From positions 372,001 to 436,000 of the forward strand of contig NZ_JACVOT010000001.1 of NCBI RefSeq assembly GCF_018882285.1: a stretch of DNA of 64,000 bases. Reading direction: 5' to 3'. The notes under the pieces are model-generated. The model was not told the DNA's origin, made no database searches, and worked only from the letters and a program-made list of their open reading frames with translations. Positions within the stretch are counted from its first letter, which is position 1; each line of letters begins with the position of its first letter. This stretch comes from Polynucleobacter sp. AM-26B4. GTDB taxonomy: Bacteria; Pseudomonadota; Gammaproteobacteria; Burkholderiales; Burkholderiaceae. The position numbers were made by a program, and so were the translations under genes. Positions 1-64,000 of this stretch are shown here, one piece after another.

Positions 1-237
1 GTAACCGTTTTCTAGAGCGTCAATCGCTACAGAAACGAAATCGCCTGGTTGAACTTCAACTTCACCTTGATCGTTAAGGAATTCCTCAACAGAGATAAAA
101 GCTTCAGATTTCAAACCGGCATTTACCACCACGAAGTTGTGATCAATACGCACAACTTCAGCGGAAATAACTTGACCAGCCTTCATATTAGAGCGGGCTA
201 GGGATTCTTCAAATAGAGCTGCAAAAGATTCAGACAT
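1..237 (-). CDS. rpsA: 30S ribosomal protein S1, N-terminal part (cut by window edge)
   Basis: The gene starts with ATG at 237 and runs off the left edge, so only about the first 79 residues are visible. They read MSESFAALFEESL followed by the first S1 RNA-binding repeat (segment VVRIDHNFVVVNAGLKSE, then EVEVQPGDFVSVAIDALENG). S1 binds mRNA at the 30S platform and helps translation initiation. It is the last visible gene of the minus-strand run that includes cmk, the usual cmk-rpsA order in proteobacteria. About 110 bp separate it from cmk, enough for its own promoter, but I see no convincing one. Identification is firm because both sequence and context agree. Confidence 0.95.
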   Translation of the reverse strand, partial: MSESFAALFEESLARSNMKAGQVISAEVVRIDHNFVVVNAGLKSEAFISVEEFLNDQGEVEVQPGDFVSVAIDALENGY

Positions 238-346
238 GAGTTTTCACTATAAAGCCGTCAAAAGACTCGACGGGTTAGATTGCACATACCAGTACTCGCG
301 TGGCAAGGACTGGCTCCTTGTTTTTCTTTGGTGGTCTCGAGCTTTT

Positions 347-1018
347 TTAAAAAGCTTGATGCCACTTCAGAACTTGATTCACCGCCTCTTCGATTGTCAT
401 TGACGTGGTGTCGAGGTGATGAGCCCCTTCCACAGCCTTTAGTGGCGAATTGCTGCGATTTGCATCGCGCGCATCCCGTTCACGTAAATCCTGCAAAAGG
501 ACTTGAATATTAGCAGAAAAGCCCTTAGCTATCAATTGTTTATAGCGTCTATCAGCTCTTGCCTCAGCGCTGGCAGTCAAAAAGACTTTGGTCACTGCAT
601 CCGTAAAAATCACGCTTGCCATGTCTCTTCCATCGGCCACCAAACCAGGTTTTTGCCTAAAAGCTCGCTGTCTTGAGATCAAAGCATTTCTGACGCCGGT
701 ATGAACAGCGACCTCGGAGGCGCGCTTACCCATTTCCTCTTGGCGTATTTGGTCGGTCACATCCTCACCGGCAAGAAAGACTCTATCTCCTTGAAAATTA
801 ACATTTAAATTTTCAGCAATGGGGATTAAGTCCGCCTCAGAGGCCGTTGAAACACCCACCTTGAAGCTGGCCAAACCAACCAAACGATACAGTGCCCCAC
901 TGTCCAAATAGTGATATCCCAAGCGCTCAGCCACTAATTGAGCAACCGTTCCCTTACCAGAGGCAGTGGGTCCATCGATCGCAATCACAGGGATAAAAGT
1001 ATTGGGGTTTTGGGTCAT
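347..1018 (-). CDS. cmk: Cytidylate kinase
   Basis: CMP/dCMP kinase of 223 residues, the usual length, catalysing ATP-dependent phosphorylation of CMP in pyrimidine nucleotide salvage and supply. The P-loop GPTASGKGT is at residues 16-24 and the family motif GRDMASVIF lies in the middle of the protein. The C-terminal part carries the Arg-rich [14 protein letters not shown] segment typical of Cmk, which contacts nucleotide phosphates. The ATG start at 1018 lacks a strong ribosome-binding site. The gene normally follows aroA directly; here a FAD oxidoreductase gene lies in between, ending 74 bp upstream. Confidence 0.97.
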
Positions 1019-1092
1019 TTTTGATGATTTTTAGGGTTTTAAGCCAGAGTGGCGACTTTTTATCAGTATAAATATTTCTTAATGTGAAATGA

Positions 1093-2208
1093 TCAATGCT
1101 GCAATTTAGCCACAAAATCAGCGATTGATAGGCAAGAAGTGAGTCCTGGAGATTCCATGCCGAGCAAATTAATCAAGCCTGGCACACCATGTTCCTGCTC
1201 AGTCTGTATCAAAAAGTCAGCCGATGGATCTTGAGGCCCGCTGATTTTTGGACGAATTCCGGTGTACGAAGGGTTCACTTCCTTGTTTAGTACGGCTGGG
1301 TAATAGCGAGCAACTGCATCGATGAAACGTTGGCGACGAGAATCATCAAAGGCGTAGTCAACAGAATCTATCCACTCAATGTCAGGGCCGAATCGAACTT
1401 GGCCACCCATGTCCAAAGTGACATGAACACCCAAATACCCATGACCCGCTACTGGATAAATCAAATGCTTGAATGGGCTTTTGCCACTCATCGTGAAGTA
1501 ATGGCCAATCGCATAGTAAGGTTTCGGAATCGCCGACTCTCGAATCCCCTCGATGGATCGTGCGACATCACAGGCATATAAACCAGCAGCATTGATGACC
1601 GTTTTAGCCAATATCAAACTTTGATCAGCATCACCCAATTGAATTTGAATGCCGTTCGATACAGCGCGTCCAGAATCAACCGGTGAATTAACAATGAAAT
1701 TTCCACCGGCGTTTTCAAAATCACCCAACAGTGAGAGCATCAAAGCGTGACTGTCGATGATGCCAGTGCTCGGAGATAACACAGCACCATGAGCATGAAC
1801 CTCTGGCTCCAGCTCATTTAATTCAGCCTTGCTGACATGACGCAAATCATGCACACCATTCACTTGAGCCGCCTGAATATAACTATCTAGTTTGGCCAAC
1901 TCTTCTTCACGACTGGCCACAATCAGCTTGCCGATTTGTTGATGGGGAATTGATCTCTCTTTTGCGTAGGCATACAACATCTGCTTGCCTTGCACACAAT
2001 GAAACGCCTTGAGAGAACCTGCTGGGTAATAAATACCTGCATGGATCACCTCAGAATTTCTAGAGCTGGTCTCCATGCCAAAGGCGTCATTTCTTTCTAA
2101 AAGAATGACCTCGCGACCTTCCATCTGAAGTTTTCTGGCCACCGCCAGACCAATCACCCCTGCGCCAATAACGATGACATCGCATTCAAAGTCATGTTCG
2201 GTTTTCAT
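1093..2208 (-). CDS. FAD-dependent oxidoreductase, L-2-hydroxyglutarate oxidase-like
   Basis: A DAO-fold flavoprotein of 371 residues from the ATG at 2208. An upstream in-frame extension would overlap aroA by over 60 bp and is unlikely. The dinucleotide-binding motif GAGVIG is at residues 15-20, followed by the ERN acidic end of the second strand. SSRNSEVIHAGIYYP and the C-terminal GMESPGLTSCLSIA segment are characteristic of the LhgO/L2HGDH branch, which oxidises L-2-hydroxyglutarate and passes electrons to the quinone pool. It starts 11 bp after the aroA stop and so is probably cotranscribed. Substrate assignment is by family resemblance only; glycerol-3-phosphate or another 2-hydroxyacid is possible. 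Confidence 0.8.
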   Translation of the reverse strand: MKTEHDFECDVIVIGAGVIGLAVARKLQMEGREVILLERNDAFGMETSSRNSEVIHAGIYYPAGSLKAFHCVQGKQMLYAYAKERSIPHQQIGKLIVASREEELAKLDSYIQAAQVNGVHDLRHVSKAELNELEPEVHAHGAVLSPSTGIIDSHALMLSLLGDFENAGGNFIVNSPVDSGRAVSNGIQIQLGDADQSLILAKTVINAAGLYACDVARSIEGIRESAIPKPYYAIGHYFTMSGKSPFKHLIYPVAGHGYLGVHVTLDMGGQVRFGPDIEWIDSVDYAFDDSRRQRFIDAVARYYPAVLNKEVNPSYTGIRPKISGPQDPSADFLIQTEQEHGVPGLINLLGMESPGLTSCLSIADFVAKLQH

Positions 2209-2219
2209 GATTGAGTCAA

Positions 2220-3545
2220 TTAGATTGATTTTGCAATTTGAGAAAATTCTTTGAAATACTCTGGAAATGTTTTTGCCACGCAAGCAGGATCATTGATCCT
2301 GATACGCAAAGGTCCAAGAGCGGCCAAAGAAAAACACATCGCCATGCGATGGTCATCATAGGTATCAATACCTTCAGGAGGAGATTGCCATTTTTTTGGT
2401 GGGGTGATTTGAATATAGTCATCACCCGCATCAACTATTGCACCCACTTTTCTTAATTCTTTGGCCATCGCAGCAATGCGATCTGTCTCTTTGACTTTCC
2501 AACTAGCAATGCCGGTCAATTTGGTAGGGCCTTCAGCAAATAAAGCTGCCACAGCCAATGTCATCGCCGCATCAGGGATTGCCAAACAATTGAGTTCAAT
2601 GCCTTGTAATTTGCCACTGGGGGTATCAACTCCCCTGACTTCAATCCAGTCATCACCCGCCATCACATTGGCACCCATTTGATTCAAGGCATCAGCAAAA
2701 GCCACATCTCCTTGAATACTGTTTCTACCAACGCCTGTGACTCTCATCGGGCCTTCTGCAATAGCTCCGGCTGCTAAGAAGTAGGAAGCGGATGAAGCAT
2801 CACCTTCAACATACAGTTTTCCTGGACTGCTGTACGGTTGACCATCATTGGCTGGAATATAGAATTTCTGCCAATTGTCATTGCGCACATCAACACCAAA
2901 TCGTTTCATCAACTTCAAAGTGATATCAATGTAAGGTTTTGAGATCAACTCACCCATCACCTCGATACAAATTTCATTTTTAGCAACGAGAGGTAATGAC
3001 ATCAACAAAGCTGTTAAGAATTGACTAGAAACATCACCGCGTACTTTGATCAATTCATTGGTGCGTATCGTTCCTTTGGAGATCTTCAGTGGGGGATATC
3101 CTTCTTGTTGCTCATAAGCAACTTGAGCACCCACCATTCGCAAGCCATCGACCAAATCACCAATCGGTCTTTCGTGCATGCGTGGCACACCGTGCAAACG
3201 ATAATCACCACCCAGAATAGCTAAAGCTGCTGTCAGGGGACGTATGGCTGTGCCAGCATTACCCATGAATAAATCAGCTTGATCTTTCGGCAATTTGCCA
3301 GAGCATCCGTGCACGATGCAATCTTCTTTTGTTTCTTCAATGTTCACGCCAAGTGTCTTAAGCGCTGCACGCATCACTTGCGTGTCATCAGCATCTAACA
3401 AACCCTTGAGAGTGGTTGTACCTTTTGCGAGTGCGGACAGAAGTAAAACTCGATTGGAAATACTTTTCGAACCAGGTAAAGCAACTGTTCCTTCAGCCTT
3501 GATGTATGGTCCTAATTCAATAAATTCAATCACACCAGAAGTCAT
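2220..3545 (-). CDS. aroA: 3-phosphoshikimate 1-carboxyvinyltransferase (EPSP synthase)
   Basis: Sixth step of the shikimate pathway: transfers enolpyruvyl from PEP to shikimate-3-phosphate. The hallmark PGSKSISNR is at residues 24-32, GNAGTAIRP about 70 residues later, and the C-terminal [11 protein letters not shown] and DDHRMAM segments are present. Length is 441 residues from the ATG at 3545, which shares one base with the tyrA stop (TGATG), so translation is coupled. A start 15 bp upstream is open but less likely. The motif after GNAGTA has Ile-Arg-Pro, resembling the ordinary proteobacterial class of EPSP synthase. Confidence 0.97.
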
Positions 3546-4432
3546 CAACGACCTTCCCATTTTTGACGTTCCGCACTGGCGCGCGTAAAAGCTTTTAATA
3601 AAGCATCGCCATCTTCCTTGGCAATCATGTCTCTGAGTTGCTTGGTTAAGTTGAGGTATTGATCCAACTCTTTCAATAGAGCTGTTTTATTGGCCAAACT
3701 GATGTCGCGCCACATCTCAGGACTAGACGCAGCAATTCTTGTGAAATCTCTGAAGCCAGCACCTGCATGACCCAATTTGACATTCGCGTCTTCTGAGTTA
3801 GCCACCTGCAACATCAAAGCAAAAGACAAAACGTGAGGCAAATGTGAAATCGCAGCGAACACTGCGTCATGCTGCAAAGAAGACATGCGATGCGTGTTGG
3901 CGCCCGTGCCCAACCAAAATTCATTGATGGCTTCTACAGCCGCTGGTGCGTTTTCTTGCAAAGGGCAAAGGATCACTTCTTTACCTTGGTACAAATCTGC
4001 TTTGGCAGCATTCGCACCATGTTGTGCTCCACCCGCGATTGGGTGAGCCGGAATAAATTGCGCCACTTTGTCACCCAAAGCGGTTTTAGCCGCCATGATC
4101 ACATCAGTCTTAGTGCTGCCCGCATCAGTGATCAAAGCATTTTGTTTTAGGTGGGGCTCAATCGCATGAAGGATGCTGAAAGTTTGCGCAACAGGTACGC
4201 ACACCACGATCACATCTGATTCTTTAGCACATTGCTCAAGACTCACCGCTTGATCAATCGCACCAAGCTTGATGGCCTCATTTAAATTTACTTCTGAACG
4301 TCCAACGCCTAAAACCTTATCGAAGCTTTTGGCTTGTTTGTGCGCTAAGCCAATAGAAGCGCCAATCAAACCAACGCCAACAATGCCTAGAGTTAAAGGT
4401 TTTAATGCTGAAGTATTTTGCGTCATGGTCAT
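3545..4432 (-). CDS. tyrA: Prephenate dehydrogenase
   Basis: Monofunctional NAD(P)+-dependent prephenate dehydrogenase of 295 residues, making 4-hydroxyphenylpyruvate for tyrosine. The nucleotide-binding motif GVGLIG is at residues 19-24, and HPIAGG lies at the active site with the [15 protein letters not shown] helix beyond it. There is no chorismate mutase domain, in line with the mutase being fused to PheA in this genome. The ATG at 4432 overlaps the hisC stop by four bases (ATGA), and its own stop overlaps the aroA start, so it is embedded in a coupled operon. Confidence 0.96.
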
Positions 4433-5565
4433 CGCCCAAGTATTTTCTTGAGCGCATCGATGAAGACCTGATTCTCCTCAGGCAAACCAATAGAAATGCG
4501 CAACCATTGAGGCAAACCGTAATTACCCACTGGACGAACAATGACGCCAGCTTTTAAAAGCTCTAAATTAACCTTGGCACCGGCATTGGGCTCATCACCC
4601 ACTTTGACCAAAACAAAATTGCCGGATGATGGAATGTACGTTAAACCCATTGAATCAAATGCCTTGGTCAACTGTGCATAACCTGCACAATTCAGGTCAT
4701 AGCATTTCTTTAAAAATGCGCTGTCAGCCAATGCCGCAATCGCAGCTGCCTGAGCCAAACTGTTGACGTTGAAAGGCTGACGAATACGATTCAATAAATC
4801 AGTGATGTTGTTTTGCGCAATCCCATAGCCAATTCTCAAACCAGCCAAGCCATAGGCCTTTGAGAAACTTCTTGAAACAATCACATTTGGGTATTTTCTG
4901 ACCCAAGCAATGGCGTCGTATTGTTGTTCTGGGGTTAAAAATTCGTTGTAAGCCTCATCGATCACAACAACCACATGCTCTGGTACTTTTTGTAAAAAAG
5001 CGTCAATCTCAGATGCTTTTAAAAATGTTCCGGTGGGATTGTTTGGATTGGCCACAAACACCAAACGAGTTTTAGCGGTGATGGCTTTTAACATTGCCGG
5101 CAAGTCATGACCAAAATCAGTGGTGGCAGGAACTTCAATCGCTTTCGCACCAACCGCTTGAGTGGCTAATGGATAAACCGCAAAGGCATGCTTAGAGAAA
5201 ACAACTTCATCACCTTCTTGCGCAACAGCTCTGGCAGTCAACTCCAAGATGTCATTGCTGCCATTACCCAAAGTGATCCAATCAACCGATACATTGAGTT
5301 TTGTTGCCAAGGCATTTTTTAGTTCAAAACCATTGGAATCAGGATAGCGGCCTAAATCTTCAGCCGCTTTTGCCATCGCTTTTTTAGCAGACTCAGGCAT
5401 GCCCAATGGGTTTTCATTGGACGCCAACTTAACAATCTTGGTTTCATCAAGACCAAATTCACGAGCAACTTCACTGATGGGCTTGCCGCCAACATAAGGC
5501 GCAATGTCCCTTACGTGCTGAAGTCCAATTAATTGCTCGGTGTTTTGTCCACCCTCGTTGGCCAT
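4429..5565 (-). CDS. hisC: Histidinol-phosphate aminotransferase
   Basis: PLP-dependent fold-type I aminotransferase of 378 residues, exchanging histidinol phosphate and imidazole-acetol phosphate. In this operon position, between pheA and tyrA, it may also act on aromatic keto acids, an inference from context. The PLP lysine is Lys236 in SRSFSKAYG, with NPNNPTG and DEAYNEF upstream. I prefer the ATG at 5565 because AGGAAAG lies about ten bases before it; an in-frame TTG at 5571 is possible. It starts 16 bp after the pheA stop and overlaps tyrA by four bases. Confidence 0.95.
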   Translation of the reverse strand: MANEGGQNTEQLIGLQHVRDIAPYVGGKPISEVAREFGLDETKIVKLASNENPLGMPESAKKAMAKAAEDLGRYPDSNGFELKNALATKLNVSVDWITLGNGSNDILELTARAVAQEGDEVVFSKHAFAVYPLATQAVGAKAIEVPATTDFGHDLPAMLKAITAKTRLVFVANPNNPTGTFLKASEIDAFLQKVPEHVVVVIDEAYNEFLTPEQQYDAIAWVRKYPNVIVSRSFSKAYGLAGLRIGYGIAQNNITDLLNRIRQPFNVNSLAQAAAIAALADSAFLKKCYDLNCAGYAQLTKAFDSMGLTYIPSSGNFVLVKVGDEPNAGAKVNLELLKAGVIVRPVGNYGLPQWLRISIGLPEENQVFIDALKKILGR

Positions 5566-5581
5566 GATCAATCTTTCCTAA

Positions 5582-6661
5582 TTAATGACTGCGTGGGTAT
5601 GAGCCTAGGTTTTTGAAAAACGCCGCCTCAGCTTGCAATTCAGTTAACGCGGCAGCAACCTTTGGATCATTGGCATGGCCATCCATGTCGATGTAAAAGA
5701 AATATTCCCAAGTGCCACGTCTTGCTGGACGTGACTCAAGACGATTCATTGAAACACCATGTTTAGCCATTGGGGCCAATAACTGATGCACAGCACCAGG
5801 TTTATTGTTTACGGAAAGAATCACAGAAGTTTGATCTTTACCTGAAGGCTGACATGAGCCGTGGCTCACGATCACGAAACGTGTGCGGTTGTGCGGGTCA
5901 TCCTGAATCTGACTTTGTACTGCTTGCAAGCCATACTGTTGCTGAGCTGAATCGCCAGCAATGGCAGCAACCGTTGGGTCTTGAGCTGCTAGCTTTGCTG
6001 CCTCGCCATTACTGCTCATTGCTTGACGATCTAATTTAGGAGCATTGCTTGATAACCAACGCTGGCACTGTGCCAAAGCTTGAGGGTGAGCCATCACACG
6101 TGTCACACCATCCAAATTCCCTGATTTGGTCAACAAATGATGTTTGATGGCCAAAGCCACTTCACCAGTGATCTTTAAATCAGTGTCCAGTAACAAATCC
6201 AATGTTCTTGAAATCGCACCTTCCGATGAATTTTCAACAGGTGCAACACCAAAATCAGCTGCGCCAGCATCCACTGCACGAAACACCTCATCGATGCTTG
6301 AGCAAGGAACTTTGCTGATCGACTGTCCAAACTGAGCGAACGCAGCTTGCTCTGAAAATGTACCCGCAGGCCCCAAATAAGCAACGCGCACTGGGGCTTC
6401 CAAGGCGCGGCATGCAGACATGATTTCTCGCCAAATGTAGGTGATGCCATCAGCCGCCAAAGGACTTTTGTTTTTTGCAATCAAACCATCAATGACTTGA
6501 CGCTCACGTTCTGGACGAAAAACTGGGGCATTCACATCATGCTTGATTTTGCCTACTGCTTGAGCAGCTTCGGCACGAGCCGCCAGTAACTCTAAAAGTT
6601 GCTGGTCTATAGAGTCAATCCGAGCGCGCAAAGGAGCTAAATCTTTATCATCAGCAGCCAC
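5582..6661 (-). CDS. pheA: Bifunctional chorismate mutase / prephenate dehydratase
   Basis: P-protein of phenylalanine synthesis, about 359 residues. An N-terminal chorismate mutase helix bundle (LRARIDSIDQQLLELL, KIKHD) occupies roughly residues 1-90. A prephenate dehydratase domain begins with AYLGPAGTFSEQAA, and a C-terminal ACT domain (KPGAVHQLL, ESRPARRGTWEYFF) should bind phenylalanine for feedback inhibition. I chose the GTG at 6661 because AAGGAG, inside the end of serC, sits seven bases before it; a TTG at 6667 is also in frame. It overlaps serC by 11 bp. Confidence 0.95.
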   Translation of the reverse strand: MAADDKDLAPLRARIDSIDQQLLELLAARAEAAQAVGKIKHDVNAPVFRPERERQVIDGLIAKNKSPLAADGITYIWREIMSACRALEAPVRVAYLGPAGTFSEQAAFAQFGQSISKVPCSSIDEVFRAVDAGAADFGVAPVENSSEGAISRTLDLLLDTDLKITGEVALAIKHHLLTKSGNLDGVTRVMAHPQALAQCQRWLSSNAPKLDRQAMSSNGEAAKLAAQDPTVAAIAGDSAQQQYGLQAVQSQIQDDPHNRTRFVIVSHGSCQPSGKDQTSVILSVNNKPGAVHQLLAPMAKHGVSMNRLESRPARRGTWEYFFYIDMDGHANDPKVAAALTELQAEAAFFKNLGSYPRSH

Positions 6662-7742
6662 GTTCAAACTCCTTCATGTACTCAACCAATGCTTGCACAC
6701 CAGCCATTGGCATAGCGTTATAAATACTGGCGCGCATTCCGCCAACACTCTTGTGACCTTTGATATTCATCAAACCTTGCTTAGCAGCGCCTTCTACAAA
6801 AGCGTCATTTAACTTTTCATCCTTCAGATAAAAAGTAACGTTCATGCGTGAGCGACAACTTGCATCAACTTTAGATGTGAACAAACTACTTGAATCAATC
6901 GCACCATAAAGCAAATTTGATTTAGCAATATTTATTTTTTCCATGGCAGCAACACCACCTTGGCGTTTTAACCATTTAAACACCAAACCAGCCAAATAAA
7001 TACTGTAAGTTGGCGGCGTGTTGAGCATTGAATCATTCTCAGCCTGCTTGGCCCAATCCCACACCATTGGCGTGATAGGCATTGCATGACCCAATAAATC
7101 TTTGCGCACAATCACGATACTCAAACCAGCAGGACCAATATTTTTTTGCGCACCACCAAACAAAACACCAAATTCATTGATGTCGAAAACTCTGGACAAA
7201 ATATTGCTAGAAACATCGGCCACTAATGGCTTTTTTACTTTAGGCACTTGTTGAAACTCAACACCACCAACAGTTTCGTTCGAACAAATGTGCACATAGG
7301 CAGCATCATCCGACAACTGCCAATCCTTTTGATCAGGGATGCTTGTAAAGCCGGTATTGGCACTTGAAGCTGCAACGTGAGCTTGACCATACTTGGCCGC
7401 TTCTTTGACAGATTTTTCTGTCCAAATACCAGTGACGATGAAATCTGCCTTGGGGCCATTGCTGGCCAATGGCATCAAGTTCATTGGAATCGCTGCGTTC
7501 TCACCGATAGCGCCACCTTGCAAAAACAAGACAGCGTAGTTATCGGGAACATTCATTAACTCGCGAAGGTCTGACAAAGTCTCTTCGTAACAAGCCATGA
7601 ACGGCTTGCCACGATGACTGACTTCCATCACGCCCATGCCCAAACCATTCCAGTTGAGCATTTCATCGGCGGCCTGTTTTAAAACTTCTTCAGGAAGCGT
7701 TGCTGGCCCTGGTGCGAAGTTAAAAACGCGGCGATCAAACAT
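6651..7742 (-). CDS. serC: Phosphoserine aminotransferase
   Basis: PLP enzyme converting 3-phosphohydroxypyruvate to 3-phosphoserine (serine pathway), with a second role in pyridoxine synthesis in proteobacteria. It has 363 residues, starting [17 protein letters not shown], the conserved N-terminus of the family. The PLP lysine is Lys200 in [12 protein letters not shown]. The ATG at 7742 overlaps the gyrA stop by eight bases (ATGTTTGA), so the in-frame extension further upstream is rejected. The gyrA-serC-pheA arrangement is common in Burkholderiales. Confidence 0.97.
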
Positions 7743-10458
7743 TCTCCGGCTCCCCGCCCTCATCTTCTTGAGTCGCTACGCCACCCACTGTTCCATCAGC
7801 TGACTCATCATCAACTTCATCACCCTCGTCATCATCGCTTTCAGCAATGCGCTGCAAACCTGACAATTGAGTGCCTTCATCAACGTTGATCAAAGTCACA
7901 CCTTGAGTGGCACGACCCATTTCACGAATCTCAGCAACACGCGTGCGAACCAACACACCACCTGTTGTGATTAACATGATTTGATCTTGTTCTGAGACCA
8001 AAACAGCAGCAACCACTTTACCGTTGCGCTCACTTGTTTGGATCGCAATCATGCCCTTAGTACCGCGGCCATGACGGGTGTACTCTGCGATTGGTGTGCG
8101 CTTACCGTAACCGTTAGCGGTTGCAGTTAGAACACTACCCGGCAATGGCGCACCATTTTCATCAACAGCATTTGTTTGACCTTCAACTTCAGCAGGCGCC
8201 ACCAACATGGCGATCACTTCATGTGAAGCATCTAAATTCATACCGCGAACACCACGAGCTGTTCGACCCATTGGTCGCACATCGTTCTCATCAAAACGAA
8301 CTGCTTTACCAGCATCGGAGAACAACATCACATCGTGACGACCATCAGTGATCGCAGCACCTACCAAATGATCGCCCTCATCCAAGTCAACAGCAATGAT
8401 GCCGGCCTTACGTGGATTAGAGAAATCTGATAAACGTGATTTCTTCACCACACCTTTGCGAGTTGACATGAACACATACTTGTCATCTTCGTAGGCTTTG
8501 ATTGGAAGAATCACTGTGATTTTTTCACCTTCAACCAATGGGAAGATATTCACAATTGGTTTACCACGTGATGCACGACCACCTTGTGGAACTTCCCACA
8601 CCTTCAACCAGTACATACGGCCGCGATCTGAGAAACACAAAATCGTGTCATGGGTGTTGGCAACGAATAATGTATCAATCCAGTCTTCGTCTTTGGTTGC
8701 AGCAGCTTGCTTGCCACGACCACCGCGTTTTTGCGCACGGTACTCAGACAAAGGTTGGCTCTTCATATAGCCACCGTGAGACAAGGTCACAACCAAATCT
8801 TGTGGAGTGATCAAATCTTCTGTGAATAGTTCAGTGGCATTCATCTCAATGCGTGAACGACGACCTGTGTCATTGCCCGCTTGACCAAACTCAGCTTGAA
8901 CTGCTTGAAGCTCTTCAGTGATGATCACTGTGATGCGCTCAGGCTTGGCCAAGATGTCTAATAAATTAGCAATCTCAAGCATCACTTCTTTGTATTCGCC
9001 AACAATCTTGTCTTGCTCAAGACCAGTTAAGCGCTGCAAGCGCATTTGTAGAATCTCTTGAGCCTGACCTTCTGATAAACGATACAAACCATCTGCTTGC
9101 ATACCAGCAGCTGGATCCAAATCTTCAGGACGGAATGAATTACGGCCACCAGGCGCATCTTTTTCTGCACGCGCCAACATCTCACGCACAACTTCAGAGT
9201 CCCAAGACTTCAATAGCAATTCACGCTTCGCTTCTGGAGGCGTTGGTGCTGCTTTGATGATTTTGATGAATTCATCAATATTGGCAAGAGCAACAGCCAA
9301 ACCTTCGAGCACATGACCACGCTCACGCGCTTTACGAAGTTCGAAAACAGTTCGACGTGTCACCACTTCTCTGCGGTGTGACAAGAAGCAATCCAACATT
9401 TGTTTCAAGTTCAACAAGCGTGGCTGGTTATCAACCAAGGCCACCATGTTCATACCAAATGTATCTTGCAGCTGCGTGTATTTATATAAGTTGTTCAGCA
9501 CCACTTCAGGTACTTCACCACGCTTCAATTCAATCACTACACGCATACCGGATTTATCAGATTCATCACGAATATCTGAAATACCCTCAACCTTTTTCTC
9601 AGTGATGAGTTCGGCGATGCGCTCAAGCAAAGTCTTTTTATTGACCTGGTACGGCAATTCGTCAACGATGATCGCCTGACGTGAACCGCGCTCCATGTCT
9701 TCAAAGTGAGTCTTAGCACGCATGACCACGCGACCACGACCAGTTCGGTAACCATCTTTAACGCCTTGGATACCGTAGATGATTCCAGCTGTTGGGAAAT
9801 CAGGGGCTGGAATGATTTCCATCAAATCATCAATCGTGCACTCTGGATGATTGAGTAAATGCAAACAAGCAGACACAACTTCATCTAAGTTGTGCGGAGG
9901 AATGTTGGTGGCCATACCCACAGCAATACCTGATGATCCATTGATCAACAAATTAGGTATTTTTGCCGGAAGAATTAATGGCTCTTTTTCGCTACCGTCA
10001 TAGTTCGGTCCGAAATCAACAGTTTCTTTATCTAAATCGTCTAATAGCTGATGGGCTATCTTCGCCAAACGGATTTCCGTGTAACGCATCGCCGCAGCGT
10101 TATCACCGTCCACAGAACCGAAGTTACCCTGACCATCAACCAGCATGTAACGCAAGGAGAAATCCTGCGCCATACGAACGATGGTGTCGTAAACAGCGGA
10201 GTCGCCATGGGGGTGATACTTACCGATCACGTCACCGACGATACGGGCAGACTTCTTATAAGCCCTGTTCCAGTCGTTATTTAGCTCATGCATCGCGAAC
10301 AAAACACGACGGTGAACGGGCTTTAAACCGTCCCTCACATCGGGCAAAGCTCGGCCCACAATGACGCTCATGGCATAGTCCAAATAGGACCGACGCATCT
10401 CGTCTTCTAGGGATATTGGGAGTGTCTCTTTAGCAGCGTTATTTTGTGTAATTTCCAT
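7735..10458 (-). CDS. gyrA: DNA gyrase subunit A
   Basis: Type IIA topoisomerase subunit of 907 residues that breaks and rejoins DNA and, with GyrB, introduces negative supercoils. The catalytic tyrosine is Tyr126 in [10 protein letters not shown]. The quinolone-resistance region [11 protein letters not shown] has Ser87 and Asp91 at the positions equivalent to E. coli 83 and 87, the susceptible-type residues. The GyrA-box is present as QKRGGRG, followed by the beta-pinwheel C-terminal domain and a short acidic tail ([14 protein letters not shown]). It is the first gene of the minus-strand operon; the ATG at 10458 is divergent from the ompA-like gene. Confidence 0.98.
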
Positions 10459-10506
10459 CAGGCGATTTTATCACTCACAGACTGTTATTTATATGATTTA
10501 TAGTGC

Positions 10507-10512
10507 TAAAAT
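10507..10512 (+). promoter_or_regulatory. Candidate -10 element for the ompA-like gene
   Basis: TAAAAT lies about 50 bp upstream of the ATG at 10565 in the 106-bp divergent region with gyrA. No good -35 hexamer accompanies it (nearest TGTTAT, 18 bp upstream). The ATG is preceded by TTGAGGAAT, a good ribosome-binding site. Confidence 0.35.
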
Positions 10513-10564
10513 GCGGGGTATCCAATTTGGATCAGCCTCCACACAGATAATTTGAGGAATAAAA

Positions 10565-11134
10565 ATGAAAAAACTACTACAACTACTTGCTATTGCTGGT
10601 ATCGCTATCAGCTCAAGCGCTTTTGCTCAAAAATCAGTTGATAACTGGGTAAACAGCACAGGTATCGTTTGGAAGAACGGTACAAATGAACTTTGCTGGC
10701 GCAATGCCAACTGGACCCCAGCAACTGCTGCTCCAGGTTGTGATGGCGCGATTGCTGCCGGTGCATCTTCAATGGCAGCTGCAAAAGTTACTTTGAATGC
10801 TGACGCATTGTTTGATTTTGATAGATCAGTTCTTAAGCCTGCTGCTAAAGCAAGCTTGGACAGCTTGGCTGGCAAAGTAAAGAGCTTGACTCTTGAAGTG
10901 ATCGTTGCTGTTGGTCACACAGACTCAATCGGTACAGATGCTTACAACCAAAAATTGTCTATCCGTCGCGCTGAAGCAGTTAAGAAATACTTGGTAAGCC
11001 AAGGTATCGAAGCTAAGCGTATCTACGTTGAAGGCAAAGGCGAGTCACAGCCAGTTGCTGATAACAAGACTAAAGAAGGTCGCGCTAAGAACCGTCGCGT
11101 TCAAATCGAAGCTATCGGTACACGTAAGAACTAA
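10565..11134 (+). CDS. OmpA-family outer membrane / peptidoglycan-binding protein
   Basis: A protein of 189 residues with a clear signal peptide (MKKLLQLLAIAGIAISSSAFA, cleavage after AFA) and a C-terminal OmpA-like domain from about residue 75. That domain shows LFDFDRSVLKPAAK, then VGHTDSIGTDAYN and LSIRRAEAVKKYL, the peptidoglycan-binding residues of the family. The short N-terminal part, with a WVNSTGIVWKNG motif and two cysteines (CWRNANW, GCDG), replaces the eight-stranded barrel of E. coli OmpA and is typical of betaproteobacterial OmpA-like proteins. It probably anchors the envelope to peptidoglycan. It is monocistronic, bounded by its own promoter and terminator. Confidence 0.9.
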   Translation: MKKLLQLLAIAGIAISSSAFAQKSVDNWVNSTGIVWKNGTNELCWRNANWTPATAAPGCDGAIAAGASSMAAAKVTLNADALFDFDRSVLKPAAKASLDSLAGKVKSLTLEVIVAVGHTDSIGTDAYNQKLSIRRAEAVKKYLVSQGIEAKRIYVEGKGESQPVADNKTKEGRAKNRRVQIEAIGTRKN

Positions 11135-11153
11135 TTTAGTTTAGTTTTATTTA

Positions 11154-11179
11154 AAAACCCGGTTCTGCCGGGTTTTTTT
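11154..11179 (+). terminator. Rho-independent terminator after the ompA-like gene
   Basis: Stem AAAACCCGG / CCGGGTTTT with loop TTCTG, followed by a run of seven T, 20 bp after the stop codon. Confidence 0.92.
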
Positions 11180-11253
11180 ACGTCCACATTTTCTCCACAC
11201 CGGTCCACAGGATCTGCTACCCCAAGCTTTCAACAAACTTCTATTCACTTGAT

Positions 11254-11259
11254 TAGAAT
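11254..11259 (+). promoter_or_regulatory. -10-like TAGAAT six bases before ubiG (possible leaderless start)
   Basis: TAGAAT ends six bases before the ubiG ATG at 11266. The only purine-rich stretch (AGAGG) is one base from the ATG, too close for a normal Shine-Dalgarno. Transcription from this hexamer would begin at about the start codon. Confidence 0.35.
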
Positions 11260-11265
11260 AGAGGC

Positions 11266-11961
11266 ATGAATGCAGATCAAACCGAATTAGATAAATTCAG
11301 CGCTTTAGCTCATCGCTGGTGGGACCCTACCAGCGAATTTAAGCCCTTACACGCCATCAACCCTCTCCGCCTGAACTGGATCAACCAGCACATCGGTCTA
11401 GAAGGTAAGCGAGTTCTTGATGTTGGTTGCGGCGGTGGCATTTTGGCTGAATCGATGGCCAAGATGGGTGCCAAGACCAAGGGGATTGATCTCTCTAAAA
11501 AAGCTTTGCAGGTGGCCGAGCTTCATAGCTTAGAAACCTCTGTTCCAGTTGACTATGAATTGATCAGCGCTGAAGATTTGGCGCAAAGAGAAGCTGGCCA
11601 ATATGACGTGGTGACATGCATGGAAATGCTTGAGCATGTACCTGACCCATTGAGCATCATTCAAGCTTGCTCAACTCTGGTGAAGCCTGGTGGGCATGTT
11701 TTCTTCAGCACCTTGAATCGAAACCCTAAATCTTATTTATTTGCCATCATTGGGGCTGAATATGTACTTCGTTTGCTTCCTAAAGGTACTCACGATTACA
11801 AAAAATTCATCAAGCCTTCAGAGCTCAGTCAATTTATTCGACAAGCTGATTTACAAATGAATGAACTGATGGGTATGACCTACAACCCTTTCACAGAAGT
11901 TTATTCACTGGGTCGCGATACCGACGTTAACTACATGATCGCAACTTCAAAAAATACCTAA
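11266..11961 (+). CDS. ubiG: Ubiquinone biosynthesis O-methyltransferase
   Basis: SAM-dependent methyltransferase of 231 residues that performs both O-methylations in ubiquinone synthesis. It begins with the family N-terminus ([31 protein letters not shown]-type); motif I is [10 protein letters not shown] near residue 50, then GIDLS, and [11 protein letters not shown] is post-motif II. A UbiG-specific C-terminal membrane-association stretch ([17 protein letters not shown]) is present. The gene follows the ompA-type gene in the usual betaproteobacterial order, and its TAATG junction couples it to gph. Confidence 0.96.
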
Positions 11962-12665
11962 TGGCGAATTCAGATTCAGAGTCTTTATCGAAAGCAAGAA
12001 AAACACCTCTTTATGAGGGAGTCTTTTTTGATTTAGATGGTACTTTGGCTGACACAGCACCTGACTTGGTGGCGGCAGCCAATCTTCTGCGCATCAAAAG
12101 GAATCTAGATCCCATGCCATATGAAGTCCTCCGTCCGCGCGCATCAGCTGGAGCTCGGGGCTTAATTTATGGCGCCTTCGGATATGACAAAGATCATCCA
12201 GAATTTGAAGAACTTCGTCTTGAGTTTTTAGCAAACTACGAAAAAGATATTTGCGTTCACACCAAGTTGTTTGATGGCGTTTCAGAAATATTGGATGACC
12301 TTGAGAATCACTCCATCATCTGGGGCATTGTGACCAACAAGTCTGAGCGCTTGACTCACCCGTTATTGAACTTGATGAACTTGGCAACACGTAGTCAAGC
12401 CATCATTGGTGGTGATACAACGCCATTTGCAAAACCCCATCCTGCTCCAATTCTTAAGGCCGCAGAAATTTGTTCTGTGAACCCTGCGAATTGTATTTAT
12501 GTGGGCGATGACCTCAGAGACATTGAAGCCGGCAAAGCTGCTGGCATGAAAACAGTGGCTGCAGCCTATGGCTACTGTGGATGCGATGAGCACTTCAGTG
12601 AATGGGGTGCCGATCACATCATCCAACACCCATCAGAATTAAGTGCCATTTTATTGGCCAGTTAA
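11961..12665 (+). CDS. gph: Phosphoglycolate phosphatase (HAD family)
   Basis: HAD-superfamily phosphatase of 234 residues, with nucleophile and acid Asp24/Asp26 in FFDLDGTLADT, motif II in GIVTNKSERLT, and motif III/IV Asp in VGDDLRDIEAGKAAG. It is expected to dephosphorylate 2-phosphoglycolate arising from DNA repair. It starts within the ubiG stop (TAATG), and ubiG-gph is a common betaproteobacterial pair, which supports Gph over other HAD phosphatases. The N-terminal ~18 residues before the catalytic domain look unstructured. Confidence 0.9.
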   Translation: MANSDSESLSKARKTPLYEGVFFDLDGTLADTAPDLVAAANLLRIKRNLDPMPYEVLRPRASAGARGLIYGAFGYDKDHPEFEELRLEFLANYEKDICVHTKLFDGVSEILDDLENHSIIWGIVTNKSERLTHPLLNLMNLATRSQAIIGGDTTPFAKPHPAPILKAAEICSVNPANCIYVGDDLRDIEAGKAAGMKTVAAAYGYCGCDEHFSEWGADHIIQHPSELSAILLAS

Positions 12666-12671
12666 TTGAGC

Positions 12672-13991
12672 ATGAACCCATCTCAATCAACTCCTGATCA
12701 AACACTCAATCATCAAACCATTTCTATTCCGAGCAAAAGCCAAGCTTTTTGGTTTTGGTTGAAACTCGGTTTCATCAGTTTTGGTGGTCCGGCCGGTCAA
12801 ATTGCCACCATGCATCAAGAATTGGTCGAGAGAAAGAAATGGATTTCTGAAGAAAACTTTCTTCATGCATTGAACTACTGCATGTTGCTACCTGGGCCTG
12901 AAGCTCAGCAATTAGCCACTTATTTGGGTTGGCTCATGCATCGAACTTGGGGCGGCATCATTGCCGGTGTTTTATTTATTTTGCCTTCCTTGTTTTTATT
13001 CATTGGCCTGTCTTGGGTCTATCTGATTTTTGGCGAACAAGCATGGCTCATCACTCTCTTTGATACTGTCAAACCTGCAGTGATCGCAATCATCTTTTTT
13101 GCCGCCTACAAGATGGGCAAGAAAACACTCACCAATGTTTCATTAACCACTGTTTGTTTGATTACATTTATAGCTTTGCTTGTATTCAATATCCCCTTTC
13201 CACTGGTGATATTTGGCGCGATCTTTGCCGGACTATTTCATCACAAAGCAAAGCCAAATAAGCCCGTTGAAGTTGAAAGTAAATTTACGGTTGCAAATCA
13301 AACCAAATTAAGCGCTCAACACTTTTTTAAAATTGGTTTATCCGGCCTACTGCTTTGGCTAATACCCTTTGGATTACTCATCAGCTTCTTTGGCTGGGGC
13401 AATACCTATAGTCAAATGTCATGGTTCTTTACCAAAGCGGCCTTCTTAACCTTTGGTGGTGCATATGCGGTATTGCCTTATGTGTATCAGGCAAGCGTTG
13501 AACAATTTCAATGGCTCACTTCCACGCAAATACTGGATGGCTTGGCGCTGGGTGAGATCACGCCTGGTCCACTGATCATGATTGTGGCATTCGTGGGATT
13601 CTTGGGCTCATTTAAACAAGAGTTGCTCGGCATTGAAAATATATTTTGGGCGGGCTCCCTGGGTGCCCTTGTTGCCACATGGTTCACATTCTTGCCATCG
13701 TTCATGTTCATCTTATTGGGCGCACCTCTGGTCGAGATCAGCAAACAATACGACAAGCTCAATCAAATCTTGAAATTCATCACAGCATCAGTTGTTGGGA
13801 TGATTCTTCATTTGGGCAGCTTTTTCATGATTCATGTTTATTGGCCCAAGGGCTTTACACAAAACCCTGAATTACTTTCAATTGGCATCACATTGATCTC
13901 GCTTTACCTCTTGTTGATGAGGCGCTGGTCCATCATGCAAATCATCGGGCTTTGCCTTTTGTTTGCAAGCATCAGACTATTTGTTTTGTAA
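12672..13991 (+). CDS. chrA: Chromate transporter, ChrA family (two-domain)
   Basis: Polytopic membrane protein of about 439 residues made of two homologous CHR domains. The first carries FISFGGPAGQIATMH near the N-terminus with LPGPEAQQLA; the second begins around residue 255 with AFLTFGGAYAVLPYVYQ and EITPGPL. This is the long-chain layout of ChrA, which exports chromate in characterised cases; many genomic members have no tested substrate. It starts right after gph, either at TTG 12666 or, as chosen here, ATG 12672. No chrB-type regulator is nearby, so a role in chromate resistance is only inferred. Confidence 0.85.
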   Translation: MNPSQSTPDQTLNHQTISIPSKSQAFWFWLKLGFISFGGPAGQIATMHQELVERKKWISEENFLHALNYCMLLPGPEAQQLATYLGWLMHRTWGGIIAGVLFILPSLFLFIGLSWVYLIFGEQAWLITLFDTVKPAVIAIIFFAAYKMGKKTLTNVSLTTVCLITFIALLVFNIPFPLVIFGAIFAGLFHHKAKPNKPVEVESKFTVANQTKLSAQHFFKIGLSGLLLWLIPFGLLISFFGWGNTYSQMSWFFTKAAFLTFGGAYAVLPYVYQASVEQFQWLTSTQILDGLALGEITPGPLIMIVAFVGFLGSFKQELLGIENIFWAGSLGALVATWFTFLPSFMFILLGAPLVEISKQYDKLNQILKFITASVVGMILHLGSFFMIHVYWPKGFTQNPELLSIGITLISLYLLLMRRWSIMQIIGLCLLFASIRLFVL

Positions 13992-14072
13992 AAAAATCAA
14001 TAATTTAAGAATGTTGGTCAATACCATGGGAAAATTGAGCCCATTCAATTGCCTTAAGTACTTTGTAAGCCC

Positions 14073-15131
14073 ATGAAATCCTCCATAACCGCCGACATCC
14101 TTGAGCGCTCAAGCTTCGATGAAATCATCGATGTGCGCACGCCTGCGGAATATGCCGAGGATCACATCCCTGGAGCCATCAACTGCCCAGTGTTATCTGA
14201 TGAGGAGCGTGTCGTCGTTGGCACGATGTACAAACAAGCATCACCATTTGAAGCGAAGAAAGTTGGCGCAGCATTGATTGCAAAAAAAATTGCTTCGTAT
14301 ATTGAAACTGAATTTAAAGACAAGCCTAAAAACTGGAATCCCCTGATTTACTGTTGGCGCGGCGGCAAGCGCAGCGGCTCAATGACGCACATCCTCCGAC
14401 AAATTGGTTGGAATGCTCAAATCTTGGATGGTGGGTACAAGTCTTACCGCAAAGAAGTGGTCACCAAACTCAACACCCTGCCTCAACAATTCAGCTACAT
14501 GGTGATCACTGGTCAGACTGGCAGTGCCAAGAGCCGTGTTCTAGAAAAACTGAATCAATTGGGATCACAAGTATTAGATTTGGAGCAATTGGCGATTCAT
14601 AAAGGCTCTGTTCTTGGAAATATCCCCAACATCCCTCAGCCAAGTCAAAAGATGTTTGAGACCAAGCTGATTCAAGCTTTGGAAAAATTTGACCCAAGCA
14701 AGCTTGTTTTTGTCGAAGCTGAAAGCCGAAAAATTGGCAGCCTTCATGTGCCCGATGTTTTATTAGAAACCATGCGCAAAAGTCCTTGCATCAAGATCGA
14801 GGCCAGCATTGAAGCCAGAGTTGAATTCTTGATCTCAGACTACGATTACTTTGTTCAAGACCCTAAACATTTGATCAGCACCATCGATTACCTCAAGGAC
14901 CTGCACAGCAAAGAAACTTTAGCCCGCTGGAAACTACTCGCTCAAGAGGGTCACTGGCCTTCATTGGTGAGCGAGTTACTTGAACAGCACTATGATGCCC
15001 TCTACCGTCGCTCACAGAACTCAAATTATGTGAATTACGAAACAGCCACAAGCTACAACACCGCAGACTTATCTGCCAAAGGAATTGATATCTTAGCCAA
15101 GCAAATATTGATGGGACACCATCATGTATAA
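14073..15131 (+). CDS. selU: tRNA 2-selenouridine synthase
   Basis: SelU/MnmH (YbbB) of 352 residues, which replaces sulfur with selenium at the wobble 2-thiouridine of certain tRNAs via a geranylated intermediate. An N-terminal rhodanese domain has Cys94 in IYCWRGGKRSG, the position of the essential family cysteine. A P-loop-type GQTGSAKS around residue 146 starts the second domain, which ends with SDYDYF and LHSKE segments typical of SelU. It overlaps the following methyltransferase gene by eight bases. Activity requires selenophosphate synthase (SelD), which is not in this window. Confidence 0.93.
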   Translation: MKSSITADILERSSFDEIIDVRTPAEYAEDHIPGAINCPVLSDEERVVVGTMYKQASPFEAKKVGAALIAKKIASYIETEFKDKPKNWNPLIYCWRGGKRSGSMTHILRQIGWNAQILDGGYKSYRKEVVTKLNTLPQQFSYMVITGQTGSAKSRVLEKLNQLGSQVLDLEQLAIHKGSVLGNIPNIPQPSQKMFETKLIQALEKFDPSKLVFVEAESRKIGSLHVPDVLLETMRKSPCIKIEASIEARVEFLISDYDYFVQDPKHLISTIDYLKDLHSKETLARWKLLAQEGHWPSLVSELLEQHYDALYRRSQNSNYVNYETATSYNTADLSAKGIDILAKQILMGHHHV

Positions 15132-16338
15132 AAATCTCTCTCACGAAACCGCTCACCCACCCATCAGTTGGGACGAGGGTGAAACCACACATTCTTGCCG
15201 TTGGCGCTCTGAAAAAGGTTTGCCACCGCCTAAAAAACTGATCATTGCAGATGACACCCTCACGGCTGACGAAGCCTACCGTGTTGCTTGCGAGGGGACT
15301 GGCATCATTTGGCGAGGAGACTTTCAAAACGCCAAGCAATTACTGCAAGCGATGTCACGACGTGCTGACAAACCTTCTAAGAAAAGCATTCGTAATCTAA
15401 AGTCTGCAAAGAACAAACAAGAAGGTGTTATCCCTCTTGCTGTGCCGATGTCAGAAATTTTTCACAAGCATCGCCTCACCCAATCACAAAGAAGCCGAAC
15501 ACTCGGCATGCTGTTGATACAAGTGGACCCAGATCACACGATTCCACTCAGAAGAGCACCAGATGTCAGTCAAGCTTGTTTGGCAGTCTACGGAGCTGTT
15601 ACTGAGCCCTACGTGATGTCTTTGAGAGATTTACTGGGCTTCATTGGCTCATTGGAGTGGCGCAAGAATGGCATGGCACTCGATGCCCTCAAAGATTTAG
15701 GCGATGGGCGCATCCACCCTCATTACGGGGTCTTTGCACCAGTTCGTCATGAATACATTGGCTTATTAGAAAAAGCTCCTTTCCCAGCTTCTGTCACTAA
15801 ACAATCATTGGCTTTTGACATCGGTACAGGAACAGGTGTTCTAGCAGCAGTTTTGGCTAAACGTGGCATTCAAAAGATTATCGCAACAGATCAAGATGAA
15901 CGCGCCATTGAATGTGCGGCAGAGAACATTGAAGGTCTGGGAATTGGCAAACAAGTCAAACTACTACAAACCAATCTTTTCCCTGAAGGTCAGGCTCCCT
16001 TGATTATTTGTAACCCTCCTTGGGTGCCAGCAAGACCAAGCTCACCGATTGAATATGCCGTCTACGATCCAGACAGTCAAATGCTCAAAGGATTTTTAGC
16101 TGGTCTAAAAGATCACCTTACTTCTGATGGTGAAGGATGGTTAATTTTGTCAGATTTGGCAGAACACTTAGGCTTGAGAACACGTGCAGAATTGCTGTCA
16201 TGGATTGAAGCAGCAGGATTAAAAGTATTGGGTCGCAATGATGTCAGACCAACTCATATCAAAGCGCTTGATACCCAAGATCCTTTGTATCGCGCAAGAG
16301 CCGCTGAAGTGACTTCTCTTTGGCGCTTAGGTGTCTAG
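15124..16338 (+). CDS. Class I SAM-dependent methyltransferase (NPPW type), target unknown
   Basis: A 404-residue protein whose C-terminal half is a Rossmann methyltransferase: motif I FDIGTGTGVLA near residue 237, acidic ATDQDERAIE, and catalytic NPPW at residues 297-300. NPPW/NPPY marks N-methylation of a planar amide or exocyclic amine (RNA/DNA base or glutamine). The N-terminal ~200 residues, including SWDEGETTHSCRW and PKKLIIADDTLTADEAYR, match nothing I recognise and may bind the substrate. It overlaps selU by eight bases, suggesting coupled translation and perhaps a shared RNA substrate; that is inference. The ATG at 15124 is the natural start. Confidence 0.75.
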   Translation: MYKNLSHETAHPPISWDEGETTHSCRWRSEKGLPPPKKLIIADDTLTADEAYRVACEGTGIIWRGDFQNAKQLLQAMSRRADKPSKKSIRNLKSAKNKQEGVIPLAVPMSEIFHKHRLTQSQRSRTLGMLLIQVDPDHTIPLRRAPDVSQACLAVYGAVTEPYVMSLRDLLGFIGSLEWRKNGMALDALKDLGDGRIHPHYGVFAPVRHEYIGLLEKAPFPASVTKQSLAFDIGTGTGVLAAVLAKRGIQKIIATDQDERAIECAAENIEGLGIGKQVKLLQTNLFPEGQAPLIICNPPWVPARPSSPIEYAVYDPDSQMLKGFLAGLKDHLTSDGEGWLILSDLAEHLGLRTRAELLSWIEAAGLKVLGRNDVRPTHIKALDTQDPLYRARAAEVTSLWRLGV

Positions 16339-16375
16339 ACGCTTAGGTCCTTAGGCACTTAACGCTCATCAATCT

Positions 16376-17530
16376 CTAAAAAGGTTCAAATCCAAAGAAG
16401 TAGGGAATGGCGCGGTTCTTAATTAAGAATCCGCCTTCCTCAGGACTCAATCCAAACTGATGAAGTTGGTCTGCGGAGAGTGTTTGCATGCGGTGATAGT
16501 CACGCGAACGACTGAATACGCCATTACGCCAGTTATAGATATTCTGGATTTTTTCGTTGTAAAGATAATGATGCTCGTTGTCATTATAAAAATCATCGAA
16601 CGAAGCTCTGCCCATATAAATAGAGTTAGATCCTTCATAACCGTCTTTCTCTGAAGAGTCTTTATCTGTATTCACAAAGTAAACCCAATCACCCGGGATA
16701 AAGTTCATGGGTGCCACCCGAGTTTGAATCTTTAAGAGCTTGCCTAAACGCTTTTGCTCATCCAGATTGATTGGCTTTTGAAAAGACCACATCGCACCAG
16801 GCTCAATGCCCACCAACACATCATCGTCTGATTTCAGTCTTTTGATAATGGCGTCGGCCATCGCATCATCTTTTTTTATTCTTCGAAAATAATCCAAGAT
16901 TCCCTGAATAATCACAATCTTCGTGGCGGTATAGCATCCCAAAGAACACTTATCAGGATTAATAAAAAAATCTCTCATGGCCTCATCTAGTGAAGCTTTT
17001 GGTTTTAAATTACCTTGATCCCAATAGCGTCGATTCCATTGAGCTGGCTCACCATCAGGAAAACTCCAATGAAGATGCTCGGACCAAGCCACAATCATTT
17101 GTCTAATTTGTATATGTTCTTTGAGGGCATCAATATGACAAGCATCCCCCTTGAAAATAGTCTCTCGACCCTCATGCATCAGAGCCAGCAGGATTTCTTT
17201 TTTGGAAACTGTTTCAACCTCAAGCAATGCTTCTTTACCCGGTAAAGAAATGCGCTCTTCAGTGATGCCGTATTGAGGATCCCATCGCAAATACAAGGTT
17301 CCATAAACTGATGGGTTTTTTAGACTCACACGCAGGCGACCCTCGCCCTGATGAACCTTATAAACGGATGTATCAATACCTAAGTCTTGTTGATAGGCAT
17401 TCAGTTGACCCTTTAATTGGTTCAGCTTATCTGATCCACACTCAAAAATCACACCACCATTGGTCTGAGCAGCCAAGGAAGTGGCTTGGGTCAAAATAAA
17501 TAAAGAGAAGATGATTGATCTTAAATTCAT
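16376..17530 (-). CDS. Exported Tgl-type (protein-glutamine gamma-glutamyltransferase family) homologue
   Basis: A 384-residue protein from the ATG at 17530 with signal peptide MNLRSIIFSLFILTQATSLAAQ. Longer in-frame starts would bury the signal sequence. The C-terminal half matches the core of Bacillus Tgl transglutaminase. A candidate nucleophile is Cys199 in GCYTATKIVIIQ, aligning with the CATAMVII segment of Tgl. FIPGDWVYFVN and YEGSNSIYMG follow, aligning with the VPGD-VYFKN and GEN-IYLG segments. About 170 N-terminal residues have no counterpart in Tgl. The Glu that precedes the Tgl nucleophile is Gly here. A paralogue lies at 53392-54537. Whether it cross-links, deamidates or hydrolyses is unknown. 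Confidence 0.65.
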   Translation of the reverse strand: MNLRSIIFSLFILTQATSLAAQTNGGVIFECGSDKLNQLKGQLNAYQQDLGIDTSVYKVHQGEGRLRVSLKNPSVYGTLYLRWDPQYGITEERISLPGKEALLEVETVSKKEILLALMHEGRETIFKGDACHIDALKEHIQIRQMIVAWSEHLHWSFPDGEPAQWNRRYWDQGNLKPKASLDEAMRDFFINPDKCSLGCYTATKIVIIQGILDYFRRIKKDDAMADAIIKRLKSDDDVLVGIEPGAMWSFQKPINLDEQKRLGKLLKIQTRVAPMNFIPGDWVYFVNTDKDSSEKDGYEGSNSIYMGRASFDDFYNDNEHHYLYNEKIQNIYNWRNGVFSRSRDYHRMQTLSADQLHQFGLSPEEGGFLIKNRAIPYFFGFEPF

Positions 17531-17606
17531 AAAAATGTGCTCGCAATGAACTGATTGTGACATCAATGACAGTTAATTTAAAGATGCCAACGGTGGCGTT
17601 AAATAG

Positions 17607-17637
17607 AAAAAAGCCCCATCCGAAGATGAGGCTTTTT
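17607..17637 (-). terminator. Rho-independent terminator of ssrA
   Basis: On the minus strand, stem AAAAGCCTCATC / GATGGGGCTTTT closed by TTCG with a T-run lies a few bases past the CCA end of tmRNA. It also separates ssrA from the Tgl-type gene. Confidence 0.88.
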
Positions 17638-17640
17638 AAT

Positions 17641-17999
17641 TGGTGGAGCCGGCGGGGATCGAACCCGCGTCCGCAAATCCTCCACATAGAGTTCTACATA
17701 CTTAGTTGTGTCATTTAATTTAACCAATCAGTCACGGACCAACACGTTACAGACTAGCGATTCACTAAATTTTCGAGTTACACATCGTGACATTATGTAA
17801 CCTTATCTCTTGTAAATGACCCTGATCTAACTTGCGTTAGCTGACCCAAGAGAGAATCAGTTCAGGGGCAACCGCAATTAAGCGGCTAGTGCGAAACGTT
17901 CGTCGTTTGCAGTTGTTGCATTCCCATTGTTTTACGAGATGACGGGTCCTCGGTATGCCCTCAATGCTTTGCAATCCACGTCGAAACCATGTCGGCCCC
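17641..17999 (-). ncRNA. ssrA: Transfer-messenger RNA (tmRNA, one-piece)
   Basis: About 359 nt. The 5' end GGGGCCG (from 17999) pairs with CGGCTCC before ACCA at 17641 to form a seven-pair acceptor stem with one G-U pair; the T-arm GGTTCGATCC and encoded CCA are present. A resume codon leads into the tag ANDERFALAA. tmRNA with SmpB rescues stalled ribosomes and tags the nascent chain for proteolysis. The molecule is not circularly permuted. It is transcribed away from hemS, whose stop is 54 bp upstream of the tmRNA 5' end, so its promoter must lie in or near that gap. Confidence 0.96.
17878..17910 (-). other. tmRNA tag reading frame (ANDERFALAA, TAA stop)
   Basis: Within ssrA, codons GCA AAC GAC GAA CGT TTC GCA CTA GCC GCT TAA encode the degradation tag. 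The Leu-Ala-Ala end is the form recognised by ClpXP-type proteases. Confidence 0.95.
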
Positions 18000-18053
18000 G
18001 ATATACGCATATCAGTGTGTCTATTTTATTCCTTTTACCCAAAAGCTGCTGAT

Positions 18054-19049
18054 TTATTCCAAAAGACTTAATTCTCTACCCTTGACCTGCTCCAGCAGCC
18101 CTTCCCAAGCTTCTGTATCTCCAGGCGAGGCTTTCGTAGACAAAGTAATCGATGCCAAAAGAAAATCTTCATCGTCTGACATCTCTATCAGAAATGGGCT
18201 CTCTTGATGGTTGATACAAATTTTAGGCATCCGGTTCAATTGCAAATGACAATTGAATTGTTGATTGGTGAGATGCAACCAATCGTTGTGATATCGAATT
18301 TCATCCAACACTCCATCGTGAGATTGCTTTGCCCCATTACTTTGAACGGTGATGATCAAAGGCAATTTGAGCTCTTTAGATGAAAGCAATAAGGATTGCG
18401 CCACTTCAGCATCAACGATCTCTTTTTGATCGGTATGTCGCTCCTTGATGATGGATGTCAAAGCACCCGTGTTGGTTTGTTGATCAGGTTCTAATTTTTC
18501 TTGAACCAGAATCCCTGGCTCCTGATTTGAATCTGCCCATCTTTTAGCAAGCTCATCAAAGTACCAGTGATGACTGTGCGGTAAGAGAAAGATCTTATGA
18601 ACTGGCACTCCAAACTCATCAAAGAACTGAATGCTGCGTTGTAAAACATGGGATTTGCACTCTTCAAAGAGATACCCAAACTCCCATTTTTCATACATCA
18701 AACGTGCTGTTAATTCATCAGATAGGAGCATTCCAACATCATCACTGGATGATGCATGTTTATAAAACGATAAGTTTTCATGAACTGCATGAGCATTTCT
18801 TGTCAGACTCATGACCTCACCAAAACCTTGAATGTCTTGGATGATATTTGACCATGATGGCTTTAATCTAATAGCCCTGGCAAGATTGGGAAAGGACTTG
18901 ATTGATTCTAATTTTGTGACGCCCACATGTGAGTCTATTAACTCAACTTCGGTGACGTTTAGAAACGAAGCAATCTCTCGATGTCGTTGTTTATTTTCAA
19001 CTCTTAACGAAGCAAAGCTTTTACGAATATCTTGAAACGTACTGCACAT
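18054..19049 (-). CDS. hemS: Hemin-degrading factor, HemS/ChuS family
   Basis: Cytoplasmic haem-handling protein of 331 residues. The start at 19049 is set by AGGAGG six bases before the ATG; the longer open frame is not used. The N-terminus (DIRKSFASLRVENKQRHREIA, then LNVTEVELIDSHVG) and VMSLTRNAHAVHENLSFY match HemS, and QFFDEFGVPVHKIFLLP marks the second structural repeat. Family members bind and, in some cases, degrade haem to release iron. No haem receptor or ABC transporter is adjacent, so the import genes must lie elsewhere or be absent. A Fur-box-like palindrome about 90 bp upstream suggests iron repression. Confidence 0.82.
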   Translation of the reverse strand: MCSTFQDIRKSFASLRVENKQRHREIASFLNVTEVELIDSHVGVTKLESIKSFPNLARAIRLKPSWSNIIQDIQGFGEVMSLTRNAHAVHENLSFYKHASSSDDVGMLLSDELTARLMYEKWEFGYLFEECKSHVLQRSIQFFDEFGVPVHKIFLLPHSHHWYFDELAKRWADSNQEPGILVQEKLEPDQQTNTGALTSIIKERHTDQKEIVDAEVAQSLLLSSKELKLPLIITVQSNGAKQSHDGVLDEIRYHNDWLHLTNQQFNCHLQLNRMPKICINHQESPFLIEMSDDEDFLLASITLSTKASPGDTEAWEGLLEQVKGRELSLLE

Positions 19050-19138
19050 AAGCCCTCCTATAAAAATAGGCACTGGCTTGCTAAAGGGAGAGAACCGCTG
19101 GCTTGTGCGAAATGAGTGAACTACAAACACCATCTTAC

Positions 19139-19155
19139 ATGAGAATCATTCTCAA
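19139..19155. promoter_or_regulatory. Fur-box-like palindrome upstream of hemS
   Basis: GAGAAT-C-ATTCTC at 19141-19153 is a perfect 6-1-6 inverted repeat matching the core of the Fur consensus, flanked by AT and AA. It lies 92 bp before the hemS ATG and 22 bp beyond the stop of the SLAC1-type gene, a promoter-proximal position for hemS. Confidence 0.7.
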
Positions 19156-19176
19156 CAATAAGAATGGGGTAAATGA

Positions 19177-20145
19177 TCAATCAACCCAATGAGGGTCTTT
19201 CATGTGGATGGCCATCAAAGTTCTGATAAATAAGCCCACAATCAAAATTGTTGTAAAAATCAGAGCGATATATGCAACATATATGGCGGCTGGTACAAAT
19301 AAAGCATAGTTAAATGCAGCCACGGTGAACGATGCTGATGGAAATGAATAAGCCCACCATGACATAAAGAAAGGCAGTTGCGCAAACTTTTTAAATTGCG
19401 TGATCAAAAAGAAGGCAAAGAAGAATCCAATCGCAATCAAAATATGCGCAAAAGGATCAAGACCCTGCTCTACTGTTCTTTGAGTCAACAAGAGCCATGA
19501 TGAGAAAGCCACTGTTGGCGGAGCTAAAAATATCGCCATGGTGGGCTTGAGTCGATCAGGCAAAGCTGGTTGAACAAACATCAAGCGGTGCATTACCAAA
19601 GATAAAAGCACAACCCAAAAAATCAGGCCAACACCAAAGAAGAACCATGAGATTTCAAAATAACCTAATTTCACGCCAGCCAAAGGAATGACCACATTAC
19701 CTACCGCTGGAATGAACCAAACCGGACAAGCATGGGCCGCTTGCAAACTTTCACGATGAACCCAGGCGTTCACAACAGCCAATAAAGCAATTAAATGTAA
19801 GCCCGCTCCCAAAAGCCAAACAATTTCAGCTATTTGAAATGAATAAGGAACAATCACAGCAGCTAATAAACAAACGCCCACTGAAATAGCTCCAAAGAAT
19901 GAAGACTTAACAGGATGATTCCACTCTTCAACCAATTTTTCAGGTGTTTGTAATTGCTTGCGCAGCAAGCCCAGGGCAAGCACCACAAATACACCGACCG
20001 CCAACAAGCCAAAGGCGAGTGAAACATGTTGGGCAAATTCAACTTGAACCACCTGAGAAAACTTTGACCAAGTCAAAGATAAGCCAGATAAACCCATGAC
20101 CATCGCAAAGGCTGAAACAGGAGGTGCGGCTAAAAATGTTCTCAT
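19177..20145 (-). CDS. SLAC1/TehA (TDT) family membrane channel or transporter
   Basis: A 322-residue protein made almost wholly of hydrophobic helices (about ten), starting MRTFLAAPPVSAFAMVMGLSGLSLTW. The P-V-x-x-F-x-M-V-x-G-x-x-G-L pattern at the N-terminus is typical of tellurite-resistance/dicarboxylate transporter (TDT) proteins, which include TehA and the plant SLAC1 anion channels. Substrates vary (anions, C4-dicarboxylates, sulfite), so none is assigned. It is divergent from the ferric-reductase-like gene and upstream of hemS on the same strand; the Fur-like site lies between it and hemS. Confidence 0.8.
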   Translation of the reverse strand: MRTFLAAPPVSAFAMVMGLSGLSLTWSKFSQVVQVEFAQHVSLAFGLLAVGVFVVLALGLLRKQLQTPEKLVEEWNHPVKSSFFGAISVGVCLLAAVIVPYSFQIAEIVWLLGAGLHLIALLAVVNAWVHRESLQAAHACPVWFIPAVGNVVIPLAGVKLGYFEISWFFFGVGLIFWVVLLSLVMHRLMFVQPALPDRLKPTMAIFLAPPTVAFSSWLLLTQRTVEQGLDPFAHILIAIGFFFAFFLITQFKKFAQLPFFMSWWAYSFPSASFTVAAFNYALFVPAAIYVAYIALIFTTILIVGLFIRTLMAIHMKDPHWVD

Positions 20146-20235
20146 GGCTACCAGTTAAATTGATTAATCAATGGATTGATATTCTTATTACCTACAAATT
20201 TGTCATTTCTGCTAGAAATAACTTGCGTACGCAAT

Positions 20236-20241
20236 CATAAT
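20236..20241 (+). promoter_or_regulatory. -10-like CATAAT six bases before the ferric-reductase-like ORF
   Basis: CATAAT is followed by GGGAAT and then the ATG at 20248. The GGGA could act as a weak ribosome-binding site if transcription starts further upstream, so a leaderless message is only one reading. Confidence 0.25.
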
Positions 20242-20247
20242 GGGAAT

Positions 20248-21699
20248 ATGACCACAAATGTGTTGAGCTTCATCAGCTTATTGATTTACCTGAGCCTTGT
20301 TTTGCTGCCCCTGGGCATTTCCATGGGGATCAACCTTCCCAATAGGCCATGGCTTGATGAGCTTTCTTCAAGCTTGGCGATGATTGGCTTCAACATTGTT
20401 CTCATTGAGTTTTGGTTATCCGGTCGAGTGAAGTTGCTTTCTAAAATCTTGGGCATTGATTGGGTCCTACAGGTGCATCAGCTATTTGCCAGAACTGCTT
20501 TGGTGTTTTTATTGGTTCACCCTTTCATGTACACCTTGCCAAGTCAACCGGTCTGGATGATGGGTGCAGCCCAGCAAAACTTTATAGGTCTGACTCTCAC
20601 ATCTGGTTTAACGGGCATGTTGAGTTTGTTTGCCTTGATTTTTCTGATTGGCTTAGCACTCACTCGAAAAAGTTCTGAAATCAGCTACGAAGCCTGGAGA
20701 TTGAGTCACATGATTTTGGCCCTCACCATCGCGACAGTTGGTTTTATTCACACCATTGATGCTGGCAGGTTTGCTCAAGAATTTTGGATGAAGGCTTATT
20801 GGCAGTTGATGCTGGGGCTTGCCTTCTTGAGTTTGTTTTGGACTTACGTTGTTAAACCTCTTATACAGAATAAAAATGTTCATGAAGTGATATCAATCAC
20901 GCAAGTGTCCATGCGCATTTGGGAGTTAGTGATCAAACAACCTGCAACAAAAAAAATGAATTACCAGGCAGGTCAATTTGCTTGGCTAAAAATTGGCAGC
21001 AGCTCACCTCTTTCTGAAAACCCCTTTTCAATTGCCTCTTGCTCCAATAAAAACTCTTCTGACATCAGATTCCTAATCAAAGATGTGGGGGGCTTCACCC
21101 ATCAAATCAGTCAACTTCAAGTTGGACAGAAGGTCTTCATGGATGGGCCATATGGTAATTTTGGCACTGAAGCCTTTTCAGCTGAGCACAATCAATTGGT
21201 CATGATTGCAGGTGGCGTAGGTATAGCCCCAATGGTCAGTATCTTGCGACAAATGGAACGCGATCAAGACGCCAAAATATTAGCTAAGAAAATCTTATTG
21301 ATATACGGTAATCGAGTCGCAGAGCAAGTCATTGATCTCAAGGACATGGTTCATCTTGAAGCATTCAGGAACCTGGAAGTGGTTCAATTAGTGTCTGAGC
21401 CAAGCAACGATTGGCAGGGTCTCAAAGGGGTGCTGGATTCAACAACACTTGAAAAAATATTGAGCTCCCATCAAATCAATCTGAAAGTATCTCAATTTTT
21501 GATTTGTGGTCCCGCAGAGATGATTGATTCTGTAGAAACAAGCCTTGATCAATTTGGCGCTCCTTTGGCAAACATTGCATCAGAAAAGTTTCAATATGAT
21601 TTTGGGAAAAGGAATCCTAAAAACAAGCGCTGTGTGATCAGTACAATTTTAGGAAGCGCCACACTTCTTGCAGCAGCAATTTATGCAGCACTTCACTGA
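20248..21699 (+). CDS. Ferric-reductase-like transmembrane / ferredoxin reductase family protein
   Basis: A 483-residue membrane flavoprotein from the ATG at 20248. The N-terminal ~200 residues hold about six helices with paired histidines (HQLFARTALVFLLVHPF and RLSHMILALTIATVGFIHTID), the haem-b ligand pattern of ferric reductase/NADPH oxidase domains. An FAD-binding segment (GQFAWLKIG, SENPFSIAS) and an NAD(P)-binding domain (MIAGGVGIAPMVSIL, LICGPAEMID) follow. The C-terminus ends in an extra hydrophobic helix. It should move electrons from cytoplasmic NAD(P)H across the membrane. Reduction of ferric iron is suggested by nearby hemS and the Fur-like site, but other acceptors are possible. 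Confidence 0.78.
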   Translation: MTTNVLSFISLLIYLSLVLLPLGISMGINLPNRPWLDELSSSLAMIGFNIVLIEFWLSGRVKLLSKILGIDWVLQVHQLFARTALVFLLVHPFMYTLPSQPVWMMGAAQQNFIGLTLTSGLTGMLSLFALIFLIGLALTRKSSEISYEAWRLSHMILALTIATVGFIHTIDAGRFAQEFWMKAYWQLMLGLAFLSLFWTYVVKPLIQNKNVHEVISITQVSMRIWELVIKQPATKKMNYQAGQFAWLKIGSSSPLSENPFSIASCSNKNSSDIRFLIKDVGGFTHQISQLQVGQKVFMDGPYGNFGTEAFSAEHNQLVMIAGGVGIAPMVSILRQMERDQDAKILAKKILLIYGNRVAEQVIDLKDMVHLEAFRNLEVVQLVSEPSNDWQGLKGVLDSTTLEKILSSHQINLKVSQFLICGPAEMIDSVETSLDQFGAPLANIASEKFQYDFGKRNPKNKRCVISTILGSATLLAAAIYAALH

Positions 21700-21710
21700 T
21701 ACTTGAATCA

Positions 21711-23645
21711 TTAAGAACTTGAGCGTTGCAAGAGATCTTCCCAGCGCGTCATCAATGTACTTAACTTTGCCTCAATGATTTTGAGATTTTCTTGTAAAGT
21801 GATCACATCAGCCGGTCTGTTTTTATAAATCTCTGGATCGCCCAAGCTCTCACTGATACTTGCCTGCTCTTTTTCAAGCTCATCAATTTGCAAAGGAATA
21901 GCCTCAAGCTCGGCACGTTCCTTGCCATTTAACTTTTGCACCGCTGACTTTTGAGGCTTAGGGGCTTCCTTGCTTGCTGAGGCTTTAACAGGCTCTGATA
22001 CTGAAGACTTTGACTTAGCAGGCTCAGTACTTCCAGCTTGATTGCTTCGGTACTCTTCTGATCTCTTTTTCTGGATCTTCCAATCCTCATAGCCACCTTC
22101 ATATTCACGCCAGAAGCCATCACCTTCATAAGCAATGATTGAGGTGACCACGTTATCTAGAAAAGCTCTGTCGTGACTGACCAAGAAAACAGTGCCTTTG
22201 TAATCTTGTAGCAGTTGCTCTAACAGTTCCAGGGTATCTATATCCAAATCGTTGGTCGGCTCATCAAGAACCAAGACGTTGGCCGGTCTGGCAAATAATC
22301 GAGCCAACAAGAGTCGATTGCGCTCGCCACCCGATAAAGTACTCACCGGTGAATTTGCTCTCTCTGGAGAGAATAAAAAATCATTCAGATAACTTTTGAC
22401 GTGCTTGCGCGCGCCATTAATTTCGATCCATTCACTACCAGGACTGATGTAATCCTCTAGCGTTGCATTCAGATCAAGGCCTTCGCGCATCTGGTCAAAA
22501 TAAGCCACGTCTATTTGAGAACCCATGGTGGCAGTACCACTGTCAGGCTGAATAGATCCAAGAATCAACTTAAGCAATGTTGTTTTGCCAGCTCCATTAG
22601 GCCCCAACAAGCCAACCTTATCGCCGCGCAAAATGGTGGCGGTGAAATCTTTAACAATCGGTCGACCATAAGATTTGCTGACGTTTTCTAAATCAGCCAC
22701 GATCTTTCCACTGCGATTGCCTGAAGCAACTGATAACTTGATCTGCCCCATGGCATCTCTGCGCGCAGCTCTTATTTCTCTGAGTTTTTCAAGACGCGCA
22801 ATACGACCAACACTTCGGGTTCTGCGAGCTTCAACCCCTTTACGGATCCAAACCTCTTCTTGTGCCAATAGTTTGTCAGCCCGGGCATTGGCCATAGCTT
22901 CAGAAGCTATTTCTTGTTCTTTTAAAGCTTCATACGCTGTGAAGTTACCTGGGTAGCTTCTCAAGATACCGCGATCGAGCTCAACAATCTGAGTACTCAC
23001 AGCATCCAAGAAAGCACGATCATGGGTGATTAAAACCACAGAGCCTTTGAATGCTTTTAATAACTCCTCTAACCAAGTGATTGAATCTAGGTCCAGGTGG
23101 TTGGTAGGTTCATCTAAGAAGAGAACATCAGGCACTGCCACCAACGCTTGGGCCAAAGCCACGCGCTTGCGATTACCACCCGATAAAGAACCGATTGCAA
23201 TGTCTGGATCCAAATGCAAACGATCCAAAGTTTCATGAACGCGCTGCTCCCAGTTCCAACCGCTCATTGACTCTAATTGAGATTGGATTTCATCTAAACG
23301 ATGATGAGAATCATCGTTCCACTCAGCCACGCTGAGCTCTTCATATTCTTCTCTGAGCGCTTTGACCTCAGCCACACCTTGAGAAACTGCGTGAAAAACT
23401 GTTTCAACCGGATCAAAGATTGGTTCTTGGGCAACATAGGCCATCCGCAAACCCTGCTGGTACTGAAGGCTTCCGTCATCGAGTTTTTCTAAACCCGCTA
23501 AAATCTTGAGCAAGGATGACTTACCGGTGCCGTTTCGGCCAATCAAGCCAATCCGCTCACTGGATTCGAGTGAAAATTGGGTGCCTGCTAGCAAGTCTAC
23601 GTGGCCAAAAGCCAGTTTTGCGTCATTTAAAACAATTAAAGCCAT
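21711..23645 (-). CDS. uup: ABC-F family ATPase, Uup type
   Basis: A soluble protein of about 644 residues with two ABC domains and no membrane segments. Walker A motifs GRNGTGKSS and GPNGAGKTT, signatures LSGGNRKR and LSGGERNR, and Walker B LFLDEPTNHLD and LVLDEPTNDLD are all intact. The linker between them is Arg-rich (RRTRSVGRIARLEKLREIRAARR). A C-terminal coiled coil (LEAIPLQIDELEKEQ onward) after a Lys/Ser-rich linker is the Uup hallmark and binds DNA in E. coli Uup. ABC-F proteins act on stalled ribosomes. The ATG at 23645 is favoured over one two codons upstream. Confidence 0.88.
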   Translation of the reverse strand: MALIVLNDAKLAFGHVDLLAGTQFSLESSERIGLIGRNGTGKSSLLKILAGLEKLDDGSLQYQQGLRMAYVAQEPIFDPVETVFHAVSQGVAEVKALREEYEELSVAEWNDDSHHRLDEIQSQLESMSGWNWEQRVHETLDRLHLDPDIAIGSLSGGNRKRVALAQALVAVPDVLFLDEPTNHLDLDSITWLEELLKAFKGSVVLITHDRAFLDAVSTQIVELDRGILRSYPGNFTAYEALKEQEIASEAMANARADKLLAQEEVWIRKGVEARRTRSVGRIARLEKLREIRAARRDAMGQIKLSVASGNRSGKIVADLENVSKSYGRPIVKDFTATILRGDKVGLLGPNGAGKTTLLKLILGSIQPDSGTATMGSQIDVAYFDQMREGLDLNATLEDYISPGSEWIEINGARKHVKSYLNDFLFSPERANSPVSTLSGGERNRLLLARLFARPANVLVLDEPTNDLDIDTLELLEQLLQDYKGTVFLVSHDRAFLDNVVTSIIAYEGDGFWREYEGGYEDWKIQKKRSEEYRSNQAGSTEPAKSKSSVSEPVKASASKEAPKPQKSAVQKLNGKERAELEAIPLQIDELEKEQASISESLGDPEIYKNRPADVITLQENLKIIEAKLSTLMTRWEDLLQRSSS

Positions 23646-23686
23646 AATCACATTATCGCGGTTAAATTTAAGAAGAGACCAATCAT

Positions 23687-25465
23687 ATGCATGGAGTTGA
23701 TTTCATCAAGGACTTGGCAGTCATCATGCTGACTGCCGGCGTAGTCACGGTGATCTTCCATTACCTAAAACAACCGGTTGTTTTGGGTTACATCATTGCG
23801 GGCCTCATTATCGGGCCATATACCACCGCTGTTCCATTTATTTCTGACGAAAAGACCATTAAAACCCTTGGAGAACTCGGGGTTGTCTTCTTGATGTTTG
23901 GCTTAGGCCTTGAATTTAGCTTAAGAAAGCTCGCTAAAGTGGGTGCAACAGCATTTGTTGCAGCCATCACCCAAATTGTTTTATTGATTTGGGTTGGCTA
24001 TGAAATTGGCCGCTTCTTTAGCTGGTCGCCAATGGATTCTATTTTCTTGGGCGCGATGATGGCCATCTCCTCAACCACCATCACTGTCAAAGCTCTCGAA
24101 GAGCTTGGCTTAAAAAAAGAAAAGTTTGCCCACCTCATTTATGGCATTTTGATTGTTGAAGATATTCTTGCCATCAGTTTGATTGTGATGCTCACGGGTA
24201 TCGCCACAACCGGTCAATTAGCCGCGGTTGATGCAGCCATGACGATTGGCGAGTTGATTTTATTCATGACCATTTCTTTAGCTGCTGGCATATTATTGAT
24301 TCCACGACTTTTGAATGTGGTGGCAAAGTTTCATCGCAAAGAAATGCTGTTGGTCACAGTACTGGGCCTTTGCTTTGGTTTTTGCCTCTTAGTGATCAAG
24401 ATGGAGTACAGCGTTGCTTTGGGTGCGTTTTTGATTGGCGCCATCATGGCTGAATCTCGTCACATCCACTCGATTGAGAAATTAATTGAACCTGTCAAAG
24501 ACATGTTCATTGCAATCTTCTTTGTGACCATTGGTCTTCTACTAGATCCTGGTGTCATCTGGAAGTACGCTATTCCAATTGCACTCATCAGCTTCACCGT
24601 GATAGCCATCAAAGTTGTTTCTTGCAGCATGGGTACATTTATCACCGGCCATGATGGCAGAACATCGATGCGTGTTGGTATGGGTAAAGCGCAAATCGGT
24701 GAATTCTCATTCATCATCGCATCGCTTGGCTTAACGCTGAACGTGACCAGCGACTTCTTATACCCCATTGTGGTAGCAGTCTCAACCATCACAACCCTTT
24801 TCACGCCCTATTTGATCAAAGGGTCTGATCCAATGAGTGATTGGATGGGTAAGCGCATTCCAAATCCGATTAAAAATGTCTTCGTGCAATATTCAGAATG
24901 GCTTGGCCAAATTCGCTCTGATGATCAAATGCGTTCAGATATCAGACCTTTTGTTAGAAGAATCACATTCCACGTTTTTGTGAATGCTTGCGTGGTCATC
25001 ACCCTTTTCCTGTCCGCCACCAAAGTGTTCACCTTCATCAATGGCTATGTCGACACAGGTCACTTGGTTTGGTTCACTGAAATTTATCAACAAGCATTCA
25101 TGTGGGCCACAAGCCTATTGCTATCAGCACCATTTTTATTCGCTATTTACAAAAAATTAGAGGCTCTTGGAATGTTGCTGGCGGATGCTCGACTTCACTC
25201 CAGTCAGCATTCTTCAGAAGACACTGCTGCAACACAAATGCTGTTCACTCAACTGATGCCTGTTTTGGCGATTGTTTCGTTGATGGTCTTGGTTTCGGCA
25301 TTAAGCTCCAGCATCCTCCCTCCGGTGGGCATGCTTTTTGTTTTGGCGATATTGATGGGTACCGTCATTTATCTATTGCGCAAACAATTGATGAAGATTC
25401 ACACCAAACTTCAGATAGCTTTGACAGAATCGTTCAAAGAAAATAGTCAAACTCCCCAACCTTGA
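23687..25465 (+). CDS. Cation:proton antiporter, CPA2/Kef type without RCK domain
   Basis: A 592-residue membrane protein. Residues 1-390 are a Na+/H+ exchanger domain of the Kef branch (VLGYIIAGLIIGPY, GVVFLMFGLGLEFSLRKL, HLIYGILIVEDILAI with the conserved ED pair, SVALGAFLIGAIMAES, GKAQIGEFSFIIA). Where KefB/KefC carry a TrkA-N (RCK) domain, this protein has about 200 residues with some four further hydrophobic helices and a charged tail. It likely exchanges K+ or Na+ for protons, but control by nucleotide or glutathione conjugates through an RCK domain is not possible. It is divergent from uup with a 41-bp gap. Confidence 0.85.
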   Translation: MHGVDFIKDLAVIMLTAGVVTVIFHYLKQPVVLGYIIAGLIIGPYTTAVPFISDEKTIKTLGELGVVFLMFGLGLEFSLRKLAKVGATAFVAAITQIVLLIWVGYEIGRFFSWSPMDSIFLGAMMAISSTTITVKALEELGLKKEKFAHLIYGILIVEDILAISLIVMLTGIATTGQLAAVDAAMTIGELILFMTISLAAGILLIPRLLNVVAKFHRKEMLLVTVLGLCFGFCLLVIKMEYSVALGAFLIGAIMAESRHIHSIEKLIEPVKDMFIAIFFVTIGLLLDPGVIWKYAIPIALISFTVIAIKVVSCSMGTFITGHDGRTSMRVGMGKAQIGEFSFIIASLGLTLNVTSDFLYPIVVAVSTITTLFTPYLIKGSDPMSDWMGKRIPNPIKNVFVQYSEWLGQIRSDDQMRSDIRPFVRRITFHVFVNACVVITLFLSATKVFTFINGYVDTGHLVWFTEIYQQAFMWATSLLLSAPFLFAIYKKLEALGMLLADARLHSSQHSSEDTAATQMLFTQLMPVLAIVSLMVLVSALSSSILPPVGMLFVLAILMGTVIYLLRKQLMKIHTKLQIALTESFKENSQTPQP

Positions 25466-25512
25466 TGATCAGCAGGACATCGATTATTTTGGCTTGGTCC
25501 TGCTAAGTAAGC

Positions 25513-25518
25513 GATAAT
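25513..25518 (+). promoter_or_regulatory. -10-like GATAAT seven bases before a GTG start
   Basis: GATAAT ends seven bases before the GTG at 25526, and no Shine-Dalgarno lies between. A candidate leaderless promoter. Confidence 0.35.
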
Positions 25519-25525
25519 TACCCTC

Positions 25526-26260
25526 GTGGAAAAAGTACGCATATCAAAACTAATGTCTGAGCAAGGAATTTGCTCAAGGCGCGAAGCTGATAACTATATC
25601 GAGCAGGGCTTGGTATTGGTGGATGGCGAAGTTGTCAATGAGTTAGGCGCAAGAGCTTTCCCAAATCAAAAAATTGAATTAAAGAAAGCGGCGATTGCAC
25701 AACAAGCTCGTCGCTACACAATCATTCTCAATAAACCAGTTGGGTATATCTCTCACTTCGATGAAGACAGAGAGTACAAACCTGCTGCCTCTCTGATCAC
25801 GCCAGAAAATCAATTCGTGCACCAGTTGTCAGCCAATCTTCCAGGCAAATTCAACACCCGCGGTCTAGCACCTGCTGGTCGTTTGGACATCGACTCAAGC
25901 GGCTTACTTGTTTTGACTCAAGATGGTCGCATTGCCAAACTATTGATTGGTGAAAACAGTCCAATTGAAAAAGAATATTTGGTGCGAGTCGAAGGCACTT
26001 TGACTGCAGAAGGTTTAAGACTACTCAATCATGGTTTAAAGCTGGATGATGAGGCTCTCAAACCTGCCAAAGTGAGTTGGCAGAATACCGACCAATTGCG
26101 CTTTGTTTTGCGTGAAGGTAAGAAACGTCAAATTCGCCGCATGTGCGAATTGGTTGGCTTAAAAGTGATTGGTTTAAAACGTATTCGTATTGGACAAATC
26201 CCTCTTGGCAATCTTCCGGTTGGTCAGTGGCGCCATTTGGGTCCGAATGAGCGTTTCTAG
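25526..26260 (+). CDS. rRNA pseudouridine synthase, RsuA/RluB/E/F family
   Basis: A 244-residue protein with an N-terminal S4 RNA-binding domain ([32 protein letters not shown]) and a catalytic domain with Asp in [27 protein letters not shown] and [26 protein letters not shown] are family motifs. It isomerises a uridine in rRNA. The S4 sequence resembles RluF, but the exact site (16S U516, or 23S 2457, 2604 or 2605) cannot be settled from sequence by eye. The start is GTG at 25526, the only one that keeps the full S4 domain; there is no ribosome-binding site. Confidence 0.85.
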
Positions 26261-26411
26261 AGCGCTTCTAGAGAGCTCACAAAGCAATCAATTTCATTTG
26301 CGTCCTTCTGTTTTAAGGACATTTCTCTAAATTAAGAGCTTTTTTTGCTCACAATCTGAAATACCCCTAGCCAAAAGATAGGCTTAACGGGCAAAAAGCC
26401 CTGAAAACACC

Positions 26412-26417
26412 TAAAAT
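26412..26417 (+). promoter_or_regulatory. -10-like TAAAAT seven bases before trhP
   Basis: TAAAAT, then ACGGGCT, then the ATG at 26425. No Shine-Dalgarno separates them and no well-spaced -35 is seen. The 163-bp intergenic region also holds a short GGGC-AAAAA-GCCC hairpin (26389-26401). Confidence 0.35.
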
Positions 26418-26424
26418 ACGGGCT

Positions 26425-27726
26425 ATGAAAACACCTGAACTTTTAGCCCCTGCTGGTAGCCTGACCATGCTCAACACCGCCTTCGACTTTGGTGCGACGG
26501 CCGTTTATGCTGGTCAGCCAAGATACTCATTGCGTGTTCGCAATAATGACTTTGGCAACATTGAAGTTTTGCGCGAAGGCATTGAAACAGCTCATGCTCA
26601 AGGTAAGAACTTTTACCTGGTTTCAAACATTTTTCCTCATGGCGCAAAAACACGCACCTATGTCAAAGACATGGAGCCTGTGATTGCTCTTAAACCAGAT
26701 GCATTGATCATGTCAGATCCTGGTTTGATCATGTTGGTTCGTGAAAATTGGCCAGACATGCCGATTCATTTATCAGTACAAGCGAACACAGTGAATGGTC
26801 ATGCTGCAAAGTTTTGGCGTTCAGTGGGCGTTAGCCGAGTAATCCTTTCAAGAGAACTATCTCTTGATGAAATCGAAGCAGTTCGTCAAGACTGCCCAGA
26901 AATGGAAGTCGAAGTATTCATTCACGGTGCTTTGTGTATTGCTTACTCGGGCCGTTGCTTATTGTCTGGTTACTTCAACCATCGCGACCCTAACCAAGGC
27001 ACATGCACCAATTCATGCCGCTGGGATTACAAAGTTGCCAGAGCTGATGAAGATGCTACTGGTGACATCTATCTTCTAGAAGAAGGTAATCGCCCTGGCG
27101 AATGGATGCCGATCGAAGAAGACATGCACGGCACATACATTTTGAACTCAAAAGATTTGCGCGCGATTGAACACGTTCAACGCCTCACAGAAATGGGCAT
27201 TGACTCCTTCAAGATTGAAGGCAGAACCAAATCCCCTTACTACGTGGCAAGAACAGCTCAAGCCTATCGCTCTGCGATTGACGATGCTGTGGCTGGCCGT
27301 CCATTCAATCCAGTATTGATGGGTCACCTAGAAGGTTTGGCGAATCGTGGCTACACCGATGGTTTCTATGTTCGTCATCCAGACAAAGATCAGCAAAATT
27401 ACTTGCGCGGTTTCTCACTCTCAGGTCGCAGCCTTTATGTTGGTAACGTGATTGATGTTGATAACGAGAAACAATTGGTCAAGATTGAAGTTAAGAACCG
27501 CTTCTCTGTTGGCGATAAATTAGAAATCATTCAGCCAAGTGGTAACACTGATTTCGTGATTGAAGAAATTTTCAGTCAAAAAGGTGAGCCGATGCGCGTA
27601 GTGCCAGGTGCGGGCTATACAGTCTGGGCAAAACTTCCAATGAACAGCAATGGTGCATTCATTGCACGTTATGTTGAGCAAGAAAATGCCTCCAAGATTG
27701 AGCAAATCCCAATCATGGAAGCCTGA
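26425..27726 (+). CDS. trhP: tRNA 5-hydroxyuridine hydroxylation protein, U32 peptidase family
   Basis: A 433-residue member of the U32 family, formerly YegQ. TrhP-type proteins are needed for prephenate-dependent 5-hydroxylation of wobble uridine-34 in tRNA. Hallmarks are PELLAPAGS at the N-terminus, FIHGALCIAYSGRCLLSGYF with its cysteines, then the CTNSCRWDY pair that completes a probable Fe-S site, and FKIEGRTKSPYYVA. Length and the C-terminal beta domain fit YegQ rather than the shorter UbiU/UbiV. It is monocistronic with its own terminator. The prephenate link matches the local pheA/tyrA operon only in general metabolism. Confidence 0.88.
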   Translation: MKTPELLAPAGSLTMLNTAFDFGATAVYAGQPRYSLRVRNNDFGNIEVLREGIETAHAQGKNFYLVSNIFPHGAKTRTYVKDMEPVIALKPDALIMSDPGLIMLVRENWPDMPIHLSVQANTVNGHAAKFWRSVGVSRVILSRELSLDEIEAVRQDCPEMEVEVFIHGALCIAYSGRCLLSGYFNHRDPNQGTCTNSCRWDYKVARADEDATGDIYLLEEGNRPGEWMPIEEDMHGTYILNSKDLRAIEHVQRLTEMGIDSFKIEGRTKSPYYVARTAQAYRSAIDDAVAGRPFNPVLMGHLEGLANRGYTDGFYVRHPDKDQQNYLRGFSLSGRSLYVGNVIDVDNEKQLVKIEVKNRFSVGDKLEIIQPSGNTDFVIEEIFSQKGEPMRVVPGAGYTVWAKLPMNSNGAFIARYVEQENASKIEQIPIMEA

Positions 27727-27756
27727 TCATCAATTGACTGGTATTCTGATAGGGTT

Positions 27757-27787
27757 TAAAAGGGCTTAACTCTTTTAAGCCCTTTTT
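27757..27787 (+). terminator. Rho-independent terminator after trhP
   Basis: Stem AAAAGGGCTTAA / TTAAGCCCTTTT, loop CTCTT, then T-run, 31 bp after the trhP stop. Confidence 0.9.
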
Positions 27788-27831
27788 TATTAACTGACTG
27801 ACTTTGGCATAAGACTTGCATTGATAATTGA

Positions 27832-28713
27832 ATGAACATGAAAGTATCTCTAAAGCACGTCACCCATTATCAATACAGCCAAGTAGTTCAATTGGGACCG
27901 CAATTGATCAAACTGCGGCCTGCCCCACACTGCAGAACACCAATCAGCTCTTATCAATTAAATATCAAGCCATCAACTTACTTCATTAACTGGCAGCAAG
28001 ATCCCTTTTCCAATCACGTGGCCAGATTGGTGTTTACCGAAAAAACCAATTCATTTGAAATCAATGTTGAGTTAACGGCAGACTTACAAACAATCAACCC
28101 ATTTGACTTTTTTGTTGAGCCATCAGCTGAGCACCACCCATTCAAATATGAGCCAAATCTGATTGCAGGATTGTCGCCATACTTAGAAACTGAAGTATGT
28201 GGGCCATTGTTTCAAGCATTCATCAAAACTGTACCGCAAGAGAAAAGACGCACCATTGAATACATTGTTTACCTCAATCAACTCGTTTTCAATAAAGTGC
28301 GCTACATGGTCAGACACGAACCTGGCGTTCAGTCGACCGAAGAGACACTTCGATTAAATTCCGGATCTTGCAGAGACTCAAGCTGGTTATTGGTGCAGTT
28401 ATGTCGCCACATGGGCATTGCCGCACGATTTGTTTCAGGCTATTTAATTGAAGCTACGGCAGATTGGCATAATTTAAACAGTCCTGCCGAAAGCCAAGAA
28501 AACGTGGCTGAGCTTCATGCTTGGTGCGAAGTTTTTATTCCCGGAGCTGGCTGGGTGGGCATCGATCCAACTTCAGGTTTGCTAGCAACTGAGGGACACA
28601 TTCCCTTAGCAGCAGCCCCAGATCCTAGTAATGCGATGCCGATTTATGGAGAGTTGGATGTGTGTGACGTTCAGATGACACACAAAATCACAACTCTCAT
28701 GCACAAACCTTAA
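27832..28713 (+). CDS. Transglutaminase-like protein related to the N-terminal part of DUF2126 proteins
   Basis: A 293-residue protein with an N-terminal bacterial-transglutaminase beta domain (LGPQLIKLRPAPHCRTPI, NWQQDPFSNHVARLVF) and a papain-like transglutaminase core. The Cys nucleophile is in SGSCRDSSWLLVQLCRHMGIAARFVSGYL, His in AELHAWCEVFIPGAGWVGIDPTSG, with Asp in the same segment. It is close to the first ~300 residues of much longer (about 1,100-residue) DUF2126 proteins, but stops at the point where their C-terminal domain would begin. Family members are tied to peptide or amide-bond chemistry; no substrate is known here. ATG 27832 is preferred; ATG 27838 is possible. Confidence 0.8.
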   Translation: MNMKVSLKHVTHYQYSQVVQLGPQLIKLRPAPHCRTPISSYQLNIKPSTYFINWQQDPFSNHVARLVFTEKTNSFEINVELTADLQTINPFDFFVEPSAEHHPFKYEPNLIAGLSPYLETEVCGPLFQAFIKTVPQEKRRTIEYIVYLNQLVFNKVRYMVRHEPGVQSTEETLRLNSGSCRDSSWLLVQLCRHMGIAARFVSGYLIEATADWHNLNSPAESQENVAELHAWCEVFIPGAGWVGIDPTSGLLATEGHIPLAAAPDPSNAMPIYGELDVCDVQMTHKITTLMHKP

Positions 28714-28730
28714 GTCTTAATATTAATTAC

Positions 28731-29030
28731 TTAAGACTTGTGTGCCAAAGTGAAATGCTCAACGTTTGGCGGGCTCAAGAAGAATGGTCCCACGTGACCT
28801 CTCCAACGCGTGAAAGCTTCTGACTCTCTGAAGTCAACTGTGTGATTTTCAAGAGTGGTCCAGTAGATCATCAAAATATAGCGGCCTGGCTTTTCAATAC
28901 CAGCATTTAATTTGTATCCACAAAATCCTTTGGCTGGAGCAATTGCTTCAGCCACTCCTGCTGCAACTGCCTTTTCAAAATCAGCTTTTTTGGCTGGATC
29001 GATACTGATATCAACAATTTCTAAAATCAT
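28731..29030 (-). CDS. ABM-domain (antibiotic biosynthesis monooxygenase-like) protein
   Basis: A 99-residue protein with one dimeric alpha/beta-barrel domain (MILEIVDISIDPAKKADFEKAV, GFCGYKLNAGIEKPGRYILMIYW, ENHTVDFRESEAFTRWR). The family includes quinol monooxygenases and haem-degrading enzymes, but most members are uncharacterised. It ends 17 bp after the convergent transglutaminase gene stop and lies 30 bp downstream of crcB on the same strand, so the two may be cotranscribed. No haem-ligand can be named from sequence alone. Confidence 0.82.
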   Translation of the reverse strand: MILEIVDISIDPAKKADFEKAVAAGVAEAIAPAKGFCGYKLNAGIEKPGRYILMIYWTTLENHTVDFRESEAFTRWRGHVGPFFLSPPNVEHFTLAHKS

Positions 29031-29060
29031 GCTTTTGTCCTTAGAGTTTTATAAAAATAA

Positions 29061-29438
29061 TTATTTCAACCATTGGTAGCTAGCGATGCCCAAAATGGTC
29101 AAAGCTAACGAGCCAAGGAGATGAAGAGAAACAGTTGCAAATGCACGAACATAGGCGCCTGATTGCAAAATAGCCACAACTTCCGCACTGAAGGTTGAGA
29201 AGGTGGTCAAACCACCCAGAAAACCTGTGATCAGAAACAGTTTCCATTCTGCCGACATTCCTGCATGAGCCTCTAAGAGACTCATCAAGAAACCAACAAG
29301 ATAGGCACCTATCAAATTAGCAGCCAAAGTACCCAAGGGCATGGTTGCCCAAACAGCATTCAAGCCCAAACTCAATAGCCAGCGCAAGACTGCTCCCAAT
29401 GAAGCTCCTGCGCCGATGGCCAATATGGATGAAAGCAT
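29061..29438 (-). CDS. crcB: Fluoride efflux channel CrcB/Fluc
   Basis: A 125-residue membrane protein of four hydrophobic helices, the Fluc length, with GASLGAVLRWLLSLGLN near the start, LAANLIGAYLVGFL (the conserved N in helix 2) and FLITGFLGGLTTFSTFSAEV (the GGLTTFSTF hallmark). It forms dual-topology dimers that export fluoride. I looked for a fluoride riboswitch in the roughly 100 bp upstream and saw none. The ABM gene follows it. Confidence 0.95.
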   Translation of the reverse strand: MLSSILAIGAGASLGAVLRWLLSLGLNAVWATMPLGTLAANLIGAYLVGFLMSLLEAHAGMSAEWKLFLITGFLGGLTTFSTFSAEVVAILQSGAYVRAFATVSLHLLGSLALTILGIASYQWLK

Positions 29439-29542
29439 TGATTACCTTTGAATACTTGTGGGCTGATTCCCTCAATACCTAAATCTTACTCTGAGACACC
29501 CCTATACTCAAAATGGTGTTCGAAGTAGATTATCCTTGAGGC

Positions 29543-30094
29543 ATGAAGAAAAACATTTGTGTATTTTGCGGCTCACGCGACGGCAATAATTTAGACATGA
29601 TTGCTAAAACTGCAGAAGTCGGCAGAGAACTCAGTTATGCAGGATTTGGCATAGTCTTTGGCGGTGGTCGTTTAGGTCTGATGGGCGCAGTTGCCAAAGC
29701 CGCGATTGAAGCCAATGGGTCAGTGATTGGCATCATCCCAAAAGGCTTGACCTCCCGCGAACCGATTCAACAACAACTGACTGAATTGCATGTGGTCGAT
29801 GACATCATCGAAAGAAAACGTTTGATGATAGAGAAATCAGATGCTTTTTTAATTTTGCCCGGCGGCTTTGGCACTCTTGATGAGTTATTCGAAGTTTGGA
29901 CTGGTCTACAAGTTGGAGCCCACAATAAACCAATCATCATTGCCAATTGGGGCAACTATTACGATCAGTTATTGTCTTTCTTAAGGCAGGCAGACGAACA
30001 TGGGTTTTTAAATGGTGATCATCTCAAAGGTGCTGAAGTCATCAATGACGTTGATGCGATTGTGTCTGCACTCAAGAAATCATTGGGCAACTGA
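29543..30094 (+). CDS. LOG family protein (nucleotide 5'-monophosphate phosphoribohydrolase)
   Basis: A 183-residue Rossmann-like protein with LPGGFGTLDELFE, the PGGxGTxxE catalytic/binding motif of the LOG family, an N-terminal ICVFCGSRDGNN, and GGGRLGLMGAVAKAA. LOG enzymes release free base from cytokinin riboside monophosphate or AMP. In bacteria most are of unknown physiological role, and older annotation as lysine decarboxylase is wrong. The ATG at 29543 has a short leader with TTGAGGC before it. It is divergent from crcB. Confidence 0.88.
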   Translation: MKKNICVFCGSRDGNNLDMIAKTAEVGRELSYAGFGIVFGGGRLGLMGAVAKAAIEANGSVIGIIPKGLTSREPIQQQLTELHVVDDIIERKRLMIEKSDAFLILPGGFGTLDELFEVWTGLQVGAHNKPIIIANWGNYYDQLLSFLRQADEHGFLNGDHLKGAEVINDVDAIVSALKKSLGN

Positions 30095-30125
30095 GTAATT
30101 AAGCCAAAAGGCCATAGGACAATTA

Positions 30126-31538
30126 ATGCATATCAAGTTTTTTGGAGCAGCCGGAGAAGTCACAGGATCTCGTCATTATTTAGAGGGTGAGATCAAGGGC
30201 AAAAAGTTTTGCTTCATGATTGATTACGGGATGTTTCAAGGTGGCAGAGACGCAGATGAAAAGAACCTAGAGGAACTACCTTTTAACCCTGCAGATCTAG
30301 ACTTCGTGATTTTGACTCACGCACACATTGATCACAGCGGTCTACTGCCCCGTCTAAGTGCACAAGGATTCAAGGGCACGATTTATTGCACCAAAGCCAC
30401 CAAAGCCTTATTAAATATTCTTCTGCTCGATAGCGCTCATATTCAAGAAAGTGATTTTTCACGAGCCGAAAGAAAACAAAAATTAGGTAAATGGCATGGA
30501 GATTTGCCACAGGTTTTGTATAGCGTGAAGCAAGCCACCGAGTGTCTCTCTCAACTCAAAGCCTTCGACTATGGGCAAGTATTCGAGCCAATCAATGGCA
30601 TTGAAGCTCACTTCAGAAATGCAGGCCATATTTTGGGTTCAGCCATCGCAGTGATTGATGTTGAACAAGAAGATAATAAGAAGCGCATTGTGGCTTCAGG
30701 CGATTTGGGCATGTATGGACAACCCTTGATGCCAGATCCTGATTTAATAGAATCCGCCGATATCTTATTGGTTGAATCAACCTATGGCGACCGATTGCAC
30801 CGCACCCTCGATGACACCAAAGATGAGTTGGTATCAGTTATCTCAGAAACCATGAAGCATGGTGGCAATATTGTGATGCCAGCATTTGCCGTGGGTCGTG
30901 CCCAAGAAATACTGTTGATGTTGATTGAACTCGTTCGTCAAAAGCGCTTGCCTCACCTCAACATTTGGCTAGACTCTCCAATGGCCACGGCAGCCACCCA
31001 TTTGACCGAAAAGTATTTTGATGAACTGGATGAGCAGGCTCAAGATACTTTGGAATGGTTTGCTGAAAATCATCAAGTCGTCGATCTTAAGTTTGTGGCA
31101 GACGTAGAAGAATCAAAAGCCTTGAATCGAATCAAGGGTGGCGCCATCATTATTTCTGCAAGCGGCATGTGCGAAGCTGGCAGAGTAGTTCACCACTTGA
31201 ATTGGAATTTGCCATACAGTCAAAATGCCATCATCATCACAGGCTTTCAGGCGATGGGCACCTTGGGTAGACGCTTGGTCGACAAGGTCAATCCAGTGAA
31301 AGTGCTTGGCAAAGAGCTATTTGTTAAAGCTTCTGTGCACACCATCGGCGGTTTATCAGCTCACGCTGATCAGGCAGGCTTATTGAGATGGCTCAAGGGA
31401 TTTAAATCTGCTCCAGGTAAAGTGTTTGTGATTCATGGTGAATCGCATGCAAGCTCAAATTTTGCAGCAGTGATCAAGCAAGAATTACATTGGGAAAATG
31501 TGATCATTCCCCAAAAAGGTGATCTATTTCCTTGCTAG
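30126..31538 (+). CDS. MBL-fold beta-CASP RNA exonuclease/hydrolase-like protein
   Basis: A 470-residue metallo-beta-lactamase fold protein with a beta-CASP insert. Metal ligands appear in LTHAHIDHSGLLPRL (motif 2), NAGHILGSA (motif 3) and ASGDLGMYGQPLMPDP (motif 4); the beta-CASP part has IIISASGMCEAGRV and the C-terminal TIGGLSAHADQ (motif C His). This is the CPSF73/YSH1-like bacterial group; members process RNA, but the bacterial substrate is usually untested. AGGAC precedes the ATG. It overlaps the convergent flavoprotein gene by 15 bp. Confidence 0.88.
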   Translation: MHIKFFGAAGEVTGSRHYLEGEIKGKKFCFMIDYGMFQGGRDADEKNLEELPFNPADLDFVILTHAHIDHSGLLPRLSAQGFKGTIYCTKATKALLNILLLDSAHIQESDFSRAERKQKLGKWHGDLPQVLYSVKQATECLSQLKAFDYGQVFEPINGIEAHFRNAGHILGSAIAVIDVEQEDNKKRIVASGDLGMYGQPLMPDPDLIESADILLVESTYGDRLHRTLDDTKDELVSVISETMKHGGNIVMPAFAVGRAQEILLMLIELVRQKRLPHLNIWLDSPMATAATHLTEKYFDELDEQAQDTLEWFAENHQVVDLKFVADVEESKALNRIKGGAIIISASGMCEAGRVVHHLNWNLPYSQNAIIITGFQAMGTLGRRLVDKVNPVKVLGKELFVKASVHTIGGLSAHADQAGLLRWLKGFKSAPGKVFVIHGESHASSNFAAVIKQELHWENVIIPQKGDLFPC

Positions 31539-32771
31539 TGAATGTGCGCAGACAAAGCCACTGGCCCAAGCCCATTGAAAGTTGTGTCCGCCCAAATGAC
31601 CGGTCACATCCACACACTCGCCAATGAAGTACAAACCAGGATTGTCTTTGGACATCATGGTTTGCCCATCTAAGGCTTTTGTATCAACACCACCCAACAT
31701 CACTTCGGCTTTTTTCCAGCCCAAGGTGCCAGCAGGCTTAACCGCCCAGTTAGTCAACAGATCTTTCAAGGCTTGACGGTCTTTCTTACCAACTTCAGCC
31801 CACTTGCGCCCCATTAAATTCTTTTGTTCGGCAAATGCTTTGGCCAAGCGTTGTGGCAATACAGCACCCAAAATATTTTCAGTGAGTTTCAAACGGTTGG
31901 CATCATCGTCAAACAGCTCGTCAATATCAACATCATTGAACCAGTTGATATGAATGGCTTCTCCCTCATGCCAATAACTACTGCCTTGAAGGATTGCAGG
32001 GCCAGACAGGCCTTTGTGCGTGAGCAACAAGTCTTCATCAAATTGGCACGCTCCATAACGTTGAGACTTTGTTCCAGATTTCACCTTCACAGGAACGCTC
32101 AAGCCTGATAACTCACTTAAATTAGCAAACTCATCAGAAGTGAAAGACAAAGGAACCAAAGCAGGTCTGACATTGACCACAGGCATGTTGAATTGCTTTG
32201 CCACATCAAGGGCATAGTCGGTAGCACCAATGGCTGGTACAGGAAGTCCACCGGTGGCCATCACAATAGCTTTGGCTTTCTCAGTCCCAGCAGAGGTCTC
32301 GACTGACCATGGATAGCTTTCTTGAGACGCACCTTCTTCTTGGGTGATCTTTTTAATGCCAGTCACCGTCACTGGGTTTTTAATGATCACACCACCCTTT
32401 TTGCACTCTTCAAACAAAAGGTCGATGATTTGTTTAGCAGATACATCGCAAAACAATTGCCCTTTGTGCTTTTCATGAAAGGGAATGTTGTAACTTTTGA
32501 CCAGCTCTATGAAGTCACTTGATTTATATCTGGATAAAGCACTTTTGACAAAATTAGGATTCATTGAAAGAAAGTTGGCTGGCGAGCTATTCATGTTCGT
32601 GAAATTACATCTACCACCACCACTGATCCTGATTTTTTCACCCAAAACTTCAGCATGATCTAAAACCAAGACTTTCTGCCCTAATTGACCAGCCACGCCT
32701 GCACAAAATAAACCAGCCGCACCACCACCAATAACAATGGCATCCCAATTATTCGCTTGCTCGACTGACAT
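31524..32771 (-). CDS. HI0933/YhiN-type NAD(P)/FAD-dependent oxidoreductase
   Basis: A 415-residue flavoprotein. GGGAAGLFCAGVAGQLG is the FAD-binding Rossmann motif, followed by GEKIRISGGGRCNFTN, the signature of the HI0933 family, and at the end YFIGECVDVTGHLGGHNFQWAWASG. Structures of family members show a flavin site, but the physiological reaction is not established. It converges on the beta-CASP gene with the last 15 bases shared. Confidence 0.88.
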   Translation of the reverse strand: MSVEQANNWDAIVIGGGAAGLFCAGVAGQLGQKVLVLDHAEVLGEKIRISGGGRCNFTNMNSSPANFLSMNPNFVKSALSRYKSSDFIELVKSYNIPFHEKHKGQLFCDVSAKQIIDLLFEECKKGGVIIKNPVTVTGIKKITQEEGASQESYPWSVETSAGTEKAKAIVMATGGLPVPAIGATDYALDVAKQFNMPVVNVRPALVPLSFTSDEFANLSELSGLSVPVKVKSGTKSQRYGACQFDEDLLLTHKGLSGPAILQGSSYWHEGEAIHINWFNDVDIDELFDDDANRLKLTENILGAVLPQRLAKAFAEQKNLMGRKWAEVGKKDRQALKDLLTNWAVKPAGTLGWKKAEVMLGGVDTKALDGQTMMSKDNPGLYFIGECVDVTGHLGGHNFQWAWASGFVCAHSLARK

Positions 32772-32929
32772 TCATTTCTTTCTGTTTTTATGGCTAATCT
32801 TGATTAATACACTCAACTTTACCCTCTATTTTGAAGGCTTTATCCCTTTAACGTGAGTTCGGTCTGGAAAAAAGGCAAAATAGCGGTTTACACACAAAAT
32901 TGCTAAAAATTAGCCCTTGGAGATACTGT

Positions 32930-34639
32930 ATGTCAGAGCAAAAAAAGCCTAAGCGCATGAATGAGCGCTCAAGAATGATCACTGAAGGTGTTGCACGTGC
33001 GCCTAACCGTTCTATGTATTACGCAATGGGCTACAAAGATTCTGATTTTGATAACAAGCCTATGATTGGCGTGGCCAATGGTCACTCAACCATCACTCCA
33101 TGTAATAGTGGTTTACAACGCATCGCTGATGCTGCTGTAGCAGCCATTGAAGCTGGTGGCGGCAACTCTCAAATTTTCGGCACCCCAACGATTTCTGATG
33201 GTATGGGCATGGGCACAGAGGGCATGAAATACTCATTGGTGTCTCGTGAAGTGATTGCTGATTCAATCGAAACTTGCGTGAACGGCCTTTGGCAAGATGG
33301 CGTTGTTGTGGTCGGTGGTTGCGACAAGAATATGCCAGGCGGCATGATGGCAATGGCCCGCACCAATGTGCCAAGTATTTATGTGTATGGCGGCACCATC
33401 AAAGCTGGCCACTACAAAGGTAAAGAACTGAACATCGTTTCAGCATTTGAAGCTGTCGGCGAATTCACAGCTGGCCGTTTAAATGAAGAAGATTTCAAAG
33501 GCGTTGAGCAAAACGCTTGTCCAGGCAGCGGCTCATGCGGCGGTATGTACACAGCCAATACCATGAGCTCTTCTTTTGAAGCTTTGGGTATGAGCTTGCC
33601 ATATTCATCAACCATGTCAAACGTTGATCAAGAAAAGGTTGATAGCGCAGCTGAATCTGCACGCGTACTGATTGAAGCCATCAGAAATGATCTAAAACCA
33701 CGTGACATCATCACGAAGAAATCAATTGAAAACGCTGTGAGCGTGATCATGGCCGTTGGTGGCTCAACAAACGCTGTGTTGCACTTCTTAGCGATTGCCA
33801 GCGCAGCTGAAGTGGATTGGACGATTGATGACTTTGAGCGTGTGCGTCGCCGCGTTCCAGTGATTGCTGATATGAAACCATCTGGTAAGTATTTGGCCAC
33901 TGATTTGCACCAAGCTGGTGGCATTCCACAAATCATGAAGATTTTGTTGGATGGCGGTTTGTTGCATGGTGACTGCATGACCATTACTGGCAAAACGATT
34001 GCTGAGACATTGAAAGATGTTCCTTCAGTACCTCGCGCTGATCAAGACGTGATCAAGACTTTGGCTAATCCAATTTACGCTCAAGGTCACCTTGCTATTC
34101 TTAAAGGCAACATTTCTCCTGAAGGTTGCGTGGCTAAGATCACTGGTCTTAAGAACCCAAGCATCACTGGTCCAGCAAGAGTGTTTGATTCTGAAGATGA
34201 CGCTATGACAGCCATCATGGCCAACAAGATCAAAGCTGGCGATGTGATGGTGATTCGTTACGAGGGCCCTAAAGGCGGCCCCGGTATGCGCGAAATGCTA
34301 GCCCCTACCTCAGCCCTAGTGGGTCAAGGTTTGGGTGAATCAGTTGGTCTTATCACGGATGGTCGCTTCTCAGGCGGCACTTGGGGCATGGTGGTTGGTC
34401 ACGTAGCTCCTGAAGCTTACGTGGGCGGCACAATTGCTCTGATTCAAGAAGGTGATTCGATCACGATTGATGCACACACACAATTGATTCAATTGAATGT
34501 GAGCGATGAAGAGATTGCTAAGCGTCGCGCTGCTTGGAAGCAACCTAAGCCACGCTACACACGTGGTGTATTAGCCAAGTATGCACGCCTTGCCAGCTCT
34601 GCAAGCAAAGGTGCTGTGACTGATCGAAACTTAGATTAA
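32930..34639 (+). CDS. ilvD: Dihydroxy-acid dehydratase
   Basis: Iron-sulfur enzyme of branched-chain amino acid synthesis, dehydrating 2,3-dihydroxyisovalerate and its methyl homologue. It has 569 residues from the ATG at 32930, which follows TTGGAG; an upstream in-frame start adds ten unlikely residues. Cluster cysteines are in [10 protein letters not shown] and [16 protein letters not shown], the former also an IlvD/Edd signature. The C-terminal [24 protein letters not shown] is conserved. It is monocistronic and followed by two hairpins. A small inverted repeat, GCTAA-AAA-TTAGC, sits at 32902-32914 just before the ribosome-binding site. Confidence 0.97.
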
Positions 34640-34654
34640 GCACTAATCAATAAT

Positions 34655-34672
34655 TCCCTCAATAATTGAGGG
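34655..34672 (+). other. Short hairpin after ilvD
   Basis: CCCTCAAT / ATTGAGGG, with AA in the loop, 16 bp past the ilvD stop and just before the terminator. No T-run of its own; it may protect the 3' end. Confidence 0.55.
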
Positions 34673-34676
34673 TAAG

Positions 34677-34705
34677 AAAAAGGCCGCACAGTGTGCGGCC
34701 TTTTT
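34677..34705 (+). terminator. Rho-independent terminator between ilvD and the copper chaperone gene
   Basis: Stem AAAAAGGCCGCAC / GTGCGGCCTTTTT with a minimal AGT-type loop. A-run and T-run flank both arms, so it can serve both convergent genes. Confidence 0.92.
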
Positions 34706-34723
34706 GCTGGGTACAAAAATCAA

Positions 34724-35209
34724 TCAATGATGTTTTGAGTGATCATGACCTGGCTCGCCGTGAGCTGGGAAACCACCTATTTTGAATTTAACCTCAACCT
34801 CACCTGCTTTTTCAAACTTAAGTTTGACAGGTACAGATAGACCAGGCTTCAACTGGCTCTTTAGATCAATGAACATCAAATGCAAACCACCTGGTTTTAG
34901 TTCAACAGTACCATTTGCAGGAATATCAATGGCTTTGACTTCGCGCATTTTCATGACATTGCCATCCATGCTCATGGTGTGTAGCTCCATGCTCTTAGAG
35001 GCAGGAGAAGATGCTGACAACAACTTATCAGCACCACCCTTGTTTTCAATCTTCATGAAACCACCGCTCATTTTTTGAGCTGGCACAGTCGCTCTTGCTT
35101 GAGGGTTCTCAATCTTCAAGTTACCAAGCTTCACTTCGTTACCACTTGCGAATACAGTTGATGCAATAAAAGCTGATGCAATAAATACAGAGCTAATTAC
35201 TTTTTTCAT
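34724..35209 (-). CDS. Periplasmic copper chaperone PCu(A)C
   Basis: A 161-residue protein with signal peptide MKKVISSVFIASAFIASTVFA. The family copper site fits exactly: H-x10-M-x21-H-x-M, from His in ELHTMSMDGNVMKM to HLM in GGLHLMFID. A His-rich tail (HGEPGHDHSKHH) offers extra metal ligands. PCu(A)C carries Cu(I)/Cu(II) in the periplasm and delivers it to the CuA site of cytochrome oxidase. It lies 28 bp after a TonB copper receptor on the same strand; SD AGGAG precedes the ATG. The three-gene context points to copper acquisition rather than detoxification. Confidence 0.92.
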   Translation of the reverse strand: MKKVISSVFIASAFIASTVFASGNEVKLGNLKIENPQARATVPAQKMSGGFMKIENKGGADKLLSASSPASKSMELHTMSMDGNVMKMREVKAIDIPANGTVELKPGGLHLMFIDLKSQLKPGLSVPVKLKFEKAGEVEVKFKIGGFPAHGEPGHDHSKHH

Positions 35210-35237
35210 TTACTTCTCCTAAATTAATTCAAATTAT

Positions 35238-37277
35238 TTAATCAAGTGCAATTGTTGCTTTTAACCAAGCAGTGCGACCTGGTTCATTGACGCGAGTGGT
35301 TTGAGTATAACCAGCCACACTAGCACCTGCTCGGCTTATAAACTCAGCATATGCTTTATCAAAAACGTTATCAACACCAGCTGCAATCAAGGTCTTTTTA
35401 TTAGGCTTATATCCGGCATTTAGAGAGAAGATCCCAAATCCACCTGATTTGGCAACGTCCTGTCCAGAAATATTACCTTGACCAACAGCGACCTCATCCT
35501 TTGGTGCAACCAATCTTAGCAATGCGCCATATGAATGTTTTTTATCATCATAAGCAAGCGCCAATCTACCCTCCAATGGCGCTAATTGAGCTAAAGGTAA
35601 GCCGTCAGTTTTGTTCTTACCTTTTACATAAGCAACACTTGAATTAAATTTCACAGTATTTGTTAGAGCGTAGCTGCCATTTAATTCGGCACCATGTGTT
35701 TGAGCATCGATATTTCTTGATGTTGGTGTGTAATATGCTCCAGAGGTATAAGTTTCATTTCTAGCATCAACCAAAATAAAATCTTTTATTTGGTTATAAA
35801 ACACTGAAATGCCAGCTTCAAACTTTGATGATTTATGAATCAAACCTGCATCAAGTTGATATGTTTTTTCTGTTTTAGTCGACATTAATGCGCTGTTGTC
35901 GTTGGTATAGTTGCTACCTCCCGAATTACCAATACCATCTCTGCGGTTAGAAAATAACTCCCAATAATCTGGCATACGCTCAGATCGACCAGTACCAACA
36001 AATGAATTTGTATTTTGAAGACCAGATAATTGATTTTCCAATCTAGCAAACCCACTGTTAGTTAACTCCGTTCTGGTTTGACCAGCAGTATCAGAACTCA
36101 TAGATGAACGCTTATCTATAACGCTCCAGTAATCACCGCGATACCCAGCAATAATTTTCTTACCTTTACTTAATTCTTCAGTAATTTCAGCAAATAATGC
36201 AGTGTTTTTAAACTCTGAATCATCTGTAATAGCAAGAGCACCCATACCTGGCATATTGCCTCCATGGGTCGATTGAGAATAATCAAGTCCAACCTTGGCT
36301 TTTGTTGTGGCTCTTAAATTTAAATCTGAAGTTAGTCTCGCAGCATTTGTATCATGAGTTACATCCATATAGCTGGATGGATTACCCCTCATAGACTCAG
36401 ACATAGTATGAAAAATAGTATTTCTTGAAAGCTGGAACTCAACTTTTTCAACCAAGTCAGAAACATTCTTAATTTGACCTTTGGCAGCAACGTTTTCTCT
36501 TAAGAATTTAGTGCCATCCATCGTTCTATCAGCGTAAGCTGCGTAGCCATTACTTCTGCCTGCGGATAACTCAAAACGCTTATTGTTGTCAGGTGTTACA
36601 CCGACCGAAGATGAGGCACTATAGCGATGGTATTTGGAATGCACTTCTGTTCCATTACCGTCTTTGTAGTTATCTGATTTTGAATTTGAACCTGTAAATG
36701 TGGCGAAGTAATCTTTGTTACCAAGATTTGCATCGACCACTTCGTCATGACGACCAAAGCTACCCACCAAACCTGATGCATGAACATCGTAACCCGGCTT
36801 GTCATAGGTCTTTTGCTCTTTTTCAAAACGCACCGTGGCGGCTGAACCATGCCCCGGATAAAGAACTGTTTGAGGACCTTTCACAATTGTTACTTTGTCG
36901 TAAATCTCCGGGAAAATATAGGCTGTTGGCGCATCCATGCGCTGACCACATCCACCAAAGATATTTTGATCATCAGCCAAGATATTCACGCGTGAACCAC
37001 CCATACCGCGGAAGTTTGGCTCACCATCTGTACCAGCTTTACGCATGATGCTAAATCCCGGGACTGATTTCAAAAAGTCAGCGCCATCATGTGCTGGCAA
37101 AGGTTGACGAGGAACCTTTGGATCCAATTCAATGGTGGTAGGTGTTGTCATTTGAGCTGCCGTCACAACAACATCTTCAAGAATTGTTACATTTTGATTT
37201 GCATAAGCAGAATTACCTGCAATCATCATCGCAACTGCTAAAGCGATTGGTTTTGGTGATAAATAATTTCTTTTCAT
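35238..37277 (-). CDS. TonB-dependent copper receptor, OprC/NosA type
   Basis: A 679-residue outer-membrane receptor with a signal peptide (MKRNYLSPKPIALAVAMMIAGNSAYA), a plug domain (about residues 40-160), a 22-strand-type barrel and a C-terminal Trp/Leu-rich last strand ending in TAWLKATIALD. The plug segment GGCGQRMDAPTAYIFPE is diagnostic for the OprC/NosA copper group. A TonB box may be EDVVVTA near residue 34. NosA was described as a copper receptor needed for nitrous-oxide reductase maturation, OprC as a copper importer. Downstream PCu(A)C and upstream DUF2946 genes fit copper. Confidence 0.9.
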   Translation of the reverse strand: MKRNYLSPKPIALAVAMMIAGNSAYANQNVTILEDVVVTAAQMTTPTTIELDPKVPRQPLPAHDGADFLKSVPGFSIMRKAGTDGEPNFRGMGGSRVNILADDQNIFGGCGQRMDAPTAYIFPEIYDKVTIVKGPQTVLYPGHGSAATVRFEKEQKTYDKPGYDVHASGLVGSFGRHDEVVDANLGNKDYFATFTGSNSKSDNYKDGNGTEVHSKYHRYSASSSVGVTPDNNKRFELSAGRSNGYAAYADRTMDGTKFLRENVAAKGQIKNVSDLVEKVEFQLSRNTIFHTMSESMRGNPSSYMDVTHDTNAARLTSDLNLRATTKAKVGLDYSQSTHGGNMPGMGALAITDDSEFKNTALFAEITEELSKGKKIIAGYRGDYWSVIDKRSSMSSDTAGQTRTELTNSGFARLENQLSGLQNTNSFVGTGRSERMPDYWELFSNRRDGIGNSGGSNYTNDNSALMSTKTEKTYQLDAGLIHKSSKFEAGISVFYNQIKDFILVDARNETYTSGAYYTPTSRNIDAQTHGAELNGSYALTNTVKFNSSVAYVKGKNKTDGLPLAQLAPLEGRLALAYDDKKHSYGALLRLVAPKDEVAVGQGNISGQDVAKSGGFGIFSLNAGYKPNKKTLIAAGVDNVFDKAYAEFISRAGASVAGYTQTTRVNEPGRTAWLKATIALD

Positions 37278-37359
37278 TTTTTACTCGCATGGAATCTGTT
37301 TTGAATGCGCGTGCGCATTCCAATACCGAGCAACTAAAGATAGTTGCCGACCTTAAGAA

Positions 37360-37737
37360 TCAAACGAGTGAGGGAGGAGCCCTAGAAGGAAGTGCAACCC
37401 AAGCAAATAAGGGCTTAGGTGACTGATAGAAAAGTTGAGGGTAAATATTACTGTTCACAGGCTTTGCAAATGAAAGCTCGTGATTCAGAGGAAGCACGAA
37501 ATTGCCATGAACCACACACAAAGGGCAATGGCCATTTGCCTGAGCTGGCTCATCAGCATCGCTGGCATCAATGACTTGAGTCATTTTGATGCCTGTGGTG
37601 GTACATACTTCAATGGATATGCCCTGACCATTCTGAGCCAATGACACAGCTTGAGAAACTGTAGGCGCCACAGAACTCATTAAAACCGCAAGTATTGCGA
37701 TCCAATGTGAAAAGTGGCGTTTGAATGAATTTCCCAT
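37360..37737 (-). CDS. DUF2946 family protein
   Basis: A 125-residue protein with an N-terminal hydrophobic helix (HWIAILAVLMSSVAPTVSQAV) that is a signal peptide or anchor. A cysteine at EVCTTTG and a CPLC motif in GHCPLCVVHGNF follow, with a Pro-rich end. DUF2946 proteins typically sit beside copper or TonB-receptor genes and show the H-C-P-x-C metal-binding-like motif; the function is not established. It is the first gene of the three-gene minus-strand copper group; 82 bp separate it from the receptor. Confidence 0.8.
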   Translation of the reverse strand: MGNSFKRHFSHWIAILAVLMSSVAPTVSQAVSLAQNGQGISIEVCTTTGIKMTQVIDASDADEPAQANGHCPLCVVHGNFVLPLNHELSFAKPVNSNIYPQLFYQSPKPLFAWVALPSRAPPSLV

Positions 37738-37836
37738 AAAGAGTGATTTTATATGAATTCAATTCTTTTTGATAAATTGCAACTAAAACCTTAATTTATG
37801 GCTGAAAATGTAGGTGTTTAATACTCGCCAATCAAA

Positions 37837-38595
37837 ATGTCTAATAACCACAAGATTGCTCTTTTTGCAGATATTCATAGCAACCTAGAAGCTTTTGAAG
37901 CATGTCTAGAGCATGCCAATGAATGTGGCGCAGATGAATATATATTTTTAGGTGATTTGGTCGGATATAACGCTGACCCAGTTGCAATCATTGAAAAAAT
38001 TGCCGAATTAATTGATAAAGGAAAAGCAAAAGCCGTATTAGGTAATCACGATCAGGCAATTTTTATGGATCATTCAAAGTTCATGAATTCTGATGCTTGG
38101 CAAGCCATTCAATGGACCCGAGAACAACTCAATGATGATCATGTCAACTTTTTAAAAAACTTACCTCTGATACATCAAACTGATGAGATTTCATATGTAC
38201 ATGCAACAGCATCTAATCCACAGAGCTGGAGTTATATTCAAGATAGTTTAGCGGCATGGCGGTGTAGCGAGGCAGCTGGTACAAGCTACACATTTGTTGG
38301 TCACGTTCATGAGCCCGCCCTTTACTACCAAAGCTCATCTGGAAAACTACTGCACTTTAAGCCCTTACCTGGAAACCCAATACCGGTATCTAAACACAGG
38401 AAATGGGTGACTATCACAGGCTCTTTGGGGCAACCAAGAGACGGTAATCCTGCAGCCAATTACGCCTTATTTGAACTAGATCAAGAAATAATTACTTTTA
38501 ATCGCATAGACTACGACCATCATAAAGCTGCCGCTAAAGTTGAACAGGCTGGTCTACCTCTAAAACTGGCTCTCCGCCTTCTCAATGCAAAGTAA
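37837..38595 (+). CDS. Calcineurin-type metallophosphoesterase, possibly a protein phosphatase
   Basis: A 252-residue protein with the full metal-binding set: FADIHSN (D-x-H), GDLVGYNADP (GD), GNHDQAI (GNHD), YVHATAS (H) and GHVHEP (GHxH). It belongs to the YfcE/PPP-like PF12850-type group. It lies 11 bp upstream of a serine/threonine kinase gene, so it could reverse the kinase action; that is inference. A TTTAAT/TAATAC -10-like element ends about 12 bases before the ATG and no ribosome-binding site is visible. Confidence 0.85.
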   Translation: MSNNHKIALFADIHSNLEAFEACLEHANECGADEYIFLGDLVGYNADPVAIIEKIAELIDKGKAKAVLGNHDQAIFMDHSKFMNSDAWQAIQWTREQLNDDHVNFLKNLPLIHQTDEISYVHATASNPQSWSYIQDSLAAWRCSEAAGTSYTFVGHVHEPALYYQSSSGKLLHFKPLPGNPIPVSKHRKWVTITGSLGQPRDGNPAANYALFELDQEIITFNRIDYDHHKAAAKVEQAGLPLKLALRLLNAK

Positions 38596-38606
38596 TTATT
38601 ATCAAA

Positions 38607-40031
38607 ATGGTCTTATATAAAAACCTAGATCCCATCAAAGATATTTTTCAAGAAGGTAATGAAGTTGATGGCTTTTTGATTGGCGAGCCAATTCACAAAG
38701 GCGGCATGGCAGTCTTATACCAAGCCACTAAAGTTGGGATTGACCATCCAATACTCATCAAAGTTCCCCGCGTTGGGCGAGATCAACCTATCGAAAGTCT
38801 GATTGGTTTTGAAACTGAGTTAAATATCATGAGTGCCATTAACAGCCCTTTTGTCCCAAGAGTCTTTGGAACAGGTGACATGGCCACCAAACCCTATATA
38901 GCTATGGAGCATTTAAATGGCATCCCTCTAGATAAAATCATTGAGGCAGAGGGTGGCAAACTGAGTGATATAGAAAAAGTTATTGAAATTGTTTCAAATA
39001 TTGCTACAGCCATAGGGTCACTTCATGCGCAAGACGTGATTCACCTAGACATCAAACCAGAAAATATCTTGGTTCAACCTAATAGCAAAATAGCTTTGAT
39101 TGATTTTGGGTTAGCACACCACGCGCGTTTCCCTGATTTACTTCTTGAGGCGATGATCAAAGGTATTGGGTCTGCCCCTTATATTTCGCCAGAGCAAATC
39201 ATGGGCATCAGAAATGATTGGCGCAGTGATATTTTCTCTATTGGCGTCCTGCTTTATGAAATGCTAACTGGAGAACATCCATTTGGCGCTCCCAGTTCTA
39301 TTAATGGCCTCAGAAAAAGAATGTGGAGTGAACCACTACCTCCAAGAGCTCTCAGAAAAGAAATACCTCCTTGGCTCCAAGAAGTTGTTCTTCGTTGTTT
39401 GGAGCCTCTAGCCGATCAACGGTATCAAAGCGCAAAACGTTTGGGGCATCTTCTTAAAAATCCTCAAAGTATTCAACTAACCGAACGCTCAGAAAAGATT
39501 TTTCCGAATAGTCCATGGGCAAATTTCAAACGATGGATCAAAGCGGCCGGCTATCAGCCCTCTGAATGCCCTAGACCAAGTAATGCAATAGATACTGCGC
39601 CAGTACTGATCGTAGCTATTGATACCAGGCAACATGACGAGGTATTGCGCTCCAAAATGCAAAATGCGGCGCAACATTTATTGCAAGGCTATCCAGAGAG
39701 TCGGATTATTTGCTTGAGTACTATATTTAGCACACCAACATTTGAGGGTAATGAAGAAACACAAACTGCCTCAGGCATTGTTCGCAATCACTTGGCACAG
39801 TTAATGGAGTGGGCACAGCCCTTGAACATGCCAACTGAAAGAGTTTCTTTTCATGTACTTGAGGCGATTGACCCTGCTACCCGCATCATTGAGTTTGCGA
39901 ACGATAACCACGCTTCGATGATCATGATTGGCGCCTCACACAAGATTCCAAATAAGGTGGCGCCTTGGCGAACCTCAATGACTAAAATTGTTGAGGAAGC
40001 ATCTTGCAGCGTTCATATCGTAAGAAGTTAA
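38607..40031 (+). CDS. Serine/threonine protein kinase fused to a universal stress protein domain
   Basis: A 474-residue fusion. Residues ~20-290 are a Hanks-type kinase: Gly-rich loop IHKGGMAVLYQA, Lys in ILIKVPRVG, catalytic HLDIKPEN near residue 145, DFG in IDFGLAHHA near 164, and APYISPEQ in the activation segment. After a linker, residues ~330-474 form a UspA-like domain (APVLIVAID at its start, MIMIGASHK and SCSVHIVRS at its end). There is no transmembrane helix, so it is a soluble kinase. Its partner is the phosphatase-like gene 11 bp upstream. The USP half may sense nucleotide or be a regulatory module. Confidence 0.88.
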   Translation: MVLYKNLDPIKDIFQEGNEVDGFLIGEPIHKGGMAVLYQATKVGIDHPILIKVPRVGRDQPIESLIGFETELNIMSAINSPFVPRVFGTGDMATKPYIAMEHLNGIPLDKIIEAEGGKLSDIEKVIEIVSNIATAIGSLHAQDVIHLDIKPENILVQPNSKIALIDFGLAHHARFPDLLLEAMIKGIGSAPYISPEQIMGIRNDWRSDIFSIGVLLYEMLTGEHPFGAPSSINGLRKRMWSEPLPPRALRKEIPPWLQEVVLRCLEPLADQRYQSAKRLGHLLKNPQSIQLTERSEKIFPNSPWANFKRWIKAAGYQPSECPRPSNAIDTAPVLIVAIDTRQHDEVLRSKMQNAAQHLLQGYPESRIICLSTIFSTPTFEGNEETQTASGIVRNHLAQLMEWAQPLNMPTERVSFHVLEAIDPATRIIEFANDNHASMIMIGASHKIPNKVAPWRTSMTKIVEEASCSVHIVRS

Positions 40032-40059
40032 TCAAATTTATAACGAAGAAAATGTTAAG

Positions 40060-41082
40060 TTATTTGTTAACTTGCTTTTTTCTAAGCTTCACTTCTTCGT
40101 ATCCAGCGCGTGAATGAGCGTGACCTCTGATTTTTCGAATTAATTCACTCACCGCACTGCGCTTAATCAAGCTGGGTGACATGGCCAAGAAATAAGTTTC
40201 ATCGCCCAAGGGGATAAAGTTCAGCCCATACTCAATAGCAACGCTTTTAAGCCCTACCCCCACATCGGCAGTACCCGCCAAAATCGCAGTGGCAATGGCG
40301 CTGTGAGTGAACTCTTCACGCTGATACCCTTTGATTTTTTGTGCCGGAAGGCCTTGTGCATCCAAGAGCTTATCTAACATTAATCGGGTGCCAGCACCTC
40401 GTTGACGATTGATAAAACGAATCTCAGGTCGCGCCAAATCTTTTAATTGTTTGATACCCAGAGGGTTGCCTTTAGCAACAATCAATCCCTGGCTGCGCCT
40501 CATCACTGGATATGCCTGAATGCCTTCAGAGGATAAGCGCTTACGAACCGCAGAAATGCTGTCATCGTCTGGCACATGAAAACCAGCTAAATCAGCATCA
40601 CCTGATAACAATCTCTCAAGAGCTTGGCCTGAACCCATGGTTCTAAGCTCAAAAGCATTAATTCCTTGGGCGGAGTCTTCAAGGATGGGGTCATTACTTG
40701 CACAAAGTAACCATTTCTTATGGTCATCATTGTTTAAGTTCTCCAGGTGAAGCTGCAATCTTTTTTCTTGCTCCTTACTCACGCCAGAAAACTCTTTTTC
40801 CACCTCATCAACAATGGCCAATAGGGTTTTAGCAGCCTCGGTCAAAGTTGAGCCATGTCCCTTCACACTCATCAAAAGACGGCAATCCAACTCCTTTTCT
40901 GCTGCTTTTAAACGATTCCAAAGGGTTCTATAAGACATCTCCATGATTTCAGCAGCTGACTGCAAAGAGCGGCCATCTTGAACGCCCCTCAGCAATCCAG
41001 CGACCCAGCTCAAATCGACTGGTTCAGTATGAACTTTATGTTTTTTATGAATAAAAACACTGGGCTTAATCTTAATTTGCAT
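40060..41082 (-). CDS. ModE-like HTH regulator with a periplasmic-binding-protein-like domain
   Basis: A 340-residue protein. Residues ~20-110 form a LysR/ModE-type winged helix (LLRGVQDGRSLQSAAEIMEMSYRTLWNRLKAAEKELDCRLL). A coiled linker and a C-terminal PBP-like domain (MGSGQALERLLSGDADLAGFHVP, RFINRQRGAGTRLMLD) resemble a molybdate/tungstate-binding protein. It is divergent from tupA with a 72-bp gap, so it most likely senses tungstate or molybdate inside the cell and controls tupABC. The PBP domain has the same type of GTGQAL segment seen in TupA. Its ATG lies at the edge of a 20-bp inverted repeat. Confidence 0.82.
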   Translation of the reverse strand: MQIKIKPSVFIHKKHKVHTEPVDLSWVAGLLRGVQDGRSLQSAAEIMEMSYRTLWNRLKAAEKELDCRLLMSVKGHGSTLTEAAKTLLAIVDEVEKEFSGVSKEQEKRLQLHLENLNNDDHKKWLLCASNDPILEDSAQGINAFELRTMGSGQALERLLSGDADLAGFHVPDDDSISAVRKRLSSEGIQAYPVMRRSQGLIVAKGNPLGIKQLKDLARPEIRFINRQRGAGTRLMLDKLLDAQGLPAQKIKGYQREEFTHSAIATAILAGTADVGVGLKSVAIEYGLNFIPLGDETYFLAMSPSLIKRSAVSELIRKIRGHAHSRAGYEEVKLRKKQVNK

Positions 41083-41100
41083 ATGAAATTAATTACATAT
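41081..41100. promoter_or_regulatory. Candidate operator between the tup regulator and tupA
   Basis: ATATG and CATAT arms flank a ten-base AAATTAATTA centre, right at the regulator start codon and 54 bp before tupA. Position suits autoregulation; the AT-rich composition lowers the weight of the symmetry. Confidence 0.4.
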
Positions 41101-41154
41101 TGATATTGTTTAAATGATTGTTGATGATATAGCCATATTTATAAAGGAGACAAG

Positions 41155-41973
41155 ATGAATCGACGTAATATTTTAAAAATCAGTGCTTTAGCTGTATTGA
41201 CTTTTTCCACCATTGGGATGAGCCATGCTCAAAAGAGCATTGTGGTGTCATCAACGACATCAACAGAGCAATCAGGTCTTTTTAAGCACCTACTTCCTGT
41301 CTTTGAGAAAAAAACAGGTATTCAGGTCAAGGTAGTTGCTGTTGGTACTGGCCAAGCCTTGGACATCGGTCGTCGCGGAGATGCAGACGTGGTTTTTGTG
41401 CACGATAAAGTTGCTGAAGAGAAGTTTGTGGCTGAAGGTTTTGCTGAAAAACGTATTGAAGTCATGTACAACGATTTTGTTTTGATTGGCCCTAAAGCTG
41501 ACCCAGCAAAGACCAAAGGCAAGGATATCCAAGCCGCTCTTCAAAAAATTTCAAATGCTAAATCCACCTTTATTTCTCGTGGCGATAAAAGCGGCACCCA
41601 TGCTGCAGAACTTCGCTATTGGAAAGGTGCTGGCGTGGAAGTTTCAGCCACGCAGCCTTGGTACAAAGAAACTGGTTCAGGCATGGGCCCAGCTTTGAAT
41701 ACAGCATCAGGCATGAATGGTTACATTCTTTCAGATCGAGCCACTTGGCTCACATTTAAAAATAGAGGTGACTTGGCCATTGTTGTTGAAGGTGACCCAA
41801 AACTTTTCAATCAATATGGTGTGATGTTGGTTAACCCAAGCAAGCATCCTCACGTTAAAAAGACTGAGGGCCAGGCATTCATTGACTGGATCATCTCTAG
41901 CGAAGGACAACAAACCATCGCCAGCTATAAGGTTGAAGGCCAACAAAGCTTTTTCCCTAACGCTAAAAAATAA
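41155..41973 (+). CDS. tupA: Tungstate ABC transporter, substrate-binding protein
   Basis: A 272-residue periplasmic protein with signal peptide MNRRNILKISALAVLTFSTIGMSHA. The mature start SIVVSSTTSTEQSGLFKHLLP and VKVVAVGTGQALDIGRRGDADVVFVHD are typical of TupA, where TTS and the Arg of the GRRGDAD region help bind the oxyanion; SRGDKSGTH follows. TupA binds tungstate with far higher affinity than molybdate in studied cases. AAAGGAG precedes the ATG. It is the first gene of tupABC, separated from tupB by 95 bp with two hairpins. Confidence 0.92.
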   Translation: MNRRNILKISALAVLTFSTIGMSHAQKSIVVSSTTSTEQSGLFKHLLPVFEKKTGIQVKVVAVGTGQALDIGRRGDADVVFVHDKVAEEKFVAEGFAEKRIEVMYNDFVLIGPKADPAKTKGKDIQAALQKISNAKSTFISRGDKSGTHAAELRYWKGAGVEVSATQPWYKETGSGMGPALNTASGMNGYILSDRATWLTFKNRGDLAIVVEGDPKLFNQYGVMLVNPSKHPHVKKTEGQAFIDWIISSEGQQTIASYKVEGQQSFFPNAKK

Positions 41974-41999
41974 GGTTTATTAGCAGCTCTCAATAAACC
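41974..41999 (+). other. Intercistronic hairpin 1 after tupA
   Basis: GGTTTATT / AATAAACC, perfect eight-pair stem with a ten-base loop, starting directly after the tupA stop. No T-run follows. Confidence 0.6.
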
Positions 42000-42020
42000 T
42001 CATCTGACATCGTCATATCT

Positions 42021-42048
42021 TTCGGCCTCGTTTCAACACGAGGTCGAA
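42021..42048 (+). other. Intercistronic hairpin 2 before tupB
   Basis: An eleven-pair stem (TTCGGCCTCGT / ACGAGGTCGAA, one G-U) with loop TTCAAC, followed by A-rich rather than T-rich sequence on the coding strand. It is probably an RNA-stability element rather than an intrinsic terminator. Confidence 0.65.
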
Positions 42049-42068
42049 AAAACCATTAAGCTATCGCC

Positions 42069-42764
42069 ATGTTATCGGCCTTCAATGATGCTTTTTCCCT
42101 CTTAGAAACACTCGATTCCAATTTATTGGAAATTGTGATTGTTTCTTTGCATGTCAGCATCTCAGCCCTTGTCATTGGTTGCGTTTTAGGCATGCCTCTT
42201 GGCGCCCTCGTTGCAATTCAAAATTTTCCAGGTCGACAGATTGTCATCGTTATCTTAAATAGCCTCATGGGCGTGCCCACTGTCATTGTGGGCGTTGCTA
42301 TTTACTTACTTCTTTCTAGAACTGGGCCATTGGGTGATTTAAATTGGCTGTTCACACCCAAAGGCATGATCTTGGCCCAGTCTGTTTTGACTACCCCACT
42401 AATTGCTGCCCTCACCCGCCAAATCATTGAGGATGGCTGGCGCATTCATGGTGAAACCATGTCAGCCTTGCGACTCCCCATCGCTGCAAAGCTTAAATGG
42501 TTGGTCTGGGACTGTCGCTTCTCTTTGTCTATTGCTCTGCTTGCTGGTTTTGCTAGAGCCATCTCTGAGGTTGGCGCGGTGATGATTGTTGGTGGAAATA
42601 TTGATCGCGTGACACGCACCATGACCACTGCAATCGCATTAGAAACCAGCAAAGGTGATTTGCCCCTTGCTCTTGCCTTAGGCATGGTTCTATTAGGAAT
42701 AGTGTTGTTGGCGAATTTATTGACCTCCGTCATCAAATCTTTTGCTGAGCGCCGCTATGGATAA
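42069..42764 (+). CDS. tupB: Tungstate ABC transporter, permease
   Basis: A 231-residue inner-membrane permease with about five to six helices and the binding-protein-dependent loop around LRLPIAAKLKWLVWDCRFSLSIALLAGFARAISEVGAVMIVGGNI. That segment is the EAA-like region that docks on the ATPase. VSLHVSISALVIGCVLGMPLGALV near the start is typical of TupB. The stop lies inside the tupC start (ATGGATAA), so the two are translationally coupled. Confidence 0.92.
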   Translation: MLSAFNDAFSLLETLDSNLLEIVIVSLHVSISALVIGCVLGMPLGALVAIQNFPGRQIVIVILNSLMGVPTVIVGVAIYLLLSRTGPLGDLNWLFTPKGMILAQSVLTTPLIAALTRQIIEDGWRIHGETMSALRLPIAAKLKWLVWDCRFSLSIALLAGFARAISEVGAVMIVGGNIDRVTRTMTTAIALETSKGDLPLALALGMVLLGIVLLANLLTSVIKSFAERRYG

Positions 42765-43455
42765 AGACTTGATGATTGAATTAAAAGATATCGTGATTCA
42801 TCGTGATGAACGCAAGATTCTTTCTATTTCAACCCAAATTCCAAGACAAGGCATCACAGCCATAATCGGCCCAAATGGTTCGGGTAAAACAACCCTACTA
42901 AAACTTTTACATGGCGCAATAGAAGCGGATTCAGGCATTTATCAACCTGGCTGGATAGAGCTTCAATCAGCTTTGGTACTTCATCACACACCTCTGATCA
43001 AGGCCAGCGTTAGAACCAACATGGCCATTGTTAAAGACAGTCTTGGCAAACAAAAAATCACCGAAAGTGATATTGATGAAGCATTGGCTTTGGTAGGACT
43101 CACTCATCTTAAAAATCAATCTGCTTTAAAGCTTTCAGCTGGCGAGAGACAACGTTTGAGTTTGGCTAGAGCCAAGTGCCAACGCCCCAAGGTGATACTT
43201 TTAGATGAACCAACCGCCAATCTAGACCCTAGCACCACAGAACAAGTAGAAGCCATCATTCAGCAAATGGCGAATGATGGGTGCGGTGTCATCTTCACAT
43301 CACATCATCTGGGACAAGTTCAAACACTGGCAGATCAAGTTATTTTTCTAAATGAAGGCCTATGCCTCGAATCTTGCCGCACAGAAGATTTTTTTGAGCG
43401 CCCGCAAACAGAACAAGCCAAAAAGTTCATTGCCAGAGAATTGGGTTGGAAATAA
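42757..43455 (+). CDS. tupC: Tungstate ABC transporter, ATP-binding protein
   Basis: An ATPase of 232 residues from the ATG at 42757, eight bases inside tupB. Walker A is GPNGSGKTT, signature LSAGERQRLSLARA (Ala in place of the usual Gly, common in Tup/Mod ATPases), Walker B ILLDEPTANLD, and the H-loop in FTSHH. There is no C-terminal TOBE domain, so oxyanion feedback through such a domain is absent. It ends the tup operon, with a terminator 46 bp downstream. Confidence 0.92.
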   Translation: MDKDLMIELKDIVIHRDERKILSISTQIPRQGITAIIGPNGSGKTTLLKLLHGAIEADSGIYQPGWIELQSALVLHHTPLIKASVRTNMAIVKDSLGKQKITESDIDEALALVGLTHLKNQSALKLSAGERQRLSLARAKCQRPKVILLDEPTANLDPSTTEQVEAIIQQMANDGCGVIFTSHHLGQVQTLADQVIFLNEGLCLESCRTEDFFERPQTEQAKKFIARELGWK

Positions 43456-43500
43456 GTTTGAAATAGGCTGGAAGCAATCAAGCTGAACTAAGTAGATGTA

Positions 43501-43527
43501 AAAAATGCCGCAACAGCGGCATTTTTT
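43501..43527. terminator. Bidirectional intrinsic terminator between tupC and the DUF3501 gene
   Basis: Stem AAAATGCCGC / GCGGCATTTT, loop AACA, with A-run upstream and T-run downstream, between two convergent genes. Confidence 0.9.
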
Positions 43528-43570
43528 AAGTCAAACCAGTTGTCCAGCTAGATCAACTGGGCACCTTTTC

Positions 43571-44167
43571 TTAAACCAAATCTTCTAGCAATGAAGCCAA
43601 GGTCTCAGCAGGCAAAGATTCAACATGTGATGGGTACTCTTTATGATCGCAACCCACCTTCAATTGAGCTCCAGCCTTCAAAGACTTGATCATGTCTTGA
43701 GTCAATTCAAATCTCAAGAAATGAACTGATGAAGTTTTGTCAGCAGTTGTTCGGTCCAAATCTTCATTGGCAATCGCGTAAACACGAGGCTGACCTTCAA
43801 CTTCGACGAAAACACGGTGCTCAACACCAATTAACTTGGCCAAAGCAATCTTACGATCCGCCTCATTCACGTACTCTAGTTTCATGGTCACTTTGAAGTT
43901 AGTGCCATCAGGAACCAAAGCATTGTATGTTTCCATCTCATCTTGAATACCTTCATCTTCGAAGATTTTCTCAACGCGAAGCATTTCTTGAATTTGGTAT
44001 TGCATCAAATACTTGTTCTCAAAAATCATATTGAGATGCTCGCCCAAAATCACTGTTCTCTTTTTACGCTCGGCAATTGCCTTAAGACGCATTTCAGGGC
44101 GTGCCTTGTAATATGCCTCTAAGGACAATAATTCTTCACGCTTGATCTTACCCATTGTCATCTCCAT
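43571..44167 (-). CDS. DUF3501 family protein
   Basis: A 198-residue soluble protein: basic start (MGKIKREELLSLEAYYKARPEMR), AIAERKKRTVILGEHLNMIFENKYLMQYQIQEMLRVE helical part, then a beta-rich section (FKVTMKLEYVNEADR, HRVFVEVEGQPRVYAIANEDLDR). The function is unknown. It follows the Fe-S oxidoreductase gene by 22 bp, and rubrerythrin / GlpC-like / DUF3501 is a recurring trio, which suggests a shared role in peroxide reduction or Fe-S protection. AGGAG precedes the ATG at 44167. Confidence 0.85.
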   Translation of the reverse strand: MEMTMGKIKREELLSLEAYYKARPEMRLKAIAERKKRTVILGEHLNMIFENKYLMQYQIQEMLRVEKIFEDEGIQDEMETYNALVPDGTNFKVTMKLEYVNEADRKIALAKLIGVEHRVFVEVEGQPRVYAIANEDLDRTTADKTSSVHFLRFELTQDMIKSLKAGAQLKVGCDHKEYPSHVESLPAETLASLLEDLV

Positions 44168-44189
44168 CTAACTACTCCTAACGATTCAA

Positions 44190-45527
44190 TTAAAGGCCGT
44201 ATGCCTTAGCTAAAAGAGAAATTGGATGAGCCATTTGTGACTTCTTCATCCCGCCCTCTTCCATACCTTGTTCAATGTGGTGTCCAGCTAACTGGCAGTC
44301 TGAGCTGATGAAATCTGGCTCAGTGCTTGCCATGTTCTTAAATACTGGCTTACCAATCTTCATAGCAGTCTTGTGGAACTCTTTCTTCACACCCCAAGTA
44401 CCAGCATGACCTGAGCAACGCTCAACCACATTCACTTCTGTACCAGGAATCATTTGTAGAGTTTCCAGTGTTTTCTTACCAACGTTTTGTACACGCAAGT
44501 GACAAGGTACGTGGTAACTCACTTTACCCAACTCAACTTTGAAATCATTCTTCAACAAACCATCTTTGTTACGCGCAACAAGGTACTCAAACGGATCCCA
44601 CATGGCTTCCTTGACCAACTGAACATCGGCTTCATCAGGGAACATCAAAGGCAACTCTTGTTTGAACATCAATGTGCATGACGGAATCGGAGTCACAATC
44701 GCATATCCCTCTTTGGCCAATTTAGCCAATTGTGGAATATTGATATCTTTGTTTTTAGCAACAGACTCTAAGTCACCCATCTCCAACTTTGGCATACCGC
44801 AACAAGCTTCCTTTTCAACCAACTTGTAAGGGATTTCGTTGTGAGCTAATAGCTTCAACAAATCTTGGCCAATGCCTGGTTCGTTGTAATTGATAAAGCA
44901 TGTTGAATACACAGCAACCTTGCCAGGTGTTTTCTCGCCAGCTTTTACTGGCCATGCTGCAGACTCTTTGGCCACTTGCTTGAATGTTTGCGGAGCATAT
45001 TCAGGAATCCATGCATCCTTATCCACACCCAACGTTGTTTCCATCACAGAGCGCATCACTTTTGTACTATTCACCGCATTAACAGCTTTAGTCACAATTG
45101 GAATACCAGCAAAGCTGCCCATCTTGTCAGTTGATGACAATAGGTTGTCACGGAAGCTTGTTTCACCCTTCTTGTGCTTGATTGCTTTTGCACGCAACAT
45201 CAAGTGAGGGAAATCAAGATTCCAAACGTGTGGTGGTGTGTATGGGCACTTGGTCATGTAGCAAAGGTCACACAAGTAGCACTGATCAACTACTTTGTCG
45301 TAATCTTTCTTATCCACGCCATGAACTTCACCATCTTCAGTGGCATCGACCAAATCAAATAATGTTGGGAATGAACCGCACAAGCTCACGCAGCGACGGC
45401 AGCCGTGGCAAATATCAAATACACGCTCTAATTCAGTATTTAGAGATTCTTCATTGTAAAAATCAGGATTTTTCCAATCAAGGGCGTGTCTTGTTGGGGC
45501 TTCTAAGTTACCTTCTCTCTGACTCAT
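44190..45527 (-). CDS. GlpC/HdrD-type (Fe-S)-binding oxidoreductase subunit
   Basis: A 445-residue soluble protein. Near residues 35-100 are two [4Fe-4S] ferredoxin motifs, CHGCRRCVSLC and CYLCDLCYMTKCP. The C-terminal half has two CCG-type (heterodisulfide-reductase-like) domains, marked by EACCGMPK and ERCSGHAGTWG with CHLRV between; CCG cysteines usually bind an unusual Fe-S cluster or zinc. It likely relays electrons, presumably to rubrerythrin encoded next to it, although the GlpC-like sequence alone does not name the donor. AGAAGG lies nine bases before the ATG. Confidence 0.88.
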   Translation of the reverse strand: MSQREGNLEAPTRHALDWKNPDFYNEESLNTELERVFDICHGCRRCVSLCGSFPTLFDLVDATEDGEVHGVDKKDYDKVVDQCYLCDLCYMTKCPYTPPHVWNLDFPHLMLRAKAIKHKKGETSFRDNLLSSTDKMGSFAGIPIVTKAVNAVNSTKVMRSVMETTLGVDKDAWIPEYAPQTFKQVAKESAAWPVKAGEKTPGKVAVYSTCFINYNEPGIGQDLLKLLAHNEIPYKLVEKEACCGMPKLEMGDLESVAKNKDINIPQLAKLAKEGYAIVTPIPSCTLMFKQELPLMFPDEADVQLVKEAMWDPFEYLVARNKDGLLKNDFKVELGKVSYHVPCHLRVQNVGKKTLETLQMIPGTEVNVVERCSGHAGTWGVKKEFHKTAMKIGKPVFKNMASTEPDFISSDCQLAGHHIEQGMEEGGMKKSQMAHPISLLAKAYGL

Positions 45528-45608
45528 GACTATTCACCTTCTATATTTTTAATTTTGTGTGCTTACTTGTTAATTTAATTTTTTTACTTCACTCAAGACT
45601 CTTTATGA

Positions 45609-45636
45609 GATTCCCGAGATTTGCATCTCAGGAATC
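45609..45636 (-). other. Hairpin between rubrerythrin and the Fe-S oxidoreductase gene
   Basis: Stem GATTCC-GAGAT with its complement ATCTC-GGAATC around loop TTGC (GCAA on the minus strand), twelve positions with one mismatch. No T-run follows in either direction, so it looks like an RNA-processing or stability element. Confidence 0.6.
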
Positions 45637-45664
45637 CTTAAAAAGCCTTTAGTACATCAGCGAA

Positions 45665-46093
45665 TTACGCGCCTAATGTATCCAAAGCCTTCTGGTAACG
45701 GTTAGCGTGTGAACGCTCAGCCTTTGCCAAAGTTTCGAACCAATCAGCGATCTCGTCGAATCCTTCGTCACGGGCTGTCTTAGCCATACCAGGGTACATA
45801 TCTGTGTACTCGTGTGTTTCACCGTGAACAGCAGCTTCTAGAGCTTCTTTTGGTGTACGGCCTGGAAGACCTGTACCTGGCTCGCCTGCACCGCCTTCGA
45901 TCAAGAATTCCATATGACCGTGGGCGTGACCAGTTTCACCTTCAGCTGTTGAACGGAACAATGCTGCTGTGTCGTTCTCACCAGCGATATCGCACATGTT
46001 CGCGAAATACAAGTAACGGCGGTTAGCCATTGACTCACCAGCAAAAGCTTCTTTCAAGCTCTGTTCTGTTTTGCTACCTTTTAATGTTGGCAT
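45665..46093 (-). CDS. Rubrerythrin-family diiron protein without rubredoxin domain
   Basis: A 142-residue ferritin-like protein from the ATG at 46093, which has AGGAG eight bases upstream; the longer frame is not used. Diiron ligands appear as Glu in [13 protein letters not shown], ExxH-like [10 protein letters not shown], Glu in HGETHEYTD and ExxH in [10 protein letters not shown]. The C-terminal rubredoxin CxxC pair of classical rubrerythrin is missing, so electrons must come from another protein, plausibly the GlpC-like product. It reduces peroxide in studied relatives. It is first in the three-gene minus-strand set and divergent from the GDT1-type exporter. Confidence 0.9.
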
Positions 46094-46186
46094 TTTTTTA
46101 CTCCTATCGATAGATTTAACTTCCAAGTCGGTTACGATAGCTATATGGCTTTGGTCATCCAAATACACACAGCAATCTAACTAGAC

Positions 46187-46203
46187 AGACATAGTTTATG
46201 TCT
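46187..46203. promoter_or_regulatory. Perfect inverted repeat in the rubrerythrin / Mn-exporter divergent region
   Basis: AGACATA-GTT-TATGTCT, a perfect 7-3-7 dyad, in the 199-bp gap, about 94 bp from one start codon and 90 bp from the other. The regulator is unknown; the ACATAG/TATGT core resembles MntR boxes, but the arm spacing is shorter than the E. coli form. Confidence 0.5.
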
Positions 46204-46292
46204 AAAACAACTCGATAGTTAAATTGTATTTATTAATTTTTCTAATAGTTTTTAACTAAAATAGAATTAATCGACTAACCTATTGTTTTTAA

Positions 46293-46871
46293 ATGGATTT
46301 AAATTACTTTTTCTTGGCAACCAGCATTGTTGCCCTCGCTGAAATTGGCGATAAAACCCAACTTTTATCCCTCATGCTGTCTGCCAGATACAAAGATCAT
46401 CATTGGGCGATCATTGGGGGAATCTTTATTGCCACTCTCCTCAATCATGCTTTGGCAGCCCTACTGGGAAGCACCATTTCTGCATGGATCAGCCCAGAAG
46501 TCATGAAATGGATTTTGGGCGGTGGTTTTATCGCCCTAGGTTTATGGCTTTTAATCCCTGACAAACTCGATGGTGATGAAGAGGCTCCTCCAACAAGCAG
46601 CTCTTGGAAAGTCTTCACGATCACCACTTCACTATTTTTTATTGCTGAAATGGGCGATAAAACCCAAGTTGCCACTGTGGCTTTAGGTGCACGCTATGAT
46701 GATTTATTGGCTGTGGTGATGGGCACGACCGTTGGCATGATGCTCGCAAATGCTCCTGCCGTGTGGTTAGGTAAAAAATTCACGAAAGCTCTACCAATCA
46801 AATGGGTGCATGGCATTGCCGCAGTCATCTTCATTGCTATTGGCGTAGCGACATTATTTGTGAAGTTTTAA
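46293..46871 (+). CDS. TMEM165/GDT1 family (UPF0016) manganese exporter
   Basis: A 192-residue protein of six helices in two repeats. The family motif E-x-G-D-K-T appears twice, as AEIGDKTQLLSLML and AEMGDKTQVATVAL, forming the cation site. Bacterial members (such as MneA) export Mn2+. A hydrophilic loop with an acidic patch (DKLDGDEEAPPTSS) separates the repeats. It faces rubrerythrin in a divergent pair, compatible with joint metal and peroxide control, though no riboswitch of the yybP-ykoY type was recognised upstream. Confidence 0.9.
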   Translation: MDLNYFFLATSIVALAEIGDKTQLLSLMLSARYKDHHWAIIGGIFIATLLNHALAALLGSTISAWISPEVMKWILGGGFIALGLWLLIPDKLDGDEEAPPTSSSWKVFTITTSLFFIAEMGDKTQVATVALGARYDDLLAVVMGTTVGMMLANAPAVWLGKKFTKALPIKWVHGIAAVIFIAIGVATLFVKF

Positions 46872-46934
46872 TCAATACAAATAACAATCAAATTGTTTTA
46901 ACTGTTTAACCAAAGATCATCTAAGAGACATTGA

Positions 46935-49547
46935 ATGGCACGCACAGAAAACCCCATCACCTTCCTAAGAAGTGAATACAAGGCACCGGCTTTTACTATT
47001 CAAACAGTCAACCTAGATATTGCCTTGAACCCATCCAAGACGATGGTCGTGAATCGAATGATGATTCAACGAGCAGCCGGTCAATTGGGCCAATCTCTGG
47101 TACTGCATGGTGAAGAGCAAGAACTCATCAGCGTAAGAGTCAATGGTGAAATTATTCGTGGCTATGAGTTAACACCACACACATTGACCATTCACAACCT
47201 GCCTGATCAATTTGAATTAAGCATCACCAGCGCCAACATTCCCGAGAAAAATACATCTTTGATGGGGCTGTATGTTTCCAATGGCAACTTCTTCACACAA
47301 TGTGAGGCTGAAGGCTTCAGAAAAATCACTTACTTCTTAGATAGACCAGACGTCATGACCACTTATCAAGTGACCTTGCGTGCCATCAAAAAAGATTTTC
47401 CTGTTTTGCTATCAAATGGCAATCTGATCAAAGAAGAAGAATTACCCAATGGCTGGCACAGTGCAGTTTGGCAAGATCCATTTCCAAAACCATCTTATTT
47501 ATTTGCATTGGTGGCTGGCAAATTAGAAGCCATTGAACGCACCATCAAAAGCCAATCTGGCAAAGAGAAGCTCTTACAAGTCTGGGTAGAAGCCAAGGAT
47601 CTCGATAAAACAGAGCATGCGATGGATTCATTGATTGCATCCATCAAGTGGGATGAGCAGCGCTTTGGTCTTGAACTAGATCTTGATCGGTTCATGATTG
47701 TGGCGGTTGGTGACTTCAATATGGGAGCCATGGAAAACAAGGGCTTGAATATTTTCAACACAAAATTCGTTCTTGCCAATCCAGAAACTGCCAGTGATGT
47801 TGATTACAGCAACATTGAAAGCGTTGTGGCACACGAGTATTTCCATAATTGGACTGGTAACCGCGTTACTTGCAGAGATTGGTTTCAGCTCTCACTCAAA
47901 GAAGGTTTGACTGTCTTCAGAGATCAAGAATTTTCAGCCGATCAAATGGGCAGCGCCTCTGGCAAAGCAGTTAAGCGCATTGAAGATGTGCGCTTACTTC
48001 GTCAAGTGCAATTTCCGGAAGACGCCGGTCCGATGGCTCACCCCATCAGACCTGATAGCTATCAAGAAATCAACAACTTCTACACAGTCACTGTGTACGA
48101 AAAAGGTGCTGAAATCATTCGCATGCAACAAACCCTCTTGGGGCGCGATGGTTTTCGCAAAGGCATGGACTTGTATTTCAAACGTCATGATGGCCAAGCG
48201 GTCACTTGTGATGATTTTGTTTCCGCCATGTCTGATGCCAATCAAAAGGATTTAACCCAATTTAAGCGCTGGTACAGCCAAGCTGGAACACCTCGGGTAA
48301 AAGTTGAAGAGAGCTTTGCAGGCAACACCTACCAAGTCAAACTCACGCAATCTTGTCCAGCCACACCAGGGCAAGATACAAAAGAGCCGTTTCACATTCC
48401 ATTGCTCTACAAAATACTTGGATCTGAATCATCTTCACATTCAAGCAAAGCATCCAAAGAGCAATTATTTGAACTCACCCAAACAACTCAAACCATCACA
48501 GTCGAAGGATTGAAAGAAAAGCCCACTCTATCAATCAATAGAAACTTTTCAGCGCCGATTGTGTTGGACTTCGAACAATCAGAATCCGATCTTTTAACGC
48601 TCCTTCGCCAAGATGATGATGCATTCAACCGTTGGGAAGCTGCGCAAAAACTTTTCATGAGAAGTATTCTGAATGGTGAAACCCTCACTTCAGACCTGCT
48701 CAACACCCTCAAAGAAATTCTCTTAGACGGTCAATTAGATCCTGCATTCAAAGATCTGATATTCACATTGCCTGCTGAGAGTTACTTGTATGAACAAGTC
48801 AAGGTCATTGATCCACAGGCCATCCATCAATCACGCCGTAAATTACGCCATCAATTAGCCAATCATTTGCAAGAAGCTTGGTTATGGGCTTACGAGCACC
48901 ATCAAACACCTGGCAAATTCAACCCAGATGCCATGAGCGCAGGCAAACGCTCACTCAAAAACTTAGCGCTTCACATGCTTTCAGAATCTGGTCATGCAGG
49001 TGCGGGTGATTTCGCTCTCAAGCAGTATGAGGTTGCCAACAACATGACTGAAAGATATGGCGCATTGGCAGTGATGGTTAACTTTGCATCAACCCATGCC
49101 GCCAAGTGCCTGCAACATTTCCATCAAACATTCCAATCAGATGCCTTGGTCATTGATAAATGGTTTTCCTTACAAGCAACAAGACAATCAGATTTAAGCA
49201 ATCCTCAGTCAGTACTGAAAGATGTGATGGCTCTGCGTCAACATACAGATTTCAGCCTTAAAAACCCAAATCGAGTCAGAAGCTTGATACACGCCTTTTG
49301 CATGAATAATCCGGGAGCCTTCCATCAGCCTGAAGCAGCAAGCTATGAGTTTTGGGCCAAGCACGTGATTGAACTCAACCAAATCAACCCTCAAGTGGCC
49401 GCAAGATTGGCCAGGGGACTGGATCGTTGGAAACAATTTGCTCCGAATTATCAAGTTCACATGAAATCAGCACTAGAATTGATAGCTAAGCAAGATAACT
49501 TGTCCTCAGACGTGGCTGAAGTCATTGAAAAGGCACTCAATAGTTAA
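46935..49547 (+). CDS. pepN: Aminopeptidase N
   Basis: M1-family zinc aminopeptidase of 870 residues, the E. coli PepN length. The exopeptidase motif GAMEN is at about residues 263-267 and the zinc site is HEYFHNW near residue 300 with its third ligand in [14 protein letters not shown]. The long C-terminal helical domain of the PepN subgroup is intact. It removes N-terminal residues in cytoplasmic peptide turnover. The next gene, fbp, starts 13 bp downstream, so the two are likely cotranscribed. Confidence 0.96.
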
Positions 49548-49560
49548 TCAGGAAATACAT

Positions 49561-50547
49561 ATGTCGCAAGGCACTACTTTTACCAAATACATCACAGAGC
49601 TTGGCTCTAAGAACCCTCAGATTCCAGCATCACTGTTGGTGTCTGTTGCCAACGCTTGTAAATTAATTGCCAAACAAGTCGAGCAAGGTGCACTTGCCGG
49701 CATCATTGGCTCTGCTGGCAGTGGCAATGTTCAAGGTGAAACCCAGCAAAAACTAGACATCATTTCTAACGACATATTGTTAGAGGCTTGTGGATTAGAT
49801 CAAACATTGGCGGGCATGGCGTCTGAAGAAATGGAAACCATTTTCCCAGCGAATAAAAATGGTAGCTTTCTACTTTTGTTTGACCCACTCGATGGCTCAT
49901 CCAATATTGATGTGAACGTTTCTATTGGTACCATTTTCTCGATCCTTAAAAAACAAACCACTGGCGAATTAACTGAAAAAGATTTTCTTCAGGCTGGATG
50001 CGATCAGGTTGCTTCAGGTTATGTGGTCTACGGCCCACAAACCACCTTGGTCTACACCACCGGTCAAGGTGTTCACATGTTCACGCTCGATCATGAAACA
50101 AATGAGTTTTTACTCATCAAAGAAAATATCACGATCTCACCAGACACCAAAGAATTTGCGATCAATATGTCGAACATGCGTCACTGGGATCAACCAGTGA
50201 AACGCTATGTTGATGAGTGTCTTGCAGGCACTGAAGGTGCTCGTAAAAAAGACTTCAATATGCGCTGGATTGCCTCAATGGTGGCTGATGTGCATCGCAT
50301 CCTCTGCCGTGGCGGTGTATTCATGTACCCATGGGACAAACGTGATCCAAGCAAACCAGGCAAGTTACGCTTGATGTATGAAGCAAACCCTATGAGCTTT
50401 TTGATTGAGCAAGCCGGCGGTGCCTCAGTCAACGGCAAAGACCGCATCATGACTTTACCAGCTGAAAAATTACACCAACGCGTGTCTGTTGTACTTGGTT
50501 CAAAAAATGAAGTGGATTTAATTCAGAAATATCACCAAGGATCCTAG
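49561..50547 (+). CDS. fbp: Class I fructose-1,6-bisphosphatase
   Basis: A gluconeogenic enzyme of 328 residues hydrolysing fructose-1,6-bisphosphate. The metal and substrate motif is [22 protein letters not shown], with the C-terminal [15 protein letters not shown] segment also diagnostic. The ATG at 49561 follows AGGAAA; an in-frame extension into pepN is less likely. The 13-bp pepN-fbp gap is the usual Polynucleobacter/Burkholderiales order. Confidence 0.96.
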
Positions 50548-50572
50548 TCGATTCCATAAATTCTTATCCAAT

Positions 50573-50610
50573 AAAAAAGCCTCTGATTCATTTCAATCAG
50601 AAGCTTTTTT
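50573..50610. terminator. Intrinsic terminator between fbp and ald
   Basis: A long stem, AAAAAAGC-CTCTGATT / AATCAGA-AGCTTTTTT, with one mismatch and loop CATTTC, ending in a T-run on plus and an A-run upstream, so it can work for both convergent genes. Confidence 0.9.
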
Positions 50611-50625
50611 CTTAGGGCAAGATCA

Positions 50626-51741
50626 TCAATGCATCATCGTTGTGGGATCCATGTAATCAAGCCCATGGGCACAAGCAACAGCCTTGCATGTGATGTGACC
50701 TTGATAAACATTCAAGCCATTCATCAAATGAGGATTTTCAATCAATGCCTGCTGAGCCCCCTTATTTGCAATCTGCATCACAAATGGTGCCGTTGCATTG
50801 GTCAAAGCCATCGTTGAAGTTCTAGCAACCGCCCCAGGCATATTGGCAACACAATAATGAATCACATCATCGATTTGATAAGTAGGTTCTTGGTGCGTGG
50901 TTGCGTGAGATGTCTCAAAACAACCCCCCTGATCAATCGCCACATCCACAATGACCGATCCAGACTTCATGGCAGACACCATTCTTCTTGTCACCAACTT
51001 CGGTGCGGCGCCACCTGGAACCAACACACTGCCAATCACCACGTCGGCACTCAACACCGATCTCTCAATATTGGCTGTGCTTGAATACAAGGTGTGAATT
51101 TTGTTGCCGTACAAAGCATCTAACTCTCTTAATCGATCAAGGTTTTTATCAATGATGGTCACACGAGACCCCATGCCAACAGCCATTTGCAAAGCAGCAC
51201 TGCCCACAACACCGGCACCTAAGATCACCACATCAGCTGCGGGAACACCTGGTACACCTGCCAATAGCAATGCTCGACCACCATTGGCCTTTTCTAAATG
51301 ATGTGCTGCTGCTTGAATCGACATTCTGCCTGCCACTTCACTCATAGGAGCCAACAAAGGCAATCGGCCATTAGCACTGGTCACTGTTTCATAGGCAATA
51401 CAAATTGCATTGGACTGAACCAAAGCTTGGGTTTGGTGTAAGTCTGGCGCCAAATGTAAATACGTGAATAAAACCTGGCCTGAGCGAAGCATCTTGCACT
51501 CTTCAGGCTGCGGCTCCTTGACCTTAACAATCATCTCAGCCTCGGCAAATATGTCACTTGGACAATCCACCATCTGAGCTCCAGCCATCACATAATGCTC
51601 ATCCATGAATCCAATGGCTTCCCCTGCATTTTTTTGAACCAACACCTGGTGACCCCAAAGCCTTAATTCGGTGACTTGATCGGGCGTTAATCCAACTCGA
51701 TACTCGTGATTTTTAACTTCCTTAGGTACGCCAACAATCAT
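50626..51741 (-). CDS. ald: Alanine dehydrogenase
   Basis: NAD-dependent L-alanine dehydrogenase of 371 residues, interconverting alanine with pyruvate and ammonia. The N-terminal KEVKNHEYRVGLTP carries the conserved catalytic Lys region, and VVILGAGVVGSAALQMAVGMGS is the NAD-binding glycine motif; DVAIDQGGCFETS is also typical. It overlaps the permease stop (ATGA), with GAGAGGAG before the ATG, so it is coupled to amino-acid uptake. The pairing suggests uptake and deamination of alanine as carbon and nitrogen source. Confidence 0.96.
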   Translation of the reverse strand: MIVGVPKEVKNHEYRVGLTPDQVTELRLWGHQVLVQKNAGEAIGFMDEHYVMAGAQMVDCPSDIFAEAEMIVKVKEPQPEECKMLRSGQVLFTYLHLAPDLHQTQALVQSNAICIAYETVTSANGRLPLLAPMSEVAGRMSIQAAAHHLEKANGGRALLLAGVPGVPAADVVILGAGVVGSAALQMAVGMGSRVTIIDKNLDRLRELDALYGNKIHTLYSSTANIERSVLSADVVIGSVLVPGGAAPKLVTRRMVSAMKSGSVIVDVAIDQGGCFETSHATTHQEPTYQIDDVIHYCVANMPGAVARTSTMALTNATAPFVMQIANKGAQQALIENPHLMNGLNVYQGHITCKAVACAHGLDYMDPTTMMH

Positions 51742-53111
51742 GATGCACTCCTCTCTTTTTTATGAAGACCAAAAATAAAATACAACAACGTCAATCCAAT
51801 CAAAATTGGAGGACCGACGTAAAACGCCATGCGAGTTGATTCTGAATAAGCCATTAAGCCAATCACAAACATCACAAAGAAGATGGCGAACCATGAGCCG
51901 TATGGCCACATGATTGCGCGGTAGGGCAAGGCATCTCTTTGTACCTGAGTTAAAGATTTTCTAAATTGGATTTGCGTGAATAAGATGGCAATCCAAACCA
52001 ATAAGCCAATCAAAGTCACTGCTGCCGTGATCCACTGGAATGCCTTCTCAGGAACAAAGTAGTTCAAAGCAACTCCGAGTGTTGGCAACAGAATTGTCAT
52101 AAGGATGGCTTTCATGGGCACACCTGATTTAGACACTTCGCCCAATGCTTGTGGTGCATTGCCAATCTTGGATAAACCCAAGAGCAATCGACCGCCACTG
52201 AATATGCCTGCATTACAAGAAGAAAGCGCTGCTGTGATCACCACAAAATTGATGATGCCGGCTGCTTCTCTTAAGCCAATGCTCTCAAACATAGCGACGA
52301 ATGGACTACCTTGCTGACCGACTTGATGCCAAGGGAAGATCGCCAAAATAACAAACAAGGCTCCGACGTAAAAAATCAATATGCGCCAGGCCAATGAATC
52401 AATGGCCATAGGAATAGTCTTTATTGGGTTTTCAGCTTCACCTGCTGATAAGCCAATCATTTCAATACCAACATAAGCAAATAAAACCATTTGAAGCGAT
52501 AACAAGAAACCACTCACCCCATTAGGAAAAAATCCACCATGCTGCCAAAGGTTGGCTATACCAATCGGCTCACCGCCAACACCAAGGCCAAAGAAAATCA
52601 TTCCGCAGCCCATCGCAATCATCGTCACAATCGCGACCACTTTGATGAGAGAGAACCAAAATTCGAATTCACCGAAAACTTTTACTGCCACAAAGTTGAT
52701 GCCACCCATGGCCAACAATGAAGACAAGGCCCACACCCATTGAGGAACATCCGGGAACCACATCATCATGTAAATACCAACAGCGGTGACTTCAGCCAAG
52801 CCCACCACAATCCAGTAAGTCCAATACCCCCAACCAACCAGATAGCCCGCTAGAGGACCAATGTATTTGCCAGCGTAATGTGCAAAGGATCCTGCTACAG
52901 GCTCATGCACTGCCATTTCACCAAGTGCTCTCAGAACTATGAAAGCCACTAAGCCAGCCAGAACATAGCCCAACATGATGGATGGCCCTGCCAGCTGAAT
53001 GGCTGTGGCTGACCCTAAAAATAAACCAACACCAATTGTTGACCCCAAAGCCATTAGACGAATATGTCGTGGCTGAAGACTTCTTTTTAAACCATGGTTG
53101 TCATGAACCAT
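51738..53111 (-). CDS. Amino acid permease (APC family, AAT type)
   Basis: A 457-residue permease with about twelve helices. LKRSLQPRHIRLMALGSTIGVGLFLGSATAIQLAGPSIMLGY is the consensus N-terminus of the AAT branch (ProY, CycA, AnsP), and RALGEMAVHEPVAGSFAHYAGKYIGPLAGY follows. Because ald is translationally coupled, alanine (or D-alanine/glycine, as in CycA) is the best guess, not shown by sequence. AGAGGTG precedes the ATG. The 280-bp upstream gap holds two dyad repeats. Confidence 0.88.
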   Translation of the reverse strand: MVHDNHGLKRSLQPRHIRLMALGSTIGVGLFLGSATAIQLAGPSIMLGYVLAGLVAFIVLRALGEMAVHEPVAGSFAHYAGKYIGPLAGYLVGWGYWTYWIVVGLAEVTAVGIYMMMWFPDVPQWVWALSSLLAMGGINFVAVKVFGEFEFWFSLIKVVAIVTMIAMGCGMIFFGLGVGGEPIGIANLWQHGGFFPNGVSGFLLSLQMVLFAYVGIEMIGLSAGEAENPIKTIPMAIDSLAWRILIFYVGALFVILAIFPWHQVGQQGSPFVAMFESIGLREAAGIINFVVITAALSSCNAGIFSGGRLLLGLSKIGNAPQALGEVSKSGVPMKAILMTILLPTLGVALNYFVPEKAFQWITAAVTLIGLLVWIAILFTQIQFRKSLTQVQRDALPYRAIMWPYGSWFAIFFVMFVIGLMAYSESTRMAFYVGPPILIGLTLLYFIFGLHKKERSAS

Positions 53112-53293
53112 TTTTCACCTCTACTGTGTCATTCAAAAATTTGAACGGGCAGAATAGGAGGCAATCAATCGCTTGTATATGGCCTAAAAATGCATGAAAT
53201 ACTTAATTTAAGAAAAGTAACAATGCGAAATTTTCAATAGCCAATAAGAATCAAGGCTTGAGAGAAAAGCTGTAATTTTTACTTACGAGAAAA

Positions 53294-53307
53294 TAGGAAG
53301 TTTCCTA
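53294..53307. promoter_or_regulatory. Dyad repeat 1 upstream of the permease-ald operon
   Basis: TAGGAA-GT-TTCCTA, a 6-2-6 inverted repeat, about 185 bp upstream of the permease ATG. Its arms share TTCCT/AGGAA with dyad 2. Confidence 0.45.
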
Positions 53308-53323
53308 CAAAGAAATCAGAATA

Positions 53324-53336
53324 TTCCTACAAGGAA
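53324..53336. promoter_or_regulatory. Dyad repeat 2 upstream of the permease-ald operon
   Basis: TTCCT-ACA-AGGAA, a 5-3-5 inverted repeat, centred about 30 bp from dyad 1, near three helical turns. The pair suggests a dimeric or multimeric regulator, but the protein is unidentified. Confidence 0.45.
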
Positions 53337-53391
53337 GTAATCCAAATATTTGAGGAATTTAGGGGGAATTTAGAAGAGTTTTAAAATTTAA

Positions 53392-54537
53392 CTAATTAGA
53401 AAAATTTAAATCTGATGTGGATGGGCGAACATATCGCGGAGACTCTCTCGATGCATCAATACAACCACCGTCTTTGTAAACGCCTTGAGGATCTCGGTAA
53501 CACATCATTCGATCAATGATCATCTGATACTTTGATGGATCTGCCAATGATTGCTTGACGCAAGATTCAACAATTTCTTCATTCATATGCAATTCACCAT
53601 CATCACCAACAAATGCACCGTCCCGCCAGTGGTAAACCTCTACACACTTTGCCTCCAAACTGAATGGCTGATCTCTTTTCCAAAAATTGGTGAATAAGTT
53701 GTGGCCCAAATAGATGACCCAAGAGCCTTCATACCCAGAAATATCTGAAGAGCGGTCATCAGGATTACGGAACCATACGCGGTCCCCTGGCACGTAATAC
53801 TTCATGGGGAATGGATGATCTAAAGTGCCGTATTCTTTGAGAAAAATCTCATGAAACTCACCGGAGCGGATGGCACTTCTCTCAGAACGTAACTCGAGCT
53901 TTTTCAATAAGTCAGGATTCACATTTTTTAGCTCTTGAGCAATGCTGAGCAAGATCACGTATTCAGTGGCTCGATAACAAGAAAAAGAGTAAGCCTCTTT
54001 GGCACTCGGCGGTTGAGTGGCCTTGATCAAGCCATCGATGATCGACTGCCCTTTATTTAACAAAAACCCTTCTTCTTCGTCATAATGCCAATAATCCGTT
54101 GGTCTCTCAGCGGCTTCAGTATCAAAGTTCAAGGCTGCCTTAAAGCCAGCATTAACCACATAATGACGAATTCTGATGGCTGACACCAACTCATCAAAAC
54201 TAGGAAAAGTGAATGGGATGGTTGCCATCAACATTGCAACCAAGATTTCTTTCTCTAAATCTTCGGTATTTTTTTGACCATCAATGCCCATGGTCGAATA
54301 CAAGCGAGTGGTATCCCAAGCGGGTGCCCACTGCTCTCTAGCACTCTCTTTTAGTTTATAGGCACATTGATAGGTGCCGTTACCACTCAAGATAACTGCA
54401 TCGACGTGCTGCCACAACTGCAAGGCCTCCAGATGTCTTTGCATACTGGTCTGCAGGGCGCTTAACTCTTCGGTGGTCTTGACAACAAACTCAATCCCAC
54501 GAGACTCAAAGTGAATATTGGTTTGATTGGCTGTCAT
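53392..54537 (-). CDS. Tgl-type transglutaminase-family protein in the cyanophycin-associated operon
   Basis: A 381-residue soluble protein with no signal peptide. Cys187 in SFSCYRATEYVILLS aligns with the nucleophile segment of Bacillus Tgl, and YYVPGDRVWFRNPD and GYEGSWVIYLGHNLF align with the VPGD-VYFKN and GEN-IYLG segments. The Glu just before the Tgl nucleophile is Ser here, and the Glu of GEN has shifted to YEGS, as in the paralogue at 16376-17530. About 170 extra N-terminal residues are present. It lies 7 bp after a DUF1854 gene, itself overlapping an ABC transporter gene, with cphA'/cphA divergent. Direct action on cyanophycin or its processing proteins is only inference. Confidence 0.72.
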   Translation of the reverse strand: MTANQTNIHFESRGIEFVVKTTEELSALQTSMQRHLEALQLWQHVDAVILSGNGTYQCAYKLKESAREQWAPAWDTTRLYSTMGIDGQKNTEDLEKEILVAMLMATIPFTFPSFDELVSAIRIRHYVVNAGFKAALNFDTEAAERPTDYWHYDEEEGFLLNKGQSIIDGLIKATQPPSAKEAYSFSCYRATEYVILLSIAQELKNVNPDLLKKLELRSERSAIRSGEFHEIFLKEYGTLDHPFPMKYYVPGDRVWFRNPDDRSSDISGYEGSWVIYLGHNLFTNFWKRDQPFSLEAKCVEVYHWRDGAFVGDDGELHMNEEIVESCVKQSLADPSKYQMIIDRMMCYRDPQGVYKDGGCIDASRESPRYVRPSTSDLNFSN

Positions 54538-54544
54538 TATTTTT

Positions 54545-55021
54545 TTATAAGAATCTGTCCAACAATCTTCGACTGTGTTTGTCTAATGTCTGAATATTCT
54601 CTATAAGGTATTGAACACCATGATTATCAGAAATCAAATAAGTATCTTTACTGATACGACGAATATCTTCCTCACCCTTTAGAACAAACTGAGTGGCGCC
54701 CCGACTTGTTTCAACCGTCCAAGTACTAGGGGTTGCAAATGAAGAAACTTCAGCAATCTTTGTCAAAACTGGCATGAACTCTCTGTTGGCGAGCTCTTCT
54801 TTGATGATTGACTGATTCTCGGCGCTGACTTGATTTAAGTTGTCTAACCAAATTAATTCATGGCCATCACGATCAACGATTGCAATGCATTCTCCTGGCA
54901 GGCTGATAGGAAAAGCTTTGACTGGCAAAACCTGTTCGTAAAACTGTCCATCTTCAGTCCGCAAGCACAACTGGCCAAAAGTATTTTTTGATAAGGCGAA
55001 GTTCTTCATAGAATTACCCAT
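54545..55021 (-). CDS. DUF1854 family protein, cyanophycin-metabolism associated
   Basis: A 158-residue protein from the ATG at 55021, which overlaps the ABC gene stop by eight bases; an ATG four codons further in is also possible. Segments VKAFPISLPGECIAIVDRDGHELIWLDNL and RFMPVL-type REFMPVLTKIAEV, then DTYLISDNHGVQYLIENIQTLDKHSRRLLDRFL, match DUF1854. The C-terminal Asp-(Val/Gly)-(x)-Gln-Tyr-Leu and SRRLLDR parts are the most conserved. The family is known for standing next to an ABC exporter beside cyanophycin genes in Burkholderiales; its function is unknown. Confidence 0.88.
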   Translation of the reverse strand: MGNSMKNFALSKNTFGQLCLRTEDGQFYEQVLPVKAFPISLPGECIAIVDRDGHELIWLDNLNQVSAENQSIIKEELANREFMPVLTKIAEVSSFATPSTWTVETSRGATQFVLKGEEDIRRISKDTYLISDNHGVQYLIENIQTLDKHSRRLLDRFL

Positions 55022-57350
55022 TCTTCGCCCCCAACTCCGCATCAACTGCATCCATCGCTTGCCTAGCTTGAGTGTCATACATCCGACGATAGACACCGTT
55101 TAAATCCATGAGCTGATCATGTCCACCCTGCTCGATGATTTGACCTTTATCCAACACAATCAAGCGATCCGCTTTGCGCAGTGTTGATAAACGGTGTGCA
55201 ATGGCAATCGTGGTTCTACCTTTGACCAAATTATCCAAAGCCTTTTGAATCTCTTTTTCAGTCGTGCTATCCACTGATGAAGTTGCCTCATCCAGTATCA
55301 AGATCTGTGGATCAATTAACAAAGCTCTTGCAATCGAAATACGCTGTCTTTCACCGCCAGAGAGAGACTGACCTCTCTCACCAACCAAAGAGTCATAACC
55401 GTGAGGCAGTCTTAAGATAAATTCGTGAGCATGAGCTGCTCTTGCAGCAGAAATGATCTCTGCACGGCTTGCATTTGGTTTGCCGTAGGCAATATTTTCA
55501 GCAATCGTGCCGAAGAATAAAAATGGCTCTTGCAGCACCAAACCAATGTGTCTGCGATAGTCAGCCACAGCGATTGAACGAATATCAACGCCATCCAAGC
55601 GAATCGTGCCTTCGGCTGCGTCATAAAAACGACAAATCAAATTCACCAAAGTACTCTTACCAGAGCCACTATGACCAACCAAGCCGATCATTTCACCAGG
55701 AGCAATTTTTAAATTGATCCCTCGTGTCACAGAGCGATTACCGTACCTGAAGCCCACATTATTTAATTCTATGAGACCTTCTACTTTTGTTAGCTTGATT
55801 GGCTGACTTGGTTCTGGAACACTGGACACGTGATCCAAAATATCAAAAATACGTTTAGATGCCGTGGCCGCCTGTTGAGTGAAAGCAACAATGCGGCTCA
55901 TGGAGTCAAGACGTGTGTAGAAACGCCCAATGTATGCCAAGCACGCCGTCAACATACCAACTGTGATGGCATCGTGTGATATTTGCCAGATACCAAAAGC
56001 CCAAACCACCAACAATCCAATTTCTGTTAACAAAGTAATGGTTGGCGAGAACAAGGCCCAGACCTTATTCACTCGATCATTCACAGCCAAGTTATGTTCA
56101 TTGGCCAATCTAAAACGGTCAGACTCACGCTCTTCTTGGGCAAAGGCTTTCACGACACGAACACCTGGGATCGTGTCAGCCAACACACTCGTGACCTCTG
56201 ACCAAATGCGGTCTATCTTTTCAAAGCCATAACGCAATTTATCTCGCACCACATGAATGGCCCATCCAATGAATGGCAAAGGTATCAATGTCACCAAAGC
56301 CAACCAAGGATCGATAGAGATCAAGATGGCAGCTGTCATCAAAATCATCAAGACATCAGTTGCAAAGTCTAGAAGGTGTAATGACAAGAACAAGCAAATA
56401 CGATCTGACTCAGATCCAATGCGAGCCATCAAATCACCAGTTCTTTTGCCGCCAAAGTATTCCAAGGACAGCTTCATCAAATGTTGATAAGTGGTGGTGC
56501 GAAGATCGGCACCGATGCGCTCACTCACCAAAGCCAAAATATAGGTTTTGGCCCAGCCCAACACCCAAGCCAATATTGCGGCAGCCAGCAAGGCGCCCAA
56601 ATAAAGCAAAGTTAAATTGACATCGATGGCTTGACCATTTTGATAAGGCAACAAAATGTCATCCATCAATGGCATGGTCAGATAAGGTGGCACCAAGGTG
56701 GCAGCAGTAGAGGCAAGCGTTAAGACAAAGCCTGCAAACAATTGGCCTTTGTAAGGCTTAGCAAAGCGCCAGAGTCTTAATAAAGTCCAAGTTGATGGTG
56801 GCGTTAAGTTTTCTGAACTACAAGCTGGGCACTCGTCCTGATCAGGTGGTAATGGCACCCAACAAGTTGGACAAAGTGGCTGTGTAGTTTCAGCAAGCTC
56901 AGCATTAAATTTTCCTAAAGACTTGGCTAACTCAATATGAAAATGTTGAACCAGGCGATTGGCCACAGGATTTTGTGCCAATGTGAATCGCCAGCTAGCC
57001 AATCTTCCAGATTGGTTGAGCAACTCTAAATTTGCCACGCCAGCATGATCATGTAACTGCAATTTCAAGTCTTCTGAAAAAGACCATCTCGACCATGACG
57101 AAAAGTCTTCTTTGCTCGCAATCAGGCCTTGATTGGTTAAGCAAACCAATCCTTTTGCAAAATGCAGTTGTTCGTTGAGATCTAACTCCAAAACAGCAAT
57201 CACTGACTCATTGGTATTCAAAGTTTCAGCAATGGAGCGGCGCCATTCCTTTGGCAATCGTTCCAAAGGATCAGGATGGCTATGAATAGCGTTGGGGGTG
57301 GTAATAGAAGTAGTGGTCAAGGATGGCTTTATATCTTTATTTGTCGGCAA
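55014..57350 (-). CDS. ABC exporter with N-terminal zinc-ribbon-like segment, cyanophycin-metabolism associated
   Basis: A 778-residue half-transporter fused to an N-terminal ~180-residue domain. CPTC and CPAC pairs at about residues 160-176 look like a zinc ribbon. TMD helices lie at roughly 200-480, then an ATPase domain: Walker A GHSGSGKST near 560, Q-loop VLQEPFLF, signature LSGGERQR near 665, Walker B LILDEATSS near 683. It resembles ABCB-type exporters acting as homodimers. The only in-frame start before the N-domain is a TTG at 57350, so the exact start is uncertain. It is divergent from cphA' with 109 bp between. Confidence 0.88.
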   Translation of the reverse strand: MPTNKDIKPSLTTTSITTPNAIHSHPDPLERLPKEWRRSIAETLNTNESVIAVLELDLNEQLHFAKGLVCLTNQGLIASKEDFSSWSRWSFSEDLKLQLHDHAGVANLELLNQSGRLASWRFTLAQNPVANRLVQHFHIELAKSLGKFNAELAETTQPLCPTCWVPLPPDQDECPACSSENLTPPSTWTLLRLWRFAKPYKGQLFAGFVLTLASTAATLVPPYLTMPLMDDILLPYQNGQAIDVNLTLLYLGALLAAAILAWVLGWAKTYILALVSERIGADLRTTTYQHLMKLSLEYFGGKRTGDLMARIGSESDRICLFLSLHLLDFATDVLMILMTAAILISIDPWLALVTLIPLPFIGWAIHVVRDKLRYGFEKIDRIWSEVTSVLADTIPGVRVVKAFAQEERESDRFRLANEHNLAVNDRVNKVWALFSPTITLLTEIGLLVVWAFGIWQISHDAITVGMLTACLAYIGRFYTRLDSMSRIVAFTQQAATASKRIFDILDHVSSVPEPSQPIKLTKVEGLIELNNVGFRYGNRSVTRGINLKIAPGEMIGLVGHSGSGKSTLVNLICRFYDAAEGTIRLDGVDIRSIAVADYRRHIGLVLQEPFLFFGTIAENIAYGKPNASRAEIISAARAAHAHEFILRLPHGYDSLVGERGQSLSGGERQRISIARALLIDPQILILDEATSSVDSTTEKEIQKALDNLVKGRTTIAIAHRLSTLRKADRLIVLDKGQIIEQGGHDQLMDLNGVYRRMYDTQARQAMDAVDAELGAKNG

Positions 57351-57401
57351 TTATCGCAAATTTGCCAATCAAAATATTTACCTTTTTCTGTCAACCAAAG
57401 A

Positions 57402-57432
57402 TTGCCCAAAGCGTTAAACGACAACGTACAAT
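57402..57432 (+). promoter_or_regulatory. Candidate promoter of cphA' in the divergent region
   Basis: TTGCCC (57402-57407) and TACAAT (57427-57432) with 19-bp spacing, giving an about 20-nt leader. The same gap holds the perfect palindrome GCAAATTTGC at 57356-57365 near the ABC start. No Shine-Dalgarno is seen before cphA'. Confidence 0.35.
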
Positions 57433-57459
57433 TAGGTATTTTTGGCACTTTAGCCCCAC

Positions 57460-59610
57460 ATGACTAAAAAAACTATAGAAATCATAGATATAAAGGTTCT
57501 TAAAGGACCCAGCATGTGGACCTATCGCCCGGTTTTAGAAGCCTGGGTCGATATACATGATCTAGAAGATTACCCCTCAAACACCCTGCCAGGCTTTACT
57601 GATAGGCTGGTGGCTTGGCTTCCCAGCCTGATTGAACATCGTTGCTCTTACGAGGAACGAGGCGGCTTCATCAAAAGACTTGAAGAAGGCACTTGGCCAG
57701 CACACATCCTTGAGCACGTGACCCTCGAACTACAGAATCTAGCTGGTATGCCAGGAGGCTTTGGTAAGGCTCGTGAGACCAATAAACGCGGTGTTTATAA
57801 AGTGGTGGTTCGGGCTTGGCATGAAAAGATCACTGAAAAAGCGCTTTATCACGCACGTGACTTGGTGATGGCCGCTATTGAAGATCGCCCATTTGATGTG
57901 CCAGCTGCCATCAAAGAAATTGAAGACATGGTCGATAGTCTTTATTTGGGCCCTAGCACTGCTTGCATCGTTGATGCAGCCAGAGAAAAGAAGATTCCAG
58001 CCACCAGATTATCTGAAGGCAATTTAGTTCAATTGGGTTATGGCAATAAGCAACGCAGAATTTGGACTGCTGAAACCGATTTGACCAGTGCGATTGCTGA
58101 AGGCATTTCAAAAGATAAAGACTTAACCAAATCTCTATTAGCCTCATGTGGCGTTCAGGTTCCTGAGGGTCGCATGGTGGATAGCGCTGAAGACGCCTGG
58201 GCTGCCGCTCAAGACATCGATGGCTCTGTGGTGGTCAAACCTTATGACGGCAATCACGCCAGGGGTGTGTTCACCAACCTATCAGATCAAGCCCAGATTA
58301 AAAAAGCCTATGACGACGCTTTAAAAGAAGGCAGCGGCGTGATTGTTGAACGCTACATACCAGGCAATGAGCATCGCTTATTGGTGGTTGGTAAAAAAGT
58401 AGTTGCTGCTGCCAAAGGTGAATCAGCTTGGGCCAAAGGTGATGGAAAAAGAAGCATCCGCGAACTGATTGAAGAAGAGATCAATACCGATCCTCGCCGT
58501 GGTGATGCAGAGATATTGCCATTGAGCCCTGTTGTCTTTGATACAAAATTAGAACTAGAGCTTGCGCGTCAAAACTTCACCTTGGACTCAATCCCTAAGG
58601 CAGGTCACGATGTTTTAGTTCAAGCTTCAGGCAACATGGCTTTTGAAGTGACTCACTTGGTTCATCCATCAGTTGCCGAACAAGCTGCCTTAGCTGCACG
58701 AGTGATTGGTTTAGATATTGCAGGTATTGATATCGTGGCTGAAGATATTTCGAAGCCACTTGAAGATCAAGGTGGTGCGATTGTTGAAGTCAATGCCGGA
58801 CCTGGCTTGATCATGCACCTTAAACCTGGTGTTGGTGAACCGCAACCAGTCGGCGCCGCAATCGTTGATCATCTCTTCCCGAATAATGCGGATGGACGAA
58901 TTCCAGTTGTTGGCATCACAGGATCACGCGGCAAAACCATGGTGGCGCAACTCACGACCCACTTGATGCAATTGACTGGTATGAAAGTAGGCTTAGCTTG
59001 CAGCAAGGGGGCCTTCTTCAATCATCGACTCCAAACCCAGGGCAATTGTGCCAACTGGATCAGTGCCAATCGAATCTTGCTAAACCGCCAGGTTGAGGCC
59101 GCAGTTTTTGAAAACGACAGCCGCACAATTTTGAATGAAGGTTTGGCATACGATCGCTGCACTGTTGGTGTGGTGACTAATCTTGATCCACTTGATACGG
59201 TACCTGAGTGCTCAATCACTGAACCAGAGCAAATTTATAACGTCTTACGAACTCAAGTAGACGTTGTATTACCCAAGGGATGCACCGTTCTTAATGCCGA
59301 TGATGAAGCAGTCGTCAACATGGCTGAACTATCAGATGGCGAAGTGATTTTCTTTAGTAAATATGGACCCAATGAACACACCAAGAAACATTTGCAAAAA
59401 GGTGGTCGAGCCCTGTTCACAGAAAACAATATGATCATCTTGGCAACGGGCACTGATCAATACTCACTCATCAGTACTGCCAGCATTCCTCTCTTACAAG
59501 CCAGCAGCAAAACCAATACTCTAGAAAGCATACTGGCTGCTGTCGCTGCAGCATGGTCTTTAAACATACCTAAAGACATCATTGCTGCAGGTCTTCAAAC
59601 TTACCAATAG
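57460..59610 (+). CDS. cphA': Short cyanophycin synthetase paralogue (CphA')
   Basis: A 716-residue protein. An N-terminal domain includes H82-I-L-E85-H86 within a segment close to cyanobacterial CphA1. An ATP-grasp domain runs from about residues 165 to 470 (GPSTACIVDAAREKKIP, VVVKPYDGNHARGV, IVEVNAGPGLIMHLKPGVG). A Mur-ligase domain begins with GITGSRGKT near residue 487. The Mur-ligase domain stops about 150 residues short of CphA, lacking the PGRFN / DYGHNP lobe. Thus it may have one working ATP site or depend on CphA. It lies 6 bp before cphA, so is probably cotranscribed and stoichiometric. Confidence 0.87.
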   Translation: MTKKTIEIIDIKVLKGPSMWTYRPVLEAWVDIHDLEDYPSNTLPGFTDRLVAWLPSLIEHRCSYEERGGFIKRLEEGTWPAHILEHVTLELQNLAGMPGGFGKARETNKRGVYKVVVRAWHEKITEKALYHARDLVMAAIEDRPFDVPAAIKEIEDMVDSLYLGPSTACIVDAAREKKIPATRLSEGNLVQLGYGNKQRRIWTAETDLTSAIAEGISKDKDLTKSLLASCGVQVPEGRMVDSAEDAWAAAQDIDGSVVVKPYDGNHARGVFTNLSDQAQIKKAYDDALKEGSGVIVERYIPGNEHRLLVVGKKVVAAAKGESAWAKGDGKRSIRELIEEEINTDPRRGDAEILPLSPVVFDTKLELELARQNFTLDSIPKAGHDVLVQASGNMAFEVTHLVHPSVAEQAALAARVIGLDIAGIDIVAEDISKPLEDQGGAIVEVNAGPGLIMHLKPGVGEPQPVGAAIVDHLFPNNADGRIPVVGITGSRGKTMVAQLTTHLMQLTGMKVGLACSKGAFFNHRLQTQGNCANWISANRILLNRQVEAAVFENDSRTILNEGLAYDRCTVGVVTNLDPLDTVPECSITEPEQIYNVLRTQVDVVLPKGCTVLNADDEAVVNMAELSDGEVIFFSKYGPNEHTKKHLQKGGRALFTENNMIILATGTDQYSLISTASIPLLQASSKTNTLESILAAVAAAWSLNIPKDIIAAGLQTYQ

Positions 59611-59616
59611 TCAATC

Positions 59617-62181
59617 ATGGAATTAATTCGCATACGCGCTCTCAGAGGTCCTAATTTTTGGGGCAAACACACTTCTCTAGAGGCATTGGTCAAGTGCGAA
59701 GAAAACGAAAAAATCATCACCAATATTTCTGGTTTTGAAACTCGCTTGCGTGAACGCTTTCCACAACTCGGCCCATTGCGCCCACACACACAAAATGAAA
59801 CCGTCTCTTTAGCTCATGCATTAGAGGTGTGCTCAAGAGACCTGCAAGCTCAAGCAGGATGCCCGATCACTTTCAGCCGAACCATGTCAACACCTGATGA
59901 TGGTGTGTACATTGTCGTCGTTGAATACACCGAAGAAAAAGTCGGTCGCTTGGCACTTGATTTGGCCATGCAGTTATGTCGTTCAGCTCTAATTGATAAC
60001 GGCTCACACCTCGATGAATACCTCAAGCAATTAAGAGATTTGGATGAAGATATTCGTCTGGGGCCAAGCACTGGATCAATCGTTGAAGCTGCCATTGCGC
60101 GCGGCATCCCTTATCGTCGTTTAACCGAAGGTAGCATGGTTCAGTTAGGCTGGGGCAGTAAACAACGCCGCATCCAAGCTGCTGAAACAAGCTCTACCAG
60201 TGCGATTGCTGAATCAATTGCCCAAGATAAGCAGTTAACCAAAGACTTACTCCATGCTGCTGGCGTGCCAGTACCCATGGGAAAAATTGTGACCACTGCT
60301 GAAGAAGCATGGGAAGCTTATTTAGAAATCAAGTCCCCTGTAGCAGTCAAGCCACGTGACGGCAATCAAGGTAAAGGTGTTGCAGTCAATATTGATAATC
60401 GCGAGCAAATAGAGATTGCCTTTAAAGCAGCCTCAGCCATTTCTTCTGAAGTGATTGTTGAGCGTTACATGCCAGGACATGATCATCGTCTTTTAATCAT
60501 CGGCGGTCAGTTAGTAGCAGCCGCTCGTCGTGAACCGCCCTACGTGATTGGTAATAATAAAAACACTGTTCGCGAATTAGTGGAAGAAGTGAACAAAGAT
60601 CCTTTAAGAGGTGATGGTCACGCCACTTCACTGAGCAAGATTCGTATCGATGAAATCGCTATTGCTACTCTTAAGAATCAGCAACTGACTCCAGACTCGA
60701 TTCCTCCAAAAGGTTTGCGCGTCACCTTGCGCAACAATGCGAACTTAAGCACCGGTGGCACCGCCACTGATGTGACTGATGACGTCCACCCAGACCTAGC
60801 TGTTTCAGCCATTGCCGCAGCACAAATGGTTGGCTTGGATATTTGTGGAGTAGACGTGGTTTGTGACAACGTTTACAGACCACTAGAAGAACAAGGTGGC
60901 GGCATTGTTGAAGTCAATGCCGCACCAGGGTTGCGCATGCACTTGCATCCTTCTTACGGTAAAGGTAGACCAGTTGGTGAAGCCATTATTTCAACCATGT
61001 TTGGTAAAGAAGATGATGGCCGAATTCCAGTGGTGGCAGTGACCGGCACGAATGGCAAAACAACCACAGTTAAATTGATGAGCCACCTGTTTGAGCAACA
61101 AGGTTTGCGTGTTGGCCATACAGGCACGGATGGTGTTTATGTGAATGGCAAAAGAATCGACACAGGAGACTGTAGCGGCCCTAAGAGCGCACGCAATGTC
61201 TTGATGCACCCAGACGTTGATGCCGCTGTTTTAGAGACGGCACGGGGCGGTATTTTGCGTGAGGGTCTCGGCTTTGATCGTTGCCAGGTTGCGATTGTGA
61301 CTAATTTGGGCGAAGGCGATCACCTTGGCATGAATTACATCAACACCACCTCAGAGTTAGCCGCTGTTAAACGTGTGATTGTTCAAAACGTGGCCAGCAA
61401 TGGTATGGCTGTTCTTAATGCAGCAGACCCGATGGTTGCCAAGATGGCAAAGTCTTGCCCTGGCCAAGTCACTTTCTTCGCAAGAGATATTCAGCACCCA
61501 GTGATGGCAAAGCATCGTGCTCAAGGTCAGCGCGTGGTTTTTGTTGAAAACAACAAAATCGTTGCAAGCGAAGGTAAAAAAGAATTCCATATTGACTTGA
61601 ACCAAGTACCTGTCACGGTCAATGGCAGCATCAGTTTTCAGGTAGAAAATGTCCTAGCAGCAGTTGGAGCTGCATGGGCATTGAATATTTCTTGGGAAAC
61701 GATTGCTGAAGCATTAGAAACATTTGTGAGCGACTCACAAACAGTGCCTGGTCGCTTTAATATATTCAAACATCAGGGTGCCACAGTGATTGCTGATTAC
61801 GGCCATAACCCAGATGCAATCAAAGCCCTATCAGAAACCATCATCAACATGCCTGCCAAGAAACGCATGGTTGTGATCAGTGGTGCCGGTGATCGTCGCG
61901 ATGAAGACTTGCGCCGCCAAACAGAAATCCTTGGACAGTACTTCGATCACGTGATTCTCTATGAAGACCAATGCCAACGTGGCCGTCCAGACGGCGAAGT
62001 GATTGGCATCATGAGAGAAGGCTTGATGGCCTCAAAACAAGTCAAGAAAATTCAAGAATTCCATGGCGAGTTTTTAGCCATAGACCAAGCTTTATCTCAA
62101 ATTGAAGCAGGCGACGTTTGCCTTATTTTGGTTGATCAGGTTGAAGAGTCTTTGGCCCACATCGCCAAAAATGTTCGCTGA
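59617..62181 (+). CDS. cphA: Cyanophycin synthetase
   Basis: An 854-residue polymerase that makes multi-L-arginyl-poly-L-aspartate, a nitrogen-storage granule. ATP-grasp domain, which adds Asp: GPSTGSIVEAAIARGIP, VAVKPRDGNQGKGV, IVEVNAAPGLRMHLHPS. Mur-ligase domain, which adds Arg: VTGTNGKTTT near residue 476, ETARGGILREGLGFDRC, PGRFN near 710 and DYGHNPDAIKAL near 727. In the N-domain the motif corresponding to HILEH of CphA' is H67-A-L-E70-V71, so the second His is lost. It follows cphA' by 6 bp; no cyanophycinase gene is in the window. Confidence 0.96.
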   Translation: MELIRIRALRGPNFWGKHTSLEALVKCEENEKIITNISGFETRLRERFPQLGPLRPHTQNETVSLAHALEVCSRDLQAQAGCPITFSRTMSTPDDGVYIVVVEYTEEKVGRLALDLAMQLCRSALIDNGSHLDEYLKQLRDLDEDIRLGPSTGSIVEAAIARGIPYRRLTEGSMVQLGWGSKQRRIQAAETSSTSAIAESIAQDKQLTKDLLHAAGVPVPMGKIVTTAEEAWEAYLEIKSPVAVKPRDGNQGKGVAVNIDNREQIEIAFKAASAISSEVIVERYMPGHDHRLLIIGGQLVAAARREPPYVIGNNKNTVRELVEEVNKDPLRGDGHATSLSKIRIDEIAIATLKNQQLTPDSIPPKGLRVTLRNNANLSTGGTATDVTDDVHPDLAVSAIAAAQMVGLDICGVDVVCDNVYRPLEEQGGGIVEVNAAPGLRMHLHPSYGKGRPVGEAIISTMFGKEDDGRIPVVAVTGTNGKTTTVKLMSHLFEQQGLRVGHTGTDGVYVNGKRIDTGDCSGPKSARNVLMHPDVDAAVLETARGGILREGLGFDRCQVAIVTNLGEGDHLGMNYINTTSELAAVKRVIVQNVASNGMAVLNAADPMVAKMAKSCPGQVTFFARDIQHPVMAKHRAQGQRVVFVENNKIVASEGKKEFHIDLNQVPVTVNGSISFQVENVLAAVGAAWALNISWETIAEALETFVSDSQTVPGRFNIFKHQGATVIADYGHNPDAIKALSETIINMPAKKRMVVISGAGDRRDEDLRRQTEILGQYFDHVILYEDQCQRGRPDGEVIGIMREGLMASKQVKKIQEFHGEFLAIDQALSQIEAGDVCLILVDQVEESLAHIAKNVR

Positions 62182-62196
62182 CCAAAGCTCTAGGGG

Positions 62197-63036
62197 TCAT
62201 CGCTTTTGAAGTAGCTTTAATACTTCAGCAGCGGCAACAAATCCAAAGGTGGCCGTGACAGTCACAGCAGAACCATATCCTGCGCAAGACAATCCTCCGC
62301 TGGCCACACCTTGCCTCGGTTCATCAGAGTAAATCGCTGTCACACCCAACTTCTTCTTAGGATCATTGCTAAAGCCATATTCTTTACGCAATGAATATCT
62401 AATTTTTGATAAGACTGGATCCTGGGTTGTTTTAGCCAAGTCAACTGCCTTGATACGACTTGGATCTAGCTTGCCACCAGCGCCACCGCAAATGATTAAC
62501 GGAATTGTTAAAGACTTTTTACCATTATGTTTTGTGATTTCTTGTTCTTTTTGCTCAGCTAACCTAGCTCTACCAAGCTCGTCCCTGCCCTCACAATAGG
62601 CCGCCAAGGCAATCTTCATCTTGACATCATCTGTGGCATCAAGCACTGCAAAATATGGGTTCTCAGCGTTCTTACGCAGATGAGCATCCAAATTGTCTGG
62701 TGATAAAAATTCGTCGATGATATTAAGCTTGATCAGTGGATTGATCTGCCTGACTCGCTCGGCCATGGCTTCTGATTTTGACTTCCCGAAGTTATCTTCA
62801 ATCGCATGCAACTGCCGATTCACATTGCTCACAGCAATGTGATCAAAGTCCATCAATGTCAGCTCACCAATGCCGCTTCTGGCCAGAGCTTCGACTGCCC
62901 AAGAACCAACACCACCCAATCCAGCAATGAGCACGTGCGCCTTCTCAAAGGCCTGCAAACCAGTCTCGCCGTATAAACGAGCCACTCCTGCGAAGCGCCT
63001 ATTTTGATTTGTATCCTGATTTGTATCCATAGCCAT
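62197..63036 (-). CDS. tcdA: tRNA threonylcarbamoyladenosine dehydratase
   Basis: E1-like ThiF-fold enzyme of about 279 residues that dehydrates t6A37 to cyclic ct6A in ANN-decoding tRNAs. The nucleotide motif VLIAGLGGVGSWAVEALARSGIG, then LMDFDHIAVSNVNRQLHA and C-terminal AGYGSAVTVTATFGFVAA, fit TcdA/CsdL. The first residues hold a short duplication (DTNQDTNQN) from a 12-base repeat at about 63005-63028. Start at 63036 or two codons in; the open frame further upstream runs into a terminator hairpin and is rejected. It converges on cphA with a 15-bp gap. Confidence 0.93.
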   Translation of the reverse strand: MAMDTNQDTNQNRRFAGVARLYGETGLQAFEKAHVLIAGLGGVGSWAVEALARSGIGELTLMDFDHIAVSNVNRQLHAIEDNFGKSKSEAMAERVRQINPLIKLNIIDEFLSPDNLDAHLRKNAENPYFAVLDATDDVKMKIALAAYCEGRDELGRARLAEQKEQEITKHNGKKSLTIPLIICGGAGGKLDPSRIKAVDLAKTTQDPVLSKIRYSLRKEYGFSNDPKKKLGVTAIYSDEPRQGVASGGLSCAGYGSAVTVTATFGFVAAAEVLKLLQKR

Positions 63037-63046
63037 GACTATATAA

Positions 63047-63075
63047 GAAAAAACCCGCCTCGAGAGGCGGGTTTT
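63047..63075. terminator. Intrinsic terminator between the sodium symporter and tcdA
   Basis: Stem AAAACCCGCCT / AGGCGGGTTTT with CGAG loop, A-run on one side and T-run on the minus strand exit. It ends the symporter transcript about ten bases before the tcdA start codon. Confidence 0.9.
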
Positions 63076-63128
63076 AATGTGAGCCCCGAAGGGCTTCACC
63101 AATGTTTCATCAATTAAGAATCAACTGA

Positions 63129-64000
63129 TTACTTCAAAGTTGGGTAACGTACGTGGTCGATCAAGTCTTGAACTTCTTTCTTCGGAGCTGGTGTTACCAA
63201 GCTAACCAAAATAATCAAAGCAAAACCAACCGGCACACCGAACACACCTGCTGAAATTGGTGCAATACCGTACCAAAGTTCAATTGGTGATGTCACGCCG
63301 AATACACCGCGCATCCATGGCTGAGTAGTAACCATATAGTAAATGGTAATACCAAGACCACCGATCATACCTGCTACTGCGCCCCACTTAGAAGCACGCT
63401 TCCAGAAAATACCCAATGTCAAAGCTGGGAAGAAAGCAGCAGCAGCGAATGAGAACGCAGCGCCAACCAAGAACAAAATGTCAGCTGGTTTCTGTGCAGC
63501 TACATAAGCAGCAGCAAGAGCAACGACCAACAACAATGCCTTAGAAATTGCTACACGACGACCTGTTGAAGCATTTGGATCGATCATCTTGTAGTACAAG
63601 TCATGAGACAAAGCGTTAGCGATTGTCAACAACAAGCCGTCAGCTGTAGACAACGCAGCAGCCAAACCACCCGCAGCAACCATGCCTGAAATAACGTATG
63701 GCAAGCCACCGATTTCTGGAGTTGCTAACACGATGATGTCGCCACCGATTCTCATCTCACCCAATTGGAAGATACCGTCTTTGTTAATGTCAGATACTGA
63801 CAACAAAGTTGGATCAACCGCTGCCCAGCTTGAAATCCATGCTGGTAGCTTATCGAATGGTGTGCCAACGAGAACGTTGAACACTTCATACTTAACAAGC
63901 ACTGCTAACGCAGGAGCTGTGAAGTACAACAAGAAGATGAAGAACAATGACCATGACACAGATTCACGAGCTTCTTTCACAGATGGTGTTGTGTAGAAAC
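63129..64000 (-). CDS. Sodium:solute symporter, VC_2705/acetate-permease-like (5' cut by window edge)
   Basis: The C-terminal 290 residues of an SSS-family symporter; the frame stays open to the right edge. Membrane helices include YVISGMVAAGGLAAALSTADGLLLTIANALSHDLY, the conserved sodium-site helix of ActP-like proteins. Near the visible start a periplasmic loop has DINKDGIFQLGE, a canonical EF-hand Ca2+ loop pattern. The family transports acetate or related short-chain acids in studied members; this subfamily's substrate is unproven. The stop at 63129 is followed by a strong terminator. Confidence 0.88.
   Translation of the reverse strand, partial: FYTTPSVKEARESVSWSLFFIFLLYFTAPALAVLVKYEVFNVLVGTPFDKLPAWISSWAAVDPTLLSVSDINKDGIFQLGEMRIGGDIIVLATPEIGGLPYVISGMVAAGGLAAALSTADGLLLTIANALSHDLYYKMIDPNASTGRRVAISKALLLVVALAAAYVAAQKPADILFLVGAAFSFAAAAFFPALTLGIFWKRASKWGAVAGMIGGLGITIYYMVTTQPWMRGVFGVTSPIELWYGIAPISAGVFGVPVGFALIILVSLVTPAPKKEVQDLIDHVRYPTLK

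Follow-up and report, generated by a model that had tools for sequence, protein, structure and literature searches.

Two Tgl-fold proteins with altered active sites are candidates for a step in cyanophycin handling in Polynucleobacter

To our knowledge, Tgl-like proteins have been thought to be limited to spore-formers. The locus described here raises the question of what two such proteins do in Polynucleobacter sp. AM-26B4, which is not a spore-former. We analyzed a stretch of 64,000 nucleotides of its genome (hereafter, the window; positions 372,001 to 436,000 of contig NZ_JACVOT010000001.1), and all positions are counted from the first letter of that stretch. The original prediction, made from the sequence alone, had placed in the window two Tgl-family paralogues of similar length, about 380 residues, and both open reading frames are present:

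16376..17530, minus strand: 16-type Tgl-fold protein, predicted to be exported, 384 aa from its ATG (PF20085, 60 bits; AlphaFold2 model)
53392..54537, minus strand: 53-type Tgl-fold protein, predicted to be cytoplasmic, 381 aa (PF20085, 119.7 bits; predicted model)

In a Pfam scan, both proteins passed the curated cut-off of 23.7 bits for PF20085 (TGL), with E-values of 2.7e-16 for the 16.4-kb protein and 1.6e-34 for the 53.4-kb protein. They are distant paralogues (26% identity), and the profiles of the two families align over 325 columns with a probability of 99.8 and an E-value of 1.9e-30; together with the PF20085 matches, these values establish homology of the two proteins rather than a coincidence of motifs. 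The shared blocks that had been noticed at the outset, Cys-Tyr-x-Ala-Thr, PGD-V-F and YEGS--IY(M/L)G, can be read as CYTAT, PGDWVYF and GYEGSNSIYMG in the 16.4-kb protein and as CYRAT, PGDRVWF and GYEGSWVIYLG in the 53.4-kb protein. Two alignments were used for comparisons within the family: A2, which contains 26 53-type proteins from the 59 53-type loci in hand, and A4, which contains 56 of 70 16-type loci and both window proteins, 14 partial or redundant loci having been dropped. All 58 members of A4 and all 26 of A2 matched PF20085 (E 0.001). Among all 70 16-type loci, the Cys motif is missing in L183, L189 and L191 and the YEG motif in L123 and L191, all of which are partial matches. Pfam and NCBIfam scans of both proteins returned TGL models only, with no membership in cyanophycinase S51/TIGR02069. 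Among named relatives, the one closest to the 16.4-kb protein comes from Polynucleobacter cosmopolitanus, in whose genome both types are present. A mobile or viral origin was rejected, since a plasmid search matched neither protein, viral contigs held no confirmed 53-type relative, and viral structures gave no match to the 16-type model at E 0.001.

By score and by predicted fold, both proteins belong to PF20085. The AlphaFold2 model of the 16-type protein has a mean pLDDT of 90.4 and a pTM of 0.90, and the sole Foldseek matches at E < 0.001 were two Tgl structures. VIA-align placed this model on Tgl 4p8i with Z 18.4 (224 residues, 3.2 Å) and on Tgl 7c9j with Z 15.9, followed by NlpC/P60-type proteins at Z 5.8 and below. 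The 53-type model was built from its own sequence and 16-type rows only and is weaker for that reason (pLDDT 71.0); its best PDB match is again 4p8i (Z 15.1, 226 residues, 4.0 Å). For both models, the next structural matches after the two Tgl structures lie at Z of about 6. Cys199 opens a long helix (199-218) in the 16-type model and Cys187 opens another (187-206) in the 53-type model, which in these predictions is the placement expected of a papain-like nucleophile; the modeled core around the Cys is papain-like in both proteins, with Tgl as the best fit. NlpC/P60 cysteine peptidases share this core (Z of about 4 to 6 to several members); however, the structural match is far weaker than that to Tgl, and neither protein has a Pfam NlpC/P60 match. 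With the spore-coat transglutaminase Tgl of B. subtilis (4p8i, 4pa5) and the Tgl of Geobacillus (7c9j), both proteins have in common PF20085, the predicted fold, the Cys opening the core helix, the PGDxxxF and YLG strands, a Tyr or Trp at the Tyr171 position and mostly Tyr or Phe at the Trp184 position. In contrast to the solved chains of 254-260 residues, the proteins described here have about 380, and the extra N-terminal residues adopt an alpha/beta pattern in both models.

The proteins also differ from Tgl in the active site, for which four codons are relevant:

16934..16936, minus strand: Cys199 codon, presumed nucleophile of the 16-type (57/57 16-type rows of A4; aligned to Tgl Cys116)
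16634..16636, minus strand: Glu299 codon, invariant Glu of the 16-type at the Tgl Arg185 position (57/57 rows; alignment to 7c9j)
53977..53979, minus strand: Cys187 codon, presumed nucleophile of the 53-type (Cys motif in 59/59 53-type proteins; aligned to Tgl Cys116)
53728..53730, minus strand: Glu270 codon, invariant Glu of the 53-type at the Tgl Arg185 position (G[YF]EGS in 59/59 53-type proteins)

In the HMMER alignment to Geobacillus Tgl 7c9j, E115-C116 corresponds to S186-C187 in the 53.4-kb protein and to G198-C199 in the 16.4-kb protein, and W-Q-G-E-N corresponds to Y-E-G-S-W and Y-E-G-S-N, respectively. In B. subtilis numbering, Glu115 is replaced by Ser or Gly, Glu187 by Ser and Arg185 by Glu, in agreement with the original prediction, which had read Gly or Ser in place of the Glu before the nucleophile, and Ser in place of the Glu of the GEN segment, with a Glu two positions earlier (YEGS). 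Across the branch, the Glu115 position is Ser in all 26 A2 rows and Gly in all 57 16-type rows, the Glu187 position is Ser (Ala in 2 of 57 16-type rows), and the Arg185 position is Glu in all 83 aligned proteins, i.e., the 26 A2 rows and the 57 16-type rows of A4. Every row that extends to the nucleophile has the Cys (59/59 53-type and 57/57 aligned 16-type proteins). Judging by these alignments, both catalytic Glu residues of Tgl are lost and another Glu is under strong selection across the branch, and on these replacements the original prediction holds. The new Glu may be the base or a residue of substrate binding; the catalytic set may be rearranged, as had been proposed, and the chemistry may differ from gamma-glutamyl transfer. 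The Tyr171 position is Trp in the 26 A2 rows and Tyr in 56 of 57 16-type rows. The position that we take to be His200, counted on from the conserved Phe in Tgl numbering as we assume it, is Phe or Tyr (A4 columns 311-315). The 53-type also has a second conserved Cys near the C-terminus (GGC[IL]D, residues 357-361) in 58 of 59 proteins, and in the remaining one a contig end truncates the protein; in the 16-type the GG of this motif is retained, the Cys is not.

Such changes bear directly on the possibility that both proteins cross-link other proteins, as the Bacillus transglutaminase Tgl does, with the shifted Glu as the base; the cytoplasmic one would then weld a coat of protein on cyanophycin granules, and the exported one would link proteins of the envelope. 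According to passages of PMC6490927, Tgl works with Cys116 and Glu187 or Glu115; the mutants C116A, E115A and H200A are inactive, and E187A retains about 60% of activity, which indicates that this position is not strictly needed. In the same source, Arg185 lies where the Gln donor enters, at the front of the tunnel; six entrance residues were selected there, and all but Arg185 are well conserved among Tgl homologues. Cross-linking is favored by the shared family and fold (matches to Tgl with Z 18.4 and 15.1), by the Trp or Tyr at the Tyr171 position and by the activity that E187A retains. Conversely, E115A and H200A abolish Tgl activity, yet the Glu115 position is invariably Ser or Gly in the aligned proteins, and both proteins fall far below the cut-off of 307 bits of the NCBIfam transglutaminase equivalog NF002869 (43.4 and 33.7 bits). 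Because the catalytic Glu residues are absent and this cut-off is missed, we do not class the two proteins as Tgl transglutaminases proper, although they may work like a transglutaminase; cross-linking is a possible, if rather doubtful, reading.

The two types are predicted to differ in location, as had been proposed from a signal peptide in one of the two proteins. Three features of the 16-type gene are involved:

17465..17530, minus strand: predicted signal peptide covering residues 1-22 (KD window of 2.2 in a hydrophobic stretch; low pLDDT at residues 1-22)
17438..17440, minus strand: Cys31 codon, first member of an additional Cys pair that is invariant (57/57 16-type rows; V and a gap at the pair in the 53-type protein of the window)
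17138..17140, minus strand: Cys131 codon, partner of Cys31 in a possible disulfide (57/57 16-type rows)

A strongly hydrophobic N-terminal window of 11 residues (KD > 2.0) is present in 49 of the 57 readable 16-type N-termini (of 70 loci), and in 2 of 58 53-type entries by the same criterion, the protein of the window being counted twice among the latter. Exactly three Cys residues occur in the aligned stretch of 47 of 57 16-type A4 rows. A Cys31-Cys131 disulfide would fit export, and the 53-type protein of the window lacks the pair. Export of the 16.4-kb protein and a cytoplasmic place for the 53.4-kb protein thus stand as predictions, consistent with the hydrophobic N-terminus, the low-confidence residues 1-22 and the Cys pair. 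The exported Tgl gene is closely preceded, on its own strand, by a tmRNA gene (17641-17999), and a hairpin resembling a terminator separates the two.

The context of the 53.4-kb gene was overlooked in the original prediction. It belongs to a cyanophycin locus:

54545..55009, minus strand: cyanophycin-associated DUF1854 protein, separated by 7 bp from the 53-type gene downstream (NF052234, 218.6 bits; spacing from sequence)
55014..57350, minus strand: cyanophycin-associated ABC transporter, separated by 4 bp from DUF1854 downstream (NF052233, 1376.8 bits; spacing from sequence)
57460..59610, plus strand: cphA', shorter cyanophycin synthetase homologue (NF010623, 1027.8 bits, profile 1-714 of 871)
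59617..62181, plus strand: cphA, cyanophycin synthetase (NF010623, 1227.9 bits; TIGR02068, 980.8 bits)

The ABC transporter gene, DUF1854 and the 53.4-kb Tgl gene follow each other in this order as a tight operon, on the strand opposite to cphA' and cphA. Two CphA homologues thus stand side by side, the first of which (cphA') lacks the C-terminal part of the profile. The 16.4-kb gene is outside this locus, 36 kb away in the window; one Tgl gene is in the operon, and both types track the cluster across the order, as described below. All four genes of the cyanophycin-associated cluster (NF052233 ABC, NF052234 DUF1854, cphA and cphA') are together in the window; however, the Tgl proteins match none of its NCBIfam models, and membership of a Tgl gene in the cluster is occasional.

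Within the genus, PF20085 was found in 31 and cphA in 164 of 186 genomes. All 31 Tgl-bearing genomes have cphA, compared to 133 of the 155 without PF20085 (Fisher p 0.03). Of 30 loci read in the 31 Tgl-bearing genomes, 14 show DUF1854-Tgl adjacency, and the remaining ones are elsewhere or on short contigs. In six Polynucleobacter genomes (L091-L095, L100), a divergent 53-type gene adjoins another ABC exporter gene; that of L093, the sole one of the six that was scanned, is MsbA-like (TIGR02204, 773 bits, just under the cut-off).

We then considered 399 genomes drawn from the order, of which 40 have PF20085 and 133 have the cyanophycin ABC gene (NF052233). The ABC gene is present in 36 of the 40 PF20085 genomes vs. 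97 of the 359 others (p 5e-15, a statistic that ignores kinship among genomes); counted by genus, in a tally made by hand, it is present in 23 of 26 with PF20085 vs. 37 of 132 without (p 9e-9, kinship below the genus level being uncorrected). Among the four PF20085 genomes without the ABC gene, G305 and G469 have cphA, and G337 and G492, both estimated to be 100% complete, do not. The PF20085 hits in G536 (ABC gene present) and G492 (absent) are weak and assignable to neither type. Since only 36 of the 133 ABC-positive genomes have PF20085 and 97 do not, Tgl is dispensable for the cyanophycin pathway. A phylum-wide draw of 398 genomes, for which the share outside this order is unstated, yielded PF20085 in 4 genomes, all of this order.

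Outside the genus, the neighborhoods of the 53-type genes were read in all 31 genomes as far as the contigs reach. Five of the 31 genes lie in a cyanophycin cluster, in four layouts: (i) the order of the window's operon (L081); (ii) convergent to DUF1854 (L082, L084); (iii) convergent to cphA (L063); and (iv) behind cphA on the same strand (L072). The other 26 are not beside the cluster. A binomial check of this linkage at a 1% chance rate gave about 1e-5 (n = 29). Unguided clustering of neighbors within 4 kb found the CphA family in the same five of 31 loci, and the sole commoner group was that of lumped ABC-type ATPases (11 loci). In the 53-type tree, L034 and L044 are among unlinked genes, L044 being paired with moderate support, L054 and L057 branch off at a base that lacks resolution, and L055 at a weakly supported fork; a table of tree groups counts a single change for the five outside genes with linkage, ignoring 43 ungrouped rows and carrying a long-branch warning. 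Repeated gain or loss of linkage to the cyanophycin cluster is at most suggested by this tree, and the readings below do not rest on it.

The exported type tracks the cluster by presence. Outside the genus, the ABC gene was found in 9 of 9 genomes with the 16-type in the order sample, and in a second set of 50 genomes (drawn from the 70 named 16-type loci after setting aside Polynucleobacter, the genomes of the earlier sample and a number of partial or redundant loci) it was found in 41 at E 1e-150, of which 38 exceed the model cut-off. Each of the nine without it is a metagenome bin, and two belong to Bdellovibrionota. Among the 16-type genes read, none is beside the cyanophycin cluster, and a shared operon for the exported type was rejected, the commonest neighbor family within 4 kb occurring in 6 of the 70 named loci. 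Ten neighbor proteins of 53- and 16-type genes were compared with NCBIfam (E 1e-20): five gave no match and the rest are ordinary. L132 has a fragment resembling an ABC protein (55% identity to the cyanophycin ABC); its best score is to MsbA, and the NF052233 match in that genome lies on a different contig. One bin labeled Myxococcales (L168) has a 16-type gene and a cyanophycin ABC gene in the same assembly (994 bits), either by transfer or as a mislabeled bin.

These counts leave room for an indirect link, in which Tgl and cyanophycin genes both occur patchily in one and the same set of beta-proteobacteria, the enzyme having an envelope or stress function unrelated to the polymer. Most of the genes are unlinked, the 16-type has no common neighbor, and the association was computed across related genomes. 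Against this, the five clustered cases outside the genus come in four different layouts, and the enrichment is also seen at the genus level; we regard an indirect link as unlikely.

Another possibility is that the proteins are hydrolases, i.e., a lineage-specific cyanophycin-degrading enzyme that replaces the missing cyanophycinase where it is present. The genome of the window (1.67 Mb, estimated to be complete) has no match, at the limits used, to cyanophycinase TIGR02069, IaaA PF01112 or IadA TIGR01975. This absence of all three matches the published beta-proteobacterial gap: in passages of PMC10206079, a recognizable cyanophycinase is reported for 2.8% of 903 beta-proteobacterial cphA1 genomes, which is called unanticipated there, and isozymes yet unknown are suggested to break down cyanophycin in these bacteria. 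In our sample, TIGR02069 was found in 4 of 80 ABC- or cphA-bearing genomes of the order (38 of the 40 PF20085 genomes and 42 of the 97 others), and the NlpC/P60 relatives among the structural matches listed are mostly named peptidases or hydrolases. However, TIGR02069 is equally rare with PF20085 (2 of 38) and without it (2 of 42), and 97 of the 133 cyanophycin-cluster genomes have no PF20085, so that another general solution must exist. On these grounds a universal missing cyanophycinase was rejected, and even the lineage-specific form is improbable. It can be that the Tgl branch performs one lineage-specific step, whether hydrolysis, transamidation or cross-linking. Literature searches on cyanophycin together with transglutaminase or glutamyltransferase, on DUF1854 clusters, on Polynucleobacter and on Burkholderia/Cupriavidus cyanophycinase gave no link between Tgl and cyanophycin among the matches listed, parts of PMC7522526 included, and the terms "transglut" and "glutamyltransferase" are absent from the main text of PMC10206079. 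Finally, catalytically dead binding proteins that retain the Tgl fold would explain the loss of both catalytic Glu residues, but are highly improbable given the invariant Cys (59/59 and 57/57) and the new invariant Glu.

Both proteins are candidates for a step in cyanophycin handling, because their active sites are altered and they occur mostly in cyanophycin-making relatives. The reading that we prefer, with a probability of roughly one in three (about 0.35), is that the beta-proteobacterial Tgl branch is a thiol acyl-transfer accessory of cyanophycin metabolism, acting on cyanophycin or material derived from it; it joins the family, predicted fold, invariant Cys and Glu change to the co-occurrence and partial clustering with cphA, cphA', the ABC gene and DUF1854. 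In this accessory, Cys199 or Cys187 would attack a side-chain amide to form an acyl-enzyme, and the acyl group would be passed on to an amine or water. The likeliest target would be the beta-aspartyl-arginine amide of cyanophycin or a product of the polymer, as this amide comes closest there to the side-chain amide of Gln. At the acyl-donor entrance, the invariant Glu might stand in for the lost catalytic Glu or hold the arginine guanidinium. The 53-type would act on the polymer in the cytoplasm. The exported 16-type would have its substrate beyond the cytoplasm, perhaps delivered there by the cyanophycin-associated ABC transporter. In this full form, the proposal (cytoplasmic and exported versions of a thiol enzyme that has the Tgl fold, a rebuilt active site and the beta-aspartyl-arginine amides of cyanophycin as substrate) is speculative and distinctly doubtful.

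If this full form holds, it would add a new step of cyanophycin processing, which may fill part of the beta-proteobacterial gap in degradation or modification, and would mean that cyanophycin-derived material also leaves the cytoplasm. The branch would also show that the small transglutaminase fold is able to swap its acid/base residue. The branch is a family with a presumed catalytic Cys that tracks the synthesis cluster statistically and, in part, physically; part of the degradation question can therefore be put to the test with a single purified protein and a single knock-out.
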